DNA of 64,000 nucleotides from Desmonostoc vinosum HA7617-LM4. GTDB lineage: Bacteria > Cyanobacteriota > Cyanobacteriia > Cyanobacteriales > Nostocaceae. Location of the stretch: the NCBI GenBank assembly GCA_019359515.1, contig JAHHHC010000018.1, positions 1 to 64,000 on the forward strand. The letters run 5' to 3'. Under the pieces are notes generated by a model. It was not told the DNA's origin, ran no database searches, and was given only the letters and a program-made list of their open reading frames with translations. Positions 1-64,000 of this stretch are shown piece by piece (position 1 is the first letter of the stretch; every line of letters starts with the position of its first letter). Made by a program: the position numbers and the translations under genes.

Positions 1-19
1 AAACGCCCTAGGACAAAAT

Positions 20-127
20 CACCACGCACTCCTGTGCAAACGTGGTGAGCCGGGGAACCTGTGCAAACAGGATATTAAGGCAGCAATGTCTTAAGAATCT
101 CCGTGGCTTTAGCCCGGAGAGTGTCAA
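20..127 (+). mobile_element. Right end of an IS200/IS605-type element with omega-RNA-like hairpins
   Basis: Three hairpins follow one another: CACCACG (20-26) with CGTGGTG (41-47), CCTGT (58-62) with ACAGG (67-71), and CTCCG (99-103) plus GGC/GCC with CGGAG (115-119). The last one is followed by AGTGTCAA, the usual look of a cyanobacterial IS605/TnpB right terminus. In this family the 3' end of tnpB and the right end are transcribed as a structured guide RNA. The transposase would lie before the window, so the family assignment is inferred from the end alone. Positions 128-310 hold no gene and lead into the next reading frame. Confidence 0.5.
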
Positions 128-310
128 GTTGTTCACATTTCAATCGATATAAGTGAATGGGGAAAGAGGTATTTTTTCTATTTGTTGCTTGTGCCTAAAA
201 GTGCTAGTTGTAGGTTAATCAATTATTTGGGATTGTTGTATGCTAAGCGATAGAAGAGCGATCGCACCAGTCAGCGTTAACCTATATGTAAAAGGCACAG
301 CGAGGTTTTT

Positions 311-682
311 ATGGCAGAGGCTAAAAATGTACTAGGCACAGACTTAGAGGTTTGCTGCACTTCTCCCATGACAGGATATTATCGTGATGGATTCTGCAAT
401 ACAGGTGGTCAAGATTTTGGAGTACACGTCATTTGTGCCCAAGTCACAACAGAATTCCTAGAGTTCACCAAATCACGCGGTAACGACCTGAGTACACCTG
501 TCCCTGATTATAATTTTCCTGGATTGAAGCCGGGCGATCGCTGGTGTTTGTGTGCCTCTCGCTGGCAAGAAGCCTTTGAGGCTAGCGCTGCCCCTCCTGT
601 TGTTCTCACAGCTACCCATGCTAGAGCCTTAGAAGTCTGTTCTCTACAGGATTTGAAACAACACGCCTCGCCATCAAAATAA
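311..682 (+). CDS. DUF2237 family protein
   Basis: This 123-residue cytoplasmic protein has the DUF2237 layout: an N-terminal NVLGTDLEVCCTSPMTGYYRDG block, a central CAQVTTEFLEFTKSRGNDLSTP-type stretch (about residues 42-64), and the PGLKPGDRWCLCASRW signature (about 71-86), with several conserved cysteines. No biochemical role is established for the family, and none is claimed here. The ATG is preceded by GAGG about 6 bases upstream, which supports the start. It is transcribed convergently with the hopanoid gene that ends only 6 bases downstream. Family recognition is by motif memory and the function is unknown. Confidence 0.85.
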   Translation: MAEAKNVLGTDLEVCCTSPMTGYYRDGFCNTGGQDFGVHVICAQVTTEFLEFTKSRGNDLSTPVPDYNFPGLKPGDRWCLCASRWQEAFEASAAPPVVLTATHARALEVCSLQDLKQHASPSK

Positions 683-688
683 ATAATC

Positions 689-1579
689 TCACTCATGCTG
701 TCTGCGTTTCTGCGTGAGATAAACTGACCTCACATAGTTTGTTAACTCAAAACCGTTAGCCATCAGCACCTCCCGCACTTGTTCACTTAACAAAGCAGTA
801 AATTCTTCAGCACCTGCCCCTAGAGGGCCATTCAACGGTTCCCCATCCCTAACTATTGCAGGATGAGAATAAATCTCTACCAAATCTGTTTGAATTTGAG
901 GAATCAGACCAAGTAAATATTCCTCAGTCACACTACCAGTTTGCAATAACCCGTAAACCCGATGAGCAAAACTAATACCCTGAGATTTCAGCAAACCCTC
1001 ACCATAGTCGCGTAGCCTGCCAAACACACCCGACCAAACCAGCTTAGTTAATAAACCACCACGGTCAAATTTGAGATTCATTCCCAGTTCTTCAGCTGGC
1101 AGACGGATAAACTTAATCTCAAACTCCTGTGCTAACTCCACCAAAATACCCAACACCACAGGATGGACATGTAAATGCAAATGCCCGTCTACATGGGAAA
1201 GGTGCAGCCCAGACTCACGAAACTTTGTCAACTGGGCGCGAATTTCTTGGCGTAGTTCCTCACGGGCAGCGCGATGGAATTGATAGCGTAACCCAGCTTG
1301 TAGGGGGCTATCTGGAAAATTCCCCTCAGAGTCAACCAAATGGGGAATTTGCTCAGGTGGTAGAACTGACCGACCACACACTAAAACTAAGTGTAAACCG
1401 ACACCCAAATTTGGATGAGTTCGAGCCAAAGCGATCGCCTCATCAGCAGCATCACCACTGACCATTAAACTAGTGCTAGTTAGCACACCTTTTTCATGCG
1501 CTGTAATAATAGCTTCATTTACACCGCGAGAAAAACCGAAGTCATCACCATTGATAATTAAGCAACGGGCGTGGGGCAT
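689..1579 (-). CDS. hpnK: HpnK, hopanoid-associated YdjC/ChbG-type deacetylase
   Basis: The 296-residue protein has the YdjC fold signatures: the metal-binding pair in INGDDFG (D12, D13), a histidine near residue 63, and the HVDGHLHLHVHP block (129-140). HpnK is known from Burkholderia genetics as the step that deacetylates N-acetylglucosaminyl bacteriohopanetetrol, giving the glucosamine-linked hopanoid. It acts at the cytoplasmic membrane on a lipid substrate. It lies just downstream of hpnJ on the same strand, with about 70 bases of GATGAGGG-type repeat between them, so the two are probably co-transcribed. An ordinary chitooligosaccharide deacetylase is the alternative, but the hpnJ neighbour favours HpnK. 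Confidence 0.85.
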   Translation of the reverse strand: MPHARCLIINGDDFGFSRGVNEAIITAHEKGVLTSTSLMVSGDAADEAIALARTHPNLGVGLHLVLVCGRSVLPPEQIPHLVDSEGNFPDSPLQAGLRYQFHRAAREELRQEIRAQLTKFRESGLHLSHVDGHLHLHVHPVVLGILVELAQEFEIKFIRLPAEELGMNLKFDRGGLLTKLVWSGVFGRLRDYGEGLLKSQGISFAHRVYGLLQTGSVTEEYLLGLIPQIQTDLVEIYSHPAIVRDGEPLNGPLGAGAEEFTALLSEQVREVLMANGFELTNYVRSVYLTQKRRQHE

Positions 1580-1620
1580 GGGGATGAGGGGAAGATGAGG
1601 GAGATGAGGGGGATGAGGGA
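1580..1620. repeat. Short GATGAGGG-type tandem repeat
   Basis: Degenerate 8-10 base units based on GATGAGGG fill the short gap between hpnJ and hpnK. The same motif occurs at 50509-50575. It resembles the short tandem repeats scattered through Nostocales genomes. Confidence 0.6.
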
Positions 1621-1648
1621 GAAATAATCAATTCCCCAAAAAACATTG

Positions 1649-3094
1649 CTAAATCGATTGTGCGTGTGCCTCTGCTTGAGTGCGACGTTCTTTCAAATAC
1701 GAGAAGAACTCCCCACCTTCACGAAGGCGACGTACTAACATTTGTCTGTCTGTGAGCATTTCTCGCACAATTGGAATGATGGCTTGAGGACGGAAGTAAA
1801 ATTTACGATACATACGCTCAACTGCATCCTCAATTTCAGCGCTGGAAAGATGGGGATATTGCAGTGTGGAGGTTTGAATACCAGAGTTAGCGACTAAAGA
1901 TTGGTTCGTAAACCAACCGTTGGCTTTGGCTTGTTCATAAAGTTCTGTGCCAGGATAAGGCGCAGCGATGGAAACTTGAATTGTATGCGGACTCAATTCA
2001 CAAGCAAAGCGAATTGTCTCTTCTACGGTTTCTTTGGTTTCAATAGGCAACCCGATGATAAAAGTACCATGAACAGTAATACCGAGTTTGCGGCAATTGT
2101 TCATAAATTCCCGCGCTACTTCTAGCTTGATGCCTTTTTTGATGCGGTTGAGAATTTCCTGATTCCCAGATTCAAAACCGACAAGCAGCAATCGTAAACC
2201 GTTGTCACGTAACTGTTTGAGGGTATCATAGTCTAAGTTGGCACGGGCGTTGCAGCTCCAGGTGAGCTTGAGTCGCTTCATGTGTTCGCTAATGGCGATC
2301 GCTCGATGTTTGTCAATCGTAAAGGTATCATCATCAAACATATACTCCCGTACTTTGTCACCAAAGATGGCTTTGGCCTCTACCATCTCACGTCCCACAA
2401 CTTCGGGGCTTTTATGGCGATAAAGATGACCGCCAATTGTCTGCGGCCACAAGCAAAACGTACATTTTGCTGGACAGCCACGCCCAGTGTAAAAGGAAAT
2501 GTAGGGATGCAATAAGTAGCCAATGAAATATTTTGTGATATCCAAATCACGGGCATAAGTTGGCAGAACGCTGGGCATAGCATCCCAATCATGAATCAAT
2601 GCGCGTTCCTCATTGTGGCGAATACTACCATGCTTGTCCCGGTAGCTCAAACCTTTGATTTCTTCCCAAGCTTGACCTTGGGCTAGTTCCTTGCAGGTAT
2701 AGTCAAATTCATTACGACACACAAAGTCGATAACTGGATTATCTTGTAGTGTCTCTTGTGGAAGTACTGCCACATGTGCCCCAACAAAACCAATCTGCAC
2801 ATCTGGATTTGCCGCCTTGATTGCCTCAGCACACTTGACATCATTAGTCAATGAGGGTGTGCTAGTGTGCATGATTACTAACTCATAATCTTGAGCAATT
2901 TGTAGCACATCCTCCACAGTCTGATTATGGGGAGGAGCATCTACTAGCCTACTGCCTGGAACCAAAGCGGCAGGTTGTGCCAGCCATGTAGGATACCAAA
3001 AGGAAGTAATTTCGCGCTTAGCTTGGTATCGAGAACCCGCACCACCATCAAATCCATCAAATGAAGGAGGACTAAGGAATAAAGTTTTTTTCAT
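1649..3094 (-). CDS. hpnJ: HpnJ, hopanoid-associated B12-binding-type radical SAM protein
   Basis: The 481-residue protein begins with a cobalamin-binding-like Rossmann domain (about residues 1-140) and continues into a radical SAM barrel with the cluster motif CPAKCTFC (C207, C211, C214). The opening MKKTLFLSPPSFDGFDGGAG is characteristic of HpnJ. Genetic work in Burkholderia places HpnJ after HpnK, converting the glucosamine head group of bacteriohopanetetrol to the cyclitol ether; the chemistry is inferred. It is the upstream member of the hpnJ-hpnK pair. The ATG is the first residue of the conserved N-terminus. There is no frameshift and the cluster cysteines are intact. Confidence 0.87.
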   Translation of the reverse strand: MKKTLFLSPPSFDGFDGGAGSRYQAKREITSFWYPTWLAQPAALVPGSRLVDAPPHNQTVEDVLQIAQDYELVIMHTSTPSLTNDVKCAEAIKAANPDVQIGFVGAHVAVLPQETLQDNPVIDFVCRNEFDYTCKELAQGQAWEEIKGLSYRDKHGSIRHNEERALIHDWDAMPSVLPTYARDLDITKYFIGYLLHPYISFYTGRGCPAKCTFCLWPQTIGGHLYRHKSPEVVGREMVEAKAIFGDKVREYMFDDDTFTIDKHRAIAISEHMKRLKLTWSCNARANLDYDTLKQLRDNGLRLLLVGFESGNQEILNRIKKGIKLEVAREFMNNCRKLGITVHGTFIIGLPIETKETVEETIRFACELSPHTIQVSIAAPYPGTELYEQAKANGWFTNQSLVANSGIQTSTLQYPHLSSAEIEDAVERMYRKFYFRPQAIIPIVREMLTDRQMLVRRLREGGEFFSYLKERRTQAEAHAQSI

Positions 3095-3119
3095 AATTTT
3101 TAGTCAGTGTTCAGTTATT

Positions 3120-3217
3120 AGTTACTTGTACTGAGCGAAGTCGTACCCTTACGCGGTAGCAAGCTACGCGTAGCGTCTTTGACAAAAGAAGTATCAGTTA
3201 CTTGTACTGAGCGAAGT
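3120..3217. repeat. Direct repeat pair around a palindromic repeat
   Basis: GTTACTTGTACTGAGCGAAG occurs twice (from 3121 and 3197). Between them is a GC-richer stretch with CTACGCGTAG, the TAGCG/CGCTA motif shared with other dispersed repeats in this window (9.6, 12.9, 18.1 and 22.4 kb). It occupies most of the gap between hpnJ and the squalene-synthase-like gene. Confidence 0.6.
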
Positions 3218-3329
3218 TGAAATATCAGTGGTCAGTTACTAGTAAGCTAGTCATTCAAATTGCATCTTTGCGTCCCCGCGTCTAGTGCAAGGCACCTCAG
3301 CTGAGTTTAATTCACTGACCACTGAATAC

Positions 3330-4160
3330 TTAGCTAGCTTTTAAGTTCACACCAATCAACTGTTCAATGAGTGCAACCACATCGCTGCGGCTGAGTTTTT
3401 CTTTACCATTTGCCAAAGCATCTAGAGTACCATGAGCTAAAGTTAAGGGTATTTGGCAAAAATCTAAAGCCGGCCCCGTAGGAAGTGCTTGAGTGTAAGC
3501 TTCTGCTAGTGCTAGATTACGCCGTGCATACTCTTGCATATCTATTGCACTCCAACCTTCAGGAAAGAAGTCCACACCGCGTCCTAAATCTTCATTGTGG
3601 TTACGCAAGATGTTTACTGCTTGTAAACCACGACCAAACCCAATTGCTTGAGTCCGGTTTGTTTGCGTACCATCATACCAAGCCCATAAATCTGAGAGCA
3701 ACAATCCTACCGCGCCAGCAACCCCAAATGTATAACAATCCAAGTCAGATTCTGTATAAATTTTCCAGTTTATTTCTGCCCAGTGAGCCATCCTATCTGC
3801 CATAGCGGCAGTAGCATCCCAAATTCGAGGTGCAATGGTTTCAGGTGCTAATATTGACCATTCCCTGATCCGCACGCTCACTTCTTCTAAGGAATTCTCA
3901 TACCCACTAAATCCAGCAGAGAATGCATCTACTGCAAAGCCATCCACTCCGGCTTGTAATGTTAAGCTAATCGTTCGTAGTAACTTCGTTTTCGTATGGT
4001 TATCTAGTTTTGGGTGATCTTCTATTTCATCAATGGCACGCATACACAAATATGCTGATGCAACTGCTTCCTGTAAGCCTGGCGGTAAAAGACTAATTGG
4101 GATATAAAAAGTCCGGCTAGTTTCTTTAAGGATTTGCAATGCATCTCTACGTAAATCCAT
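3330..4160 (-). CDS. Squalene/phytoene synthase family protein
   Basis: The 276-residue protein belongs to the trans-isoprenyl diphosphate head-to-head condensing family. The first aspartate motif is DEIED (44-48). The second region reads NILRNHNEDLGRGVDFFPEGW (about 183-203), where the first Asp of the usual RDxxED is Asn. The start is placed at 4160 because GAGGGGAG precedes that ATG; an upstream in-frame ATG at 4193 has no such site. Next to hpnJ and hpnK, a squalene-forming role for hopanoids is plausible, by one enzyme or in an HpnC/HpnD-like two-step reaction. Phytoene synthase is the alternative. The exact product cannot be told from sequence alone. Confidence 0.8.
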   Translation of the reverse strand: MDLRRDALQILKETSRTFYIPISLLPPGLQEAVASAYLCMRAIDEIEDHPKLDNHTKTKLLRTISLTLQAGVDGFAVDAFSAGFSGYENSLEEVSVRIREWSILAPETIAPRIWDATAAMADRMAHWAEINWKIYTESDLDCYTFGVAGAVGLLLSDLWAWYDGTQTNRTQAIGFGRGLQAVNILRNHNEDLGRGVDFFPEGWSAIDMQEYARRNLALAEAYTQALPTGPALDFCQIPLTLAHGTLDALANGKEKLSRSDVVALIEQLIGVNLKAS

Positions 4161-4699
4161 GTTTTCACTCCCCTCTTGATTTTTGCACCACATGAAGTTG
4201 GCAGTTTTTTGATGATACTGGATATAGTTTTGACTAAACCTTAAAAACTATAGATACACTAGAATTTCATCTAAAAATTAGTAGTTTTAGGTATCACAAT
4301 TAACAAAACTCTCAATTTTCTCAAAGTCAAATCTTAGTATATAGGGTTTTAAGCGCAAAAACGTGTGGGCTATGGTTTGGGACATGCACCTGAGTATTTT
4401 AGGGGAAACATCAACAATTATGGTATTATTCAATGCAATATCTGGAATTTTTTTCAGAAACAAAAACTAAATTCACAGGTTTAAGGTCTTTTAAATCTGC
4501 GTTCATCTGACTGAAGAGTCACAGCATGTCCCTTTAAAGGCTTATTGTTTGGCTGACCGGAGATAGAAATACGCGAGAATGCAGAGAGATTTTAATAATA
4601 AACTTATAGTTTTTATACAGACAATTGAGCAAAAACCCATGCAGTAATGCTGCATCTGTACACAATCTTTAACTAATATTGATTATATTTCTCAATTTG
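4161..4699. other. AT-rich intergenic region
   Basis: No reading frame with recognisable features was seen. The stretch next to 4160 should carry the promoter of the squalene-synthase-like gene, but no convincing -35/-10 pair was identified. Confidence 0.5.
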
Positions 4700-4700
4700 T

Positions 4701-4729
4701 TGAAAATAAAAAAGTGGGTATTGCCCACT
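4701..4729 (-). terminator. Rho-independent terminator after the Rieske pseudogene
   Basis: Read on the minus strand, AGTGGG and CCCACT (4713-4729) form a 6-bp stem with a 5-base loop, followed by TTTTTTATTTT. It would end transcripts coming from 4895-5979. Confidence 0.75.
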
Positions 4730-4894
4730 CCAAGAAACACTAATGATCTGTTTTATTAATGATGAAAAGCTGCAAGATACCGGGCTTTATGAAAAAGTCG
4801 GATATCTGACCACCATTAACTACTCAAAACTAATGATATAAACTATTAGTTGGCGGAGGTACTTCTAAAGCTCGTCTCTACAATGGTTTGTCTG

Positions 4895-5979
4895 TCACAT
4901 TCTTTTTTCAGTATTCACAGGTGCAAGGGCATTAATTGCTGGGCCGTTTATCACTTTGCCTTGAACATTAAACCGTGAACCATGACAGGGACAATCCCAG
5001 GTTTTTTCAGAAGAGTTCCAAGCAACTATACAATTAAGATGGGTACAAACGGCGGAATGCTCGCACAAAATACCGTTTTCGTCTCGGTAGGCAGCTAATT
5101 TCGTCAAACCATGCCGCACTACTGCACCTGTACCTGGCGCAATTTTTTCGACAGAATCAATTTCTCCTGGTGTTAGCCAATCTAAATATTGAGCAGCAAC
5201 GTTGAGATTCTCAGAAACAAAATCACCTACTGCACCAATCTTAATCCGCGATGGGTCGTAAGCTTCAGCCCAAGTATTCTTTCGCCCTAAAATTGTATCA
5301 GTTAAAAGAATGCTAGCGATCGCTCCATGAGTCATCCCTAAACCTGAATCACCCGTGACGATGTAAACATTTTCCTCATCAAACGGATTTTTCCCAATAT
5401 AGGCAATGCCATCATCAGCATTCATCACCTGACCTGACCAACGAAACAGAATCTCTTCCACCATCAAGAAACGTTCTCGCGTCCAAACCTCCAAAGCAGC
5501 ATACCGTGCATCAGCATCATTGGCTTGTCCTGTTTTGTGGTCTTCACCACCGACAATTAGCACATCATATTGATCGTCGATGTTTTGCAGTCGTACATAA
5601 TGATATGGGTCGAGTGTATCCCAGTACAGTGCTTTAGTAATAGAACCGCGAGGTACTTTTACACCAATTACAAAGGTAATGTAAGCGGCTTGCTTAAAGT
5701 GCGTTGGCCGTGCATTTGCTCTAATTCGTAGTAGCGATAACTCAACACATTTGATAAATGCGCTGTTGTTCTTGCAGTCTGTCCTCCACCAATAGCACCA
5801 TCATCTAGCACTACCACAGACTTACCTGCACGGCTAAGCATATAGGCTGTTGACATACCCGCCATCCCCGCACCCACAACACACACATCTGCATGAAGGT
5901 TTTCGCCAAGAACACCTTCGTCTAGCATGGCTGCCGTTGTCATCCAAATAGAAGTTGTTTTTCCAGAATCGTTTTGCAT
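4895..5979 (-). pseudogene. FAD-dependent oxidoreductase with C-terminal Rieske domain, internally deleted and frameshifted
   Basis: The N-terminal piece (from 5979) carries a DAO-type FAD site, VCVVGAGMAGMSTAYMLSRAG, and runs to YYELEQMHGQ. There the frame breaks near 5700. In the next frame the sequence resumes as KQAAYITFVIGVKVPRG and ALYWDTLDPYHYVRLQNID, and reads into the C-terminal part with a Rieske [2Fe-2S] site, CTHLNC followed by CPCHGS. Intact relatives, from family knowledge, are around 500 residues. The middle of the FAD/substrate domain is missing here, so the break is a deletion plus frameshift. The Rieske half still has an ORF from an internal ATG at 5563 but lacks the FAD-binding N-terminus. 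A non-functional gene is most likely. Confidence 0.85.
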
Positions 5980-6701
5980 ATTTCTATAGAGTTTTTAGCC
6001 TCGCACAAATAGCAGGTTTCAGCTTTTTCACGCCATTACAAAAACTAGGGGTATAAGGGTGTGAGGGAAAGGCATCTAAGTTTTCAATCCCAGGCTTTGA
6101 AGCGTGGGTCTTCTATACCCCCATACCTCTACATCCCTTTGAAATGGCGACTGTTGAAACTTGTGTAGCACTGTATTGTGCGATATCTTAACCTTCTATT
6201 TATCAGTAATATATCTGCACAATGATATACATTCAAACTCTACTCGGATGAAGATGATATTGCCGAAAGTTTAATAGCTAGTACCAATTCAAAATTCGCA
6301 CATTCGCGCATTAAGAAATCCAGATTTAGATCGGTTTCAAAGTTTACATTTGTCGCATTCTTTTTTAGAATTAGTATAAAATGTTCAAAATCTTCTTTGC
6401 CTGCGATAAATGCCCGCATTTAGAGGATGTTTGAAAACTTTTAGGCGATTTCTAATCGCCAGGGCTGGTATTAAATTAGACGTTTCAAACAGCATCTAAG
6501 CTATTTCCCCAGACTCGACTAAAAATTGCTCGAAGGTGAGAAGTTTGATATGACTGTAGGTGACGTCACTTCATTCCAAATTCAAATATTAGTTCACCCT
6601 ATTGGGTGAATGCGATGTTAGTTGATGGAATATACCCTGAAAGCAGAGGTTAGCTTAGTTTAAATGGCTATGCCCACAAAATAAAAACAGCCAAACTGGT
6701 T
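5980..6701. other. Intergenic region containing a small MITE
   Basis: No gene is supported. Apart from the inverted-repeat element at 6421-6498 the stretch looks unremarkable and AT-rich. The upstream signals of the histidine kinase at 6702 should lie here. Confidence 0.5.
6421..6498. mobile_element. Candidate 74-bp MITE flanked by TA
   Basis: The ends GAGGATGTTTGAAAAC and GTTTCAAACAGCATC are imperfect inverted repeats, and both are flanked by TA, as expected for IS630/Tc1-type target duplication. The centre is a perfect hairpin, GGCGATT (6444-6450), loop TCT, AATCGCC (6454-6460). No coding capacity. Confidence 0.55.
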
Positions 6702-9329
6702 ATGATGTCTAATTATACATCAGTAGCTTGTGTATCAAAGGATCAAAGAGTGGATGAAACTTTAAGATCGCTGCGGATCCCAGATTGTCAGCAAGAGGCT
6801 ATCAATCTGCTTTCTAATATTGCTCTCAATTTGCCGGGGACGATTTTCCAAGTTTTGCAACGGCAGGATGGTTCTTTTTTTGTCATTTATATTAGTTGTA
6901 ATTGTCAAGATTTGTGTGAATTAGAACCAAAAGTTTTACAATCGGACTTTCAGGAACTGTATAAACTTATTCATCCACAGGATTTGCCAAGCTTGGTTGA
7001 ATCCATAGCTATTTCTAAAACTACTTTTTCACCTTGGCTTTGGGAAGGTCGCATCATCACACCTAGCGGTATCAAGTGGCTTAAAGGTACTTCCCAGCCA
7101 GAACGACAAGCTAACGGTGACTTTCTCTGGAATGGCTTGGTTATGAATATTACAGACCAAAAACGAACAGAAGAAAAGCTGCAAGAGAGTGAAGCACGCT
7201 ATCAAGCAATTTTGGATGCTATACCTGATCTAATGTTTCGCATCAGCCGCGATGGTAAGTATTTAGACTTAAAAACCGAAGGAGCAAATGTTACTTTTTC
7301 TAGAGAAGAAGTAGTTGGTAAAAGTATGTGGGAGATTTTACCAATTGATGTGGCAGCGATAGGTCAAGAAGCGATCGCTAAAACTTTGGATTCTGGAACT
7401 TTGCAAACTTGCGAATATCAACTACCAACACCATTAGGACTCAGAGATTATGAGGCGCGTTTGGTAGTTAGCGGTGAGGATGAAATATTAGCAATTGTCC
7501 GCGATATCACAGAACGTAAACAAGCAGAAGTTACTCTCCACAACCTAGCACAAAAGTTTTCTAAAGCTTTTAGTTGTAGTCCCAATTCTATTACTATTAG
7601 CACACTCCAAGAAGGACGCTTTATAGAAGTTAATGACGGATTTGTTGAACTTTCTGGATATGAGCCAGAGCAAGCAATTGGGAAAACTGCTTTTGAGTTA
7701 AATATTTGGGTAAATCAAAGCGATCGCCACAAATTATTGCAGAGTTTACAAGCCCAAGGAGTTGTTAGGAATTTAGAGATGGAATTTCGCCAGAAATCTG
7801 GGGAAATTATCATAGCACTGGTATCAGCCGAAGTCATAGATCTAGATGGAATTTCATGCATATTATCAGTCCATCACGACATCACAGAACGTAAGCAAGT
7901 AGAGGCAAAATTACGCCTGAGCGCACAGCGCGATCGCTTACTAGCGCAAACATTATCTCGAATTCGGTCTTCCCTGCAACTAGACCAAATTTTGCAAACT
8001 ACTGTCACAGAAGTGAGACAATTTTTACAGGTAGATCGAGTATTTATTGGTTTAGATAATGCCAATTTAGGCCCCCGAACTTTGGCAGAATCAGTAGACC
8101 CAAATTACCCTTCTATTTCTGGTTGGTCTACCAATGATGAAACTTATCTACAAGAGTTGAAAAACTCCTTAAAGAAACATCGAGAGCGAGTTGTTGAAGA
8201 TATTACCAAAATCACATTGTCTCCCAAAGTGAGAGCGCATTTTCAAAAATTTCAGATCAGAGCTACTTTAGCTGTACCAATCATGTTAGGTGAGGACTTA
8301 TTTGGAGCCTTAATTGCGAATCAATGCTCAGGGCCACGTAATTGGCAACCTATAGAAATCGACCTACTACAGCAGATGTCAGAACAAGTAGCGATCGCTA
8401 TTCAGCAGAGCATGATTTATCAAGAACTAGCACAACTTAACACTAATCTAGAACACCAAGTACAAGAACGTACAGCACAATTGCAGCAAAAAATACAAGA
8501 AGTCGAAGAATTGCACCGCTTAAAAGATGTTGTTTTGCATACAATCGCTCACGAATTACGAACCTCGGTGATGGGTAACTTGATGGTGCTACAGAATCTG
8601 GTAAATCAGGGAGTAGCGAGTAGGGACGCGGGGACGCGGGGACTGGGGACTGGGGACTGGGGACTGGGGACTGGGGACGCGGGGACGCGGGGACGCGGGG
8701 ATATGGAAGAGTCTACTACCCTATCCCCCTCATCCCCCTCATCCCCAATTCCCGTCCCTAACTCGATTGTTGAGCGGATGATTCAAGGCAATGACCGTCA
8801 ACTGACAATGATTAACTCATTACTAGAAATTAATTCCTGTGAAAAAGATGGTCTTGCTATTAATAGCCAATTGGTTCAGTATGGGACGCTATTGAAGGAA
8901 ACTATCACTGGATTGCAACCAATACTATTACAAAACCAAGCAACATTAAATGACTTAATTCCTGAAGATTTACCACTGATAATGGTCGATGCAACCAGAT
9001 TAAAGAAAGTAATGGTAAGTTTTTTAACTCATAGTTTGCAACACAATCCACCAGGATTAAACTTTACTGTGACAGCCAATGTTGAAGCGGGCATGATTCG
9101 GACTCAGATTCAAGATAATGGTATAGCAATGAGTAACTCAGAATGCGATCGCCTCTTCGATTTATATGTCCGCGATCCCCAAGACCGATGCTCTACAAGC
9201 ATTGGTTTGAAAATGTATCTTTGCCGCCAAATTATCAAAGCCCACGGTGGCGAAATTGGCGTCACCACCAATCCCAAGCAAGGCTTAACTTTCTGGTTCA
9301 CCCTACCACTACCTGGTTTATCTACTTGA
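6702..9329 (+). CDS. Multi-PAS/GAF histidine kinase with degenerate ATPase domain
   Basis: The 875-residue soluble sensor has three PAS-like domains (about 45-155, 165-275, 285-400), a GAF domain (about 410-575), a coiled coil (575-610), a DHp domain with HTIAHELRT (phospho-acceptor H617), and a HATPase domain (about 725-872). Residues 637-687 are encoded by a tandem-repeat insertion between the two DHp helices. Compared with the paralogue at 9844, the N-box asparagines are S773 and H777, the G1 motif is DNGIA rather than DNGVG, and the G2 motif is GLKM rather than GLGL. ATP binding and autophosphorylation are therefore doubtful, and a pseudokinase or heterodimer partner is possible. The reading frame is open throughout. 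The input signal is unknown. Confidence 0.85.
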   Translation: MMSNYTSVACVSKDQRVDETLRSLRIPDCQQEAINLLSNIALNLPGTIFQVLQRQDGSFFVIYISCNCQDLCELEPKVLQSDFQELYKLIHPQDLPSLVESIAISKTTFSPWLWEGRIITPSGIKWLKGTSQPERQANGDFLWNGLVMNITDQKRTEEKLQESEARYQAILDAIPDLMFRISRDGKYLDLKTEGANVTFSREEVVGKSMWEILPIDVAAIGQEAIAKTLDSGTLQTCEYQLPTPLGLRDYEARLVVSGEDEILAIVRDITERKQAEVTLHNLAQKFSKAFSCSPNSITISTLQEGRFIEVNDGFVELSGYEPEQAIGKTAFELNIWVNQSDRHKLLQSLQAQGVVRNLEMEFRQKSGEIIIALVSAEVIDLDGISCILSVHHDITERKQVEAKLRLSAQRDRLLAQTLSRIRSSLQLDQILQTTVTEVRQFLQVDRVFIGLDNANLGPRTLAESVDPNYPSISGWSTNDETYLQELKNSLKKHRERVVEDITKITLSPKVRAHFQKFQIRATLAVPIMLGEDLFGALIANQCSGPRNWQPIEIDLLQQMSEQVAIAIQQSMIYQELAQLNTNLEHQVQERTAQLQQKIQEVEELHRLKDVVLHTIAHELRTSVMGNLMVLQNLVNQGVASRDAGTRGLGTGDWGLGTGDAGTRGRGDMEESTTLSPSSPSSPIPVPNSIVERMIQGNDRQLTMINSLLEINSCEKDGLAINSQLVQYGTLLKETITGLQPILLQNQATLNDLIPEDLPLIMVDATRLKKVMVSFLTHSLQHNPPGLNFTVTANVEAGMIRTQIQDNGIAMSNSECDRLFDLYVRDPQDRCSTSIGLKMYLCRQIIKAHGGEIGVTTNPKQGLTFWFTLPLPGLST
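8610..8762 (+). repeat. In-frame tandem-repeat insertion inside the kinase DHp hairpin
   Basis: Units GGGGACGC and GGGGACT alternate in blocks (8624-8704), followed by CCCCTCAT-type units. The array encodes a Gly/Asp/Thr/Arg-rich stretch and then a Ser/Pro-rich stretch. It keeps the frame between NLMVLQNLV and IVERMIQGNDRQ, which are nearly adjacent in the paralogue at 9844. The same heptamer occurs in non-coding DNA at 25996-26047. Confidence 0.85.
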
Positions 9330-9843
9330 GGGGGGCAGGAGGAACTCTTATGGGTAAGTTTTTTAGATTTCGCGTTTTGGTTGACGTGGGGACGCGCTTA
9401 CACGGTGAGACAGCGAGTAAAGGAGGGTTTCCCTCCGCAGGCGACTGCGTTAGCGCAGCGTTAGCGAGCTTGCGAGCGTCACCCGAAGGGGGACACGGAG
9501 AAAGATTTCGGAACGAAAAAATAGGTTTTTTCAGACTGAATATGAAAAACCTACCCTTGAAAGGGCAGGGGGAAAGAATAAATAATTACGAATTACGCGC
9601 TTCGTAGCGTAAAGCCTGCAGCATAGCTTCGCTTAGAGCGAGTCATCTCCCAAGGGGAGACGCCAAAGGCGAACGAGCGTCATTACGAATTACGTTAGCG
9701 TAGCGTTAGCGACACAGGAGCGTCGCGTCATTACGAATTACGAATTACCCAGTCCCCATTCCCCCATCCAAATGTCCGAGTTTGTGGCAGTCTGAAAGAA
9801 GGAAAACACTTTTGATGGTACGAGCAAAGTTAATCAGACGCTC
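9330..9843. repeat. Repeat-filled spacer between the two kinases
   Basis: This spacer contains a 93-bp unit (9403-9495) identical in inverted orientation to 14782-14874. A second composite repeat (about 9585-9748) is built from TTACGAATTACG, GCGTAAAGCCTGC and GACACAGGAGCGTCGCGTCA, and is partly mirrored at 18017-18165. ORFs here are repeat-encoded and were not called. A promoter for the kinase at 9844 was not identified. Confidence 0.8.
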
Positions 9844-12012
9844 ATGGCTACCTTATTTATAACAGTGCAACGCTGGTGGAGAAAAGCCTTCTGGACGCCA
9901 ACCACAGACGAAATTACCATTTTTGATAACACTTCGCTCACACACAAAGATTGGCTGGTTGCTAGGTGTCGGTTTTTGTGGCAAAGGTTGTATCTTTGGT
10001 TATGGTTGGCCCTCATATGTCTCGTAACTTTTACTGTGCGGGATATTTATGACTTTTTTTATCCTTTAAGGGAATTGGAGGATCTACCACAGGTACTGAG
10101 AACCCAAGGACTTATTATCAACCTTGCTGTACTGTTGATTATACTTATCTGCTTTGCACTACACAAAACTAAATTAGGTCGTCATCACCCAGAAATATTA
10201 TTCTTAGGGTCATCTTGGTCAATTAGTTTAGCATCACAGTTATTTGCTACTCTCAAAGGTTTCGCACTCCCTGACACTATGGGGTGGACGCTACTGTTTT
10301 TGAGCCAAGCCACACTCATGCCAGTTCGTTGGGGTTTTCACTTTTTGTCGCAAATTGGTATACTAATATACTATTTTGGCGTCAACACAATACTTGGGCT
10401 GCAAACACCACTACCTGAACATCCAGAAATATATAATGTGACGTTTATTTTATATATTTTTTGGATTTGTGCTACATGTGACTTTGGTGTTTACTTATAC
10501 GATCGCCTGCAACGCTCTAATTTTTACGCCCGTAAAGAACTTGAATCTGCTTACCAAAAACTAGAAGTTACAGAAGCTAAATATCGCAGTATCTTTGAAA
10601 ATGCTGTTGAAGGAATATTTCAAAGCACTCCCAACGGACGCTACCTAACAGTAAATCCTGCTTTAGCGCGTATTTATGGCTATGCTTCACCAGACGAAAT
10701 GATCGCTAGCCTCACTGACATTGAACGCCAGTTATATCTTGATCCCAACCGACGTGCAGAATTTATACGTTTGATTGCTGAATATGGCAGTGTTAGTGGT
10801 TTTAAGTCTCAGGTTTATCGCCGCGATGGTAGCATTGTCTGGATTTCAGAAAATGCATATGCAGTTCGTAATGCACAGGGCAAGTTAATTTATTACGAAG
10901 GGCTAATCGAAGACATTACAAAACGCAAGCAAGCTGAAGAAGCGCTTCAGGAACAGTTTGACTTTTTACAAGTACTAATTGATACAATACCTACACCAGT
11001 TTTTTATAAAAATGTTGAGGGTTTATATCTAGGCTGTAACACAGCCTTTGAGATTTCGCTAGGTTTTAGTAAACAGCAGATTTTAGGTAAATCTGATTAT
11101 GAGATAGCTCCTTCGGAGCTTGCCGATCAATATCATCAAGCAGACATGGCATTGTTTGAGCAACAGCAAGTTCAAAGTTATGAAAGTTCTGTTGTTTTTG
11201 GCGATCGCACCAAGCATAATGTCATATTTTATAAAGCCACTTTCTCGAAAGCCGATGGTTCCCTGGGGGGATTGGTGGGAGTCATTCTAGACATTAGTGA
11301 ACGCAAGCGTACAGAGGCAGCATTGCGAGTATTTGTTCATGCAGTTTCTCATGATTTACGTAACCCAGTCCTTGGTACTTTAATGGTGCTAAAGAATTTG
11401 CTTTTACGCACAGAGGACACAATATCAGTTTCACGCTTGATTATCGAGCGCATGATTCAAAGCAGCGATCGCCAACTTAACTTGATTAATTCGTTGATGG
11501 AAGCGCATATCAGCGAAACACAAGGAGTGGTTTTGCAGCGTCAACCTCTAGCATTGTATACGGTAGTAGCAGCTGCGATCGCTGATCTAGAACCATTACT
11601 GCTACAGAATCAAGTAACCTTGACAAATCTAGTCACAGCAGATTTACCACTTGTAAATGCAGATCCAACACAACTTTGGCGAGTTTTTTCTAATTTAATT
11701 GTCAACGCTGTCAAACATAATACCTCTGGTTTGCTTTTGACAATTAACGCTACCTATGAGCAGGACAAGATTTACTGCACCGTCAGTGATAATGGTGTAG
11801 GCATCAATCCTCAACAGAGTGAACGACTTTTTGACCTTTACTACCGGGGTAGTGACATCCGTAATTCTGTAAGTTTAGGATTGGGTTTGTATTTATGTAA
11901 ACAAATTATCAATGCTCATGGTGGCGAAATCGGCGTACTTAGAGGATTGGATACAGGAGTAACATTCTGGTTTACATTACCTGCTGTCTTGAGAATGAGG
12001 AGTGGAGAGTAG
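9844..12012 (+). CDS. Membrane-bound PAS-PAS histidine kinase
   Basis: The 722-residue protein has an N-terminal membrane module with about five or six hydrophobic segments (roughly residues 45-220), a PAS domain (about 245-360), a second PAS domain (about 370-490), a DHp domain with FVHAVSHDLRNP (H503), and a complete HATPase domain with N-box NLIVNAVKHN, G1 DNGVGI and G2 GLGLYLC. It looks catalytically competent. Its DHp and ATPase domains resemble those of the kinase at 6702, which suggests duplication. No response regulator is adjacent. The stop codon lies in short GAG/TAG-rich repeat sequence (GGAGTGGAGAGTAG). The membrane module may sense an envelope or membrane signal; the ligand is unknown. 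Confidence 0.87.
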   Translation: MATLFITVQRWWRKAFWTPTTDEITIFDNTSLTHKDWLVARCRFLWQRLYLWLWLALICLVTFTVRDIYDFFYPLRELEDLPQVLRTQGLIINLAVLLIILICFALHKTKLGRHHPEILFLGSSWSISLASQLFATLKGFALPDTMGWTLLFLSQATLMPVRWGFHFLSQIGILIYYFGVNTILGLQTPLPEHPEIYNVTFILYIFWICATCDFGVYLYDRLQRSNFYARKELESAYQKLEVTEAKYRSIFENAVEGIFQSTPNGRYLTVNPALARIYGYASPDEMIASLTDIERQLYLDPNRRAEFIRLIAEYGSVSGFKSQVYRRDGSIVWISENAYAVRNAQGKLIYYEGLIEDITKRKQAEEALQEQFDFLQVLIDTIPTPVFYKNVEGLYLGCNTAFEISLGFSKQQILGKSDYEIAPSELADQYHQADMALFEQQQVQSYESSVVFGDRTKHNVIFYKATFSKADGSLGGLVGVILDISERKRTEAALRVFVHAVSHDLRNPVLGTLMVLKNLLLRTEDTISVSRLIIERMIQSSDRQLNLINSLMEAHISETQGVVLQRQPLALYTVVAAAIADLEPLLLQNQVTLTNLVTADLPLVNADPTQLWRVFSNLIVNAVKHNTSGLLLTINATYEQDKIYCTVSDNGVGINPQQSERLFDLYYRGSDIRNSVSLGLGLYLCKQIINAHGGEIGVLRGLDTGVTFWFTLPAVLRMRSGE

Positions 12013-12379
12013 AGATAGTAGGGATTAAGGAAGAGATATTTTGACTATTTCACTATTTATTTATGGAAATTTCCCTGTTCTCTACTAAAAATTTGCATTA
12101 TTGTGCAAATACTCTAAATATTAGTTTTTGAAAGTATTGTAATTACAATAATTTCTTAAATTTTATAAACTTATTGCTTTAGAGATACTCTTGAAAAAAA
12201 GACAAAATTATACAAAGTTAGGAAACATACTGAGCAGTACTGAAGATAATAGAGATACTTGATGTAGTTAAAACATGAAAGCTTAAGTTCAACCTGAAAA
12301 TCTGGATTTTCACTTGTAAGCGCTCTTGCTAGTTTGCAAATATCTAGCTAATTAATCGCTCATAATCTATAAAACATCT
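12013..12379. other. AT-rich intergenic region
   Basis: No recognisable gene or structured element was found in this AT-rich stretch between the second kinase and the small ribbon-helix-helix gene. Confidence 0.5.
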
Positions 12380-12550
12380 GTGACTAAATTTACTGAATCT
12401 ACAACAACAGGTAAAAAATTTGCTACCCAGCAAATAACTGTCAGCCTCACATTAGATGAAGCTCAAAGTCTTGATAATTATTGTCAGCAAACTGGTAAAG
12501 CAGCAATAGATGTGATTCAGGAACTTATTCGTAAGTTGCCTGTAGCCTAA
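12380..12550 (+). CDS. Small ribbon-helix-helix (CopG/Arc-like) protein
   Basis: A GTG-initiated frame encodes 56 residues. The segment QITVSLTLDEAQSLDNYCQQ followed by TGKAAIDVIQELIRKL matches a ribbon-helix-helix fold: one beta strand (QITVSL) and two helices. Proteins of this fold dimerise and bind operators, often as antitoxins or small repressors. No toxin partner is adjacent: the next frame, 400 bases on, is a membrane protein. There is no clear ribosome binding site, so start and expression are uncertain. The alternating hydrophobic pattern and codon use make it unlikely to be chance. Confidence 0.6.
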   Translation: MTKFTESTTTGKKFATQQITVSLTLDEAQSLDNYCQQTGKAAIDVIQELIRKLPVA

Positions 12551-12950
12551 ATTTTCATATTTGGCGTTGCCGAGTAAAAGTATGAATTACCATGCAAATA
12601 TTTCAACGAAAAAGCTAAGTGGAAGTTTTCTGCAATAGCTTTTCCTAGAGATGCTGTGTGAACTCCAACGCCAAGGCAAAAAGAAGTTTGAGAGATTAAA
12701 TTTAAATTATTATATTTCAGTCTTAGGAAAGATTTATTTTAGATTCATCACAATATAGTTATTAATTGTTAACAAGTTCCATGGGTTTAAGTCCCCCGGT
12801 TCTATAATCGGCAAGTTTTGTGTTGGGGTCAAATCCCCATTACAAAACTTAATTACGTTAGCGCAGCGGTAGCGAGTCCGCGAGCGTCATTACGAATTAC
12901 GAATTATTTAATCAAGCCTCTTTCAGAAGAGATGTCAAGGTAAGTAATTA
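12551..12950. repeat. Intergenic region with dispersed repeats
   Basis: A 26-bp segment (12832-12857, core CCCCATTACAAAACTTAATT) recurs inverted at 18140-18165. It is followed by the TTAGCGCAGCGGTAGCGAGT / CATTACGAATTACGAATTA repeat also seen near 9.7, 18.0 and 22.4 kb. No gene is supported. Confidence 0.65.
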
Positions 12951-13235
12951 ATGATACATAAATATACTGATAATATTACTCAAGAGTTCTTGTCACAAGA
13001 AAGACAACAATCAGAGTATTCTCAAAAAATAATTCAGGAAACTCCACTACCTATTACGCCTCAAGCAGACCCATTAATTGCACGCGGGTTACAAAAAGAG
13101 CAGTATGTTGCCATCATCGGATTGGCAATCGCTTTAGTTGCAACTGTGGGATTTTTTAGTCGCAGAGTTGAATATGCAATTACCTTGGCGATCGCTCTTA
13201 GCGCTATTTTAATAGCTTTCTTTTTATTAATATAG
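12951..13235 (+). CDS. Small membrane protein of unknown function
   Basis: The 94-residue protein has a polar, Gln/Glu-rich N-terminal half and two hydrophobic segments (about 52-68 and 74-94) separated by the basic turn SRRVE. The second segment runs to the C-terminus. AGGTAAG lies about 8 bases before the ATG and is a weak ribosome binding site. No domain was recognised. It could be a membrane-anchoring or scaffold protein, but nothing nearby identifies a partner. Confidence 0.6.
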   Translation: MIHKYTDNITQEFLSQERQQSEYSQKIIQETPLPITPQADPLIARGLQKEQYVAIIGLAIALVATVGFFSRRVEYAITLAIALSAILIAFFLLI

Positions 13236-13285
13236 ACAAACACTTTAAATAGACTTATACTCCGCTTTTTTAATGCAAAATCTTA

Positions 13286-13990
13286 AGTAGTGGCGTGGCA
13301 AGGCTAAAATAGTGTAATAGAAAATGACCAAAATAGGGTGAGCCAATGGGAAGAGGTCGTAGTGGGAAAGTGCTTTTGAATACAGAACAAAGGCAGAAAC
13401 TAGAAGCGATTAGTCATAATGGTTATGCCTCAGCCAAGAAAATATTGCACGCACAAGTGCTATTGATGTGCGATGAAGGTGAGGGTGCAACGAAAAAATG
13501 GACAGATGAACAAATCAGTTTAGCCTTAAAGCTGCATCGTAATACGGTAGGAAGAATTAGGAAAAGATTTCTCGAGCTTGGAGAAGAACCAGCCCTAAAT
13601 CGGAGTCAACGATTAACACCACCAGTGCCAAGTAAAGTTGATGGTTATATTGAAGCTCAAATCATCGCATTGTGTTGTTCTGAACCCCCCGCAGGACAAG
13701 CCCATTGGAGTCTGAGACTCTTAACCAAAGAAATTCAAAAAAGAAACATCATCACAGAAATTTCCAGAGAAACAGTCAGAAGCATATTAAAAAAAATAAA
13801 TTACGCCCGTGGAAAACATAAAGGTTTTGTATCCCGGAACGCGACTTAGCCATTTGCGTTGCCCAAGCCAAATGGAAGTAGTTTTAGACCTTTACAGTCA
13901 AGAGCATAGTGTTCAGAACCTCTGATTTGTATGGCTGAAGCGGCTCTAGAGTTGCAAGACCAACATTTAAGGCTAGACACGCTAGTAGGG
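13286..13990 (+). pseudogene. IS630 family transposase remnant
   Basis: An open frame at 13346-13849 (167 aa) holds the N-terminal helix-turn-helix half of an IS630 transposase: WTDEQISLALKLHRNTVGRIRKR, ALNRSQRLTPP and ISRETVRSILKK. After the stop at 13847 the family sequence continues in other frames as MEVVLDLYSQEHSVQN and then PLICMAEAALELQ. The first catalytic Asp of the usual C(M/L)DE motif reads Ala, and the rest of the DDE domain is gone. The left flank (from about 13286) and a right flank around 13999-14015 share TTTAGCC in inverted orientation, possibly decayed terminal repeats. It is inactive. Confidence 0.75.
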
Positions 13991-14041
13991 TACATTATGG
14001 CTTTAGCCTAATGCAATGCTATGTATATACCCTATGCCATT

Positions 14042-14482
14042 TCACATATTATTCTGGTGTTGAATTTTTAGAGAATATCGAGATAAAACTGCTTTCATTT
14101 TTAAGTTTGTAAACTGAATAATCGCTTCTATCAGCTTTCGCTGTTCTGGTTGCAAATTTATTGTTTCTAAAGCTTGATTGATGTTCTCACCAGAGCGTAA
14201 CTTGTGAATAAGTTCAGTACGTTGGGATGAGTCTAAAGTTGCGGCAATTTCTCTATTTCTACGTTGATGTACAGCTTGTATTTGTTGCCGCTGTTGTGGA
14301 GTCAGATCAGTGTTTGAGGATGAGCTAAAGTAGTCTACAGTTTTATTGGATTGAGCAAAAATTGTACTAGAATTAACATGATGGAATTTCTCTGGCGATG
14401 CTAAAGCAATTCCAGGTAAAAAGAAAATAAAAACAATAATATTCGCTAAGATAAACAGCCTCTTGGTGAAATTAATAGTCAT
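14042..14482 (-). CDS. Spy/CpxP-like periplasmic LTxxQ protein
   Basis: The start is set at 14482, where the protein opens with a signal peptide (MTINFTKRLFILANIIVFIF...ALASP). GAGG lies about 12 bases upstream, and the longer in-frame extension looks non-coding. The mature part is helical and charged, with LTPQQRQQIQAVHQRRNREI and LQPEQRKLIEAI, two LTxxQ-type motifs typical of the Spy/CpxP superfamily of periplasmic chaperones. 146 residues. A second, lipid-anchored LTxxQ protein lies at 31933. Its target is unknown; envelope stress buffering or metal-linked folding would fit the family. Confidence 0.7.
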   Translation of the reverse strand: MTINFTKRLFILANIIVFIFFLPGIALASPEKFHHVNSSTIFAQSNKTVDYFSSSSNTDLTPQQRQQIQAVHQRRNREIAATLDSSQRTELIHKLRSGENINQALETINLQPEQRKLIEAIIQFTNLKMKAVLSRYSLKIQHQNNM

Positions 14483-14949
14483 TTTGAGAAAATCCTCAAT
14501 TGAATCCAAGAAATAAGATATCAGATAGGCTACCTCCTTATGTTTAACTGAATCAATTCGGGCATTAAAGACAGCCACCCACTCATAGCTGGGGTTTATA
14601 CCTAACCTTGGGAAATAATGATTCTTTCGCGTCACTTGCGGGCGTAAAGCCCATAGCATAGCTTTGCTGAGAGCGCGACAGAACGAAGTTCGGTTTTAAA
14701 CCTCACTTCTTTTCATCAATTTTAAAGTGAAACGGCATAACACCATGTCCGGCTAATCACTTATCATAAAAATTTCTCCCTTGTCCCCCTTCGGGTGACG
14801 CTCGCAAGCTCGCTAACGCTGCGCTAACGCAGTCGCCTGCGGAGGGAAACCCTCCTTTACTCGCTGTCTCACCGCGTCTCCTTATCTCCGCGTCAGCCAA
14901 ATCATAAGTCTTTAAACGGACATGACATAACACCCCCATCAGCAAAAAT
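14483..14949. repeat. Repeat-bearing spacer with the second 93-bp inverted copy
   Basis: Positions 14782-14874 are the exact reverse complement of 9403-9495. Around 14635-14695 a shorter repeat (GCGTAAAGCCCATAGCATAG, then GAACGAAGTTCGG) resembles the composite at 9.6 kb. Nothing else with gene character is seen. Confidence 0.8.
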
Positions 14950-15912
14950 CTACTCAGATTTTCTCTTTTTGTTAATTTCTCGTCGCAATTCTTCAATTTG
15001 ACGGCGCAAAGCTTCGGCCTCAGTTGCAGTTTTTTGAGCATCAACATTGACTGCACCGGAAGCGGGCGATCGCGGATAATTTCCCCGGCGAATTTGCCGA
15101 TACTCCTCTGATACTGCCCACTGCCGTAAATAGTGTATGCGTTCCACAGGAAAAGGATGACTCAACATCATTCCTTGAGCGCCATTGTAAATCAAGAATT
15201 TATACACTTGATTCAAACCATCTTCATCCAATGCTTGGTAATTTTCTGACTGCCGAATAAATTCTTGTAAACTGCATTCATTAGCATATTTAATACTACC
15301 GCCAGAAATTTTCATCATAGATGACATCACAAGATTCAAGTCATCTATAACTAACAACGTGGCGCGATCAGCAGACAACTCAGCTTTGCGTCGCCATTCA
15401 AAAAAGGCATAAATCAAGGCCTGAGAAAGAAAATTGCCGATGCCAAAGGTCAAATCTCCCAAGGCTGAGGCAGTATTCATCGCCCAGATCGCCATTTGAA
15501 TTAAAATAGTATGACCACATTTAATATGCCCCAGTTCATGGGCTAGCACCGCCCTCATCTCGGCTTCGTTTAGTAAGTCAAGTATCCCTGTATTTATAAC
15601 TATGTAAGGATTTTCTTGCCCCAGTGCATAGCTATTTGCTTGGGGATCTTGTGAGACAAACAGTGCAGGTTCTGGGTAAATGTCCAAATCCCGCACACAT
15701 TCTCGAAACATGTGGTAAATAGTGGAATATTGGCGCGGCCCGACTTGGATGGTGTTACCCATTAGATAGACTAACTGAGGGCGTTCATAGACAAATTCCA
15801 CGAATTTACTGGCAATTAAATCAAATCCAGGTAAGTTTCGTAAAGCTTGCTCAGCTTGGCGATCCAGTGGATGCCTAAAGGCTTCGCTGGAAATTCCTGT
15901 GTAAGTTGGCAT
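14950..15912 (-). CDS. M48 family zinc metalloprotease
   Basis: The protein carries the zinc motif HELGH within AVLAHELGHIKCGHT and a downstream glutamate ligand candidate in RRKAELSADRA. A hydrophobic stretch follows the zinc site (ALIYAFF region). The C-terminus is a charged coiled coil (EALRRQIEELRREINKKRK). I prefer the ATG at 15912 (MPTYTGISSEAF...), giving 320 residues. The 11-residue upstream extension is encoded by a TGACCAATGAC-like repeat and looks non-native. M48 proteins of this cyanobacterial type are probably membrane-associated quality-control or processing proteases, but the substrate is unknown. It is divergent from the helicase-like gene. Confidence 0.85.
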   Translation of the reverse strand: MPTYTGISSEAFRHPLDRQAEQALRNLPGFDLIASKFVEFVYERPQLVYLMGNTIQVGPRQYSTIYHMFRECVRDLDIYPEPALFVSQDPQANSYALGQENPYIVINTGILDLLNEAEMRAVLAHELGHIKCGHTILIQMAIWAMNTASALGDLTFGIGNFLSQALIYAFFEWRRKAELSADRATLLVIDDLNLVMSSMMKISGGSIKYANECSLQEFIRQSENYQALDEDGLNQVYKFLIYNGAQGMMLSHPFPVERIHYLRQWAVSEEYRQIRRGNYPRSPASGAVNVDAQKTATEAEALRRQIEELRREINKKRKSE

Positions 15913-16039
15913 AGTTTGGAGTGATTGGGATTGGTCATTTGTCATTGGTCATTGGCAGACAAATGACTAGTGACTAATGACAAGATAATAGAAATGGGGC
16001 TTGGTTTGTGAAAGTCACTTTGTATGGGATTAAAAGCGT

Positions 16040-17584
16040 GTGATTGAGGCAGAAGTTCATTTATCACTACACAACTTTTTGCGATCGCAGGCGGGCTTCC
16101 CTTCCTGGCCCCATCATTTGACGATGGCGAGGTTGGTAGCGCGTGCCTTGCGCTTAGGACGTAGCGCTCTAATTCAAGTAGGTGCGGTTTGTGGCTATCA
16201 AGGACGATATCGCACCAGTTTTGTAGCATCAGCATTGCTGTGGCATGGCCCTGTAATTATTGTTACTCCAGAAGCAGTACAACAACGCCTGCTACGAGTA
16301 GAAATTCCCCGTCTACAGCAGTGGCTACCAGCAAATAAGCCGATCAGGACAGGTGACGCCTGGCCAAGTAACGAGTTCCAAGGACTGCTTTTAACGACCC
16401 CAGAAGCTTGGTTAAAAGCACAGCTAGTTGGTGAGCATTTTCCTCAAGGCATTCCCACAATTATTGATGGGGTAGACGATTTAGAAGATTGGGTGCGTCA
16501 TCAACTTACCCAAAATATTCAACCCGATGATTGGGATCAACTCATGCTGGCTTACCCAAACCAAGCGGAAGTCATTCGCGAGGTACGGGTACAACTAACA
16601 CACGAAATATTCCAACATCCCGCTAATCCCTATGAGTGCTATCTAATTTCTCAGCCAGAAACAGAAATTCTCAGTCGTCTTGACTCTGCTTTAGATCCAG
16701 CTAATCTGCCAGATGTTTGGCAACACTTCCAATTTAATAATGTTGATCTTTCTCCCCCCACTTCCTCATCCCCCCTCCTCTGGGCAACTATTGCCCGTCG
16801 CCAGGGTTTATTTTCTTTGCACAACGCGCCAATTGAATTAGGAAAAATACTCTCCCCGATTTGGCAGCGACAGCCAGTAGTTTTAATTGGTAGCGCTTTG
16901 GAAGCAGAAACAGAAGCACCCCTGTTTCGTCAGCGTCTGGGGTTAGAAGATGTCACTTGCCTCAAGTTCTCCTCTGACAGCCAAGCAGAAGCAATCCAAC
17001 TTTATGTACCTTATAAGTTACCTCTACCTAATACCCCAGAATTTCAACCAGCATTTATTCACAAAGTCCGCACGCTAGTTTGTTTGAGTGCTACAGCCCC
17101 AGGATTGACGGTTGTGCTAGTGGGGGATGTGCCACTCAAATCACAAGTAGGGGCAATTCTGGCTTCAGAGTTTGGTTCGCGGGTACAGGTAGAAAAAACT
17201 TGTTTGGATGAAAATGGTATTTTAATCAGCGGTTGGGAATTTTGGCGAGAGCATCAAACAGTTCTACCTGCGCCTCAGCTGTTAATTATTGCTACTTTAC
17301 CCCTACCATCTTTAGAAAATCCTCTAGTAGCCAGTAGGGTTGCTCATTACAAGCGATCGCACCAAGATTGGTTTCGTTTATACTTGTTGCCAGCAGCTTT
17401 AAATGAATTACAACGTGCGATCGCCCCAGTACGAGAAAGTCAAGGCATCGTTGCTTTACTTGACAGTCGCGTAGTTAACCGCAGCTACGGCACTCAAATC
17501 CTGACTGCCTTGAGTCCCCTAGCACGCATTAACTATCTTGATCCAAGTTTATTTTCTAGTGGCAGTGAGGAAAATTCTATTTAG
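16040..17584 (+). CDS. DinG/XPD-like helicase relative with degenerate nucleotide-binding motifs
   Basis: This 514-residue protein resembles cyanobacterial DinG-type helicases. The end has a motif VI-like block, LLDSRVVNRSYGTQILTAL, and the middle has LVCLSATAPGLTVVLVGD. The Walker A region reads CGYQGRYRTSF instead of a GxGKT/S loop, and the Walker B region reads IIDGVDDLEDW instead of a DEAD/DEAH box. ATP hydrolysis may therefore be impaired or unusual. No Fe-S cysteine quartet is evident. It may be a non-catalytic DNA-binding paralogue. The start leaves about 130 bases to the divergent protease gene. Confidence 0.65.
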   Translation: MIEAEVHLSLHNFLRSQAGFPSWPHHLTMARLVARALRLGRSALIQVGAVCGYQGRYRTSFVASALLWHGPVIIVTPEAVQQRLLRVEIPRLQQWLPANKPIRTGDAWPSNEFQGLLLTTPEAWLKAQLVGEHFPQGIPTIIDGVDDLEDWVRHQLTQNIQPDDWDQLMLAYPNQAEVIREVRVQLTHEIFQHPANPYECYLISQPETEILSRLDSALDPANLPDVWQHFQFNNVDLSPPTSSSPLLWATIARRQGLFSLHNAPIELGKILSPIWQRQPVVLIGSALEAETEAPLFRQRLGLEDVTCLKFSSDSQAEAIQLYVPYKLPLPNTPEFQPAFIHKVRTLVCLSATAPGLTVVLVGDVPLKSQVGAILASEFGSRVQVEKTCLDENGILISGWEFWREHQTVLPAPQLLIIATLPLPSLENPLVASRVAHYKRSHQDWFRLYLLPAALNELQRAIAPVRESQGIVALLDSRVVNRSYGTQILTALSPLARINYLDPSLFSSGSEENSI

Positions 17585-17739
17585 CTGTTTGTCCTTTTAC
17601 GTTTTGTCAATCACAAAGCGATCGCCCCAAAGCAAGCACTATCATCAGCTTATGGTAGAGATGAAACTCACTCGCTTATACCATAAACTGACTCCTGTCT
17701 ATATAAACTTAAAACCCAAATTGAATTTGAATTATTAAT

Positions 17740-17952
17740 ATGGGTGAAGCAAAACGCCGGAAAACTACACTTGGGGAAAAATACGGTCAAGACACTCGCA
17801 TCTTGCCTTGGGTTCCCATCACTAAAACTCAAGCTGAACTATTTGTTGCTTGGACTACTCGCGGTGCTTGGGTAGGCATTGGGATTATGGTTGCCGCATG
17901 GGTGACAATTCGTTTTATTGGCCCAGCTTTCGGTTGGTGGGAAGTAGTGTAA
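17740..17952 (+). CDS. DUF2839 family small membrane protein
   Basis: The 70-residue protein opens with MGEAKRRKTTLGEKYG, typical of the DUF2839 family of cyanobacteria and plastid-lineage organisms, and has one hydrophobic segment (about residues 44-60, GAWVGIGIMVAAWVTIRF). It is probably a thylakoid or plasma membrane protein of unknown role. No clear ribosome binding site is seen. It follows the helicase-like gene by 155 bases. Confidence 0.8.
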   Translation: MGEAKRRKTTLGEKYGQDTRILPWVPITKTQAELFVAWTTRGAWVGIGIMVAAWVTIRFIGPAFGWWEVV

Positions 17953-19261
17953 TCAAAAGAACGCCTAACAGGCAACAGGGAACAGTTTCTTGTTGCCTTC
18001 CTCGATGAGACTTAAATAATTCGTAATTCGTAATTCGTAATTCGTAATTCGTAATGACGCGACGCTCCTGTGTCGCTCTAAGCGAAGCTATGCCGCAGGC
18101 TTTACGCTGACGCTCGTACCTCGCTAGCGCTGCGAAGCGCGTAATTAAGTTTTGTAATGGGGATTGAGCGCAAAGTCACCAGGGGGAAACCTGCTCACTG
18201 ACGGCAGTTGTTCATGGGGGAAACCCCGCCACTTGCGCGGCTGCCGGGAAACCCGTCCAACGCAGTGGCTCCCCAAGATCACACTGCCTCGCCTCTGTGC
18301 ATGTCTAGATTTCCGTCGATCATCTTTAAATAAAAGATAATTAATTAGTTGAAATAAATAATTAAAATAAGTTATGCCTAAAATAATATTAATAAAATTA
18401 AACTCTTTGATAGACTTTTAAATTTCTTCATACTCTGGTGTGTAGAGATATTATTTACTACTCTTGCCAGAGTAAGACGATTTAAGTTTTAAATATTATT
18501 GCTTTACAGAGTCTTCAAAATAGGCTCTATTCGTCTAAAAATCTAAAAATATTGCCATTTCGGCAACATAGATTTCTAGAGTTTGGTTATTCTCGGTGTT
18601 AAGTCTATTGTCTATACCTAAATTTGGTGTTTTTACAAAAACACTATCAAACACTAAATTGGAAAAGACGATACCGCTAGAGAAGCTCGAAACAGCGCTA
18701 CTCGCTGGCTAGATAACCCAACATCTCAAATTAGCACAACTAGTCACCAGTCCAGAATCTCAAAACTTGCATAGTCATTTGTTCAAATCTTTATATCCAG
18801 GAGAGCCTAACTTGGTATACTTAGAATTCATTTAGAAGAGTGTGTTGCCTATGCGTTTCAGGAAAAGGCACTAACAACGCGTAAGGTAGTGCTAAAGCCT
18901 ACATAACCACTGTATTTGGCTGTAAATTGCTTACAATCCTGCAATAAGCAGTTTTTCTCTGATTGACTGATACCAAAATTGAGTTACTCTTAAGGCGGGT
19001 TGCTTTCAGCAAACACCTACTCTGAGAGAACAATATAAAGAAAACGTTAAGCTTAGAAATTTTGTCTGATATTTGCAACCTGCAAACTGAATAAATTGAT
19101 ACGGCAAGCTCAAGATTTATCCACTACCCTAAGCAAGGTAGCCAATTAAAGATTCTTATGTCTCTGGCAATTGTAATGAATAGTTTACAATACCAGTGGA
19201 TGAGAAAATCTAAAGAAAATATAAAAGAAACTAAAATGACTGTGGTGTCTGGAGGACAAAA
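17953..19261. other. Long intergenic region, repeat-rich in its first part
   Basis: Five TAATTCG heptamers lie at 18017-18051, followed by a composite repeat up to 18165 that is the inverted counterpart of sequences at 9.6-9.75 kb and 12.83 kb. Positions 18170-18300 are GC-rich with several GGGGGAAACC motifs and may be part of a larger mobile element. The remainder is AT-rich. A short, possibly decayed coding stretch around 18665-18775 (reading ATRWLDNPTSQISTTS) was not assigned. Confidence 0.55.
18017..18051. repeat. TAATTCG heptamer array (5 units)
   Basis: Five perfect head-to-tail TAATTCG units. It is the inverse of the CGAATTA motif scattered at 9.58-9.75 and 12.89 kb, and is typical of short tandem repeats in heterocystous cyanobacteria. 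Confidence 0.9.
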
Positions 19262-19606
19262 GTGTTTCTGAGATTAGCGCATCAACATCGGCAATTCGTT
19301 CAAGACTTGGTAATGAATTTACAAGCCTTGGCAATTGTACTAGAGCGACGAGGATATCCTGCATCCTGTTATACCTGTGGCGACCAAATGAATAGTGCTT
19401 CGTTTATGGTGAGCTTAGGTGATAACCATCTGATTCGGTTTTTAGTATCCGACTACGGGATCACTTGGACAGAAATGCGGGATGACCGTGAGTTAATGAA
19501 GTTAGAGGGAGCAGAGGCAATTAACCAATTGCAAGAACTTGCTAATCTTGTCAAGCAATCTATGCAAAACATTACAACCTCTAAAACCCTTGTCAAGAAG
19601 TGTTAA
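19262..19606 (+). CDS. DUF1815-like conserved cyanobacterial protein
   Basis: A GTG start is preceded by a strong GGAGGA ribosome binding site (19251-19256), and the product is 114 residues. The sequence MFLRLAHQHRQFVQDLVMNL and the central CYTCGDQMNSASFMVSLGDN match my memory of the DUF1815 family of cyanobacteria. It is soluble, with a helical C-terminus. The CxxC pair (Cys40, Cys43) could bind metal or be redox-active. The function is not known. Confidence 0.75.
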   Translation: MFLRLAHQHRQFVQDLVMNLQALAIVLERRGYPASCYTCGDQMNSASFMVSLGDNHLIRFLVSDYGITWTEMRDDRELMKLEGAEAINQLQELANLVKQSMQNITTSKTLVKKC

Positions 19607-19693
19607 TGTTTACCTATTCCCAAACAATGGGGAATAGGGAGTAAGGAGTGGGACAAGAGGGATTTTTATGCTTGATCACTCAGCAAAAAATAT

Positions 19694-21763
19694 TTAGAGT
19701 CCATTGCCAATCAAAATGAAGGGTGCCCAGTAATAGGGGTGACTAAGGTTGCCACTGACTGCTATGGGCATATTTTGATTAATGGCTTTTAAATCTCCCT
19801 TAATTAGGGCAATTTGTGCTTGTCGCAAAGCTTCGACTTTGGTCAACTTTTCAGAGGAAAGATTGGTATAAAAAGCACTCATCAATGCTTGTGTACCACC
19901 ATCATCCACAGCCCACAAAGAAGCAATTGCAGCCCTAGCGCCTGTTTGTTGCATTTGATAGCCAAAGCCTAAAATTTCTTCACCATTACCTAAGTTACCT
20001 CCTAAGCCAGTTTCACAGGCACTCAAAACTACTAAATCTACATGTGGGAGTGACCAAGTAGCAACGTCTTTGAGGTTAACGCGATCGCCATTCCCGAATA
20101 AAATAAAAGAATCTTCCGGCTTACCCACCACAAAGGCGGCATGAGTTGCTAGATGGACTATTGTATAATCGTCCATTTGCGGTACAGCCACCTTGGGGCT
20201 AAAAGTATTGTCTAAAAGTTTCTTAGTTTCTGGAACTGCTGCGGCTAAGATTGCCACTTCCTGTGCTGCATAAGGCAAACCAGCAAAAGTAACTTGGCGA
20301 TTGCCAATTTTAATTTGATAGTTACCTTTAGTAAAAGCACCTGCTAAAATCCGTAAACTAGACTCTTTTGGTACATTCAAATTAGTGAGACTAGCAGCTG
20401 TAATATGATTGACACTAAAGCGCTCAACTAGCCACTGCTTGCCATCATATAAAGCTGATAAAGGAATGTAGCGTAACTGATTATCTGGTGCATAAATTAT
20501 AGTTTTTGCTCCTGTTTGTTGCAAGTCGTTTTCTATTGGTTTGATTAGCCATTCATACAACTTGCTGGCGGGTGTTTTGATATCCTTGCTAGGATTTTGT
20601 AATGCTTGGCGGAAAGTAACAATTGTTTGAAAAAGATTTTCACTTTTGACAGCAACAGTACGGTGAATCGGCGGAGATTCAGGAGTTACTAAAATTAATT
20701 CCAAGCTATCTTTTAAAACCAATGGATAGATTAGTACAGATTTTGTTGGCAACCGCGCTAAATTATCTCGAATTTCGTTGAGACTTTCTAAATCCAAATT
20801 TTGCCGTTTTGCTGTGCGATTAATTTGATTTATTTGTGCCTTAACTGGCGTACTATTAATAAATTTGTTAAATTCCTGCAAAAGTTGCTGTTGAGTTGAG
20901 ACTAATTCCTCAATGCGTTGGTTTTGTTGAGGCGATCGCTTTTGGGGAGGAATTTTACGTAATTTTGTTAATTCTTTACCCAGCACAACAGCATCATCAA
21001 GAGTTTGATCTAATTTGCGTTTAACTAGTTGTTCCCCTGGAATGATTTCGATACCTTTAGCAGTACTTTTATTACCTGGCACATTTTGAATATATCCTGC
21101 TAATTCTTCTACTTTCAGTAAATCGATTGTTCGTTGGGCTTCAGCAACACGCCCATATTTAAGTAATCGTTCACCCAAAATATAGTATGTTTGAGGAACA
21201 CTGATATTATAAGCGTCTGGTTGAGACACAGAAAGTGCTGATGATTTGAGGCGAGATTTCTCACGATTAATGATGCTGCGTTTGTAGTAAAAAATAGCTA
21301 ACTCTGATTTATTTTGAATATCAAATAAATAACCTAGATTACTGTAGGTTTTGCCTAGTCGCCCCAAATCTCCGAGTTCTTTGTCAATAAATAAAGCTTG
21401 TTCATAAGATTCAAATGCTTGTGAATACTGTCCTTGCTTTTGGTAAACTCTACCAATGTTGTTAAATGTTACTGCTTCCCAAGAGCGTTCCCCTAAATTC
21501 CTACTGATTTCTAAAGCTTTCTGTAATCTCTGTAATGCTTCTGAAAAGTTACCTTGTTGGAATTGTTTGATACCTTCCTCGTTAAGTCTGGCAATTTCTG
21601 CTGTACGATTGTTATCAGGTAAAGCTTGAGCTACTTTTATGTATGGGTTAAGTAAACCTGCATTAAAAGTTACTTGAGCCTGTGCTGGGAATGTGAACCC
21701 AAAACCAATTAAAATTATTCCTGCCAAAGGGACAACATCGAGGTTCCAAAGATTTATTTGCAT
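19694..21763 (-). CDS. Secreted TPR-CHAT domain protein (caspase-like fold)
   Basis: The 689-residue protein has an N-terminal signal-like segment (about residues 10-30, ending AQA). TPR repeats follow (about 55-170), including EGIKQFQQGNFSEALQRLQKAL and GRVYQKQGQYSQAFESYEQAL. A coiled-coil linker spans about 260-340 and the CHAT protease domain about 390-689. The expected dyad is present: H541 in VHLATHAAF and C583 in LSACETG. CHAT proteins are caspase-related peptidases, and TPR-CHAT forms act in regulated proteolysis and cell-death systems in several bacteria. The substrate here is unknown. The gene stands alone, convergent with DUF1815. A signal peptide suggests a periplasmic location, unlike cytoplasmic defence CHAT proteins. 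Confidence 0.85.
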   Translation of the reverse strand: MQINLWNLDVVPLAGIILIGFGFTFPAQAQVTFNAGLLNPYIKVAQALPDNNRTAEIARLNEEGIKQFQQGNFSEALQRLQKALEISRNLGERSWEAVTFNNIGRVYQKQGQYSQAFESYEQALFIDKELGDLGRLGKTYSNLGYLFDIQNKSELAIFYYKRSIINREKSRLKSSALSVSQPDAYNISVPQTYYILGERLLKYGRVAEAQRTIDLLKVEELAGYIQNVPGNKSTAKGIEIIPGEQLVKRKLDQTLDDAVVLGKELTKLRKIPPQKRSPQQNQRIEELVSTQQQLLQEFNKFINSTPVKAQINQINRTAKRQNLDLESLNEIRDNLARLPTKSVLIYPLVLKDSLELILVTPESPPIHRTVAVKSENLFQTIVTFRQALQNPSKDIKTPASKLYEWLIKPIENDLQQTGAKTIIYAPDNQLRYIPLSALYDGKQWLVERFSVNHITAASLTNLNVPKESSLRILAGAFTKGNYQIKIGNRQVTFAGLPYAAQEVAILAAAVPETKKLLDNTFSPKVAVPQMDDYTIVHLATHAAFVVGKPEDSFILFGNGDRVNLKDVATWSLPHVDLVVLSACETGLGGNLGNGEEILGFGYQMQQTGARAAIASLWAVDDGGTQALMSAFYTNLSSEKLTKVEALRQAQIALIKGDLKAINQNMPIAVSGNLSHPYYWAPFILIGNGL

Positions 21764-21879
21764 GACAAAATACTCCCTATACTTGGTGGGGTAAATTTTA
21801 GATTATGTAGTTCCCCAACACAATTAATTTTTGTACTATTCCAGATTGGAAAAACTTATTGCAGCTCAAAAAAATCAAA

Positions 21880-22377
21880 ATGTTAGAAGAAACACCAAGC
21901 CAACCAAAATTACCACCAACCACTGCTATTGATACTCTATCGAGTTATGAATTTGAGAATTGGTTTGAGTATCCGATTCGAGTTCAACCACACCATACTG
22001 ACTATGCGGGTATTGTGTGGCATGGTTCATACCTCACTTGGATGGAAGATGCACGGGTAGAATGCTTGCGTTCGATAGGAATTGAATTTGCTGATTTAGT
22101 AGCTTTAGGCTGTGATTTACCAGTTGTGGAATTATCGGTGCGTTACCACCGTTCAATTCAGTTGGGTATGGCAGCAGTTGTCAAAACGCGTATGGCTGAG
22201 GTGACTGGTGTCCGGATTAATTGGGATTATGCGATCGCTTCAGTTGATGGACAACAATTATACGTCACTGCCAAGGTAACTTTAGTGGCACTTGATCGCG
22301 AAAGGGGTAAAATTATGCGTCAGCTACCTGCAAGTTTTAAGAATGCATTGGCCAAAATTTCTGCCTTACACAATTAG
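21880..22377 (+). CDS. Hotdog acyl-CoA thioesterase (YbgC/FadM type)
   Basis: The 165-residue protein has the hotdog signature HHTDYAGIVWHGSYLTWMEDAR. The Asp corresponds to the catalytic Asp of 4-hydroxybenzoyl-CoA thioesterase/YbgC relatives. The body (about residues 35-145) fits a single hotdog domain. I choose the ATG at 21880 over the TTG at 21859. The enzyme should hydrolyse acyl- or aryl-CoA in the cytoplasm, but the substrate cannot be read from sequence. It is divergent from the CHAT gene and its 3' flank carries a dispersed repeat (22438-22492). Confidence 0.8.
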   Translation: MLEETPSQPKLPPTTAIDTLSSYEFENWFEYPIRVQPHHTDYAGIVWHGSYLTWMEDARVECLRSIGIEFADLVALGCDLPVVELSVRYHRSIQLGMAAVVKTRMAEVTGVRINWDYAIASVDGQQLYVTAKVTLVALDRERGKIMRQLPASFKNALAKISALHN

Positions 22378-22437
22378 ATTTCCAAAAAATCGGCGGAAAT
22401 TCGATCCCTTGAAGCAATGGAAGGATGAATTTTGCAC

Positions 22438-22492
22438 TTCGTAGCGGTAGCGAGTCCGCGTTCGCTTTTAGCGTCTCGTAGAGAGCGTCATT
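22438..22492. repeat. Dispersed TAGCG/CGCTA-type repeat
   Basis: CTTCGTAGCGGTAGCGAGTC and GTCTCGTAGAGAGCGTCATT repeat motifs seen at 9.6, 12.86 and 18.1 kb. It sits in the gap between two convergent genes. Confidence 0.6.
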
Positions 22493-22503
22493 TTGGATTG
22501 ATA

Positions 22504-22701
22504 TTACTTACTCCCAATAAACTGGGATAGAGTTTGAGCAAACTGATTTATCTGATGCCAAATATCTTGTGGAGTAATACCGAAACCAAACCGCAATAAA
22601 AGCAGAATGACTGCAATGGTAAACGCAGTACTGATGGTTGTTTTCAAGATTTTCCAAAATACTATAAAGATGATCCAAGCTAGAATCAACGTAGAGATCA
22701 T
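22504..22701 (-). CDS. Small conserved membrane protein
   Basis: The 65-residue protein has two close hydrophobic segments (about 3-16 and 24-40) and an amphipathic C-terminal helix (DIWHQINQFAQTLSQF). AAGGAA lies about 11 bases before the ATG. I believe similar short proteins are common in Nostocales, but no function is known to me. Confidence 0.65.
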   Translation of the reverse strand: MISTLILAWIIFIVFWKILKTTISTAFTIAVILLLLRFGFGITPQDIWHQINQFAQTLSQFIGSK

Positions 22702-23162
22702 ACTATTTCAATTCCTTAATAGTACCTTTGTCAAAGAGTGTAGTTTTTTCAAAAAGGGTAAATTTTTGTTTTAACTAAAATCACTGGTAGGAAAGCTTTA
22801 CACCAATTTGGAATATCTACTAAATCTAGATTTATTTGCGTAATTACCCTGTAGACATTTTATCAAAAATACAATTATTTCTTATTAAGAAAGCAACACT
22901 TTTCACAAAAATATTGTAAAGATTTATATATGTTCTTATATATACATATAAAAGTAGGAAATAAAATCTTTAAGTTGGTGACATTTGGTTGTCTAAACTA
23001 TGTAATTTTTTTGATGTGTTAGCAGTATGAATATGTGTTTGCAGCTGCAATATTTCTTGCTCTTTAAAAGTTGTATTAAAGAAAAAATTATTCCCAGTCC
23101 CCATTACCCCTAATCCCCGCTCCCTCTGGGAGTGGGGGCCCCGAGTTCCCCAATCCCTTGAT
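22702..23162. other. AT-rich intergenic region
   Basis: No gene was found. Near 23095-23160 there are CCCCATTACCCCTAATCCCC-type repeats and a GC-rich inverted segment (CCTCTGGGAGTGGGGGCCCC) that could contribute to termination of dxr on the minus strand. Confidence 0.5.
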
Positions 23163-24353
23163 TCAAAGCAGCACAGGTGTATGATTTGCTAACTTTTCAC
23201 TTGCTGTCAAAACTTCTTGTCTTGCCCATTGATCTGCTGCCAAAATGTCATCTAAAGAGGGATTTGTCCGGTTATCATTTTGATGGCGATCGCACACCAA
23301 TTCAATACACCGAGGAATATCTAAAAACCTAATTTTCTCTTCTAAAAATAGTGCTACAGCTTGTTCATTTGCCGCATTTAACACAGCTGGCATCGAACCA
23401 CCCGCCTTACCCGCAGCATAAGCCAACTGCATACAAGGATATTTCTGATGATCTGGTTCGCGGAAGGTTAAATTTCCCGCTTTGACTAAATCTAATCTTT
23501 CCCAGTCTGTATAGATGCGATCGGGCCAAGATAAAGCATATAACAAAGGTAAGCGCATGTCTGGCCAACCGAGTTGGGCTAATACTGAAGTATCTTGCAA
23601 CTCAATCAGTGAGTGAATAATGCTTTGGGGATGAATAACAATTTCGATATCTGGATAATCCAACCCAAATAGGAAGTGTGCTTCAATTACTTCCAAACCT
23701 TTATTCATCAAAGTAGCAGAGTCTACTGTGATTTTACGTCCCATCGACCAATTGGGATGTTTCAAAGCATCAGCAACTGTCACTTCTGCTAACTTTTCTA
23801 CATCTAAATCACGAAAAGCCCCACCCGATGCAGTTAGCAAAATCCGCCGTAAGCCTCCTTGGGTAACCCCTTGCAGGCATTGAAATATCGCTGAATGTTC
23901 AGAATCTGCTGGTAATATTTTTACGCCATGTTTCTCAATTAATGGTAAAACTACAGGCCCCCCAGCAATTAAAGTTTCTTTATTTGCTAAGGCAATATCT
24001 TTACCAGCTTCAATCGCGGCAATTGTGGGTAATAAACCAGCACAACCAACGATCCCGGTGACGACTGTTTGGGCATCAGCGTAGCGGGCGACTTCTATAA
24101 CTCCGGCTTCGCCAGCTAGTAAAATCGGTTGGGGATCAAGGTCTTTAATGGCTTCTTGGAGTGCTGGGAGTTTTTCGGCTTCGCAAATCGCCGCTATACT
24201 CGGACGAAACTGACGAATTTGTGCAGCTAACATTTCTACATTGCGCCCAGCGGCCAATCCCACAATCCGAAACTGTTCTGGGTATTGGGTGACAATATCT
24301 AGAGTCTGAGTACCAATTGAACCAGTAGAACCAACAAGAGTAATCGCTTTCAC
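23163..24353 (-). CDS. dxr: 1-deoxy-D-xylulose 5-phosphate reductoisomerase (Dxr)
   Basis: Dxr converts DXP to 2-C-methyl-D-erythritol 4-phosphate with NADPH, the committed step of the MEP isoprenoid pathway that feeds carotenoids, chlorophyll phytyl chains and hopanoids. The 396-residue protein shows the NADPH-binding [11 protein letters not shown] (8-18), the metal/substrate block [15 protein letters not shown], the loop [22 protein letters not shown] and the C-terminal [13 protein letters not shown]. The length is normal for the family and all motifs look intact. It is transcribed away from the GT-C cluster. Confidence 0.97.
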
Positions 24354-24670
24354 AATTGTTTAAGGATTTACAGACAACTCTCACTATAAATTGCCTGGGA
24401 CTCACTATTAACAGTAATCACCGAGAAGTTATATTTATTTAGTCATAAACTACTTAAATTGCTAGATTTTTATTGAACTAGACAAAATATGTGTTTATAA
24501 ATACTATATATATAATTATAAATGCTGAGAATTTTACCAACACAACCAAAGTAGGAAATACTCTCAATTATGTACCGATTTGTTCAGTTCAAAATCTGTA
24601 TTAATAAAATATATAAGGTAGAAAAAATTACTTACAAATTACAAGAATACAGCCATAGGTCAGAGGATGC
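24354..24670. other. Divergent promoter region between dxr and the GT-C cluster
   Basis: AT-rich DNA without a recognised gene. It should carry promoters for both dxr (minus) and the 24671 gene (plus); no consensus site was confirmed. Confidence 0.5.
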
Positions 24671-26005
24671 ATGAAGGAGTCTGTGAAAACGTTCAAACCT
24701 ATGGTAAAAGTTCCGCTCAATATAATAAAAATTTTATGGAAAAATGATTTCCTATTTCCCGCAGCAATGTGGTTTCTCAGTCGCATATTGATTGGGATGG
24801 CGATGTTGCTGATTGCACCAAAGCTACCTTTACCCGTAGAAGGAATTGTGCCCAATATGGAGTGGGCAGTATTTGACGCGTGGGATAGTATGCATTATCG
24901 CGCGATCGCCACTTCTGGATATGAATTTGTTAACGACGGCAATCAGCATAATCTGGCTTTTTTTCCCTTATTTCCCTTAAGCATTTGGATGTTGATGAAG
25001 TTGGGTTTGCCGTTTGAATTGGCAGGCACGTTAGTAAATAACTTGGCTTTTTTTGCAGCAGTTTATTACTTATACTTTTGGGTTCGGGATCATTATGATA
25101 TTAGTACAGCCCAGTGGGTAATTGCTGTGGTAACTTGGTGTCCAGCAGCCATGTTTACGGGAGTAATTTATACAGAAGGACTGTATTTATTCTTAAGTAC
25201 AGCAGCTTTACGTGCTTTTGATCAAAAACAATACGGTTGGACAGCCCTTTGGGGTGCAATGGCTACAGCAACACGCCCTACAGGTTTAGCATTGATTCCA
25301 GCTTTTGCGATCGCTGCATGGAAAGAACGCAGATCACCCATGGCTTATATTGCGGGTTTAGCTACCGCCACGGGAGTCCTTTTATTTAGTTTGTATTGTG
25401 CGATTCATTTTGGCGACCCCTTAGCATTCATCGCCGCCCAGCGAGGATGGCGACCTTCTTTAGGATTTGATTGGCGTGGCTGGTTAAACATGCTGATGCA
25501 AATTCCCTTGGGTACAAAGAACTGGCAATATGGTTGGGTTTACGACCCCTCTCGGATGATTAAAGATCCTTGGTATCCTCTGTTGTTTGTCACAATTATT
25601 GGCACTAGTTATCTTTTATGGCGCTTCCGTAAACATTTGAGTCCTGTAGTAGCTTACAGTTTTTATACTTTAGTTCTGTGTTTATTGATACTAGTTAGCG
25701 AACAGTGGACTAACAGCTTGCTGAATGCAGTTATGGTCTTGGGCGGCGGTTATGTATTGTGGCACTTACGCGCAACACTGACTCCAGTGACTGTTATGTA
25801 TGGCTTTTGTGGGATTGGTTTACTACTAGCGTCTGGAGGTACTATTTCCTTAAGTCGTCTTGCTTACGGAATTGTGCCCATCAGTGTAGCCACAGGTGTG
25901 CTATTATCTCGCCATCCTCGCCAAGGATATTTAACGCTAGGTTTATTTATCGCCTTACTTGCCAAGATTGCTGTAGGATTTGCTCAAGAACGCTGGGTGG
26001 GGTAG
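24671..26005 (+). CDS. PIG-V/GT76-like mannosyltransferase family membrane protein
   Basis: The 444-residue polytopic protein has about ten or more hydrophobic segments. The early loop WAVFDAWDSMHYRAIATSGY has the GT-C arrangement of an acidic residue after the first membrane span; GT76 (PIG-V) enzymes transfer mannose from a polyprenyl-phosphate donor. FFPLFPLSIW and YTEGLYLFLSTAALRAF are shared with the paralogue at 27585. It is the first gene of a three-gene run. The stop lies at the edge of a GGGGACT array. The acceptor and sugar are unknown. Confidence 0.78.
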   Translation: MKESVKTFKPMVKVPLNIIKILWKNDFLFPAAMWFLSRILIGMAMLLIAPKLPLPVEGIVPNMEWAVFDAWDSMHYRAIATSGYEFVNDGNQHNLAFFPLFPLSIWMLMKLGLPFELAGTLVNNLAFFAAVYYLYFWVRDHYDISTAQWVIAVVTWCPAAMFTGVIYTEGLYLFLSTAALRAFDQKQYGWTALWGAMATATRPTGLALIPAFAIAAWKERRSPMAYIAGLATATGVLLFSLYCAIHFGDPLAFIAAQRGWRPSLGFDWRGWLNMLMQIPLGTKNWQYGWVYDPSRMIKDPWYPLLFVTIIGTSYLLWRFRKHLSPVVAYSFYTLVLCLLILVSEQWTNSLLNAVMVLGGGYVLWHLRATLTPVTVMYGFCGIGLLLASGGTISLSRLAYGIVPISVATGVLLSRHPRQGYLTLGLFIALLAKIAVGFAQERWVG

Positions 26006-26047
26006 GGGACTGGGGATTGGGGACTGGGGACTGGGGACTGGGACTAG
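25996..26047. repeat. GGGGACT heptamer array at a gene end
   Basis: Imperfect GGGGACT/GGGGATT units begin in the last codons of the preceding gene and contribute its stop codon region. The unit is the same as in the array inside the kinase at 8624-8704. Confidence 0.85.
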
Positions 26048-26184
26048 GATGAGACAGAATTTTTTTACACTTACCCTGAGTTGGTATTCTATATTTTTGC
26101 GTTCTTCTTTGGGCCTTTGCGCCTACCCTACGGGAAGCCGCTTTGCGTCTATGCGTGAGATAAATCAGGATGGTCTATTTGTAG

Positions 26185-27588
26185 ATGGGAAAAAAACTAA
26201 ATCAGCTTAGTGTTGTTGGGTGGATGATTAGCGTGAGTGCCCTAATTTTATTCGCGTCAAGCTGCTTACGACACGAGTTGTTTAATTCAAGTGGAGACTT
26301 AGGAGTTTTTGATCAGGCAGTTTACTTAATTAGTCAAGGAAAACCGCCAATTTTATCTTTCTTGGGTTTTCATATTCTGGGCGATCATGCTGCTGGGATT
26401 TTGTATCCCATAGCTTTGCTATACAAAATTTATCCCCATGTTTACTGGTTATTTGCGGTACAGTCATTTGCATTAGCATTCGGTGCATTGCCTACATGGT
26501 ATCTAGCCCGTCAAGCTGGGCTGACGGCAAACCAAGCCATACCTATGGTGATCGTTTACTTACTGTATCCGTTGATATATAACGCTAATTTATTTGATTT
26601 CCATCCAGATACGATCGCCGTACCAGCACTTTTGTGGGCAGTCTTAGCGGCACGGTTAGGTCAGGTTGGATGGTTTTGTTTGAGTATTCTCATTGTGTTG
26701 GGATGTAAAGCGGTGTTATCCCTGACAGTAGCGGCGATGGGAATTTGGTTATGGTTTTTTGAAAAGCGACGTTTGTATGGTGCGATCGCAATTATTAGTG
26801 GTATCACCTGGTTTTTAATTGCTAATAAAGTGATCATCCCATACTTTGGGAGTGAGGCTGCTACGTTAAATCGCCACTTCTATCGATATAGCTATCTGGG
26901 AAATTCTTTTCCAGAAATGACTAAAATTTTGCTGACCCAACCAGGACTGATTTTAGGAAAAGTTTTTTCTTTAACCAATTTAGAATATTTAGTATTGTTA
27001 CTAGCACCTGTAATTTGGGGACTTTCACCTCAAGAGATTACACCTTTATTTAGTGCCATCCCTTGTTTATTGCTAAATATCCTAGCCGACCATCGTTCTC
27101 AAAAAAATTTAATTTATCATTACTCTTTACCAATCATACCGTTTTTAATATTGGCTATAATTACCGGATTAGCAACAAGAAAAGTATGGTTACAAAATAA
27201 GCGAGCCATTATTTTGTGGTCATTAGTTGCCTTCTTAGCCTTAGCTAAATTTGGCTATTTTGGTTCACAACATCTTAAATATTTAGATAATTGGCAAGCT
27301 ACACGAGAAGCGATCGCTTTAGTTAAAACTCAAGGTAATGTTCTCACCACAGATTTAATTGCCCCACATCTAACCCATCGTCAATTAATTAAGTTTATCT
27401 CTACAGATTTCCCGAAAATTGATGATTTAAATGCGTTTGATTATATATTATTAAATGTCCGCCATCCTGGATGGTCAAGTACATCTGAGTTTGCTACAAA
27501 CTTAATAAAACAAGTAAAAAATCAATCAAACTTTAAGTTGCAATATCAACGTGATGATATGTATTTTTTTGTCAAAAAGCTTGATTGA
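26185..27588 (+). CDS. DUF2079 membrane protein (GT-C-like)
   Basis: The 467-residue polytopic protein begins with a membrane segment and the loop FNSSGDLGVFDQAVYLISQG, which carries the acidic residues expected for GT-C-like catalytic loops. FHILGDHAAGILYPIALLYK and NLFDFHPDTIAVPALLWA are characteristic of DUF2079. The C-terminal 100 residues are a soluble domain (AIALVKTQGNVLTTDLIAPH onward). It overlaps the next gene by 4 bases if that gene starts at TTG 27585, indicating translational coupling. It likely joins in lipid-linked sugar transfer with its neighbours; the substrate is unknown. Confidence 0.75.
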   Translation: MGKKLNQLSVVGWMISVSALILFASSCLRHELFNSSGDLGVFDQAVYLISQGKPPILSFLGFHILGDHAAGILYPIALLYKIYPHVYWLFAVQSFALAFGALPTWYLARQAGLTANQAIPMVIVYLLYPLIYNANLFDFHPDTIAVPALLWAVLAARLGQVGWFCLSILIVLGCKAVLSLTVAAMGIWLWFFEKRRLYGAIAIISGITWFLIANKVIIPYFGSEAATLNRHFYRYSYLGNSFPEMTKILLTQPGLILGKVFSLTNLEYLVLLLAPVIWGLSPQEITPLFSAIPCLLLNILADHRSQKNLIYHYSLPIIPFLILAIITGLATRKVWLQNKRAIILWSLVAFLALAKFGYFGSQHLKYLDNWQATREAIALVKTQGNVLTTDLIAPHLTHRQLIKFISTDFPKIDDLNAFDYILLNVRHPGWSSTSEFATNLIKQVKNQSNFKLQYQRDDMYFFVKKLD

Positions 27589-28868
27589 TAAATACTTTTT
27601 TGAGTAACCTGATGTTAAAGTCCAAATATTTATCGCAGAATAGTTTATTTTTCCCGATAGCAATGTGGCTATCTAGCAGACTTTTGATAGTTGCTGCCAT
27701 GCTATTAGTTGCGCCTTTATTACCCAACCCTTCAAACACTACAATAACATTTGGGTGGGATGTTTTCTCAGCTTGGGATAGTGAATTTTACCGGAAAATT
27801 GCTACTTCTGGTTACGATTTTTCCATGAAAAAACGAGAATTTTCTGTAGCATTTTTCCCGTTATTTCCTTTATTAATCCGTGCGGTGATGAGTATCGGTT
27901 TCTCTTTTGAAATGGCAGGTACGTTGGTAAATAACCTTGCATTTTTAGCTGCGTTAATCATCCTTTATTTCTGGATAGAGGAACGTTACAGTACAAATGC
28001 AGCACGGTGGTCAACAGCAGTTTTAATCTGGTGTCCTTACTCTATCTATGGTACGATAATATACACTGAAGGATTATTTTTGTTGTGTAGTATAGCTGCT
28101 TTAAGAGCTTTTGATAAACAACAGTATATTTTAGCAGCCTTTTGGGGAGCATTGTCTACAGCAACGCGATCGCCCGGACTAGCACTGATACCTGCTTTTT
28201 TGTTTATGTCTTGGAAAGAACGCAGAGGTATTAAAGCTTACAGTGCAAGTTTTGCTGTTAGTTTAGGTATTCTTCTCTACAGCCTGTATTGCCAAATTCA
28301 GTTTGGTGATGCTTTAGCCTTTGTTCATGCGCAGAAAGGATGGCGTGAATCAGCTGGGTTTGCTTGGCAAGGTTGGCTAAAGATGCTGATGCAAATTGTA
28401 GTGGGAAAAGCAAACTGGCAGAACGGCAAGATTGTAGATATATGGCATCCACTGCTGTTTTTATTAATTATTTGTGGTGGTTATTTGTTATGGCAATTTC
28501 ATCAACGTTTAGGCTTAGACAAAGTCCACTATGGATTATATACTTTATGGTTATTATTATGGTTATTGGTAGGTGATGAATTAATTAAAAGTGTGGTAAT
28601 TTTTGGTGGTTTTGGTTTGTTACTGCTTTCAAAAAATCAAATTCCCCTTGTCACCTTTATTTATGGAATTTGTGCCTACAGTTTAATTTTTAATACAGGA
28701 ATAACTGCCTCTGCTGAGCGCTATGTTTATGGTATTGTGTCAATGGCGATCGCATTCGGTTTACTACTAACTCGTTATCCACGTTTAGGATATGCAATCA
28801 TCAGCTTTTTTGCCATTCTTCTATTGCTTTTTTCCATCCGATTTGCTCAAAATCAATGGGTAGCTTAG
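27585..28868 (+). CDS. PIG-V/GT76-like mannosyltransferase family membrane protein, paralogue
   Basis: The 427-residue polytopic paralogue of the 24671 product has the same landmarks: TFGWDVFSAWDSEFYRKIAT, FFPLFPLLIRAVM and YTEGLFLLCSIAALRAF. The TTG at 27585 overlaps the preceding stop; an ATG at 27612 (MLKSKYLSQNSLFFP) is the alternative start. Together the three genes look like a duplicated GT-C set around a DUF2079 protein. The two paralogues may act on successive sugars or different acceptors. Confidence 0.78.
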   Translation: MINTFLSNLMLKSKYLSQNSLFFPIAMWLSSRLLIVAAMLLVAPLLPNPSNTTITFGWDVFSAWDSEFYRKIATSGYDFSMKKREFSVAFFPLFPLLIRAVMSIGFSFEMAGTLVNNLAFLAALIILYFWIEERYSTNAARWSTAVLIWCPYSIYGTIIYTEGLFLLCSIAALRAFDKQQYILAAFWGALSTATRSPGLALIPAFLFMSWKERRGIKAYSASFAVSLGILLYSLYCQIQFGDALAFVHAQKGWRESAGFAWQGWLKMLMQIVVGKANWQNGKIVDIWHPLLFLLIICGGYLLWQFHQRLGLDKVHYGLYTLWLLLWLLVGDELIKSVVIFGGFGLLLLSKNQIPLVTFIYGICAYSLIFNTGITASAERYVYGIVSMAIAFGLLLTRYPRLGYAIISFFAILLLLFSIRFAQNQWVA

Positions 28869-28938
28869 TAAATATTACACAAAGATAATAAGAAAATTTC
28901 TTCCCCCATTCCCAAACCCATCAATTGACTTCGCGAAA

Positions 28939-31371
28939 TTACTTAACAATATCCTTGCGTTTTTGTAACCACATAGCAATTACTAAATAAACAATTGTGT
29001 GTGCAAGCAACAATCCCCAACTTAAAAGCAGATTTTGCAATGTATTATCAAACATTGGCAGCTGTTTAATTGATGAACTTATATCATTATCCTCACTTGT
29101 GATTACTGGAACTAAAAGATTCACCTTGCCTAATATTCCATAAGCCCCAACTGACCAACGACTTAACATTAACCAAGAAATATATTCACCCACCCCTTTC
29201 ATGTCAAACAACACCCCAGCAAAAATAATCTGAGGTAACAACAACAGAGGTAACGCACTATTAGCTTGAGTGCTATTCTTGGTACTAGCTGATACCAATA
29301 ATCCTAAACTTACAGAAGTCAAGATAGTTAAAAATGTAGTAACAAAAACTCCTAAAAACCAGGGAACAGGAATCAAGAGTGGTTGATAATTAATTGTTAA
29401 TTCAGGAGTGGGAGAACTAAAGCACAAAATAATCACAAGAGAGATTAATATGCTTTGTATAACAGCTAATCCACCTAAAGTTATAATTTTTGATCCTAAA
29501 TAAGCTGTTAAACTCAAATTCACTAACCTCTCACGCAAGTAAATTGCAGATTCCTTAACAATTTCTTGCAGAGAACTAGCAAGTCCTATCCAAATTGCTG
29601 CACAAGTAAAGACAAATAAAACTCTTCTTGCTAAAGATGCATATTCCAAATCAACTTTAGGGTCAAAGGTAGGAATTAAAAAATCTTTATTTAGAATCGC
29701 CAAAGTCATTAAAGCAATACCAATTGGTGCAGTTAGCAAAGATAAAACTAAGTAAATAGTATCTCTCTGAATTAGTTTGATATATCTTTGAATAAGAATT
29801 GTAATTTGTTGAAAAAATGATCGATTAACTGGTTTAGGAGATGAGTTATTTTCTTGCTTCTCCTCACTTAAGCGATTATTAATATATTCTTTTTGATAAT
29901 CTGATTCATAATACTTTTCAGCTTCTTTAATTACAGCCTCTTTAGTTTCTAGTTTTATATAAACATCAGCAAACTCTTCACTATTAATTTGGAAAAAATC
30001 AGCAGCTTTATTTGGTGGGCCAAAATAACAAAGATTTCCGCCTAAACCGAGAAACACTAGAAAATCACATATAGTAATGTTACTGGTTGCGTGAGTAACC
30101 AAAATAACTGTGCGCCCTTCATTGGCTAATTTCCGCAGCAGTTGCATAATTTTTTTATCCAATCCTGGGTCAAGTCCAGAAGTTGGTTCATCGAGAAAAA
30201 ATAATTTTGGATCTGCTAATAGTTCAACTCCGATACTTACCCGTTTTAACTGTCCCCCACTTAAGTTTTTGACTAGGGTATTTTGACGCTCAGATAACTC
30301 TACTTGTTGTAATGTTTTTTGCACAACTTCTTCAACGTTAGTATCATTAGGAAGTCGGAGTTTCGCAGCATAATAAAGAACTTCCTTCACTCTTAAGCCA
30401 GTATGAACAGTATCTTGTTGAGGAACATACCCGATCAGGTTTCGATAAATATTAAAGTTAGTTCTTAAATTTTCCCCATTCAGATAAACTGTACCTTCAT
30501 TGGTTGATTCAATACCTAATAAAGCTTTAAGCAAAGTAGATTTTCCAGCCCCACTACCTCCAACTACTGCAACAAACTCCCCTGGTTCAATCACTAAAGA
30601 AATATCATTAAGTAATCTAATCGGTTGTTTATTTTTATCTTTAATAGTTCTAACAAGATGTTGAACATCAATGCGAATATTATCTCCACTATCCGCGAGA
30701 ACTAATTCATCCCCATATAATACAAAAGTATAAGGGCCAATCTGAATAATATCACCTGCTGACAAAACCACTGAATTGGTAACTTTTTCCCGATTCACAA
30801 ATAAACCATTAGTACTATGGTCGCGCAGCAGATAATGTCCCTGACTATCTCTTTCAATCGTGGCATGACGACGAGATATCATCGGCGCATCTAATTCTAA
30901 ATCTGCATTAGCACTACGCCCTAAAACGATAGGCTTATTTTGGTTTTTTAGATAAATAGAGCGTTTCTTTAAAGGTGTTACAGGTTGATTAATACGTGGT
31001 TCTGTGTAGGTTAAAATTGCCCAATTTTGGGGATTATTAGCAATTTTAATTTCACTGCCATTCTCTAAACGAAAACCTTTTTTGGGCGTAATTACAGTAT
31101 TATTAACAAATAGTTTATTAGTACTTGGTTTTTCTCCATCTCCATCATAAATATAATAAGAGTCGTTTTGCTTTTTGATAGTAGCTTGACAACGACTTAC
31201 CACTGACCAATCTTCAGGGATTTTCAATCCTTGGGGTAGAGGGAGGTTTGGCTCTCTTCCTAAGATATGCACATCAGCAGTTAAATCAAATGAAAGAGAT
31301 TTTCCTTTATAATTAATCTCAAGTCGGGGATTATTACTTAAAAGAGCTGTACGACCAAATTGGTTAGTCAT
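28939..31371 (-). CDS. FHA-FHA-ABC transporter (ABCG-like, ATPase-permease fusion)
   Basis: The 810-residue protein carries two FHA domains (about 15-120 and 137-225; the second has the canonical LGRSANADLEL, SRRHAT and STNGLFVN). An ABC ATPase follows (about 235-460), with Walker A GGSGAGKST (271-279), signature LSGGQ (370-374) and Walker B KLFFLDEPTSGLD. The C-terminal ABC2-type membrane domain (about 525-805) has six or so spans. FHA domains bind phosphothreonine, so transport is likely gated by a Ser/Thr kinase. The first FHA motif is weaker (LGREPN). The substrate is unknown. It is transcribed toward the GT-C run, convergent with 27585. Confidence 0.88.
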   Translation of the reverse strand: MTNQFGRTALLSNNPRLEINYKGKSLSFDLTADVHILGREPNLPLPQGLKIPEDWSVVSRCQATIKKQNDSYYIYDGDGEKPSTNKLFVNNTVITPKKGFRLENGSEIKIANNPQNWAILTYTEPRINQPVTPLKKRSIYLKNQNKPIVLGRSANADLELDAPMISRRHATIERDSQGHYLLRDHSTNGLFVNREKVTNSVVLSAGDIIQIGPYTFVLYGDELVLADSGDNIRIDVQHLVRTIKDKNKQPIRLLNDISLVIEPGEFVAVVGGSGAGKSTLLKALLGIESTNEGTVYLNGENLRTNFNIYRNLIGYVPQQDTVHTGLRVKEVLYYAAKLRLPNDTNVEEVVQKTLQQVELSERQNTLVKNLSGGQLKRVSIGVELLADPKLFFLDEPTSGLDPGLDKKIMQLLRKLANEGRTVILVTHATSNITICDFLVFLGLGGNLCYFGPPNKAADFFQINSEEFADVYIKLETKEAVIKEAEKYYESDYQKEYINNRLSEEKQENNSSPKPVNRSFFQQITILIQRYIKLIQRDTIYLVLSLLTAPIGIALMTLAILNKDFLIPTFDPKVDLEYASLARRVLFVFTCAAIWIGLASSLQEIVKESAIYLRERLVNLSLTAYLGSKIITLGGLAVIQSILISLVIILCFSSPTPELTINYQPLLIPVPWFLGVFVTTFLTILTSVSLGLLVSASTKNSTQANSALPLLLLPQIIFAGVLFDMKGVGEYISWLMLSRWSVGAYGILGKVNLLVPVITSEDNDISSSIKQLPMFDNTLQNLLLSWGLLLAHTIVYLVIAMWLQKRKDIVK

Positions 31372-31932
31372 TTATTTTTACTTGCTAAAGCTATATACAA
31401 ATATTTACAATTACAAAATGCACATTTAACTAGAAGTTATTGTGCAATTGGCTAGTTGATATATCAAGCTCTTATTTTGCTTGTTTACTACTAAATTCCA
31501 TATTTCCTTCAAAATTTAACTCAAAGAAGGCGATGGAGTATTAACAGTTTGGGATTAATAAGATACCAAACAATAGTTAAGTATTTGAGTAACCTACCCT
31601 TGTCAATAGGTAGTTTGCAATCCTACTTTAAAATAATTAACATTAACAAATAATGCATATTGATAATTTTTTATAAACTCAATATTTTTGCCTAATCTTA
31701 GGATATTGGATACAACAAACCCAATCTGATTACTTGCTGCTTACTTGAAGATTGTTATGAGTAAACTGGCCTATTTTTCGATAAGTTTTGTTTTGTAAAC
31801 TTATATTAAGCTTTGTTGCTATAAATTATAGTTGATTTGTATCTATACAGACTGTAAATTTTTATAAGTAAAAAAAATCTGATACTTGTATAACAATATA
31901 GAATTACCAAATCTAAAGATGAGGAGAGAACA
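31372..31932. other. Divergent intergenic region upstream of the lipoprotein and radical SAM cluster
   Basis: 560 bases of AT-rich DNA without a recognised gene. It must contain the start signals of the FHA-ABC gene (minus) and of the lipoprotein (plus). GAGGAGAG at about 31921 is the ribosome binding site of the latter. Confidence 0.5.
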
Positions 31933-32772
31933 ATGAACCGGCGCTATCAAAAAAGTCTTTTGACTTTAGCGTCTTTGCTGTTTGCCGTTGGTAGTTTTGT
32001 GTCCTTATCTGCTTGTAGCAATACAGACAACCAAGCGACCAACAATACACCTACAGAACAGTCAACAGCTAGTCAGACGGAATCACCAGTAAAGACAACA
32101 TCTGATACAGGAGCAGACAGTAAGGAAATCAGCCCTGTTACTAGTTTGCTACCAGGAAACGATCGCACAGACTCTGATCCATTAAAATTACTCCAAAATT
32201 CACAAATCAAAAAAGAATTAAATCTCACTGACGAGCAGAGTACAAAAATCAAGCAAATAGAAGAAGATTTTCGTGCTTCATTGCGTCAGAGAGTATCTGG
32301 AGTGAGTCTTAAAGGGCTTGATGAAAAACAGCAAGAACAGAAAATTACAGAAATCAGCAAGGATTTAGACAAGCAAATTCAAGACACTCGCACCAAAGTT
32401 GGAGCAGTTCTCACACCAGAACAACAAACACGCTGGAAGCAAATTGCTCTGCAAATATATGGTTGGGGAGTTTTGACCAAAGATGATTACTCTGCTGATT
32501 TAAAGCTTACCCCAGAGCAACTTCAAAAAATGAATCAACTGCGCGATGAGATGGTTCAGAAAATGAGGGCAAATTGGCAAAATCCAGACAATAGCAAGCA
32601 ACCACGCACTCAGGTAATTGCTCAAAATCGCCAAAGACTTGAGCAAATTGTTAAAAATACTAATGAGCAAGCTTTGGCTGTTCTCACACCAGAACAAAAG
32701 AAAAATCTAGAAACTCTTAAAGGTAAAGAGTTCAAGCTAGATCCTACATCATTACCATCTCCACCCTCATAA
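31933..32772 (+). CDS. LTxxQ-motif (Spy-like) lipoprotein
   Basis: The 279-residue protein has a lipobox, LSAC, with C28 as the predicted lipidated cysteine, then a low-complexity Thr/Ser/Asn-rich linker (about 29-75). The helical domain has repeated LTxxQ motifs: LTDEQSTKIKQIEEDF, LTPEQQTRWKQIA, LTPEQLQKMNQLRDE and LTPEQKKNLETL. These resemble Spy/CpxP periplasmic chaperones. A strong GAGGAGAG precedes the ATG. It lies upstream of, and on the same strand as, the radical SAM cluster, but about 170 bases of spacing leaves shared function unproven. Confidence 0.78.
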   Translation: MNRRYQKSLLTLASLLFAVGSFVSLSACSNTDNQATNNTPTEQSTASQTESPVKTTSDTGADSKEISPVTSLLPGNDRTDSDPLKLLQNSQIKKELNLTDEQSTKIKQIEEDFRASLRQRVSGVSLKGLDEKQQEQKITEISKDLDKQIQDTRTKVGAVLTPEQQTRWKQIALQIYGWGVLTKDDYSADLKLTPEQLQKMNQLRDEMVQKMRANWQNPDNSKQPRTQVIAQNRQRLEQIVKNTNEQALAVLTPEQKKNLETLKGKEFKLDPTSLPSPPS

Positions 32773-32939
32773 GTTAAACCAAATAAATAGACATAAATCA
32801 ACGTAACTACGGAGATTGTTGTTTGTGATTTGTTGTTTGTGATTTGGACATACCAGCCAAAAAGTCATCAACAATTATCAACAGTCTCCTCTACAAATTA
32901 TGTTTGTTCATTCTGCACAGGACTAGAGAGATAGAAGCT

Positions 32940-33968
32940 ATGAAATTTTGGACACAAGAAGAAAACATAGATATCAAGCAATTAACTAAGTCAGAACTTA
33001 TAGAATTGCTACAGCTAGAAGGAGAAATGCAGCAAAGTTTGTTCCAGAAAGCTAGAGTCATGCGCCGTCTTCATGGAACAGATAAAGTCATGTTGCGAGG
33101 CGTAATGGAAATTTCTAATTACTGCCAAAAAAACTGCGACTACTGTGCTATGCGGGCAGCAAATAAAGGTTTAGAAAGATATCGATTGAGCGCCGAAGAA
33201 ATTTTATATCTTGCCGAAGAAATTAAAAAAACTAATATTATCTCCACCATTTTTCTCCAATCTGGACAAGACCCCAATTGTGATCCCATATTAGAAGAAG
33301 TCATCCCAGAACTTAGAAAATTAAATTTAAATGTTCTTTTATGCTTGGGGGAAAGACCAAGAGAAGTTTATTCTAAATTTGCTGAACTAGGAGCAGATTC
33401 TTACATTCTCAAATTTGAAACTTCAAACCCTGATTTTTACAAAGAAATCGCTTATACATCTCTCCAAAAAAGACTTCAATGTCTTAGCTGGCTTCAAGAA
33501 GCTGGATTTAAAGTTGGCACAGGAAATATTGTTGGTTTACCCAATCAAACCTTAGATACCCTTGCCGAAGATATTTTACTAGCAATTAAACTCCAGCCTG
33601 ATTTTGTCAGTTCTTCTCCATTTATTCCCAATCAAAATACACCTTTAGAAAAATTGTCTTATGGCAATATTAATTACACTTTGAATACAATGGCGATTTA
33701 TCGCCTAGCGCTACCATCGGCATTAATTCCTACAGTCAGCGCTCTAGAAAAGATTCAAAAACATGGCCAACTCATGGGATTAAATGCAGGAGCTAATGTA
33801 CTGACTATCAACTTTACTCCCACAGGATACCGTCAAAAATTCCGTATTTACTCTGAAAAACGCTTTGTAGTCAGCTTAGACCATGCTCTCAAAACTATTG
33901 AAGAGGCAGGTTTACAAGTTCATCTACCCTCTCAAGAAACAAGCTTAAACTATTCGCTCATTTCTTAG
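32940..33968 (+). CDS. HydE-like radical SAM protein
   Basis: I start at the ATG at 32940 (AGAGAG upstream), giving 343 residues. The [4Fe-4S] motif is CQKNCDYC (C62, C66, C69). The barrel contains LQSGQDPN, LCLGERPREVY, ILKFETSNPDFYKEI, GNIVGLPNQT, SSPFIPNQNTPLE, GANVLTINFTPTGYR and PSALIPTVSALEK. This is close to HydE, the radical SAM maturase of the [FeFe]-hydrogenase H-cluster, and to the BioB/PylB group. HydE has LRHET where this protein has LKFET. Cyanobacteria are not known to carry [FeFe]-hydrogenase, and no hydF or hydG is seen, so another substrate is likely. It is the first enzyme of a co-oriented set with a methyltransferase, an EamA exporter and a HemN-like enzyme. Confidence 0.82.
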   Translation: MKFWTQEENIDIKQLTKSELIELLQLEGEMQQSLFQKARVMRRLHGTDKVMLRGVMEISNYCQKNCDYCAMRAANKGLERYRLSAEEILYLAEEIKKTNIISTIFLQSGQDPNCDPILEEVIPELRKLNLNVLLCLGERPREVYSKFAELGADSYILKFETSNPDFYKEIAYTSLQKRLQCLSWLQEAGFKVGTGNIVGLPNQTLDTLAEDILLAIKLQPDFVSSSPFIPNQNTPLEKLSYGNINYTLNTMAIYRLALPSALIPTVSALEKIQKHGQLMGLNAGANVLTINFTPTGYRQKFRIYSEKRFVVSLDHALKTIEEAGLQVHLPSQETSLNYSLIS

Positions 33969-34042
33969 AGGTAAAGCTAAATCAAAATTCTACAGATTAT
34001 AGTCTGTTTACTGTTCCATCAATTGCAAAAATCATCATAAAA

Positions 34043-35155
34043 ATGAGTGAAACAATACGGACACGAAAAGCAGAGCGCACTTTGCTTTTGATTGTCTTGT
34101 CAATTTTAACTGCAATCCTGGCAGTAGTTTTATACACATTTAATCCCTGGACAACTCAGTCGAAAAACTCTTCATTTGACTGGGTGCAAATTACTTCCCA
34201 AAAATCGATCATTCACGTTGGAAGTAATGATTCTTTTGCTACAACTCAAGATGGCATCCAAGCTGGAAAATTGGTTCTAGATTTTTTAGAAAATAAACAA
34301 GTAAACTCCGGCAAAGCCGCAATCCAAATTTACAATAAAATCATTCCCAGAGAGAATTATGGTGGAGAATACTCAGCTCTACAATGGTTCTGTCAATATC
34401 TGTTAGCTACGGATAGTGAAAAGCAAAAATATTTATCTGATAAGTTTGTTGCCAGTTTTTATAACTTTTTTGCTGCCAACGACTTCGCCAACTTAAAAGA
34501 ATACATTCAGCGCAAATATAAATTAAAAACATTTGCCGATCAAGATAACCAAGCTGGTCAAGACCGTAAAGCATCTCTAGAAGACTTTATTCTTTTTAGC
34601 AATCCTAGAAGAGAAGAATGGGAAAAAACTAGCAAGATTCTCAGTTCTCTTAACTTAAAAGCTGGGCAAAATATCGCTGATATTGGGAGTGGCCCAGGAT
34701 ATTATACGTTCAAATTCTCTCAATTAGTTGGTGAAAAAGGAAATGTGTTTGCGATTGATACTGTGCAAAATCATCTTAATTATGTCAACAGTACCAGTCA
34801 AAAACTTGGCATCAAAAATATTAAATCCGTTCATACTGGTGGTGACACAATTGGATTGAAGGCCAATCAAGTGGATTTGGCTTTTATGTGTTCTCTTTAC
34901 CATAACATCTACGCTATGTCTACTAATTATGATATTGATAACTTTGTTAACAGTATCAAAACTGCATTGAAAAATAAGGGAACTTTAGTTGTTGTTGATA
35001 ATGGTTTAGTTAAAGATTCTGAACTTCCTTACCATGGGCCATACATTGCCAAGGAACTAATTATTAGTCAATTGCAAAATTATGGCTTCAAGTTTGTGAA
35101 AGATTACGCTTTTATTCCGCAAAGGTACGTTTTAGTTTTCCAGAAAACTACTTAG
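34043..35155 (+). CDS. Membrane-anchored SAM-dependent methyltransferase
   Basis: The 370-residue protein starts with a basic segment (RTRKAER) and one membrane span (about 13-33). A linker region of unknown fold follows (about 45-185), then a class I methyltransferase domain (about 190-365) with motif I IADIGSGPGYYTFKFS (211-226) and motif II acid VFAIDT. The positive-inside rule places the catalytic domain on the far side of the membrane, unusual for a SAM enzyme. It lies 74 bases after the HydE-like gene and 75 before the exporter. The substrate is unknown; processing of the cluster product is the reasonable guess. Confidence 0.75.
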   Translation: MSETIRTRKAERTLLLIVLSILTAILAVVLYTFNPWTTQSKNSSFDWVQITSQKSIIHVGSNDSFATTQDGIQAGKLVLDFLENKQVNSGKAAIQIYNKIIPRENYGGEYSALQWFCQYLLATDSEKQKYLSDKFVASFYNFFAANDFANLKEYIQRKYKLKTFADQDNQAGQDRKASLEDFILFSNPRREEWEKTSKILSSLNLKAGQNIADIGSGPGYYTFKFSQLVGEKGNVFAIDTVQNHLNYVNSTSQKLGIKNIKSVHTGGDTIGLKANQVDLAFMCSLYHNIYAMSTNYDIDNFVNSIKTALKNKGTLVVVDNGLVKDSELPYHGPYIAKELIISQLQNYGFKFVKDYAFIPQRYVLVFQKTT

Positions 35156-35230
35156 CTTGCTTGTAACAATTTCAGGAATCGGTAGTATTGATTCCTGAAA
35201 TACAAAAATCAATCATACACTAAACTAAAA

Positions 35231-36109
35231 ATGGATTTGCGAGCAATTGGGATTGCTGCTGCTTTGGGTTCTGCTGCTTCCTGGGCGATAGGATCAATCC
35301 TATTTAAACAATTAGGGGAACATATTCCACCTTTAGCAATGACTTTGGCTAAAGGGGCAGTTAGTGTTATTTTGTTAAGCTTAGCTCTAGTTTTTACTGG
35401 TTACAATGACATCCAATCACAGGCGTTAATCCTACTAATATTTAGTGGATTACTAGGTATTAGCTTAGGCGATACTTTCTTTTTTGAAGCTCTGCAAGAT
35501 TTGGGGCCACATGCTCTAGTCATGTTATTAATGATCGGAGAAGTTTTAACTGTATTTTTAGCAGTATTTCTGCTTGGTGAAACGCCAACATTAATTGCAT
35601 GGTTTGGTATTGCCCTAGTTATCTTCGGTATTGGCGTAGTTCTGTCTGCAAAGTTATCAGGAGAAATGCAATTCTCTAAATGGAGAGGAATTGCCTTCGG
35701 ACTTTTATCAGTTTTGTGTATGTCGATATCGATGATTGTTGCTAAGAAAGGCTTAGAATCGGTCTCAACAATCCAAGCAACATTCATTCGCATGTTGTCT
35801 GGAACCACGGGAATACTTTTTTTTGGTACAGTTACCCAACGTCTAGGACGCTGGATGATTCCGTTTCGCGATCGCAATCTAGTTTACTTTTTCTTGGTAT
35901 CAGTGTGCGTCATCACTTTTGGAGGTTTTTGGCTGTCATTGGTGGCAATTAAATATGTAGATGTTTCTGTTGCCAATACATTAGGCTCAACAGAACCTCT
36001 GTTTATTTTACCTTTAGCGGCAATTTTCCTCAAAGAAAAAATTGCTTTTAGATCAGTGCTAGGTACAATACTCACACTAATCGGAATTATTTGTATTTGT
36101 GTAAGTTAA
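35231..36109 (+). CDS. EamA/DMT family transporter
   Basis: The 292-residue protein has two tandem EamA units (about 7-138 and 150-290) and about ten membrane spans. GSAASWAIGSILFKQLGEHI and SLGDTFFFEALQDLGPHALV lie in the first unit; STEPLFILPLAAIFLKEKI lies in the second. DMT transporters of this type often export metabolites or amino-acid derivatives. Its position between the methyltransferase and the HemN-like gene suggests it moves the product or a precursor of this pathway. No ribosome binding site is obvious before the ATG. Confidence 0.85.
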   Translation: MDLRAIGIAAALGSAASWAIGSILFKQLGEHIPPLAMTLAKGAVSVILLSLALVFTGYNDIQSQALILLIFSGLLGISLGDTFFFEALQDLGPHALVMLLMIGEVLTVFLAVFLLGETPTLIAWFGIALVIFGIGVVLSAKLSGEMQFSKWRGIAFGLLSVLCMSISMIVAKKGLESVSTIQATFIRMLSGTTGILFFGTVTQRLGRWMIPFRDRNLVYFFLVSVCVITFGGFWLSLVAIKYVDVSVANTLGSTEPLFILPLAAIFLKEKIAFRSVLGTILTLIGIICICVS

Positions 36110-36315
36110 TGACAGGGCATAGGAAACAGTGACTACCAAGCCACTCACAAGCGATGATTTTTTTAGTAAACAATTGTTTCAGTAATTATTTGCATAATTT
36201 AATTTTTATATTTACCATTTTCAAGATTTTTAAGTTCGTAAATATGGTATTAATACAATAATTATAAGATTTAGTTTCTGGAAAAATTAACTTCTTAAAA
36301 ATAGGAGAAAATTAA

Positions 36316-37767
36316 ATGACAATTGCTCCAAATAAAATCACGAACCGTAAAGAGTTACTAATTGCTAGAGCGAAAGAAAGAGTTGCAGATTTAAAACGAT
36401 TACAAGAGGCAGGATTAATTTGCACTCACGGAGATTTTTTCCCATCCGTGCATTATCCGCCGATCACGATGTATTCTCCGATTACTGAAGAAGAATTATT
36501 TCAGAGTTATACTCTCCCTGAAGATGGGTTATTGGATGTCTATATCCATATTCCATTTTGCCGGCAACGTTGTATTTTCTGCCATTATCCAGTGCAATTA
36601 GGAGAACGAAATCCAGAAAAAGACCAGTACCTAGACGCATTGGAAAAAGAAATGGATCTTTACATGCGGCGGTTAGGAATTGACAAAATTAAAGCTAGAT
36701 CAATTCTGGTAGGAGGAGGAACACCAACTTATCTAAGTTTAGAGCAATTAGATAAGTTTTTAAATTTCTTTGTGCAACGGGTAGATTTATCAACTTGCAC
36801 TCAATTTAACTACGATGTTGATCCCGTAACCCTAATTGGTGAAGAAGGTAGAGAGAGATTACGCTTAATGCGTTCTTATGGTGTTGATCGTCTCACCATA
36901 GGATCTCAATCTTTGAATGCAGATACCCTCAAGAAAATGAATCGTCATCACGGCGTCAAGGAGATACTAGAATCTATTGAAAATGCCAAGGAGTTTGGCT
37001 ATCAAGTCAATATAGAATTCATTTTTGGCTATCCTGGGCAAACTTTAGATAACTGGATTGAAGTCATGGAACATGCCGTGTCTTTAGGAACAGAAGAAAT
37101 CCAGTTATATCGACTGAAAATTGAAGCTTATGGAGATTTTCAAGGCCCAATTAAACGCTTGAGCGAAAGACAACCAGATGAATTACCAACTGTCGAAGAA
37201 ACCTTGATGATGAAACAGTTGGCAATCGATATTTTGAATGAACATGGTTATCATGAAAATCTCCGTCGAGTATTTACAAAAGAACGCAAACATTACTCTC
37301 ACTATGCTGATAATCAGTGCTGCGGATTGTTAGATCAGGTGGGATTTGGTTTGACAGCTTTTAGTAGTCTCAGAGATAGATTTATACTCAACACACAAGA
37401 TTTTGACGAATATTACTCTATGATTGCGGCGGGAAAAATGCCAATCAATAGAGGTATAGTCAGAAATCAAGAAGAACAAATGCGATGGGCGATTATTCTG
37501 CCTTTAAAGAATCGAACTGTGTGGAAAAGTTACTTTGAAAAAGTCACAGGTGGAGTCTCCCTGAATCACGTTTTCCGTAACAAAATTGAAAATCTGAAAT
37601 CTTTTGGATTAATTGTTGAAGATGAGCAAAAAATTGAATTAACAAAACTTGGTGCATTCTTTGCTGATGAAGTTGTACAACAATTTCATCACTCTGATTA
37701 TGCTCCTTTCTCCCGCGATGAATATGCCCAAGGACTTTTGTATCCTTATAATAACTGTGAAGCATGA
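36316..37767 (+). CDS. HemN-like radical SAM protein
   Basis: The 483-residue protein has the cluster motif CRQRCIFC (C82, C86, C89), then GGGTPTYL (about 134-141) and the HemN-type ITIGSQS-like stretch (LTIGSQSLN). The HemN C-terminal domain occupies about 370-475. Residue 90 is His rather than the next Cys-rich element of true HemN. AGGAGA precedes the ATG by about 10 bases. HemN-like proteins include coproporphyrinogen dehydrogenase, HemW, ChuW/HutW haem enzymes and class C radical SAM methylases/cyclopropanases. Next to a methyltransferase, an exporter and a HydE-like enzyme, a biosynthetic role is more likely than haem synthesis. A GGGAATA repeat follows the stop. Confidence 0.8.
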   Translation: MTIAPNKITNRKELLIARAKERVADLKRLQEAGLICTHGDFFPSVHYPPITMYSPITEEELFQSYTLPEDGLLDVYIHIPFCRQRCIFCHYPVQLGERNPEKDQYLDALEKEMDLYMRRLGIDKIKARSILVGGGTPTYLSLEQLDKFLNFFVQRVDLSTCTQFNYDVDPVTLIGEEGRERLRLMRSYGVDRLTIGSQSLNADTLKKMNRHHGVKEILESIENAKEFGYQVNIEFIFGYPGQTLDNWIEVMEHAVSLGTEEIQLYRLKIEAYGDFQGPIKRLSERQPDELPTVEETLMMKQLAIDILNEHGYHENLRRVFTKERKHYSHYADNQCCGLLDQVGFGLTAFSSLRDRFILNTQDFDEYYSMIAAGKMPINRGIVRNQEEQMRWAIILPLKNRTVWKSYFEKVTGGVSLNHVFRNKIENLKSFGLIVEDEQKIELTKLGAFFADEVVQQFHHSDYAPFSRDEYAQGLLYPYNNCEA

Positions 37768-37846
37768 TGGGGAATAGGGAATAGGGAACAATTTATTATT
37801 CAAAAACTCTCCGTGTCCCCTTCTGTGTCTTTCGTCGCGATCGCTT

Positions 37847-39397
37847 TCAACTAGCTGAAGGAGAAATCAAAGTAAATCCTTCAGCTGTACCTAAAGCTGG
37901 ATGATCAAGTAAATTTACTTGTTGTATGGTTGCATGATCTAACAACAAGTAATTCTTACTTGTTCCCATTTGTTGTAAAACAGGTACTGTTACAGGGATA
38001 ACTTGACAGTCGCAATAAAAATCTAAACTAGGACGAGCATATGCAAATGAAGTGTATATCTTTGTTCCTGGTGGGGTGTGGGTGCGAATTAATGTGGCAA
38101 CTGGCTTAACTGCAAAGTTTTCATTTAATTCCCAAATCCAAGATTGCGAACTCATCAACAGGGCTAAAACTAAATACATTCCAGAAAATAAAACTAAAAT
38201 AAATCGGCGATCGCACTGTAAAATTAACCATGCCACGATGCCCATACTTACCACCAAAACACTGCTCATCACAATTAAAACAGGCTCAGGATTAGTAACA
38301 AAAAAGTAAACACAACTCCCTAAACCCGCGATCGCTATTACACAAAAAAATATCACCAAAATTCGGTTTTTCAAGTAACCTTGTTGCCAAACTTCACTCA
38401 AACTCGCACCAATTGCCAACGCTAAAAATGGGTATACAGGCATGATATACCAAGGGAGTTTTGTTCTCATTAAAGAGATAGTTCCCAAGTAAACAATTGT
38501 ACCTATAAGAATTAGACAGCCCCAACCAGCATGACGTTTTTTCCCAGCTAAATAAAATCCTCCCGGCAAAAATAAGATCCAGGGAAAACTATATTTAATT
38601 AACTCAATTAAATAATACCAAGGAGGGCCACTATTGCCTTCAACAGGTTGCACAAGCCGCTCAAAGGTTTGTGCTTGCAAATTAACCTGGAAAAAATCAT
38701 TTCCATAATGTTGCCATTGAGCTATATACCAAGTAGCCGCCGGGGCATTTCCTAAAAATATTCCTATCCATAAATAGGGAGTTTTCAATAAAATTAATTG
38801 CCGATTTGCCAGTAGAAATAAACAAGCGATCGCTCCTAGCAATAAAACTATCATTCCCTTGGTTAAAGTAATTAACCCTAAACAAAATCCCACACCCAAA
38901 GCATATTTTTGATTCTGACGCGCTTTTAAAAGACAAAATAACAAAAGTAAAAAAAAGGTAATCATCGCACCATCCAGCATTGCTAGGCGTCCGTGACGCA
39001 CCACAGGCAACAATGTTAAGTAAACTAAAGCAGCAAACAAAGCTGGTAAACTTTGGTTAAAAAGCAAACGCCCAACTAAGTAAAGCAAAGGCACTCCCAA
39101 AGCGGTTAATACTGCACCAGGTAAACGTGTTGTCCATTCACTCACGCCTCCTACAGAGTAAGTCCAAGCAATTAATAAATGGATTAGAGGCGGTTTATTA
39201 TGATATGGTTCACCGCCTAAAGTAGGGTAAAGCCAATGCATTGAACCAATTGGGGCACGCCAAATTTCTCGTGCCACCTGTGCGACAGTACCTTCATCCC
39301 AGTCTCGTAAGGGGGAATTTCCTAAAAAAATCAACCACAAAATTAAAGAACCTACAACTAAGCCTAATAACCAATATTTTTCTGGGAGTAAACGCAT
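37847..39397 (-). CDS. ArnT/GT39-like glycosyltransferase
   Basis: The 516-residue polytopic protein has the GT-C loop signature NSPLRDWDEGTVAQVAREI (the Asp-x-Glu of PMT/ArnT), followed by HNKPPLIHLLIAW and about a dozen hydrophobic segments, with a short periplasmic-type C-terminal domain. Such enzymes transfer sugar from a polyprenyl-phosphate donor to lipid or protein. It is divergent from the polyprenyl-phosphate GT2 gene at 39615, which could make its donor. Acceptor unknown. Confidence 0.85.
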   Translation of the reverse strand: MRLLPEKYWLLGLVVGSLILWLIFLGNSPLRDWDEGTVAQVAREIWRAPIGSMHWLYPTLGGEPYHNKPPLIHLLIAWTYSVGGVSEWTTRLPGAVLTALGVPLLYLVGRLLFNQSLPALFAALVYLTLLPVVRHGRLAMLDGAMITFFLLLLFCLLKARQNQKYALGVGFCLGLITLTKGMIVLLLGAIACLFLLANRQLILLKTPYLWIGIFLGNAPAATWYIAQWQHYGNDFFQVNLQAQTFERLVQPVEGNSGPPWYYLIELIKYSFPWILFLPGGFYLAGKKRHAGWGCLILIGTIVYLGTISLMRTKLPWYIMPVYPFLALAIGASLSEVWQQGYLKNRILVIFFCVIAIAGLGSCVYFFVTNPEPVLIVMSSVLVVSMGIVAWLILQCDRRFILVLFSGMYLVLALLMSSQSWIWELNENFAVKPVATLIRTHTPPGTKIYTSFAYARPSLDFYCDCQVIPVTVPVLQQMGTSKNYLLLDHATIQQVNLLDHPALGTAEGFTLISPSAS

Positions 39398-39614
39398 ATC
39401 TGAAATTGGGATAATCTTTTATTAATAATTGAATTCATACATATTTTCAACTTTTGCTCAAAGTCGGGAATTTAAACATAGGCAATTTTCACAAATCAAA
39501 TAGAAATAATATAGAACTCCTATTTGATTTGGTGAAAAAACTTCGGATACCTAATTTTCTACTCCCTACTCCCTACTCCCCATTCCCTACTCCCTGTCTA
39601 CACAAATAATTATC

Positions 39615-40577
39615 GTGACTCAGCCAATTTACTCTTTAGTAATTCCCATTTATAACGAAGAAGAAAATATCCCCGAAATGTACCGTCGTCTAAATAATGT
39701 CATGGCACAGTTAGATGGCGAGGTTGAATTGATTTTAATTGATGATGGTAGCCGCGATCGCTCTTTAAATTTGATCCGCGAACTCCACCATCGTGATAGT
39801 CGGGTGCGTTATCTCAGTTTGGCTCGAAATTTTGGTCATCAAATTGCAGTCACAGCAGGACTTAACTTTGTGCAAGGTAAATGTGCGATCGTCATGGATG
39901 CTGATCTCCAAGATCCGCCAGAGCTAATTTTAACGATGATCGAAAAATGGCAACAAGACTATCAAGTAGTATACGCTCAGCGCTTATCTCGCAAACGAGA
40001 AAGCTGGCCCAAACGCTTTACCGCCTACGCTTTTTATCGCATCCTGCGGCGGTTGGCTAATGTCGATATACCCAGTGATACGGGGGACTTCTGCTTGATG
40101 GATCGCCAAGTAGTAGATATCCTCAATACAATGCCAGAACGTAACCGCTACATTCGCGGCTTACGAGCTTGGATAGGTTTTCGCCAAACTGCTGTACTCT
40201 TTGAAAGAAACCCGCGTTTTGCTGGAAAAGTCAAGTACACCTTCGGTAAGTCTTGGGCTTTAGCAGTCGATGGAATTATTTCTTTCTCGACTGTTCCTTT
40301 AAAACTAGCAACTTACATCGGGTTACTCTCCGCTGGAATAGCTTTATTGATGATATTACTAGTGTTGTATTGGCGTTTATTTGATCCGGTATCTCCCTTA
40401 ATCGGCTACACATTAATTACGATCGCCATGTTTTTCTTAGGATCTGTACAATTACTCTGTGTTGGCATCTTAGGCGAGTATATCGGCCGCATCTATGAAG
40501 AGGTTAAAGGTCGCCCTATCTATACTTTAAAGGAAACAGGAGGTTTTATTAAAGAATCAGAAATTAAAACAAAGTGA
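39615..40577 (+). CDS. Polyprenyl-phosphate glycosyltransferase (GT2, DPM1/GtrB type)
   Basis: The 320-residue protein begins at GTG. It has a GT2 domain (about 1-225) with [18 protein letters not shown], the DDGSRD acidic motif, the [10 protein letters not shown] metal site and [17 protein letters not shown]. Two C-terminal membrane spans follow (about 230-290), with the family end [18 protein letters not shown]. This arrangement makes a polyprenyl-phosphate sugar from a nucleotide sugar on the cytoplasmic face. It is divergently paired with the GT39 gene, and the two plausibly form a donor-transferase couple. Confidence 0.93.
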
Positions 40578-41863
40578 AAGTAATACCCAAATGTTAAGTA
40601 CAAAAAAATACTTTTACATAAGAAAAAACGTAAATTTTTGTCAGAAGATCCAAAATTAGCACATATTGTGAGTAACCTGTTAAGATTTGGCTAATATATT
40701 GTGATCAACTACCGTATTTATACGCTAACAATATATGTAAAACTGTAATATTTATGATGTATAACCTCAGATTAAGTGAGGCCAACCATAAAACAATACA
40801 GATAAAGCTATGGCGTTGCTGAATCTAGGGATGAATCTTGTAAGGTGGGTCAAAAAGCCCGCCTTAAAAGCCAAGGGACGGGTGGCGAGACGCCCATCCG
40901 ACAAAATCAATTAAATCATCCCGCAAATATGCAACACCAGATAAAGCTATGAGCAATACAGATTAAGATAGCAGTCTGCTTTGATTTCTGTTAGCCTAGC
41001 TTGGCGTAGCCTACTGACTTGCGTAGGCAGGGAGCAGAAAAAGAGAGTACAAGAATACTGAGCTTTGTCAAAAATCAAATAGGATTCTTGTACAAGAGTA
41101 TCAAAAACAGCACTAAAATATTGATAAAATTATCTTTGGCGGATTAGCCAAGCTATCTAGGTTGACGAATAAATGCCTGTTGACAAAGAGAAACTATATT
41201 AAGTAGATTTTCGTCTATCTCTTAAATAGAAAACAAAAAACGATATTAAGTTAAGTTAAAAATTTAACTTTTTCTTAAAAAGTAAGCAGAGGTCACAAGC
41301 AGTAGAATATAACTTATTAACTATGAAACTAACAGTTTATTAACCTTTTTAATTATGTGCATTATCCCTTATGAATAGTGTAAGTATAATAACTCGCTAA
41401 TTAACTAGCCTACTTAATTGGTAAAATTTCAAAGTCTTGAATAAGACCTGTTAGGGGATCAAAGCTTCATTATCGATTAGCGGAAAGACTAGAGAAAACA
41501 ATCAATTATCAGCTGTTCAGTAGCCAGGTTTATCGAGGTGTGGTTAATTACCTAATTGCACTCCTGCCTCAAGCTAGCGGTAGTAATATACAGATGCAAA
41601 CCTTAGTTTTCGTGAGTATGTAATAGAAATTAAATAGATTAAACAGTACCAAATATTGTCCAGACTGCGATCGCTCCAAGCTAGATCATATAAGCTTAAG
41701 TTAAACCTATATAATCTATCTTTCCAGTTACAAAGCTTCTGTTAATCTCTATACTAACTTTGAGAATTATCAGGGTAACTGAGTATCCAAGTATATAGAA
41801 AAGTGTGTCATCAAATACCGTCAGAACCACAGATGGAGGTTCGACCCTTGAAGGAGCTATGAA
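40578..41863. other. Long AT-rich intergenic region with a MITE
   Basis: Apart from the 127-bp element at 40812-40938 no gene is supported. The end carries AAGGAG at about 41850, the ribosome binding site of the next gene. A 1.3-kb gap of this size could hide a small RNA, but no clear structure was seen. Confidence 0.5.
40812..40938. mobile_element. 127-bp MITE with perfect 12-bp target duplication
   Basis: The element starts GGCGTTGCTGAATCTAGGGA and ends in a diverged inverted copy whose outward reading is GGTGTTGCATATTTGCGGGA. It is flanked by AGATAAAGCTAT at 40800-40811 and again at 40939-40950. It has an internal GGCG/CGCC hairpin and no coding capacity. A target duplication of this length is typical of some IS4-family groups. 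The perfect flanks suggest a fairly recent insertion. Confidence 0.8.
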
Positions 41864-42781
41864 GTGGAAAACAAAAAGTCGTTTCTTTGGTCTCCAGGAA
41901 TATTAGTTGGACTGCTTGCCTTAGGTGGTAGTTTAAGCCTTGGCTTTATGACATTAATCAAGCCAATTGCCTCAGAGGCTCAAAGCAAACATCTTCAAAG
42001 TCAACAAAATATAGATATAGATATAGTCCCGAAATTAGGAACTCAGCAACGCCTTGAATCCTTTAGAGCCGCGATGCTTTCAACTTGGCAACAAGAAGCA
42101 CAAGCAAAAGGCTTTGGTTATCCTGTGCCGGCAAGCTTTCAAGGTGCAATAATTAAGTCGGCAAAACTCACTCAAGGTCAAAAAGCGATCGCTCTCACCT
42201 TTGATGATGGCCCATGGCCTGAGACAACAGCACAAGTACTAGATGTCCTCAAAGCCAACAATATCAAAGGAACATTTTTTGTCGTTGGGCGGAACCTCAA
42301 AAATTACCCAGAATTAGGCAAGCGGATTGTGGCTGAAGGTCACGTCATCGCCAACCATACTTGGAATCACTGGTATCATTTCTTTAACCAACAAGCAGCC
42401 GCTTTTGAAATTGAAAGCACAACAAACTTAATTTATCAAGTCACAGGTGCGAAAACAACTCTGTTCCGACCACCTGGAGGAATGATGCACAATGGATTAG
42501 TTGCCTACGCCAAAGGCCAAAAATATACCGTAGTCATGTGGTCAGCCGACTCCATAGATTACAAGCTGCCCACTGTACCAAGATTAGTCCATAACGTCGT
42601 CAAAGATTCCAAACCCGGTGGGATTGTCCTCATGCATGATGGCGGAGGTAATCGTTCCAGAACTGTACAAGCCCTTCCACAAATTATTAGCACCTTCAAA
42701 AAACAAGGTTACAGCTTTGTAACTATTCCAGAACTTTTAGAAATGCAAGCTAAAGACGAAATGATTGCTAATAAAAAATAA
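41864..42781 (+). CDS. NodB-domain polysaccharide deacetylase
   Basis: The GTG-started 305-residue protein has an N-terminal membrane anchor or signal (about 10-34) and a NodB domain (about 105-285). Motifs: TFDDGP (D114, D115), HTWNH (H165, H169), RPPGG and the C-terminal LMHDGGG. These are the metal-binding and catalytic motifs of carbohydrate esterase family 4. The enzyme acts outside the cytoplasmic membrane on N-acetylated polysaccharide, such as peptidoglycan or an exopolysaccharide. AAGGAG lies about 10 bases upstream. It stands alone after a long gap. Confidence 0.92.
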   Translation: MENKKSFLWSPGILVGLLALGGSLSLGFMTLIKPIASEAQSKHLQSQQNIDIDIVPKLGTQQRLESFRAAMLSTWQQEAQAKGFGYPVPASFQGAIIKSAKLTQGQKAIALTFDDGPWPETTAQVLDVLKANNIKGTFFVVGRNLKNYPELGKRIVAEGHVIANHTWNHWYHFFNQQAAAFEIESTTNLIYQVTGAKTTLFRPPGGMMHNGLVAYAKGQKYTVVMWSADSIDYKLPTVPRLVHNVVKDSKPGGIVLMHDGGGNRSRTVQALPQIISTFKKQGYSFVTIPELLEMQAKDEMIANKK

Positions 42782-42857
42782 CAATTGTCATTAGTCACTA
42801 GTCATTTGTATTGACACAAGGCAACTAATATTAGATACGAAATTGTCGTAAATAATA

Positions 42858-42881
42858 AGGGCACAACAACCGTTATGCCCT
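42858..42881 (-). terminator. Terminator after the glutamate synthase gene
   Basis: Read on the minus strand, AGGGCA (42881-42876) pairs with TGCCCT (42863-42858), followed by a TTATTATTT tract. It sits 14 bases beyond the gltB stop. Confidence 0.65.
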
Positions 42882-42894
42882 CATGAATCAACTA

Positions 42895-45800
42895 TTAAAC
42901 AGGACTTAGCTGTTTTTTGTGAGAATTAGCTTCAGGACTATCAGCCTCAGAAGGCGGCACCATTTGCCAAAACTTAGGTAGATATTCTTGCCAGTTTTGT
43001 AAAATCTGCTGCGCCTTTGGTGAACCAGTGCGATCGCAATGAGTTTTAATTAATTCTTGCAACTGCTTTTCACCTGCTTCCGTCTCCACTCGCTGAATTT
43101 TGACAATTTCCGGGTTAACTAACTCTGCGAAATTGCCGTCTTCATCTAAAAAGTATGCCAAGCCGCCAGTCATACCTGCGCCAACATTGCGTCCAACTTT
43201 CCCCAAGACGACAATCACGCCCCCAGTCATATACTCACAGCAATGATCGCCAGCACCTTCAATCACGGCTACACCCTTGGAGTTACGCACCGCAAAGCGT
43301 TCTCCCGCCAAACCGTTGGCAAATAACACTCCCCCAGTAGCACCATAAAGACAAGTATTGCCAACAATCACATTTTGTGATGTTTCATAGGTAGCATTCG
43401 CTGGGGGTTTGATGATGATTTCACCACCATGCATCCCCTTACCTACGTAGTCGTTGGCTTCTCCTGCCAGGGTGAGAATCACACCACCCAAGTTGAAAGC
43501 GCCAAAGCTTTGTCCAACACTACCTGTGAAGTTGAGATTAATTTGCCCTTCAAAGTCGCTATCGCCATACTTAGAAGCGATCGCACCAGCTAACCTAGCA
43601 CCGACAGTTCGATCAGTATTAGCTATCGCTAAAGTCTTCGTCACAGCAGCTTGATTGTCGATAGCTGCTTTAATTTCTGGATCTGCAAGCAATTGATCAT
43701 CCAAAACCACGCCGTTGCTGTGGACTTCTTCATGCACCAACCAGCCACGGTTTTCTTTGGTATCTGGGAGTTGCAGCAAGCAGTTAAGATTTAATGATTG
43801 CGTTTTGGTGAGTTTCACATCTGGGCGCACTTTTAATAAGTCTGCACGCCCAATCAGTTCTGATAAAGAACGATAGCCAAGCTGTGCTAACAAACTCCGC
43901 ACTTCTTCGGCAATGAAGTAGAAGAAGTTGACGACGTGTTCCGGTATCCCGGTAAACCGTTCGCGGAGTTCTGCTTTTTGCGTAGCGACACCCTTGGGAC
44001 AGGTATTAAGGTGACAAACCCGCGCCATAATACAGCCTTCCGCAATCATGGCGATGGAACCGAAGCCGAATTCTTCACCACCCATCAACGCACTCATCAC
44101 CACATCCCAGCCACTTTTTAGTCCGCCATCGACGCGCAGAATGACGCGATCGCGCAAACTATTATTCATCAAGACGCGGTGTACTTCGCTTAAACCCAAC
44201 TCCCAAGGTGAACCGGCGTGTTTAATTGAACTGAGTGGCGATGCCCCTGTACCACCATCATGACCGGAGATTTGAATGATATCAGCGTTGGCTTTCGCTA
44301 CACCTGCGGCGATCGTTCCGATGCCAATTTCGGCAACCAATTTCACCGATACTTGCGCTTTCGGGTTGATTTGGTGCAGGTCAAAAATCAACTGTGCTAA
44401 GTCTTCAATGGAGTAGATATCATGGTGTGGTGGTGGTGAAATTAAGGTAACACCAGGCTTAGAACGCCTTAACATCGCAATATAAGGACTGACTTTCGGC
44501 CCTGGTAGTTGTCCACCTTCCCCAGGTTTTGCACCTTGGGCAATTTTGATTTCAATTTGCCTAGCGCTAACTAAATACTCTGGTGTGACACCAAAGCGCC
44601 CCGATGCAACTTGTTTGATCGCACTAGAAGCTGTATCACCATTCCGCAATCCTTTGAGGTGCGGTAGGGTGGGTGAGTGACCAGACTCATCGACATCATT
44701 CAGCCGTTTGTATCTAACTGGATCTTCGCCACCTTCCCCAGAATTTGATTTACCACCGATGCGGTTCATAGCGATCGCTAAAATTTCATGAGCTTCTCTT
44801 GACAAAGCACCCAAAGACATGCCACCTGTGCAGAAGCGTTGAAAAATATCTGCGACTGATTCTACTTCTTCTAGGGGAATGGGCGAGCGATCGCTTTGGA
44901 AATCGAGTAAATCACGCAATGCTGTGATTGGTCTGTTTTGCAGATGTTTTTTGTAGACTTCGTAATGGTCGTATTTCTTGCCATCAATCGCTTTATGTAG
45001 CGCCTTCACCAATTCTGGGCTATTCATGTGATACTCACCGCCGGGACGGTACTGCACAAAGCCCAAGTTTTCTAGCTTTTTCGTATTCAGTTCTGGGAAA
45101 GCTTTGCTATGGAAAGATAGTATCTCAACCGCCAGTTCTTTGACACTCAAACCACCAATCCGAGAAGTTGTACCCCTAAATCCTAAATCTAATAAATCTC
45201 CACCAATGCCTATAGCTTCAAAGATTTGTGCTGCTTGGTAGCTGGAGAGTAAAGAAATTCCCATTTTGGAGAGAATTTTTAACAAACCCGACTCTACAGC
45301 TTTGCGATAATTTCTTAAAGCTTGCTCTAAGGTAAGGTTAGGAATCTTCTCCAAATCCATTAACTTTTGGGTTTTGGAATCATGCCACCAATCGCGTACC
45401 GTATCCAAAGCCATGTAAGGGCAAACTGCACCAGCACCATAGCCAATCAGACAAGCAAAGTGATGTGTACTCCAGCATTGTGCAGTATCAATCACCAGGG
45501 ATGTCTTCATCCGCAATCCCTCACGAATTAGGTGATGATGTACAGCACCTATAGCTAACAGTGGTGGAATGTAACTGTATTCTGCACTGATCCCATCCCC
45601 TGTGCGATCGCTCAATATTAAAATCTTCGCACCTGCTCGCACAGACTCAGCTGCTTGTGCTTGTAAAGACTCCACTGCTGCTTTGAGTCCTTCTGGGCCA
45701 TTGGCGATTGTAAACAGAGTTGACAACTCAGCCGTGGCAAATCCTGACAGTTTCACAACTTCTAATTCTGCCTCTGTTAACAGTGGCGATTCGAGTTTTA

Positions 45801-47538
45801 GTCTGCGGGCGTATTCTGGTTTTGGTTCTAGTAAATTACCCCGTTCACCCAGTTCCACTTTCAACGACATCACTAGCTTTTCCCGTAGAGGATCAATCGC
45901 TGGGTTTGTGACTTGGGCAAAGCGTTGCTTGAAATAATCGTAGAGGAGATGAGGTTTTTCTGACAGCACAGCTAGAGGAATATCATCCCCCATCGAGAAG
46001 GTTGGTTCTTTACCTTCTTTGGCCATGTCTTGAATCACCATTTCCACATCTTCTGTGGTGTAGCCAAAGGCAATTTGATGCTGAAGTAGGGTTTGTCTTT
46101 CGGTTGTCACTTGTCCTTTGCCATTGACTAATGACGAACTCTCAACTAGTGACTTTAATTCTTGGCGGTACTGTTGCAGCCATTTCCCGTATGGTTGCTG
46201 TTGGGCGATGCGCTGCTTAATCTCCCAATTTTTCAGAACTTCGTGGTTGACTAAATCCACAGCAATCATTTGCCCTGGGCCAAGTCTGCCTTTTTCAATA
46301 ATGTTAGATTCTGGGAAATCTACAACCCCAGCCTCAGAAGCAACAACGATGTAGTTATCCTTAGTAATCACATAACGTGCTGGTCTTAAACCATTACGAT
46401 CTAGTGTCGCACCAACTTTTTTGCCATCGCTGAAGACCAAGAGCGCTGGCCCATCCCACGCTTCTTGCAAACCGCTGTAATATTCGTAAAAATCGACAAT
46501 TTCGGGATAGTTCTGCAAGGAAGGCTGATTTTGATAAGCCTCTGGAACCATGATCATCAAGGCTTCCAAAGGACTGCGCCCAGAACGCACCAACAATTCC
46601 AGCACATTATCTAGTGTGGCGGAGTCGCTATTGTCAATGTGGACTAATGGCTTGAGAGTATTGATGTGATCACCCCACACCGGATGATTCAGGGTGGCTT
46701 CTCGCGCCATCATCCAGTTGATATTACCTAAAAGTGTATTAATTTCTCCATTGTGTCCCAATAGCCGCATCGGTTGGGCTAAAGGCCACTTGGGCATGGT
46801 GTTAGTGCTGAAGCGACGATGATAAACTGCAAAGGCGCTCTTGTAGGCTGGATTTTTTAAATCTTGATAAAATTCTCCCAACACCGCAGAACGCACCATG
46901 CCCTTGTAAACAATTGTGCGACTTGATAGAGAACAAATATAAAAATCCTCTGAGATATCCGATGCAACCTTACTAATTCGGCGGCGAGTAATGTACAACC
47001 GACGTTCGAGTTCATCGCCGCTTGTGTCTGTGGCAGCTAAAATAATTTGCTCTATTTGGGGTTGATTTTCTCTTGCTTGTACACCCAGCAAATCAGGTTG
47101 TACTGGTACTACTCGCCAACCCAGTACAGTAAATTTTTCTTCAATAGCTACTTGCTCAACCGTGGCTTTGGCTTTTTTGGCTGCTTCTTTATCAGGCGGA
47201 AGAAAAATCATTCCCACAGCCAAATTACTAGTAGATGATAATTCTTTCCCTGCGACAATATAGTCTTGTTGAAACAACTCCCAAGGGATAGCTGTCAATA
47301 TTCCCGCACCATCACCAGAGTCTTGATCTGCACTACACCCACCCCGGTGTTCCAAGCAAGTCAAAGCTGCTAGCGCTTTTGCCATAATTTCGTGGCTGGC
47401 ATGATTCTGGCGATGAGCAATAAAACCTACACCACAGGCATCTCGTTCTTCTACTAACCACCTTTGCCCCTGGTAGGTATTTCTTGAGTCAATAGCCGCT
47501 GTGACTGTCTGTTCTTGATTCATCGGTTGATTATTCAT
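42895..47538 (-). CDS. gltB: Ferredoxin-dependent glutamate synthase, large subunit type
   Basis: The 1547-residue protein makes two glutamates from glutamine and 2-oxoglutarate, the GOGAT half of ammonium assimilation. The class II amidotransferase domain begins at C35 in [12 protein letters not shown], implying removal of a 34-residue leader. The central and FMN domains follow ([29 protein letters not shown]). The Fe-S cysteines lie in [19 protein letters not shown], and the C-terminal GXGXG beta-helix domain includes [21 protein letters not shown]. No gltD lies next to it, and the length fits the single-subunit ferredoxin type (also called glsF). AGGAAC precedes the ATG. No NtcA site was confirmed by eye. 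Confidence 0.93.
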
Positions 47539-48282
47539 ACCCTGTTCCTAAAATGTTGAGTTACCAATTTTGCTGCTACTTATAAGAAAAATTTCTAATT
47601 TTTACCTGTTAAAAATTGAGGAAAAAAAATTTTAACTTCGGTTTTACTTTTTAATTCACCCGTGTTAAAATAATCGCGTCATTTTTGTATTTATTATTAA
47701 TGCAGTGGTTATCAAACAAACCACTTTTACCCGGACAAACTTTTTGCCCTGGCGTTTTTACATTTATATCGTGAAGCTAAGTATTTTCTCAATTTTCCTT
47801 TTCTACTAGATGCACCTAATTTTTCAGGTAGAGCCTGCCTTTACTTACCTGAGACTGAACTCGAAGCGATCGCTTCACTCTGATTCAGCAACAAAATCAG
47901 AGTATTACACAGTATACCCATTTGACAATTCCTAATATTTTTGTTTTTGTCTAGATTTTTACTTTCTAGCTGTTGCTACCTGTCTTAGTAATAACTTAGC
48001 CTCACTTAAGTAGCACCAGTAGCAACCATTGTGAGGATGAAACATTCTCAATCTAGTTTTAGTCACTAGGACTACTATTATAGTTTGGTTGGAACTAATG
48101 CCAGCTAAAACACTTAATTCCAGTGATTTTAGCTGCAAAATCGTTGGTTGATTTCTAGAAGAGACAAGAAGCCAATATATAAGCTATCACATTTGCTGAC
48201 AAACAAAGTCATGATTCCTTAATATTTATAAATAATTGGTTAGCTTGCGCTTGGGGTGATAACTTTCAAAAGTACCTAGTAA
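47539..48282. other. Intergenic region with a block of three inverted repeats
   Basis: TCAGGTA (47824-47830) pairs with TACCTGA (47846-47852). The palindrome GAAGCGATCGCTTC (47863-47876) contains a HIP1 site. CTCTGATT (47878-47885) pairs with AATCAGAG (47895-47902). The block lies about 290 bases from the gltB start and 380 from the next gene. It could be a structured RNA or overlapping repeats. The rest is AT-rich, without a gene. Confidence 0.55.
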
Positions 48283-50478
48283 ATGATGGTAAAAATGCTG
48301 AATTGTTGCCAACAAAGATACCCCTTTGCTATTTCCTTATTTGGCAATAGTAGTTTTTTTCGCTCTTCTGTGTCACCAATACTTGCGATCGCACTGTGCT
48401 TAACAGCTACCTGTATTACTAATGCTCAAGAGTCCCCAACAAATATTAAACCAATACCAAGGTTGACCCCAAAAACCCCTACACCCCCCTTGCCAAGAAG
48501 ATCATTCTCTGGTAATCAAATTTCTCTGAATGGTCGTACCTTACCAGGAACTTGGCTACAGCAACTCGGTACAGCTAATCAGTTGACAACTCATCTCAGT
48601 GATGGGGTATTCAAACAATTAATCGGAGTCGATTTTCTCAACAGCAGCAATCCAGCTAAACAACCAATACAGTGGTTTTCCTCGGTCGCCAAGCCATTAA
48701 TTTTAACCACAAGACTGCTGGGAGCATATCGCTATTTAGATATCACTAACTTTGCGGGGACAGCAGGATGGCAGATAAAAGCTAACGGTAACATTCTGCT
48801 CATTAGCACTCCGCAAACGCAAGTCATAGATATTGTTCAAAGTAAACAGCCTGCGGGTGTTAGCGAAACTCCTACACAACAGGATCGCCTTGTTGTCAAT
48901 TTAGACCGACCAACCCCTTGGCAAATTATACAAGGATTGCCAATTAAAACAACCCCAAGTTCAACCCCCGACCCAGATACATTAACTCCCAAAATCACTA
49001 CACTGCCAAACCGAGAGTGGATCATTACCTTAGATGGTATAGCCAATTCCGCCCTAATAGAACGCTATACCCCTGTCCTACCCGTCACACTGCCACAGCC
49101 AGACCCACTCAAACAATTATCACCAAACACCCCACCACCCCCACCACCCCCAACACTACCAACACTACCAACACCCACCCCAACACCTCCAACGCTACCG
49201 ACCCCATCAATACCCACCCCAACACTACCAACACCGACTCCAACACCCCCAACATTACCAACCCCCACACCAAAATTACCAACACCCATCCCTGAACCAC
49301 TAATTAGACGAGTAGAGGTAATCAATAACCAAACAATTATTCGTTTGAGCGTTCCCTTTGGTCTGTCTCCTCAGATTAGTACCGTAGCTAATCCCAATCG
49401 CCTCATCATCGATATTCGACCCGATGCGATGGTGGAACGGAGTATTACTTGGGCACCTGGATTGCAGTGGCGACAACGTTATGTAAATTTAGGCACTGAG
49501 CGATTTCCGGTTGTGTGGCTAGAAATTAACCCTCGTACTATTGGATTAAAGCTGAAACCCTTTTGGACAGACTTTAATACCCTTACAGGTACTGCTCCCT
49601 TAATTCAAACAGCGCAAAAATACTTAGCAGTTGCGGCAATTAATGGTGGTTATTTTAACCGCAATAACAAATTACCATTAGGTGCAATTCGTCGAGATAA
49701 TCAGTGGTTATCAGGCCCTATTCTCAACCGAGGCGCGATCGCTTGGAATGATTCTGGACAATTTTACTTTGGTCGTCTCACCTTAGAAGAAACTTTAATT
49801 ACTGCCAATAACCAGCGTCTACCAATTATATTTCTTAATAGCGGTTACACCCAAAGTGGTATTGCTCGTTACACCCCAGTTTGGGGTGCAACCTACACTC
49901 CCCTAACAGACAATGAAATCATTCTGGTAATTCAGAAAAACCAAATAACTAACCAATTACCAGGAGGGAAAGCTAATGAAATTGCAGTTCCCATTCCTCA
50001 AGATGGCTATTTGCTAACCTTACGCGGCACTGCTGCTACTGCGGCACCACAATTGCCCATTAGCACTACAGTCAATATTGCTAGTGCCACAACGCCAGCT
50101 GACTTTAACCGTTACCCTCATATCGTAGGAGCAGGGCCCTTGCTGATCCAAAATCGTCAAATAGTTCTTGATGCTAAAAGCGAAAAATTTAGCAACGCCT
50201 TTATTGCAGAAAAAGCTATTCGCAGCGGTATTTGCACAACAGCAACAGGCACTCTCATGATTACTACTGTGCATAATCGCGCTGGTGGCCCTGGCCCCAC
50301 CTTGGCAGAACATGCCCAGCTCATGCAAAGTCTAGGGTGTGTAAATGCCCTAAATTTAGACGGTGGTAGTTCCACTAGTCTGTACTTAGGAGGACAACTA
50401 CTCGATCGTTCCCCCAGTACAGCCGCTCGCGTCCATAACGGCATAGGTATTTTCCTGCAACCGCGGGGTGGGGAGTAG
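48283..50478 (+). CDS. Phosphodiester glycosidase (DUF2233/NAGPA) domain protein with Pro-rich linker
   Basis: The 731-residue protein has an N-terminal signal or anchor (about 28-48) and a region of uncertain fold (about 80-270, with segments suggestive of an AMIN-like domain). A Pro/Thr-rich linker (about 270-345) is built from TPTLPTPTPTPP units. The C-terminal phosphodiester glycosidase domain (about 440-728) has AAINGGYFNRNN, GAGPLL and LNLDGGSSTSLYLGG. Such domains remove sugar phosphodiester groups or act on wall polymers. Its location is probably periplasmic. The stop lies inside a GGGAGTA array, so the last residues (PRGGE) are repeat-encoded. The substrate is unknown. Confidence 0.82.
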   Translation: MMVKMLNCCQQRYPFAISLFGNSSFFRSSVSPILAIALCLTATCITNAQESPTNIKPIPRLTPKTPTPPLPRRSFSGNQISLNGRTLPGTWLQQLGTANQLTTHLSDGVFKQLIGVDFLNSSNPAKQPIQWFSSVAKPLILTTRLLGAYRYLDITNFAGTAGWQIKANGNILLISTPQTQVIDIVQSKQPAGVSETPTQQDRLVVNLDRPTPWQIIQGLPIKTTPSSTPDPDTLTPKITTLPNREWIITLDGIANSALIERYTPVLPVTLPQPDPLKQLSPNTPPPPPPPTLPTLPTPTPTPPTLPTPSIPTPTLPTPTPTPPTLPTPTPKLPTPIPEPLIRRVEVINNQTIIRLSVPFGLSPQISTVANPNRLIIDIRPDAMVERSITWAPGLQWRQRYVNLGTERFPVVWLEINPRTIGLKLKPFWTDFNTLTGTAPLIQTAQKYLAVAAINGGYFNRNNKLPLGAIRRDNQWLSGPILNRGAIAWNDSGQFYFGRLTLEETLITANNQRLPIIFLNSGYTQSGIARYTPVWGATYTPLTDNEIILVIQKNQITNQLPGGKANEIAVPIPQDGYLLTLRGTAATAAPQLPISTTVNIASATTPADFNRYPHIVGAGPLLIQNRQIVLDAKSEKFSNAFIAEKAIRSGICTTATGTLMITTVHNRAGGPGPTLAEHAQLMQSLGCVNALNLDGGSSTSLYLGGQLLDRSPSTAARVHNGIGIFLQPRGGE

Positions 50479-50510
50479 GGAGTAGGGAGTAGGGAGTAGG
50501 GAGTAGGGAG
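50471..50510. repeat. GGGAGTA heptamer array containing a stop codon
   Basis: Five full GGGAGTA units plus a partial one. The TAG stop of the preceding gene (50476-50478) is inside the first unit. Reverse-type units (CCCTACT) recur at about 50605-50635. Confidence 0.9.
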
Positions 50511-50851
50511 ATGAGGGGGATGTGGTTCGACTTCGCTCACCAACTAAAAGATGAGGAAGTGAGGGGGATGAGGAGAATATTGTCTCCGCGTCTTTGCGTC
50601 TCCATTCCCATTCCCTACTCCCTACTCCCCACTCCCTTTTTAAAGTTTACAATAAGCCTCCATTTTGCTTGATGAAGAATTAGTGTAGACATACTAGTTT
50701 TTGCGGTAATGGTTTACACCACAATGTTTGATTTTGCTATGTTTAGCAGAGTGAAATTAAATTGCTGGTTTTCACCGTTGCACAATAGCGCCAAATTTTC
50801 CATCAATAGCTAAGAGTATCGATGTTTGTTCCGTCTCCAAATAAGGTAACT
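50511..50851. other. Intergenic region after the heptamer array
   Basis: Contains GATGAGGG-type units (to about 50575) and CCCTACTCCC units (about 50605-50635), then AT-rich DNA. No gene is supported. AAGG just before 50852 is a possible ribosome binding site. Confidence 0.5.
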
Positions 50852-51271
50852 ATGGCTCAATTACAAGAAACCACACAAACCAACACCCTACACTTATCTT
50901 CAGCTATCACTTCTCGTGGCGTTGCTGCAACCGAGCTACGTCCTTGGGGTTCTTTTACAGTTTTGGAAGAAGGGCGTGGATACAAAATTAAGCGCATTGA
51001 AGTTAAGCCTGGACACCGCCTCAGTCTCCAAATGCATCACCACCGCAGCGAACACTGGATTGTTGTTTCTGGTACAGCCAGAGTAGTTTGTGGCGAGCAA
51101 GAAATCCTGTTAGGCAATAACCAATCAACTTATGTACCTCAATGTACAGCTCATCGTTTAGAAAATCCTGGCGTCATTCCTTTAGTATTAATTGAAGTAC
51201 AAAATGGCGAATACTTAGGAGAAGATGATATTATTCGCTACCAAGATGATTATGCCCGTGCTAAAGATTAA
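50852..51271 (+). CDS. Cupin protein of the mannose-6-phosphate isomerase type II group
   Basis: The 139-residue protein matches the C-terminal cupin of bifunctional ManC/type II phosphomannose isomerases. It has RPWGSFTVLEEGRGYKIKRI, the metal-binding HHHRSEHWIVVSGTA, and the trailing IPQ/VPQ-type block STYVPQCTAHRLENPG. I start at the ATG at 50852 (AAGG upstream) instead of the in-frame ATG at 50822. It should isomerise fructose-6-phosphate and mannose-6-phosphate or a similar sugar phosphate, feeding GDP-mannose. The guanylyltransferase half is absent here, so it is a stand-alone cupin. Confidence 0.82.
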   Translation: MAQLQETTQTNTLHLSSAITSRGVAATELRPWGSFTVLEEGRGYKIKRIEVKPGHRLSLQMHHHRSEHWIVVSGTARVVCGEQEILLGNNQSTYVPQCTAHRLENPGVIPLVLIEVQNGEYLGEDDIIRYQDDYARAKD

Positions 51272-51363
51272 AACCAAAGTGTCTTTAGTTGGTTTCAGGC
51301 TTTAAAAGCTTTAATCTGAAAAATATCAAATACTTTTGTGTGCCAATTAGCTATTGGTAACTA

Positions 51364-51411
51364 CAACAGGCTCTCTTTCTACTAGCGGCAAGCAAAAAAG
51401 AGAGCCTGTTG
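51364..51411. terminator. Strong inverted repeat between the cupin and the SufA-like gene
   Basis: CAACAGGCTCTCTTT (51364-51378) pairs perfectly over 15 bp with 51397-51411. Only a short T run follows on the plus strand. It probably terminates cupin transcripts. Confidence 0.7.
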
Positions 51412-51445
51412 TGTTAGGCTGTTTAAATAGAAATCAACAAATTCT

Positions 51446-51772
51446 ATGGTTCTTCTAAGTCAAGCAGCCGCAACTGAAATCGGGCGGATGAAGTCCAAGC
51501 AGCAACCAAACGTCTTGTTTCGATTAGCAGTTAAGTCTGGTGGCTGCTCTGGCTGGTTTTATGACCTGTCTTTCGATGAAGCGGCAAAAGATGGCGATCG
51601 CATATTAGACTTACATGGAATTGCGACCGTCGTAGACGCCCAAAGCTTAAATTACATCAATGGTTTAACAGTGGATTATTCCGAAGACCTGATGGGTGGC
51701 GGCTTTCGCTTCCATAACCCCCAGGCGATCGCCACCTGTGGCTGTGGTAACTCCTTCTCTATTAGTCAGTAG
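51446..51772 (+). CDS. Iron-sulfur cluster assembly accessory protein (IscA/SufA/ErpA type)
   Basis: The 108-residue A-type carrier has the three conserved cysteines: C34 in KSGGCSGW, then C98 and C100 in CGCGNSF. A-type carriers bind [2Fe-2S] or [4Fe-4S] clusters and hand them to target proteins in the cytoplasm. The length is standard for the family. It lies 130 bases before rpsL. The promoter at 51825 sits between them, so it is likely outside the str operon. Confidence 0.88.
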   Translation: MVLLSQAAATEIGRMKSKQQPNVLFRLAVKSGGCSGWFYDLSFDEAAKDGDRILDLHGIATVVDAQSLNYINGLTVDYSEDLMGGGFRFHNPQAIATCGCGNSFSISQ

Positions 51773-51824
51773 TTAGTAGTCAGTGGTTCATGGTAAAAAA
51801 CAACTGACAAAGAACAATTGACGA

Positions 51825-51853
51825 TTGACATAAAACCATAAAAAAGCTATAAT
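51825..51853 (+). promoter_or_regulatory. Consensus sigma-70-type promoter of rpsL
   Basis: TTGACA (51825-51830), a 17-base spacer, and TATAAT (51848-51853). Both hexamers match consensus perfectly. The rpsL ATG is about 50 bases downstream, so this should start the str operon. Confidence 0.85.
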
Positions 51854-51901
51854 CAGGATTTGTTAAAACTTAGACATAAGCAGCTTTACGCGCTGTAACT
51901 C

Positions 51902-52285
51902 ATGCCAACCATACAGCAGCTAATACGTAACGAGCGCGAACAAGCTCGTCAGAAAACCAAATCTCCCGCTCTGAAACAATGCCCTCAACGTCGGGGCGTT
52001 TGTACCAGAGTATACACAACCACACCTAAAAAGCCTAACTCAGCTCTACGTAAAGTAGCAAGGGTAAGGCTCACATCTGGATTTGAAGTTACAGCTTACA
52101 TTCCAGGAATTGGGCACAACTTGCAAGAACACTCAGTTGTGATGATTCGTGGCGGTCGGGTAAAAGATTTACCGGGCGTGAGATACCATATTATTCGTGG
52201 CACCTTAGATACAGCCGGAGTCAAAGACCGTAAGCAAGGCCGCTCCAAATATGGAACCAAGCGTCCCAAAGAAGCCAAAAAATAG
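51902..52285 (+). CDS. rpsL: 30S ribosomal protein S12
   Basis: The 127-residue decoding-centre protein of the small subunit has the family signatures [32 protein letters not shown] and [17 protein letters not shown], and ends [12 protein letters not shown]. The Lys of PKKPNS, a site associated with streptomycin response, is the usual residue. It is the first gene of the str operon, after the consensus promoter at 51825. Confidence 0.98.
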
Positions 52286-52293
52286 GATTGGGC

Positions 52294-52325
52294 GGTTAAT
52301 CGTGTCTGACGCGATTAATCGTTTT
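52294..52325 (+). terminator. Terminator-like hairpin just after rpsL
   Basis: GGTTAATCG (52294-52302) pairs with CGATTAATC (52312-52320), 9 bp with one GU pair and a 9-base loop, then GTTTT. It may terminate or attenuate the transcript between rpsL and rpsG. Confidence 0.65.
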
Positions 52326-52813
52326 CCTAGAAGTCCTAAAAAACAAAGAAGTTAGCGCTTGCTTGAAACAGTAGTAAACATCAGCAGTGATCTCTGTTTC
52401 CCAAAAATTACAGCAAATTGCAGGTAAATGAGGTACAAGTTTTAAGAACAAAGTCATATAAAAAAGACTTTCAACCCTGTTCCTCCGCAGTCGCTACACT
52501 TGGGGAAACCCCAAGACCGCGCTGCTCTCTGTTAAGCGTTCCCTGCTGTTAAGTTACACCCTACACTAAGCGAGCAAGTGTAGAAAGCTCTGAGTAAAAT
52601 CCAGTAGGCGACAGTACTTTAATCAAAATATTAAAGTTAATTATGCCGTTTTTGATCAATGTCTAGTTGCAAGTAGCAAGTTAATTTAGTTTAGTCTCGC
52701 TGCAACTTGTAGAGAAAAATTCCCAAATTCTCAAAAGCGGGTTACTCCGCTTTGAGTTTCCAGTGTCTGATAGCATATAGTTTCGTTGCCAAATTTCAAA
52801 TTAAAGGTGAAGT
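52326..52813. other. Long rpsL-rpsG intergenic region
   Basis: It holds a GC-rich repeat (about 52480-52590; GCAGTCGCTACACTTGGGGA and CTAAGCGAGCAAGTGTAG form inverted halves) and a hairpin AAAGCGG (52734-52740) with CCGCTTT (52747-52753). No gene was seen. GGTGAAG precedes rpsG. Confidence 0.6.
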
Positions 52814-53284
52814 ATGTCTCGTCGTGGTGTTATTCAAAAGCGCCCTGTTCCGCCTGACTCAGTTTACAACAGTCGCCTTGTTAGTATGATGATCCGGCGG
52901 ATCATGCGTCATGGTAAGAAATCTCTTGCCGCGCGGCTTGTTTATGATGCACTGAAAACTATTGAAGAACGCACAGGCAATAATGCCTTAGAAACCTTTG
53001 AGCGAGCAGTGCGGAATGCAACGCCTTTGGTAGAAGTCAAAGCTCGACGAGTTGGGGGAGCAACCTACCAAGTTCCCATGGAAGTACGTTCAGAACGGGG
53101 TACTACCTTAGCACTACGTTGGTTAGTGCAGTTTTCTAGATCAAGACCAGGCCGCACAATGGCAGGCAAATTGGCAAACGAACTAATGGATGCTGCCAAT
53201 GAAACCGGAAATGCCATTCGCAAGCGGGAAGAAACGCACCGCATGGCAGAAGCTAACAAAGCATTTGCACATTATCGTTACTAA
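52814..53284 (+). CDS. rpsG: 30S ribosomal protein S7
   Basis: The 156-residue protein organises the 3' domain of 16S rRNA. It starts [21 protein letters not shown] and includes [38 protein letters not shown] and the C-terminal [13 protein letters not shown]. The length is standard. GGTGAAG is the ribosome binding site. A hairpin and 139 bases separate it from fusA. Confidence 0.98.
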
Positions 53285-53293
53285 GTAAAACAG

Positions 53294-53325
53294 CGATATG
53301 CCGTTGTTTTAAAAGCGGTATATCG
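53294..53325 (+). other. Intercistronic hairpin between rpsG and fusA
   Basis: CGATATGCCG (53294-53303) pairs with CGGTATATCG (53316-53325), with one GU pair. No strong T run follows, so a stabilising or partially terminating hairpin is more likely than a full terminator. Confidence 0.6.
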
Positions 53326-53423
53326 TATGATTTTCAAATAAAGACGGTTTTCCGTAAAAGTATAGAATCTTAACAAAGAGTAATATACAAGATATCATGA
53401 GGCGAAAACTATAGGAGGCAACT

Positions 53424-55502
53424 GTGGCACGTACGATCCCGCTAGAGAGAGTACGCAACATCGGTATTGCGGCGCATATAGATGCGGGCAAAACGACAAC
53501 AACAGAGAGAATATTGTTTTACTCTGGAATAATTCATAAAATTGGCGAAGTTCATGAAGGAACTGCCGTAACAGACTGGATGGATCAGGAGCGGGAACGG
53601 GGAATTACCATTACTGCTGCTGCTATTAGTACCAGTTGGAAAGATCATCAAATTAACATTATCGATACTCCAGGTCACGTAGACTTCACCATTGAGGTTG
53701 AACGTTCCATGCGGGTGTTGGATGGTGTAATCGCAGTATTTTGTTCTGTAGGTGGCGTACAACCCCAATCCGAAACCGTGTGGCGACAAGCAGATCGCTA
53801 CAAAGTACCCCGGATAGCCTTCATTAACAAAATGGATCGCACAGGAGCGAACTTCTACAAAGTTCACGAGCAGATGCGCGATCGCCTGCGAGCTAATGCC
53901 ATTGCCATTCAACTGCCAATTGGTAGTGAGAACGACTTCAAGGGTATTGTTGACCTAGTTCACAAGCGTGCATATATTTACGCTAACGACCAAGGAACAG
54001 ATATCCAAGAAACAGAAATTCCGGCAGAACTGCAAGAACAAGCTGAAGAATATCGGACAAAACTGATCGAAGCAGTATCAGAAACAGATGACGATCTGAT
54101 GACTAAGTACTTCGAGGGTGAAGAACTTACAGATGATGAAATCGCTACTGCTCTACGTAAAGGCACAATTGCTGGTACGATTGTCCCCGTACTTTGTGGC
54201 TCAGCATTTAAAAACAAAGGCGTGCAGTTAATGCTGGATGCTGTTGTCGATTACTTGCCAGCACCAACCGAAGTACCACCCATTCAAGGCACACTGCTGA
54301 ATGGTGATACTGTTGAACGTCGAGCTGATGACAGCGAACCGCTATCCGCCTTGGCATTCAAAATTATGGCTGACCCTTATGGTCGCCTCACCTTCGTTCG
54401 CGTTTATTCTGGAGTTCTAAAAAAAGGTAGTTACGTTCTCAACGCTACTAAGAATAAGAAAGAACGGATTTCTCGTTTAGTAGTTCTCAAAGCAGATGAT
54501 CGGCAAGATGTTGACGAACTGCGAGCGGGTGATTTGGGCGCGGCTCTGGGGTTAAAAGATACCTTAACTGGTGATACCATTACTGATGAAAGCTCACCAG
54601 TCATACTAGAATCCCTATTTATTCCTGAGCCTGTAATCTCGGTAGCGGTTGAACCCAAAACCAAGAACGACATGGATAAGCTCTCCAAGGCGCTGCAATC
54701 TCTCTCAGAAGAAGACCCAACCTTCCGCGTTAGCGTTGATCCCGAAACCAATCAAACCGTGATCGCAGGGATGGGAGAACTACACCTAGAAATTCTGGTA
54801 GACCGGATGCTACGCGAATTCAAAGTGGAAGCAAATGTCGGTGCGCCGCAAGTAGCTTACCGCGAAACAATTCGCAAAGCTGTTTCTAGAATTGAAGGCA
54901 AATTTATCCGTCAAAGCGGTGGTAAAGGTCAATACGGTCACGTTGTCATCGATTTGCAGCCAGGAGAACCAGGTACCGGTTTTGAATTCGTCTCCAAAAT
55001 TGTTGGTGGTACTGTACCGAAAGAATACATCGGCCCCGCAGAACAAGGGATGAAAGAAAGCTGTGAATCCGGTGTATTAGCTGGATATCCGCTAATTGAC
55101 GTGAAAGCAACGCTAATTGATGGGTCATACCATGATGTAGACTCTTCAGAAATGGCTTTCAAGATCGCTGGCTCAATGGCGATGAAAGAGGCAGTGATGA
55201 AAGCTTCACCCGTCCTCTTAGAGCCTATGATGAAAGTTGAGGTAGAAGTTCCCGAAAACTTCCTTGGGGATGTTATGGGCGACCTCAATTCCCGTCGTGG
55301 GCAAATTGAAGGGATGGGATCTGAGCAGAGTATTGCCAAAGTAACAGCTAAAGTTCCGTTGGCAGAAATGTTTGGCTACGCCACAGATATCCGGTCGAAA
55401 ACCCAAGGTCGGGGCATCTTCTCAATGGAGTTTAGCCACTACGAAGAAGTGCCTCGCAACGTCGCTGAGGCAATCATTGCAAAAAGCAAAGGGAACGCTT
55501 AA
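53424..55502 (+). CDS. fusA: Elongation factor G
   Basis: The 692-residue GTPase drives ribosomal translocation. The GTG start has AGGAGG upstream. The G domain carries AHIDAGKTT (G1), RGITITAAA (G2), DTPGHVDF (G3) and NKMDRTGA (G4). Domains II-V follow, including GMGELHLEI and the C-terminal [14 protein letters not shown]. The length and motifs are normal. The tuf gene follows after 22 bases, consistent with co-transcription. Confidence 0.98.
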
Positions 55503-55524
55503 TTAAAAAAGGAAACGAGCATTC

Positions 55525-56754
55525 ATGGCACGCGCAAAGTTTGAAAGGAATAAACCCCATATAAATATCGGTACTATTGGCCACGTTGACCACGGTAAAA
55601 CTACGTTAACGGCAGCCATCACCATGACCTTGGCAGCTCTTGGTCAGGCAGTAGCTAAAGGCTACGACCAAATCGATAACGCCCCAGAAGAAAAGGCGCG
55701 GGGGATTACCATCAATACCGCTCACGTTGAGTATGAAACCGAAAATCGGCACTATGCTCACGTAGATTGCCCCGGACACGCTGACTATGTAAAAAACATG
55801 ATCACCGGTGCGGCTCAGATGGATGGAGCTATCCTTGTAGTTGCTGCTACCGACGGCCCCATGCCCCAAACCCGCGAACACATCCTACTAGCAAAACAGG
55901 TCGGCGTTCCCAGTCTGGTTGTTTTCTTGAACAAAGAAGACTTGATGGATGACCCAGAACTGCTAGAACTAGTGGAACTAGAACTGCGGGAATTGCTGTC
56001 TAGCTATGATTTCCCTGGTGACGACATCCCCATTGTCAAAGGTTCTGGTCTACAAGCCCTTGAAGCCATGACCAAGAATCCTAAGAACCAACGAGGCGAA
56101 AACGAATGGGTAGACAAGATCTATGAGTTGATGGATGCTGTAGATTCTTTCATCCCCACTCCAGAACGCGATGTAGACAAACCCTTCCTGATGGCTGTAG
56201 AAGACGTATTCTCAATCACAGGTCGTGGTACCGTTGCTACCGGACGGATTGAACGGGGTAAAGTCAAAGTTGGCGACAACGTGGAACTCGTGGGGATCAG
56301 AGACAACCGCAGCACCACTGTCACCGGGATCGAGATGTTCAAGAAGAGTCTCGACGAAGGGATGGCTGGAGATAATGCTGGTGTACTGCTTCGTGGTATC
56401 CAAAAAGCTGATATTGAACGGGGGATGGTGTTAGCTAAACCTGGTTCCATTAAACCCCACACTCAATTTGAGGGTGAAGTGTACGTCCTCACCGAGAAAG
56501 AAGGTGGTCGGAAAACTCCATTTTTCCCTGGCTACCGTCCTCAATTCTATGTACGGACAACAGATGTAACTGGTACGATCACGACCTTCACCTCAGATGA
56601 TGGTAGTGCAGCGGAAATGGTCATGCCAGGCGATCGCATCAAAATGACCGTAGAATTGATCAACCCCATCGCGATCGAGCAAGGAATGCGCTTTGCTATC
56701 CGTGAAGGTGGTCGTACTATCGGTGCTGGTGTCGTCTCCAAAATCGTCAAATAG
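55525..56754 (+). CDS. tuf: Elongation factor Tu
   Basis: The 409-residue GTPase delivers aminoacyl-tRNA to the ribosome. It shows GHVDHGKTT (G1), [13 protein letters not shown] (G2), [12 protein letters not shown] (G3) and NKEDLMDD (G4, cyanobacterial form of NKxD). It is slightly longer than proteobacterial EF-Tu because of the [11 protein letters not shown] insertion (about 192-202), common in cyanobacteria. AAAGGAAA precedes the ATG. A perfect 12-bp inverted repeat follows. Confidence 0.98.
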
Positions 56755-56775
56755 CACCTTTTGGCTCTGATTACC

Positions 56776-56815
56776 AAGGAGCAGAGACGGTCATAAAAAT
56801 GCCTCTCTGCTCCTT
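56776..56815 (+). terminator. Inverted repeat after tuf
   Basis: AAGGAGCAGAGA (56776-56787) and TCTCTGCTCCTT (56804-56815) form a perfect 12-bp stem with a 16-base loop. It has only a short T run, so partial termination before rpsJ is likely. Confidence 0.7.
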
Positions 56816-56927
56816 TCGCTTCCCTCAATTTCAGGTACTGGTGATTGGGGATCACGTACTAGTATTAGGTATATCCCCAGTTCCCAGTCCCTAGTCCCCT
56901 AGTTAATCCGAACCTAGAAAATCAAAG

Positions 56928-57245
56928 ATGGCAACCCTACAGCAGCAAAAGATTAGAATTCGCTTACAAGCTTTTGACCGACGCTTATTAGATACATCTT
57001 GCGAAAAGATTGTAGACACAGCTAACCGTACTAACGCTACAGCCATAGGGCCAATTCCTTTACCAACAAAACGGCGGATTTATTGTGTACTGCGATCGCC
57101 TCACGTCGATAAAGATTCGCGAGAACATTTTGAAACCCGTACCCATCGCCGAATTATTGATATCTATCAGCCTTCTTCTAAAACTATTGATGCTTTGATG
57201 AAACTGGATCTACCATCGGGTGTAGATATTGAAGTAAAACTGTAA
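56928..57245 (+). CDS. rpsJ: 30S ribosomal protein S10
   Basis: The 105-residue protein is an assembly component of the 30S head and, in bacteria generally, a partner of NusB in antitermination. It contains [50 protein letters not shown] and the C-terminal [11 protein letters not shown]. In cyanobacteria rpsJ commonly closes the str operon after tuf, as here. A terminator follows at 57381. Confidence 0.98.
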
Positions 57246-57380
57246 TTTGTCACTAGTCATTAGTCATTCATTTACACTTGAAAACAGATAAAGCTCAAAG
57301 CGCAAAGTCTGAACAGAGGTTTCCTCGGTTCAGAACTTTGTAAGAGAGGACAAATGACATTAGTATTAATATTTACCTGA

Positions 57381-57409
57381 CCCTGAAGAAATATATCTCA
57401 GGGCTTTTT
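57381..57409 (+). terminator. Rho-independent terminator of the str operon
   Basis: CCCTGA (57381-57386) pairs with TCAGGG (57398-57403), followed by CTTTTTATT. Confidence 0.8.
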
Positions 57410-57503
57410 ATTAGCAATAAAACAAATGATAGAATGTAGACAAAGTACGGGAAAAGCAGAGAAAAAGAATTTTTAAAGATTAAATTTATACTAAAAGGTA
57501 ACA

Positions 57504-58154
57504 ATGGCATCCTCTTCTAAAATTGCAGTTCGCGAGCTACCTCTGTTCCCGTTATCCGAAGTAGTTCTTTTCCCTACCAGACCATTACCGTTGCATATCT
57601 TTGAATTTCGCTACCGAATCATGATGAACACGATCTTGGAAAGCGATCGCAGGTTTGGCGTGCTAATGGTTGATCCGGTTAAGGGAACGATTGCAAATGT
57701 TGGCTGCTGTGCTGAAATTGTTCATCATCAGCGGCTACCAGATGACCGCATGAAGATGTTGACCCTGGGACAACAAAGGTTTCGTGTACTAGAATATGTC
57801 CGCGAAAAGCCCTACTGTGTAGGCTTAGTAGAGTGGATCGAAGACCATCCACCAATTAAAGATTTGCGTCCTTTAGCCTCAGAAGTAGAGCAACTGCTGC
57901 GAGATGTCGTGCGTTTGTCGGCGAAATTAACTGAACAAAACATCGAACTACCAGAAGATTTACCCGACTTGCCAACAGAGTTATCCTATTGGGTAGCGAG
58001 CAATCTTTATGGAGTTGCCACTGAGCAGCAGTCATTGCTAGAAATGCAAGATACGATCGCTCGTTTGGAAAGAGAAGCAGAAATTTTAACTTCTACTCGT
58101 AATCATTTGGCAGCTCGCGCTGTTCTCAAAGATACTTTTAATCAGAAGTTATGA
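57504..58154 (+). CDS. LON peptidase substrate-binding domain protein
   Basis: The 216-residue protein consists of the Lon N-terminal substrate-binding domain alone, without ATPase or protease parts. PLFPLSEVVLFPTRPLPLHIFEFRYR is the typical beginning (about 14-39); a helical bundle ends the protein (about 115-205). Stand-alone Lon-N proteins are widespread in cyanobacteria and plants and may be adaptors; the role is not established. The 3' end overlaps the convergent pheA by 6 bases. Confidence 0.9.
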   Translation: MASSSKIAVRELPLFPLSEVVLFPTRPLPLHIFEFRYRIMMNTILESDRRFGVLMVDPVKGTIANVGCCAEIVHHQRLPDDRMKMLTLGQQRFRVLEYVREKPYCVGLVEWIEDHPPIKDLRPLASEVEQLLRDVVRLSAKLTEQNIELPEDLPDLPTELSYWVASNLYGVATEQQSLLEMQDTIARLEREAEILTSTRNHLAARAVLKDTFNQKL

Positions 58155-59054
58155 GTAATTTGTGTTCTCAAATGACAAAGAACTAGATGCGCTAATTGAC
58201 AAAACATTGTAACTACCAAAGATTTTTAAGACTTCTGTATAGGTAGTTAATTCATCTAGGGCAGATTGCATTTGTGCTTCATTGACATCAGCTTCTAAGT
58301 CAATAAAAAATAAGTATTCCCCTAGCGATCGCTTCGTTGGGCGAGACTCAATTCGACTCAGATTGATTTCTCGTTGAGCGAATATTTGCAGAGGTTTAAC
58401 TAGCGCTCCAGGCATATTAGCAGGCAAACTAAAAGCTAGTGAAGTATGACTTTTACTTGCTGTTAAGAAGGGGTTAGCTGTATCTATTTGACTCTGACTT
58501 ACCACCCAAAAGCGAGTACAGTTTTCGGGGTGGTCATTAATACCGCTAGCAAGTATGGGAAGGTTGTATAGTTGAGCTGCTCTACCTGATGCGATCGCTG
58601 CTATTGTCACCTCTTGTTCGAGTTGCTGTAGGATTTCAGTTGTAGAATTGCCTGGAATTAGCTGCACACTTGGCAGAAACCGCTCTAGCCAACCTTGACA
58701 TTGTGCTAAAGCTTGCGGATGAGAGTAAACAGTTTTAATTTCATCCAAGCTAGGTGCATAAGAAATTAGCGTATGGACAATAGGCATCACCAAAGCCAAT
58801 TGAATTTGCAAATTGTCCAATTGCCACAGTGTATCCATTGTCATAGTTACACTTCCTTCAATAGAATTTTCTACAGGCACGACAGCCAACTGCGATGCTC
58901 CCGCAGCAACAGCTTGCAATGACTGGGCAATAGTGGGATGAGGGCACAAGATTGCTTCGACTTGCCTATTTTTGCTCAGCCAATTGACATAAAAAGCTGC
59001 TGCTTGTTCTGCGTAAGTGCCAGGAGGCCCTAAATGGGCAATGGATATGGTCAT
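58149..59054 (-). CDS. pheA: Prephenate dehydratase
   Basis: The enzyme converts prephenate to phenylpyruvate in phenylalanine synthesis. The 301-residue protein starts SIAHLGPPGTYAEQAA and has VPVENSIEGSV and the catalytic-site NCTRFWVVSQ (about 183-192). A regulatory ACT domain (about 208-285) includes LSRIESRPTKRSLGEYLFFID; the ESRP motif binds phenylalanine for feedback inhibition. No chorismate mutase domain is present. It is convergent with, and overlaps, the LON-domain gene. Confidence 0.95.
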   Translation of the reverse strand: MTISIAHLGPPGTYAEQAAAFYVNWLSKNRQVEAILCPHPTIAQSLQAVAAGASQLAVVPVENSIEGSVTMTMDTLWQLDNLQIQLALVMPIVHTLISYAPSLDEIKTVYSHPQALAQCQGWLERFLPSVQLIPGNSTTEILQQLEQEVTIAAIASGRAAQLYNLPILASGINDHPENCTRFWVVSQSQIDTANPFLTASKSHTSLAFSLPANMPGALVKPLQIFAQREINLSRIESRPTKRSLGEYLFFIDLEADVNEAQMQSALDELTTYTEVLKIFGSYNVLSISASSSLSFENTNYS

Positions 59055-59553
59055 AGCATTTAGTTATTAGATATAGCAGGGAACAGGGAACAGGCTTGAA
59101 TTCGAGGTGCGGCGCTTAGCGACAACCATTGGTGTCAAGTTAACGTAGAACCGATGTCCCGCAAGAAACTGAAGTTCCTTGCTGATAGCAAAAGTCATCT
59201 CAAGATGACTGAATATCCCCCAAGATTTTGAGTCTACTTTAGTAGACTTGAGCTATTAGCCAAGAAATTTATTTCTTGGCGGGTGAGGAAGCCAACACCG
59301 AAGCTATTTCTAGCTTAAGTTGACACCAATGGGCGACAACGCACCCTACATCACATTTATATAGACTATATCGGAGATGAATTCACCTGTTATTTCATAA
59401 TTTACGTTTAATGTGAATTAGAGGCTGAAACCCTGTATTCTTGGTGTAGAGACGCTTCAAAAGCGCGTCTCTACAAAGCGCAAAATCCTTGATGTAGGAT
59501 TGATTTTTATATTTCACATCAGGCGTAATTTTGCTTGAATTTGATTATTTTGG
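59055..59553. other. Intergenic region with a MITE and a 10-bp inverted repeat
   Basis: Besides the element at 59126-59332, GTAGAGACGC (59445-59454) and GCGTCTCTAC (59465-59474) form a perfect stem, a palindrome I recall as common in Nostoc intergenic DNA. No gene is supported. Confidence 0.6.
59126..59332. mobile_element. 207-bp MITE with terminal inverted repeats and 7-8 bp target duplication
   Basis: The left end CCATTGGTGTCAAGTTAACG and the outward-read right end CCATTGGTGTCAACTTAAGC match at 16-17 of 20 positions. GCGACAA flanks both sides (59119-59125 and 59333-59339), or 8 bases if the next C is counted. Internal short hairpins (CATCTCAAGATG; TCTACTTTAGTAGA; CAAGAAATTTATTTCTTGG) are present and there is no ORF. 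The family of the helper IS was not identified with certainty. Confidence 0.8.
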
Positions 59554-61257
59554 TTACGTACCGTTTGTTTTAGCATTACAACGATATAACTTGTAACTAT
59601 ATTCACCAGCAGACTTTCCGACTTGCGGATCGAAGAAACAGCCTTGAGATGCCAAATCGACACGAGTCCGAAATTCAACCAACCATAAGTCTAAAGGTCT
59701 GGGAATTGTGGTTAGTTGTTGCTGTAACACTTGCATTGCTTGGGTATAAGTATTATCTGCCAGATCTTGGCGAGCCAGAAAAAATTGCAAATTTTGAGTA
59801 GGTTGGTGTGGGAACTCCCAAGCTAACCCCATCATTCTGCCAGTTTGCCCATGATGCTTGTGAGTAGTAGCAATTAGTACATTTCCTGGAGATGCTTTTT
59901 GAATGATCGAAGCTAGGATATCTGGGCGTTGATTTTGTAGATAGCCTAGATTCCCAGCTGCTGTTACTCCTCCAAGCGTTGCCATCAGCCAAATTATACT
60001 GACTGCTACTTTCCCATTGATTAAGGGTGAGAATTTCTGCTCTGTATGCTTTATTCGTTGCCAACAGCCTGCTAAGGCAGCCCCAATCAGTAAAATTACT
60101 ACTGGTGCCAAGATAAATTGAAAACGAGCAGCCAAAGTTAAGTCTTTTCCCAAACCATAGGTAAAACCCAAGCACAATGCGATCGCCCCAAAAACATACC
60201 CACTTAATACCCCAATAGCAAGACGAGCATTAGAGTCTTGCTGCTGGATTTTCAGCCCATAATTGAGTTTTGGTAAACTCCAAACCAAAAACAGCAAAGT
60301 TACCATACCAGAAACAACCACAATCGCCAAAGGTAAGCTAGTGAGTGCTGAAGGCAGTAGCAATAACATACTCATCACCCAAAGCAATAGCCGTCCTAGC
60401 GGTTCTATCCATCTGAGATGGAGATTGCTAGTTGCCACCCAGGTTGTAAGTTCATTGCCAGGAATCTTTTGCACAGTGGGTATCCAAATCAAACATCCAA
60501 CCAAGCTACCCATGACAATTATCAACATGCGCCACCAATTAGCTGACACAGAATTAGTTCGGCGCTGTTGCCAAATTTGCCCCAGCAATACAAAGCCTTG
60601 AGCGCACAAACTCAGTGTGAAAAAATAATGGGTTGCTACCCCTAAGCTGTTGATTGCCACCCAAGCTAATACCAGCCACATGGGTAGCAGTTGCCGACGA
60701 TAGATGATCTCAATAGCTTTGACTAGGCAGCACACAGAAGCCATCACTAGCAAAATTGCTAAAGTGTAATGACGTGCTTCTCTACCTAAAAAAACGGCAT
60801 AGGGCGAAATTGCCATGATTGCTGCTGCCATTTGGGCTACTACATGAGAACGAAAAGCTAAGTAGCCAAAGCCAAACATGGCGGGAATTGCTGCTACACC
60901 AAACAAAGCACTAAGCGATCGCGCCACCCAAATTGAAGCTAATTCCCCTGAAGACGAAAACATTTTCATCCACAAATGTGCTAGTGCAAAATAAACCGGA
61001 GGATGAGTACTTTCGGCAAATAAGCGCTCAATTACTGCGCTAATTCCAGTTCCGGGTGTAGGTTGCAGTGGTTGCAACAGAACATCTGCACTCATAATTT
61101 GATTGAGTGGGATTGAACGAAAACTATTACCCAAACTAAAAACTATCGTGGCACACTCATCAGTCCAAGGGGGTAAAGATGCCAAACGCCACAAGCGCAA
61201 ACTAGCGCCAATGACTAACCATAGCAATAGTAGTAGTATATGAGAGCGGTTTTTCAT
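59554..61257 (-). CDS. GT39-like glycosyltransferase membrane protein
   Basis: The 567-residue polytopic protein has the GT-C loop LPPWTDECATIVFSLGNSF (Asp-Glu pair near residue 33), the STHPPVYFALAHLWMKMF segment typical of PMT_2 proteins, about eleven hydrophobic segments and a soluble tail ending SYKLYRCNAK. It is not closely related to the 37847 protein in its loops. It should transfer a sugar from a polyprenyl-phosphate donor; the acceptor is unknown. It stands alone between pheA and DUF1997. Confidence 0.82.
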   Translation of the reverse strand: MKNRSHILLLLLWLVIGASLRLWRLASLPPWTDECATIVFSLGNSFRSIPLNQIMSADVLLQPLQPTPGTGISAVIERLFAESTHPPVYFALAHLWMKMFSSSGELASIWVARSLSALFGVAAIPAMFGFGYLAFRSHVVAQMAAAIMAISPYAVFLGREARHYTLAILLVMASVCCLVKAIEIIYRRQLLPMWLVLAWVAINSLGVATHYFFTLSLCAQGFVLLGQIWQQRRTNSVSANWWRMLIIVMGSLVGCLIWIPTVQKIPGNELTTWVATSNLHLRWIEPLGRLLLWVMSMLLLLPSALTSLPLAIVVVSGMVTLLFLVWSLPKLNYGLKIQQQDSNARLAIGVLSGYVFGAIALCLGFTYGLGKDLTLAARFQFILAPVVILLIGAALAGCWQRIKHTEQKFSPLINGKVAVSIIWLMATLGGVTAAGNLGYLQNQRPDILASIIQKASPGNVLIATTHKHHGQTGRMMGLAWEFPHQPTQNLQFFLARQDLADNTYTQAMQVLQQQLTTIPRPLDLWLVEFRTRVDLASQGCFFDPQVGKSAGEYSYKLYRCNAKTNGT

Positions 61258-61477
61258 TTAATACATAATTTGGGCAACTTTTTGATATATAATTATCCTT
61301 TTTTAGAAATATTAAATGTATTTTTTTTCTATCGTAATGATGAGAAACAATTATAACTAAATATAGATTTCTCAGATCAACAAAATGGGGTATGTCTGAT
61401 TTTTACTAAATCAAGTTTAGTAAGCACAATAAATTAATTAATAATAGAATTATTAAAACAATTACTTCCCACAACTC

Positions 61478-62065
61478 ATGGCTACCAAGTTTACTGCCTC
61501 CCAATCGGTGGAAATCGCTGTCCCCCAGCAGCCTATTCCTATTCAGCACTACTTGCGTCAGCCTCAACGGCTAGTTAAGACATTGGTAGATAATAGCCGC
61601 ATTCAGCAACTTTCAGAGGAAGTATTTCGCTTGAAAATGCGTCCTATGGCCTTTATGTCACTAAGTATCCAGCCTACTGTAGACATGAAAGTCTGGGCAG
61701 AATCAAATGGCATAATCTATTTGCGATCGCTAAGTTGTGAAATTCTTGGTTTCGAGTATATTAACCAGCGCTTTGCTTTAGATTTAAAAGGACATTTGTC
61801 TCCTTATCAACTCAGCACTGGGACTCGGCTGCAAGGGAGAGCCGATTTAGAGGTACAGGTGGATTTGCCTCCACCATTTTCTTTTACTCCCAAGCCAATT
61901 TTAGAAGCCACTGGCAATGGCTTACTCAAGAGTGTGCTGTTAACAGTTAAGCAACGATTACTACATCAGCTTTTAGCCGATTATCGCCACTGGGTAATAT
62001 CGCAAACTACAGAGCAAGGTTTTGACAATGAGAGTACTGATTTCCCAATCCTCAATATGGAATAG
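61478..62065 (+). CDS. DUF1997 family protein
   Basis: The 195-residue protein has the DUF1997 layout, including LRQPQRLVKTLVDNSRIQQL, FRLKMRPMAFMSLSIQPTVDM and PLEV-like LPPPFSFTPKPILEATGNGLL. The fold is probably SRPBCC-like (START-type lipid or pigment binding). The family occurs in cyanobacteria and chloroplasts and its function is unknown. The stop codon sits at the start of a GGGAGTA-type repeat (NME then TAG). Confidence 0.85.
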   Translation: MATKFTASQSVEIAVPQQPIPIQHYLRQPQRLVKTLVDNSRIQQLSEEVFRLKMRPMAFMSLSIQPTVDMKVWAESNGIIYLRSLSCEILGFEYINQRFALDLKGHLSPYQLSTGTRLQGRADLEVQVDLPPPFSFTPKPILEATGNGLLKSVLLTVKQRLLHQLLADYRHWVISQTTEQGFDNESTDFPILNME

Positions 62066-62141
62066 GGAGTAGGGAAGAAATATTTTTATAGTTCCTTGAG
62101 TACTGAGTAAATTAAAACCTACTCAGCACTCAGCACGCGGC

Positions 62142-62834
62142 TCAACGTTCCGCTACCGCGCTTGAACACTCAGTAGTGATTTGACAAGGACGAAAAGACT
62201 TGCGATGCAGGGGTGAGGAGCCGTATTGTTGGAGAGCCAGCAAATGCCGCTGGCTACCATAACCTTTATTATGAACCAAATCGTACATAGGGTATTTTGT
62301 GGCTAAACGCAACACCAGTTCGTCACGCCAAACTTTGGCTACGATACTGGCAGAAGCAATAGCAAGCGATCGCTCATCCCCTTTGACTATTGTTTGTTGC
62401 GGCAACGGCAGATCTTTGACTAACTGATTACCATCAATCAAGCAGATTTTTGGTTGTACTTTCAGCTTCAACACGGCTCGCTTCATTGCCAACAGTGTTG
62501 CCTGTAAAATATTCATCCGGTCAATTTCCGCAGTGGAAGCAAAGCCAATTTTCCAATCTACAGCCAGCAGACTAATTTGCTGCGCTAGCTGAGTTCTGCG
62601 TGAACTAGAGAGCTTTTTACTATCTTTAATTTCCGCTGCTATCAGTTTTGGTAATGCATGATCTGGTAGTATGACTGCCGCTGCAACCACAGGGCCAAAT
62701 AGCGCACCTCGCCCTACTTCATCTACACCTGCGATCAACCCTTGAATGCCCGACATGGTGGATAACTCTAACCAATTCTGTTCACCTAAACATGTTGGCG
62801 AACGAATAGTAGCAGTTTGTTCTGTGTCTGCCAT
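62142..62834 (-). CDS. rnhB: Ribonuclease HII
   Basis: RNase HII nicks DNA 5' of misincorporated ribonucleotides and removes RNA from RNA-DNA hybrids. The conserved core starts IAGVDEVGRGALFGPVVAAAVIL (catalytic Asp and Glu of DEVGRG) and includes DSKKLSSSRR, CLIDGNQ and ASIVAKVWRD. The 26 residues before MSGIQGLIAGVDEVGRG are not conserved, and the ATG at 62756 is an alternative start. It follows rne after 8 bases, so the two are probably co-transcribed; this order is common in cyanobacteria. Confidence 0.93.
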   Translation of the reverse strand: MADTEQTATIRSPTCLGEQNWLELSTMSGIQGLIAGVDEVGRGALFGPVVAAAVILPDHALPKLIAAEIKDSKKLSSSRRTQLAQQISLLAVDWKIGFASTAEIDRMNILQATLLAMKRAVLKLKVQPKICLIDGNQLVKDLPLPQQTIVKGDERSLAIASASIVAKVWRDELVLRLATKYPMYDLVHNKGYGSQRHLLALQQYGSSPLHRKSFRPCQITTECSSAVAER

Positions 62835-62842
62835 AAGTTGAA

Positions 62843-64000
62843 TTAGCTTTCATCAGTCGATGTATCCGTGGCCGAAGAACGACGTCGGCGACGACGATTA
62901 GCGGCGGCGGTACTCATGGCTTCACTTTCCTCCGCAATTTCGCTAAATCCTGATAGCTCAGTAGTTTCTGGCGGCAAGGATTTTTCTTCTAACTCAACTT
63001 TGAGAGTAGGCATTTTACTCGCACTAACTTCAGGTGTTATTTTTTCAATGGGAGTGGGAGTTACATCTAAAGTTGATTCCGTTGATGTCATCGGTGGCTG
63101 TCCTGGCAGAGTGACGTTAATAATCACAGATTTAGAATTTTTGACTTCCCGATTCAAACGCACCAACGGGGAGACTCCCATCAAAGCGAAAACATCTTGC
63201 TCATCTCGTGTCATTTCTACAGAGACAATCTCCGGTGGTTCTACCACTGGCTTGACTGGCTCCACTTTAGTAATTTTAGTGCGCTCTGCTCTCTCACTCC
63301 AACCTGATTTACCAATGCTGGGTGATGGAATTTCTGGTGCTTCTAGTTCTGCTTCGCCATCCAAGTCTAGATCTGGATCATTAACAAAAGCTAGGGGATT
63401 GGCAGCAGTTCTGGTTTCATCTTTCCCATTAGTTCCATTGATGCCGATGCGATTTCGGCGAGTGCGGGTACGACGCTTGTTGTGATCGCCAAGTTCTTGA
63501 TAGCTAGGATGATTAATTAAATTTAAAGCACCCATTTCCGATTCACCATCGAATCCTTCCCCAAATCCTTCGTAGGTTTCTCTTGGTTCTGTGATTCGGG
63601 CAGTCAGTGGACGTGGTTCTCTGCTGGGGAGAGGTACAAAACGCTCTGGTATTTCTGCTGGTGTTGGTAATCGGCTTTCGTGTTCTCCAGGTAAGCGTAC
63701 AGTATGCCCTAATCCGCCACAAGTGGGACAAGTTTCACCAAACAATTCGTAAATATTTTGACCTTGACGCTTACGAGTCAGTTCTACTAAACCCAGTTCG
63801 GTGAGTTGGGCTATTTGAGGACGGGCTTTATCTGCTTTGAGGGCTTTGTTAAAGTGTTCGAGGACGTGGAGTTGATCGCGCCGTGATTCCATATCAATAA
63901 AATCAACGACAATCACCCCGGCGATATTTCGCAGACGCATTTGGCGAGCGATTTCTGTTGCAGCTTCGCAGTTTGTCCACAGAACTGTCTCTCTGGCTGT
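62843..64000 (-). CDS. rne: Ribonuclease E/G family protein, 3' part (gene continues beyond the window)
   Basis: The frame is open to the window edge, so the N-terminal S1 and most of the catalytic domain lie outside. Visible parts: the end of the catalytic domain (NCEAATEIARQMRLRNIAGV, VVDFIDM with the Mg-binding Asp), and the Zn-link cysteines in CPTCGG, which join subunits in RNase E. A long low-complexity acidic/basic tail ends NRRRRRRSSATDTSTDES. In cyanobacteria an Arg-rich stretch of this type at the C-terminus is reported to bind polynucleotide phosphorylase. RNase E starts most mRNA decay. The rnhB gene follows. Confidence 0.95.
   Translation of the reverse strand, partial: TARETVLWTNCEAATEIARQMRLRNIAGVIVVDFIDMESRRDQLHVLEHFNKALKADKARPQIAQLTELGLVELTRKRQGQNIYELFGETCPTCGGLGHTVRLPGEHESRLPTPAEIPERFVPLPSREPRPLTARITEPRETYEGFGEGFDGESEMGALNLINHPSYQELGDHNKRRTRTRRNRIGINGTNGKDETRTAANPLAFVNDPDLDLDGEAELEAPEIPSPSIGKSGWSERAERTKITKVEPVKPVVEPPEIVSVEMTRDEQDVFALMGVSPLVRLNREVKNSKSVIINVTLPGQPPMTSTESTLDVTPTPIEKITPEVSASKMPTLKVELEEKSLPPETTELSGFSEIAEESEAMSTAAANRRRRRRSSATDTSTDES

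Follow-up and report, generated by a model that had tools for sequence, protein, structure and literature searches.

A conserved gene set of two radical SAM enzymes, an EamA transporter and predicted exported methyltransferases suggests an undescribed modification in the cell envelope

What do a HydE-like and a HemN-like radical SAM enzyme, a membrane-anchored methyltransferase and an EamA transporter do together in a cyanobacterium? The four genes lie in the window, i.e., the stretch of 64,000 nucleotides of Desmonostoc vinosum HA7617-LM4 analyzed here, and an initial annotation had described them as co-oriented and closely spaced. All four were found at the positions and on the strand given there, with gaps of 74, 75 and 206 nt in the order HydE-like, methyltransferase, EamA, HemN-like. 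The domain calls agree with the families assigned at the time: Radical_SAM and BATS for the HydE-like enzyme (32940..33968, +), Methyltransf_31 (E 2e-10) and others for the class I methyltransferase (34043..35155, +), two EamA repeats for the EamA/DMT transporter (35231..36109, +; PF00892, two stretches, E 2.7e-43) and Radical_SAM and HemN_C for the HemN-like (class C type) enzyme, the core gene of the set (36316..37767, +). The HydE-like reading frame starts with ATG at 32940; with an alternative TTG at 32844 the protein would be 32 residues longer. Both radical SAM proteins contain a CX3CX2C motif, which in the HydE-like protein is the [4Fe-4S] motif (C62, C66, C69; 33123..33146, +) and in the HemN-like protein comprises C82, C86 and C89 (36559..36582, +). 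Searches for promoter-like sites returned 20 against 22.0 expected from shuffles, and terminator-like sites numbered 8 against 4.6 expected.

Family-level similarity would allow a simple answer, the canonical roles of HydE in H-cluster assembly and of HemN in heme synthesis, with the two genes neighbors by chance. The HydE-like protein does share the family of folds and the CX3CX2C motif with HydE and scores 229 bits to the solved structure. However, its 243.7 bits to TIGR03956 stay below the curated cut-off of 254.6, which relatives from G130 (255.8) and G278 (256.0) narrowly exceed. Taking as true HydE the proteins of genomes that have HydF, we obtained a branch (support 100/100) that sets 22 cluster rows apart from nine true HydE, and the same 100/100 split after adding G006 and a second row of G871. 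Each of the eight genomes with HydF above the cut-off has a separate, higher-scoring HydE. Moreover, T134 and M291 of the Thermotoga enzyme are invariant in 9/9 true HydE, whereas the HydE-like proteins carry I/L/M and T at these positions (21/21). The reported absence of hydF holds for the whole genome (G000), in which the best match reached 99.4 bits against a cut-off of 325.55. HydE may be able to form an adenosyl-sulfur bond. Our literature searches returned nothing on S-adenosyl-cysteine with HydE, nothing relevant on HydE in cyanobacteria, and little on HydE active-site residues or SAM transporters.

The HemN-like protein aligns with 1OLT and NocN but reaches 168.1 bits to TIGR00538, below the cut-off of 324.95. 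Residues F310, Q311, I329 and the fourth cysteine (C71) of E. coli HemN, which we take to be functionally important, are aligned with Y, A, F and Y. The initial annotation had considered that this might be the only HemN/HemW of the genome, but two other HemN/HemW-similar loci are present. Judged by sequence, neither enzyme passes as true HydE or true HemN. Hydrogenase maturation combined with heme synthesis is thus rejected on the scores, the missing HydF, the clade split, the residues and the extra HemN/HemW-like loci, and we leave this already contradicted reading next to no probability.

Instead, we tentatively favor an envelope alkylation module, to which we assign a probability of roughly one in three (about 36%), and in which the core would make and export a compound for extracytoplasmic methyltransferases. 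The two radical SAM enzymes would work in the cytosol and produce a small compound, probably derived from SAM. EamA would then carry it across the inner membrane, and anchored or secreted class I methyltransferases would use it on an envelope component or exported target, assisted outside by an LTXXQ protein. The model builds on the gene set, its co-occurrence, the predicted anchors or signal peptides and the conserved cofactor motifs; from these we infer that the methyltransferase acts outside, which way transport runs, and the nature of compound and target.

The linkage on which the initial proposal depended is kept in other genomes. Close homologs of the HydE-like protein, the methyltransferase and the HemN-like protein were found in the same four of 60 genomes, in the same order and in no other genome, and the grouping therefore goes beyond chance. 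More widely, orthologs of the HemN-like protein occur in 22 genomes of cyanobacteria, small-genome relatives, Verrucomicrobia, Omnitrophota, Elusimicrobia and one Oscillospiraceae, as well as on Bradyrhizobium plasmids. It is accompanied by the HydE-like protein in 21/22 genomes and by the EamA subtype in 19/22, the latter being found in 0/24 genomes without the HemN-like gene. Among 56 relatives, a single divergent case (G006) belongs to the HydE-like clade without a HemN-like partner. The HydE-like gene is distant from the HemN-like gene in G278, G423, G944, G421 and G1403, which counts against the envelope model, and one Bradyrhizobium plasmid carries relatives of all five genes including the LTXXQ gene, which counts for it. 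The HemN-like ortholog in Bradyrhizobium is annotated as coproporphyrinogen oxidase. A Peptostreptococcus match (L051, 32%) was judged non-orthologous and set aside, and the HemN-like protein had no match at 1e-40 in phage records. A constant part, consisting of the HemN-like and HydE-like enzymes and the EamA subtype, together with variable, predicted exported methyltransferases, is well supported as a conserved set.

The N-terminal anchor attributed to the window methyltransferase was recovered as a predicted segment of residues 15-29 (34085..34129, +; mean hydropathy 3.15 over 15 residues). Basic residues precede it, with a net charge of +2 before and 0 after the segment, and the prediction places the methyltransferase domain outside the cytoplasm. 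SAM-binding motif I (DIGSGPG; 34679..34699, +) is conserved, D213, G215, G217 and G219 being invariant in seven aligned sequences. Export calls, here and below, are based on hydropathy and not on a signal-peptide program. In 15/22 genomes a class I methyltransferase gene lies within about 10 kb of the HemN-like gene, and in G278 and G1403 it stands beside the HydE-like gene instead. The kinds differ between loci (window type, UbiE-, PrmA-, PCMT-like and others). All have an N-terminal hydrophobic segment except the Oscillospiraceae one, the weakest being that of G424 (1.55); those of G278 and G1403 were judged by eye. Exported methyltransferase-motif ORFs are enriched, with 13 in 403 kb of the 22 loci versus 1 in 398 kb of controls (20 stretches, taken from 14 of the 21 genomes to which these loci belong).

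Several loci count against the envelope model. The Oscillospiraceae methyltransferase (G422) appears cytosolic, G231, G281, G415 and G416 have anchored proteins of no detectable family at the methyltransferase position, G420 has no methyltransferase within 17 kb, and G130 and G278 keep the anchored methyltransferase where the EamA subtype is absent. In favor of the model, the one genome without an export signal on its methyltransferase has neither the HydE-like protein nor the EamA subtype. Some candidate assignments were rejected. An FkbM-like identity of the anchored proteins in G231, G281, G415 and G416 found no matches in Pfam and PDB profile searches. The N-terminal part of the L047 proteins, by eye a metallophosphoesterase, had no Pfam support (one of two run), and L093:12476 proved to be a Phenol_MetA_deg protein rather than a methyltransferase. 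An L094 ORF beside the HemN-like gene gave a tblastn match to one of the L047 methyltransferase proteins (33% over 327 aa); it had no Pfam match and was left out of the counts.

With the methyltransferase predicted outside and exchangeable exported subfamilies beside the same HemN-like, EamA and HydE-like genes, the weight moves to the supply of a donor or shared compound. This modifies the undescribed pathway put forward in the initial annotation: conserved co-occurrence and two non-canonical enzymes speak for it, while the predicted extracytoplasmic position of the methyltransferase domain shifts the emphasis to donor supply. To our knowledge, the question of where secreted class I methyltransferases obtain their methyl donor outside the cytoplasm is unanswered, and among full-text, open-licence papers we found none on such a donor or on this gene combination. 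Exported class I methyltransferases also exist in other bacteria without this gene set, so that ordinary SAM might reach them otherwise, which argues against the envelope model.

The HemN-like enzyme may offer a route to such a compound. Its cysteine motif, Y76, GGGT, R192 and R210 are invariant in 24 sequences, and Y76, R192, R210 and GGGT correspond to the positions that bind two SAM molecules in NocN, in support of the envelope model. It shares the radical SAM core and the Tyr, Arg and GGGT elements for two SAMs with the class C methylases NosN and NocN (PMC12871812). It differs in that its similarity to E. coli HemN begins further upstream, at residue 47 compared to 68 for NocN. Asp196, Tyr96 and Ser225 of NocN are replaced by Glu, Leu and Gln; the first of these exchanges affects the bridging Asp that touches both SAMs in NocN and HemN, and it counts against the model. 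By analogy with C10P and C10Q, the second SAM could yield a methylene radical that adds to an acceptor, and the resulting alkyl-sulfonium SAM adduct might be usable by a class I methyltransferase. HemN-like C10P of CC-1065 biosynthesis makes a SAM adduct that is used by the methyltransferase C10Q (PMC6050322). This two-component cyclopropanase shares with the window set a HemN-like class C enzyme and a class I methyltransferase with a SAM-binding motif, a pairing that recurs in the 15/22 genomes mentioned above. Methylene transfer or cyclopropanation of this type, with a second step that is incidentally membrane-anchored, would account for both proteins. The available text makes no mention of C10Q export (PMC6050322), whereas the window set has a methyltransferase with predicted export, the subfamily is exchangeable between loci, and HydE-like, EamA and in some cases LTXXQ genes accompany it. 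We therefore regard this explanation as very unlikely.

The initial proposal also drew on the transporter. Its two EamA repeats were confirmed, and its putative role as an exporter follows from family membership. Like other DMT/EamA proteins, SAM transporters and PA4834 among them, it comprises two repeats in about 292 residues; it nonetheless forms a subtype of its own, present only together with the HemN-like gene among the 46 genomes searched (22 with, 24 without). The profile, built on sequences from 17/22 genomes with additional matches in G896 and G706, leaves a gap between 279 and 201 bits. The four NCBIfam matches include no named SAM transporter model. The Rickettsia transporter RP076 presumably belongs to the DMT family as well. 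The EamA protein could export plain SAM, or exchange SAM for SAH, to serve the exported methyltransferases, with the radical SAM enzymes preparing the acceptor or acting separately. Amino-acid-type ABC importers near the HemN-like gene at four loci could then recover SAH or methionine. RP076 is a functional SAM transporter in E. coli (PMC7758712), and PA4834 of Pseudomonas aeruginosa resembles a SAM uptake transporter, although SAM transport by PA4834 itself was deemed unlikely (PMC4597187). Two radical SAM enzymes that accompany the transporter in nearly all genomes would be left unexplained, and we consider plain SAM export quite unlikely.

Immediately upstream, an LTXXQ (CpxP/Spy-type) putative periplasmic protein is encoded (31933..32772, +; PF07813, E 1.4e-12). 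In 7/7 cyanobacterial (class-level) genomes that carry the HemN-like gene, it directly precedes the HydE-like gene, and a relative (31% over 209 aa) heads the cluster in Bradyrhizobium. It is likely a fifth set member that the initial annotation overlooked. The LTXXQ association was seen in cyanobacteria and Bradyrhizobium. An FHA-ABC transporter is encoded divergently (28939..31371, -; FHA E 3e-31, ABC_tran, ABC2_membrane). Of the seven cyanobacterial genomes, six have a homolog near the set; in G031 it is one gene away, and in G130 and G278 it directly follows the HemN-like gene downstream. It is possibly an accessory.

Relatives of the LTXXQ protein include metal-stress proteins, and Bradyrhizobium additionally has an ABC/FtsX and HlyD set and, some kilobases away, a TolC-type gene. 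Both would suit a SAM-derived natural product or metallophore that the HydE-like and HemN-like enzymes make, the EamA protein secretes and the methyltransferase finishes at the membrane or outside. EamA proteins can be linked to export of SAM-derived metabolites, as in the proposed role of PA4834 in nicotianamine secretion (PMC4597187). Against one product speaks that one and the same core goes with several subfamilies of methyltransferase; furthermore, the N-termini of the window ORFs, read by eye, gave no indication of a peptide synthetase, a polyketide synthase, a nicotianamine synthase or a TonB receptor. A small metabolite that is made and then exported, as initially suggested, is possible, and the natural product reading in particular is doubtful.

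Within the favored reading of an envelope alkylation module, a more specific version can be considered, in which the HydE-like and HemN-like enzymes would turn SAM into a modified sulfonium, an alkyl-SAM adduct, and this adduct, exported by a dedicated EamA carrier, would be a dedicated extracytoplasmic alkyl donor, used by changing secreted methyltransferases on envelope proteins or polymers. We regard it as unlikely; if true, it would amount to a second, exported 'SAM economy' in bacteria. In several phyla, and on conjugative plasmids too, the set brings predicted exported methyltransferases together with a transporter and a pair of radical SAM enzymes, and the methyl donor question thereby becomes testable with five genes. 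An annotation as 'HydE' or 'coproporphyrinogen oxidase' in a genome without HydF may signal other chemistry. Taken together, the findings suggest an undescribed chemical modification of something in the cell envelope.

The initial annotation had proposed that four genes on the + strand of the window, at 32940-33968, 34043-35155, 35231-36109 and 36316-37767, form an undescribed pathway. Their positions and strand were borne out, and family scans returned the expected products: a HydE-like and a HemN-like radical SAM enzyme at the two ends and, between them, a class I methyltransferase and an EamA transporter with two repeats. A fifth gene, encoding an LTXXQ (CpxP/Spy-type) protein (31933-32772), lies next upstream of the four, as it does in each of the six further cyanobacterial genomes (class level) found with the HemN-like gene. 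No description of the gene set was found in open-licence full texts.

Conservation was followed in 60 genomes, 36 of the organism's own family (one per genus) and 24 from other families of the order. Close homologs of the HydE-like protein (68-80% identity), the methyltransferase (55-82%) and the HemN-like protein (70-88%) co-occur in the same four of them (the window genome G000, G031, G008 and G033), always in the order HydE, methyltransferase, EamA, HemN, and the linkage is thus kept. Spacing within the set is tight in G033 (gaps of 1, 11 and 60 nt), and in genome G419 (locus L044) the HydE and methyltransferase genes overlap by 8 nt, with subsequent gaps of 3 and 38 nt. The set is very likely a conserved system. 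A divergent HydE-like gene stands alone, in a different context, in G006 of the same family, and probably belongs to another pathway; it is 41% identical and adjoins genes whose products, by eye, resemble an AMP-ligase/reductase and an O-methyltransferase (L040:512-6003). Fasciclin-domain proteins are encoded downstream of the HemN-like gene in two cyanobacteria (L037:12469-13134 and L038:16132-17650; Pfam, one of each), and the next gene in the window does not encode one. The window start carries hopanoid genes (689-4193): HpnK and HpnJ, the latter a radical SAM protein, both exceed their NCBIfam cut-offs, and a protein of the squalene/phytoene-synthase type is encoded as well.

The HemN-like gene was detected at E 1e-90 or better in 8 of 386 sampled genomes of the phylum. 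Four of these (G231, G281, G415 and G416, one family outside the class) are about 2 Mb each and, from size and taxonomic place, we suspect them to be gut-type non-photosynthetic relatives. A scan of named genomes recovered proteins 54-67% identical in Verrucomicrobia (two), Elusimicrobia, Omnitrophota and Oscillospiraceae, and also hit two cyanobacteria. Sampling the phyla or order of four such records gave 2/288, 5/285, 1/245 and 2/198 genomes with the gene, each count including the genome used as centre; given these low counts, the gene is rare and patchy. In total 22 genomes carry it, with G031, G008, G419 and G420 counted in and the Bradyrhizobium plasmids extra. Three HemN-like copies occur in G1403 of the Elusimicrobia (L093:8434-18866 and L094:1187-2599), two of them with two cluster-type EamA genes around a branched-chain-type ABC importer.

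An ortholog of 61% identity resides on four Bradyrhizobium plasmid records of near-equal length from peanut isolates, predicted to be conjugative. Gene content was read in detail from one record, NZ_CP094524.1, where 157884-171209 (L149:118-13443) holds relatives of all five genes: LTXXQ (31% identity), methyltransferase (51%, with a start resembling a signal peptide), DMT transporter (51%) and HydE-like (31%) beside HemN-like. The same stretch encodes proteins annotated as an ABC ATPase, an FtsX-like permease and an HlyD adaptor, as well as an amino-acid ABC importer, and a TolC-type gene lies a few kb upstream. For the LTXXQ gene the start seems to have been annotated too far downstream: a signal-peptide-like stretch is encoded in frame ahead of it. 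Since the extended protein has no Pfam match, the LTXXQ relationship rests on BLAST. A weak LTXXQ match (22.3 bits, below the cut-off of 24.3) was seen in G896 of the Omnitrophota (L154:5365-6102), two genes upstream of HydE-like/EamA.

On sequence comparison, this HydE-like enzyme is not a true HydE. With 243.7 bits it falls short of the cut-off (254.6), which its counterparts in the cyanobacteria G130 and G278 pass by only one to two bits. Of 23 genomes searched, eight have HydF above its cut-off, all of them with a second, higher-scoring HydE. The two kinds split in the tree with 100/100 support, the extra HydE of G871 falling on a long branch on the true side, though HydF was not found in G871. 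G006 and the very long Bradyrhizobium row, taken from separate trees, both fall on the cluster side. Thermotoga T134 and M291, invariant in nine true HydE sequences, are I/L/M and T in 21 of 21 HydE-like proteins. A cluster-side protein occurs in 21 of the 22 HemN-like genomes, the exception being G422 (Oscillospiraceae), and its gene lies at most about 11 kb from HemN in 16; it is elsewhere or on another contig in G278, G423, G944, G421 and G1403. Among 56 relatives, G006 was the sole case of this clade without the HemN-like gene. In G944 and G423 of the Omnitrophota the match lies inside an ORF of about 810 residues (L152:8477-12111 and L076:6410-10078) that adjoins a gene resembling, by eye, a DinB-type polymerase.

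By score (168.1 bits, where the cut-off is 324.95), the HemN-like protein is predicted not to be a coproporphyrinogen oxidase. It retains the radical SAM cysteines, and alignment shows that the fourth cysteine and F310/Q311/I329 of E. coli HemN, which we take to be important residues, are absent. Nor is it the genome's sole HemN/HemW, as two further HemN/HemW-like loci were found. Set against NocN, a class C radical SAM methylase (PMC12871812), it retains Y76, R192, R210 and the GGGT motif; the NocN tyrosine aligned with Y76 stacks on the second SAM. The NocN Asp touching both SAMs corresponds to Glu (E234) without exception in 24 HemN-like sequences, and the second-SAM contacts Tyr96 and Ser225 are replaced by other residues. 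The retained cysteines, Y76, R192, R210 and GGGT make two-SAM, class C type chemistry plausible.

By profile score, the EamA protein forms a distinct subtype. A profile built from 17 cluster proteins, contributed by 17 of the 22 genomes, was searched against 46 genomes at E 1e-40. The subtype was recovered in 19 of the 22 HemN-like genomes at 279-428 bits, including G896 and G706 from outside the profile, and all other matches listed reached at most 201 bits; the best among 24 genomes without the HemN-like gene was 198.4 bits. It was not found by this search in G130, G278 or G422. Homologs of an FHA-domain ABC transporter (window 28939-31371) lie near the set in six of seven cyanobacteria: directly downstream of HemN-like in G130 and G278, and as a divergent homolog in four of the five others, the window included, being one gene away in G031.

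The window methyltransferase has a strong N-terminal hydrophobic segment preceded by basic residues, and its catalytic domain is therefore predicted outside; judging from sequence, the methyltransferase is likely located outside the cytoplasm. Its relatives in G033, G424, G706 and Bradyrhizobium resemble secreted proteins by eye, and the SAM-binding motif is invariant in seven aligned sequences. Other kinds, named by Pfam matches, replace it in Omnitrophota and Elusimicrobia: UbiE-like in G423 and G944, PrmA-like in G896 and three in G777, PCMT (isoaspartyl methyltransferase family) in G871, and, in G421, larger proteins extended by an additional N-terminal part. A PCMT with a signal-peptide-like start lies 4.6 kb upstream of a HemN-like gene (L091:3997-4701). 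Going by Pfam matches or close resemblance to the window protein, 15 of the 22 genomes have a class I methyltransferase at most about 10 kb from HemN, and two more (G278 and G1403) have one beside HydE-like. All have the N-terminal segment (by eye in G278 and G1403; weakest, at 1.55, in G424, where the sequence is signal-like) except that of G422, where a ribosome-binding-like stretch directly precedes the ATG. None was found in the remaining five, G420, G231, G281, G415 and G416. In the last four its place beside EamA/HemN is taken by between one and three anchored proteins, 319-358 residues long (L060:6330-9344, L061:4809-6751, L062:8260-9336 and L063:6171-7199), with no credible family match.

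A motif-and-hydropathy screen of the 22 loci (403 kb, window excluded) gave 16 methyltransferase-motif ORFs, 13 exported by rule and two (L050 and L090) by eye; the 13 are not independent events, because the loci include orthologs, and comprise about six kinds. As a control, 20 stretches totalling 398 kb, drawn from 14 of the 21 genomes behind those loci, gave one such ORF, exported by rule, in G1403. The motif misses some true methyltransferases, namely the L074 protein and one of L049.

That the methyltransferases vary while the HemN/HydE/EamA core stays constant points to a need common to them all that the core would meet; for class I methyltransferases this would be a SAM-type donor. It is plausible that the EamA transporter supplies the methyltransferase. 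Plain SAM export is one rival. Transport connected with SAM is known for EamA proteins, and the Rickettsia SAM transporter is presumably a DMT family member. That transporter is functional in E. coli (PMC7758712). A cytosolic enzyme pair would, however, be superfluous for plain SAM export, hence the bolder reading, in which a SAM-derived compound is the product of the radical SAM enzymes. This has a precedent in principle in the CC-1065 cyclopropanase: HemN-like C10P couples a SAM methylene radical to substrate, and the methyltransferase C10Q then acts on the resulting SAM adduct (PMC6050322). Alternatively, a SAM-derived metabolite might itself be secreted. The EamA protein PA4834 resembles a SAM uptake transporter, and nicotianamine secretion was proposed for it; the authors of that proposal consider it unlikely to transport SAM (PMC4597187). 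G130 and G278, where an anchored methyltransferase and HydE-like are present and the EamA subtype is missing, count against donor supply by EamA; G422, whose methyltransferase looks cytosolic and which has neither cluster EamA nor HydE-like, fits it. Amino-acid-type ABC importers near HemN-like at four loci of four lineages (L048, L074, L093 and Bradyrhizobium; for the first three, Pfam on binding proteins only and remaining genes by eye) could take up a spent amino-acid-like product. The step in which the radical SAM enzymes would make the donor is the most interesting and least proven part of the model. A PCMT outside the cytoplasm would require an exported methyl donor.
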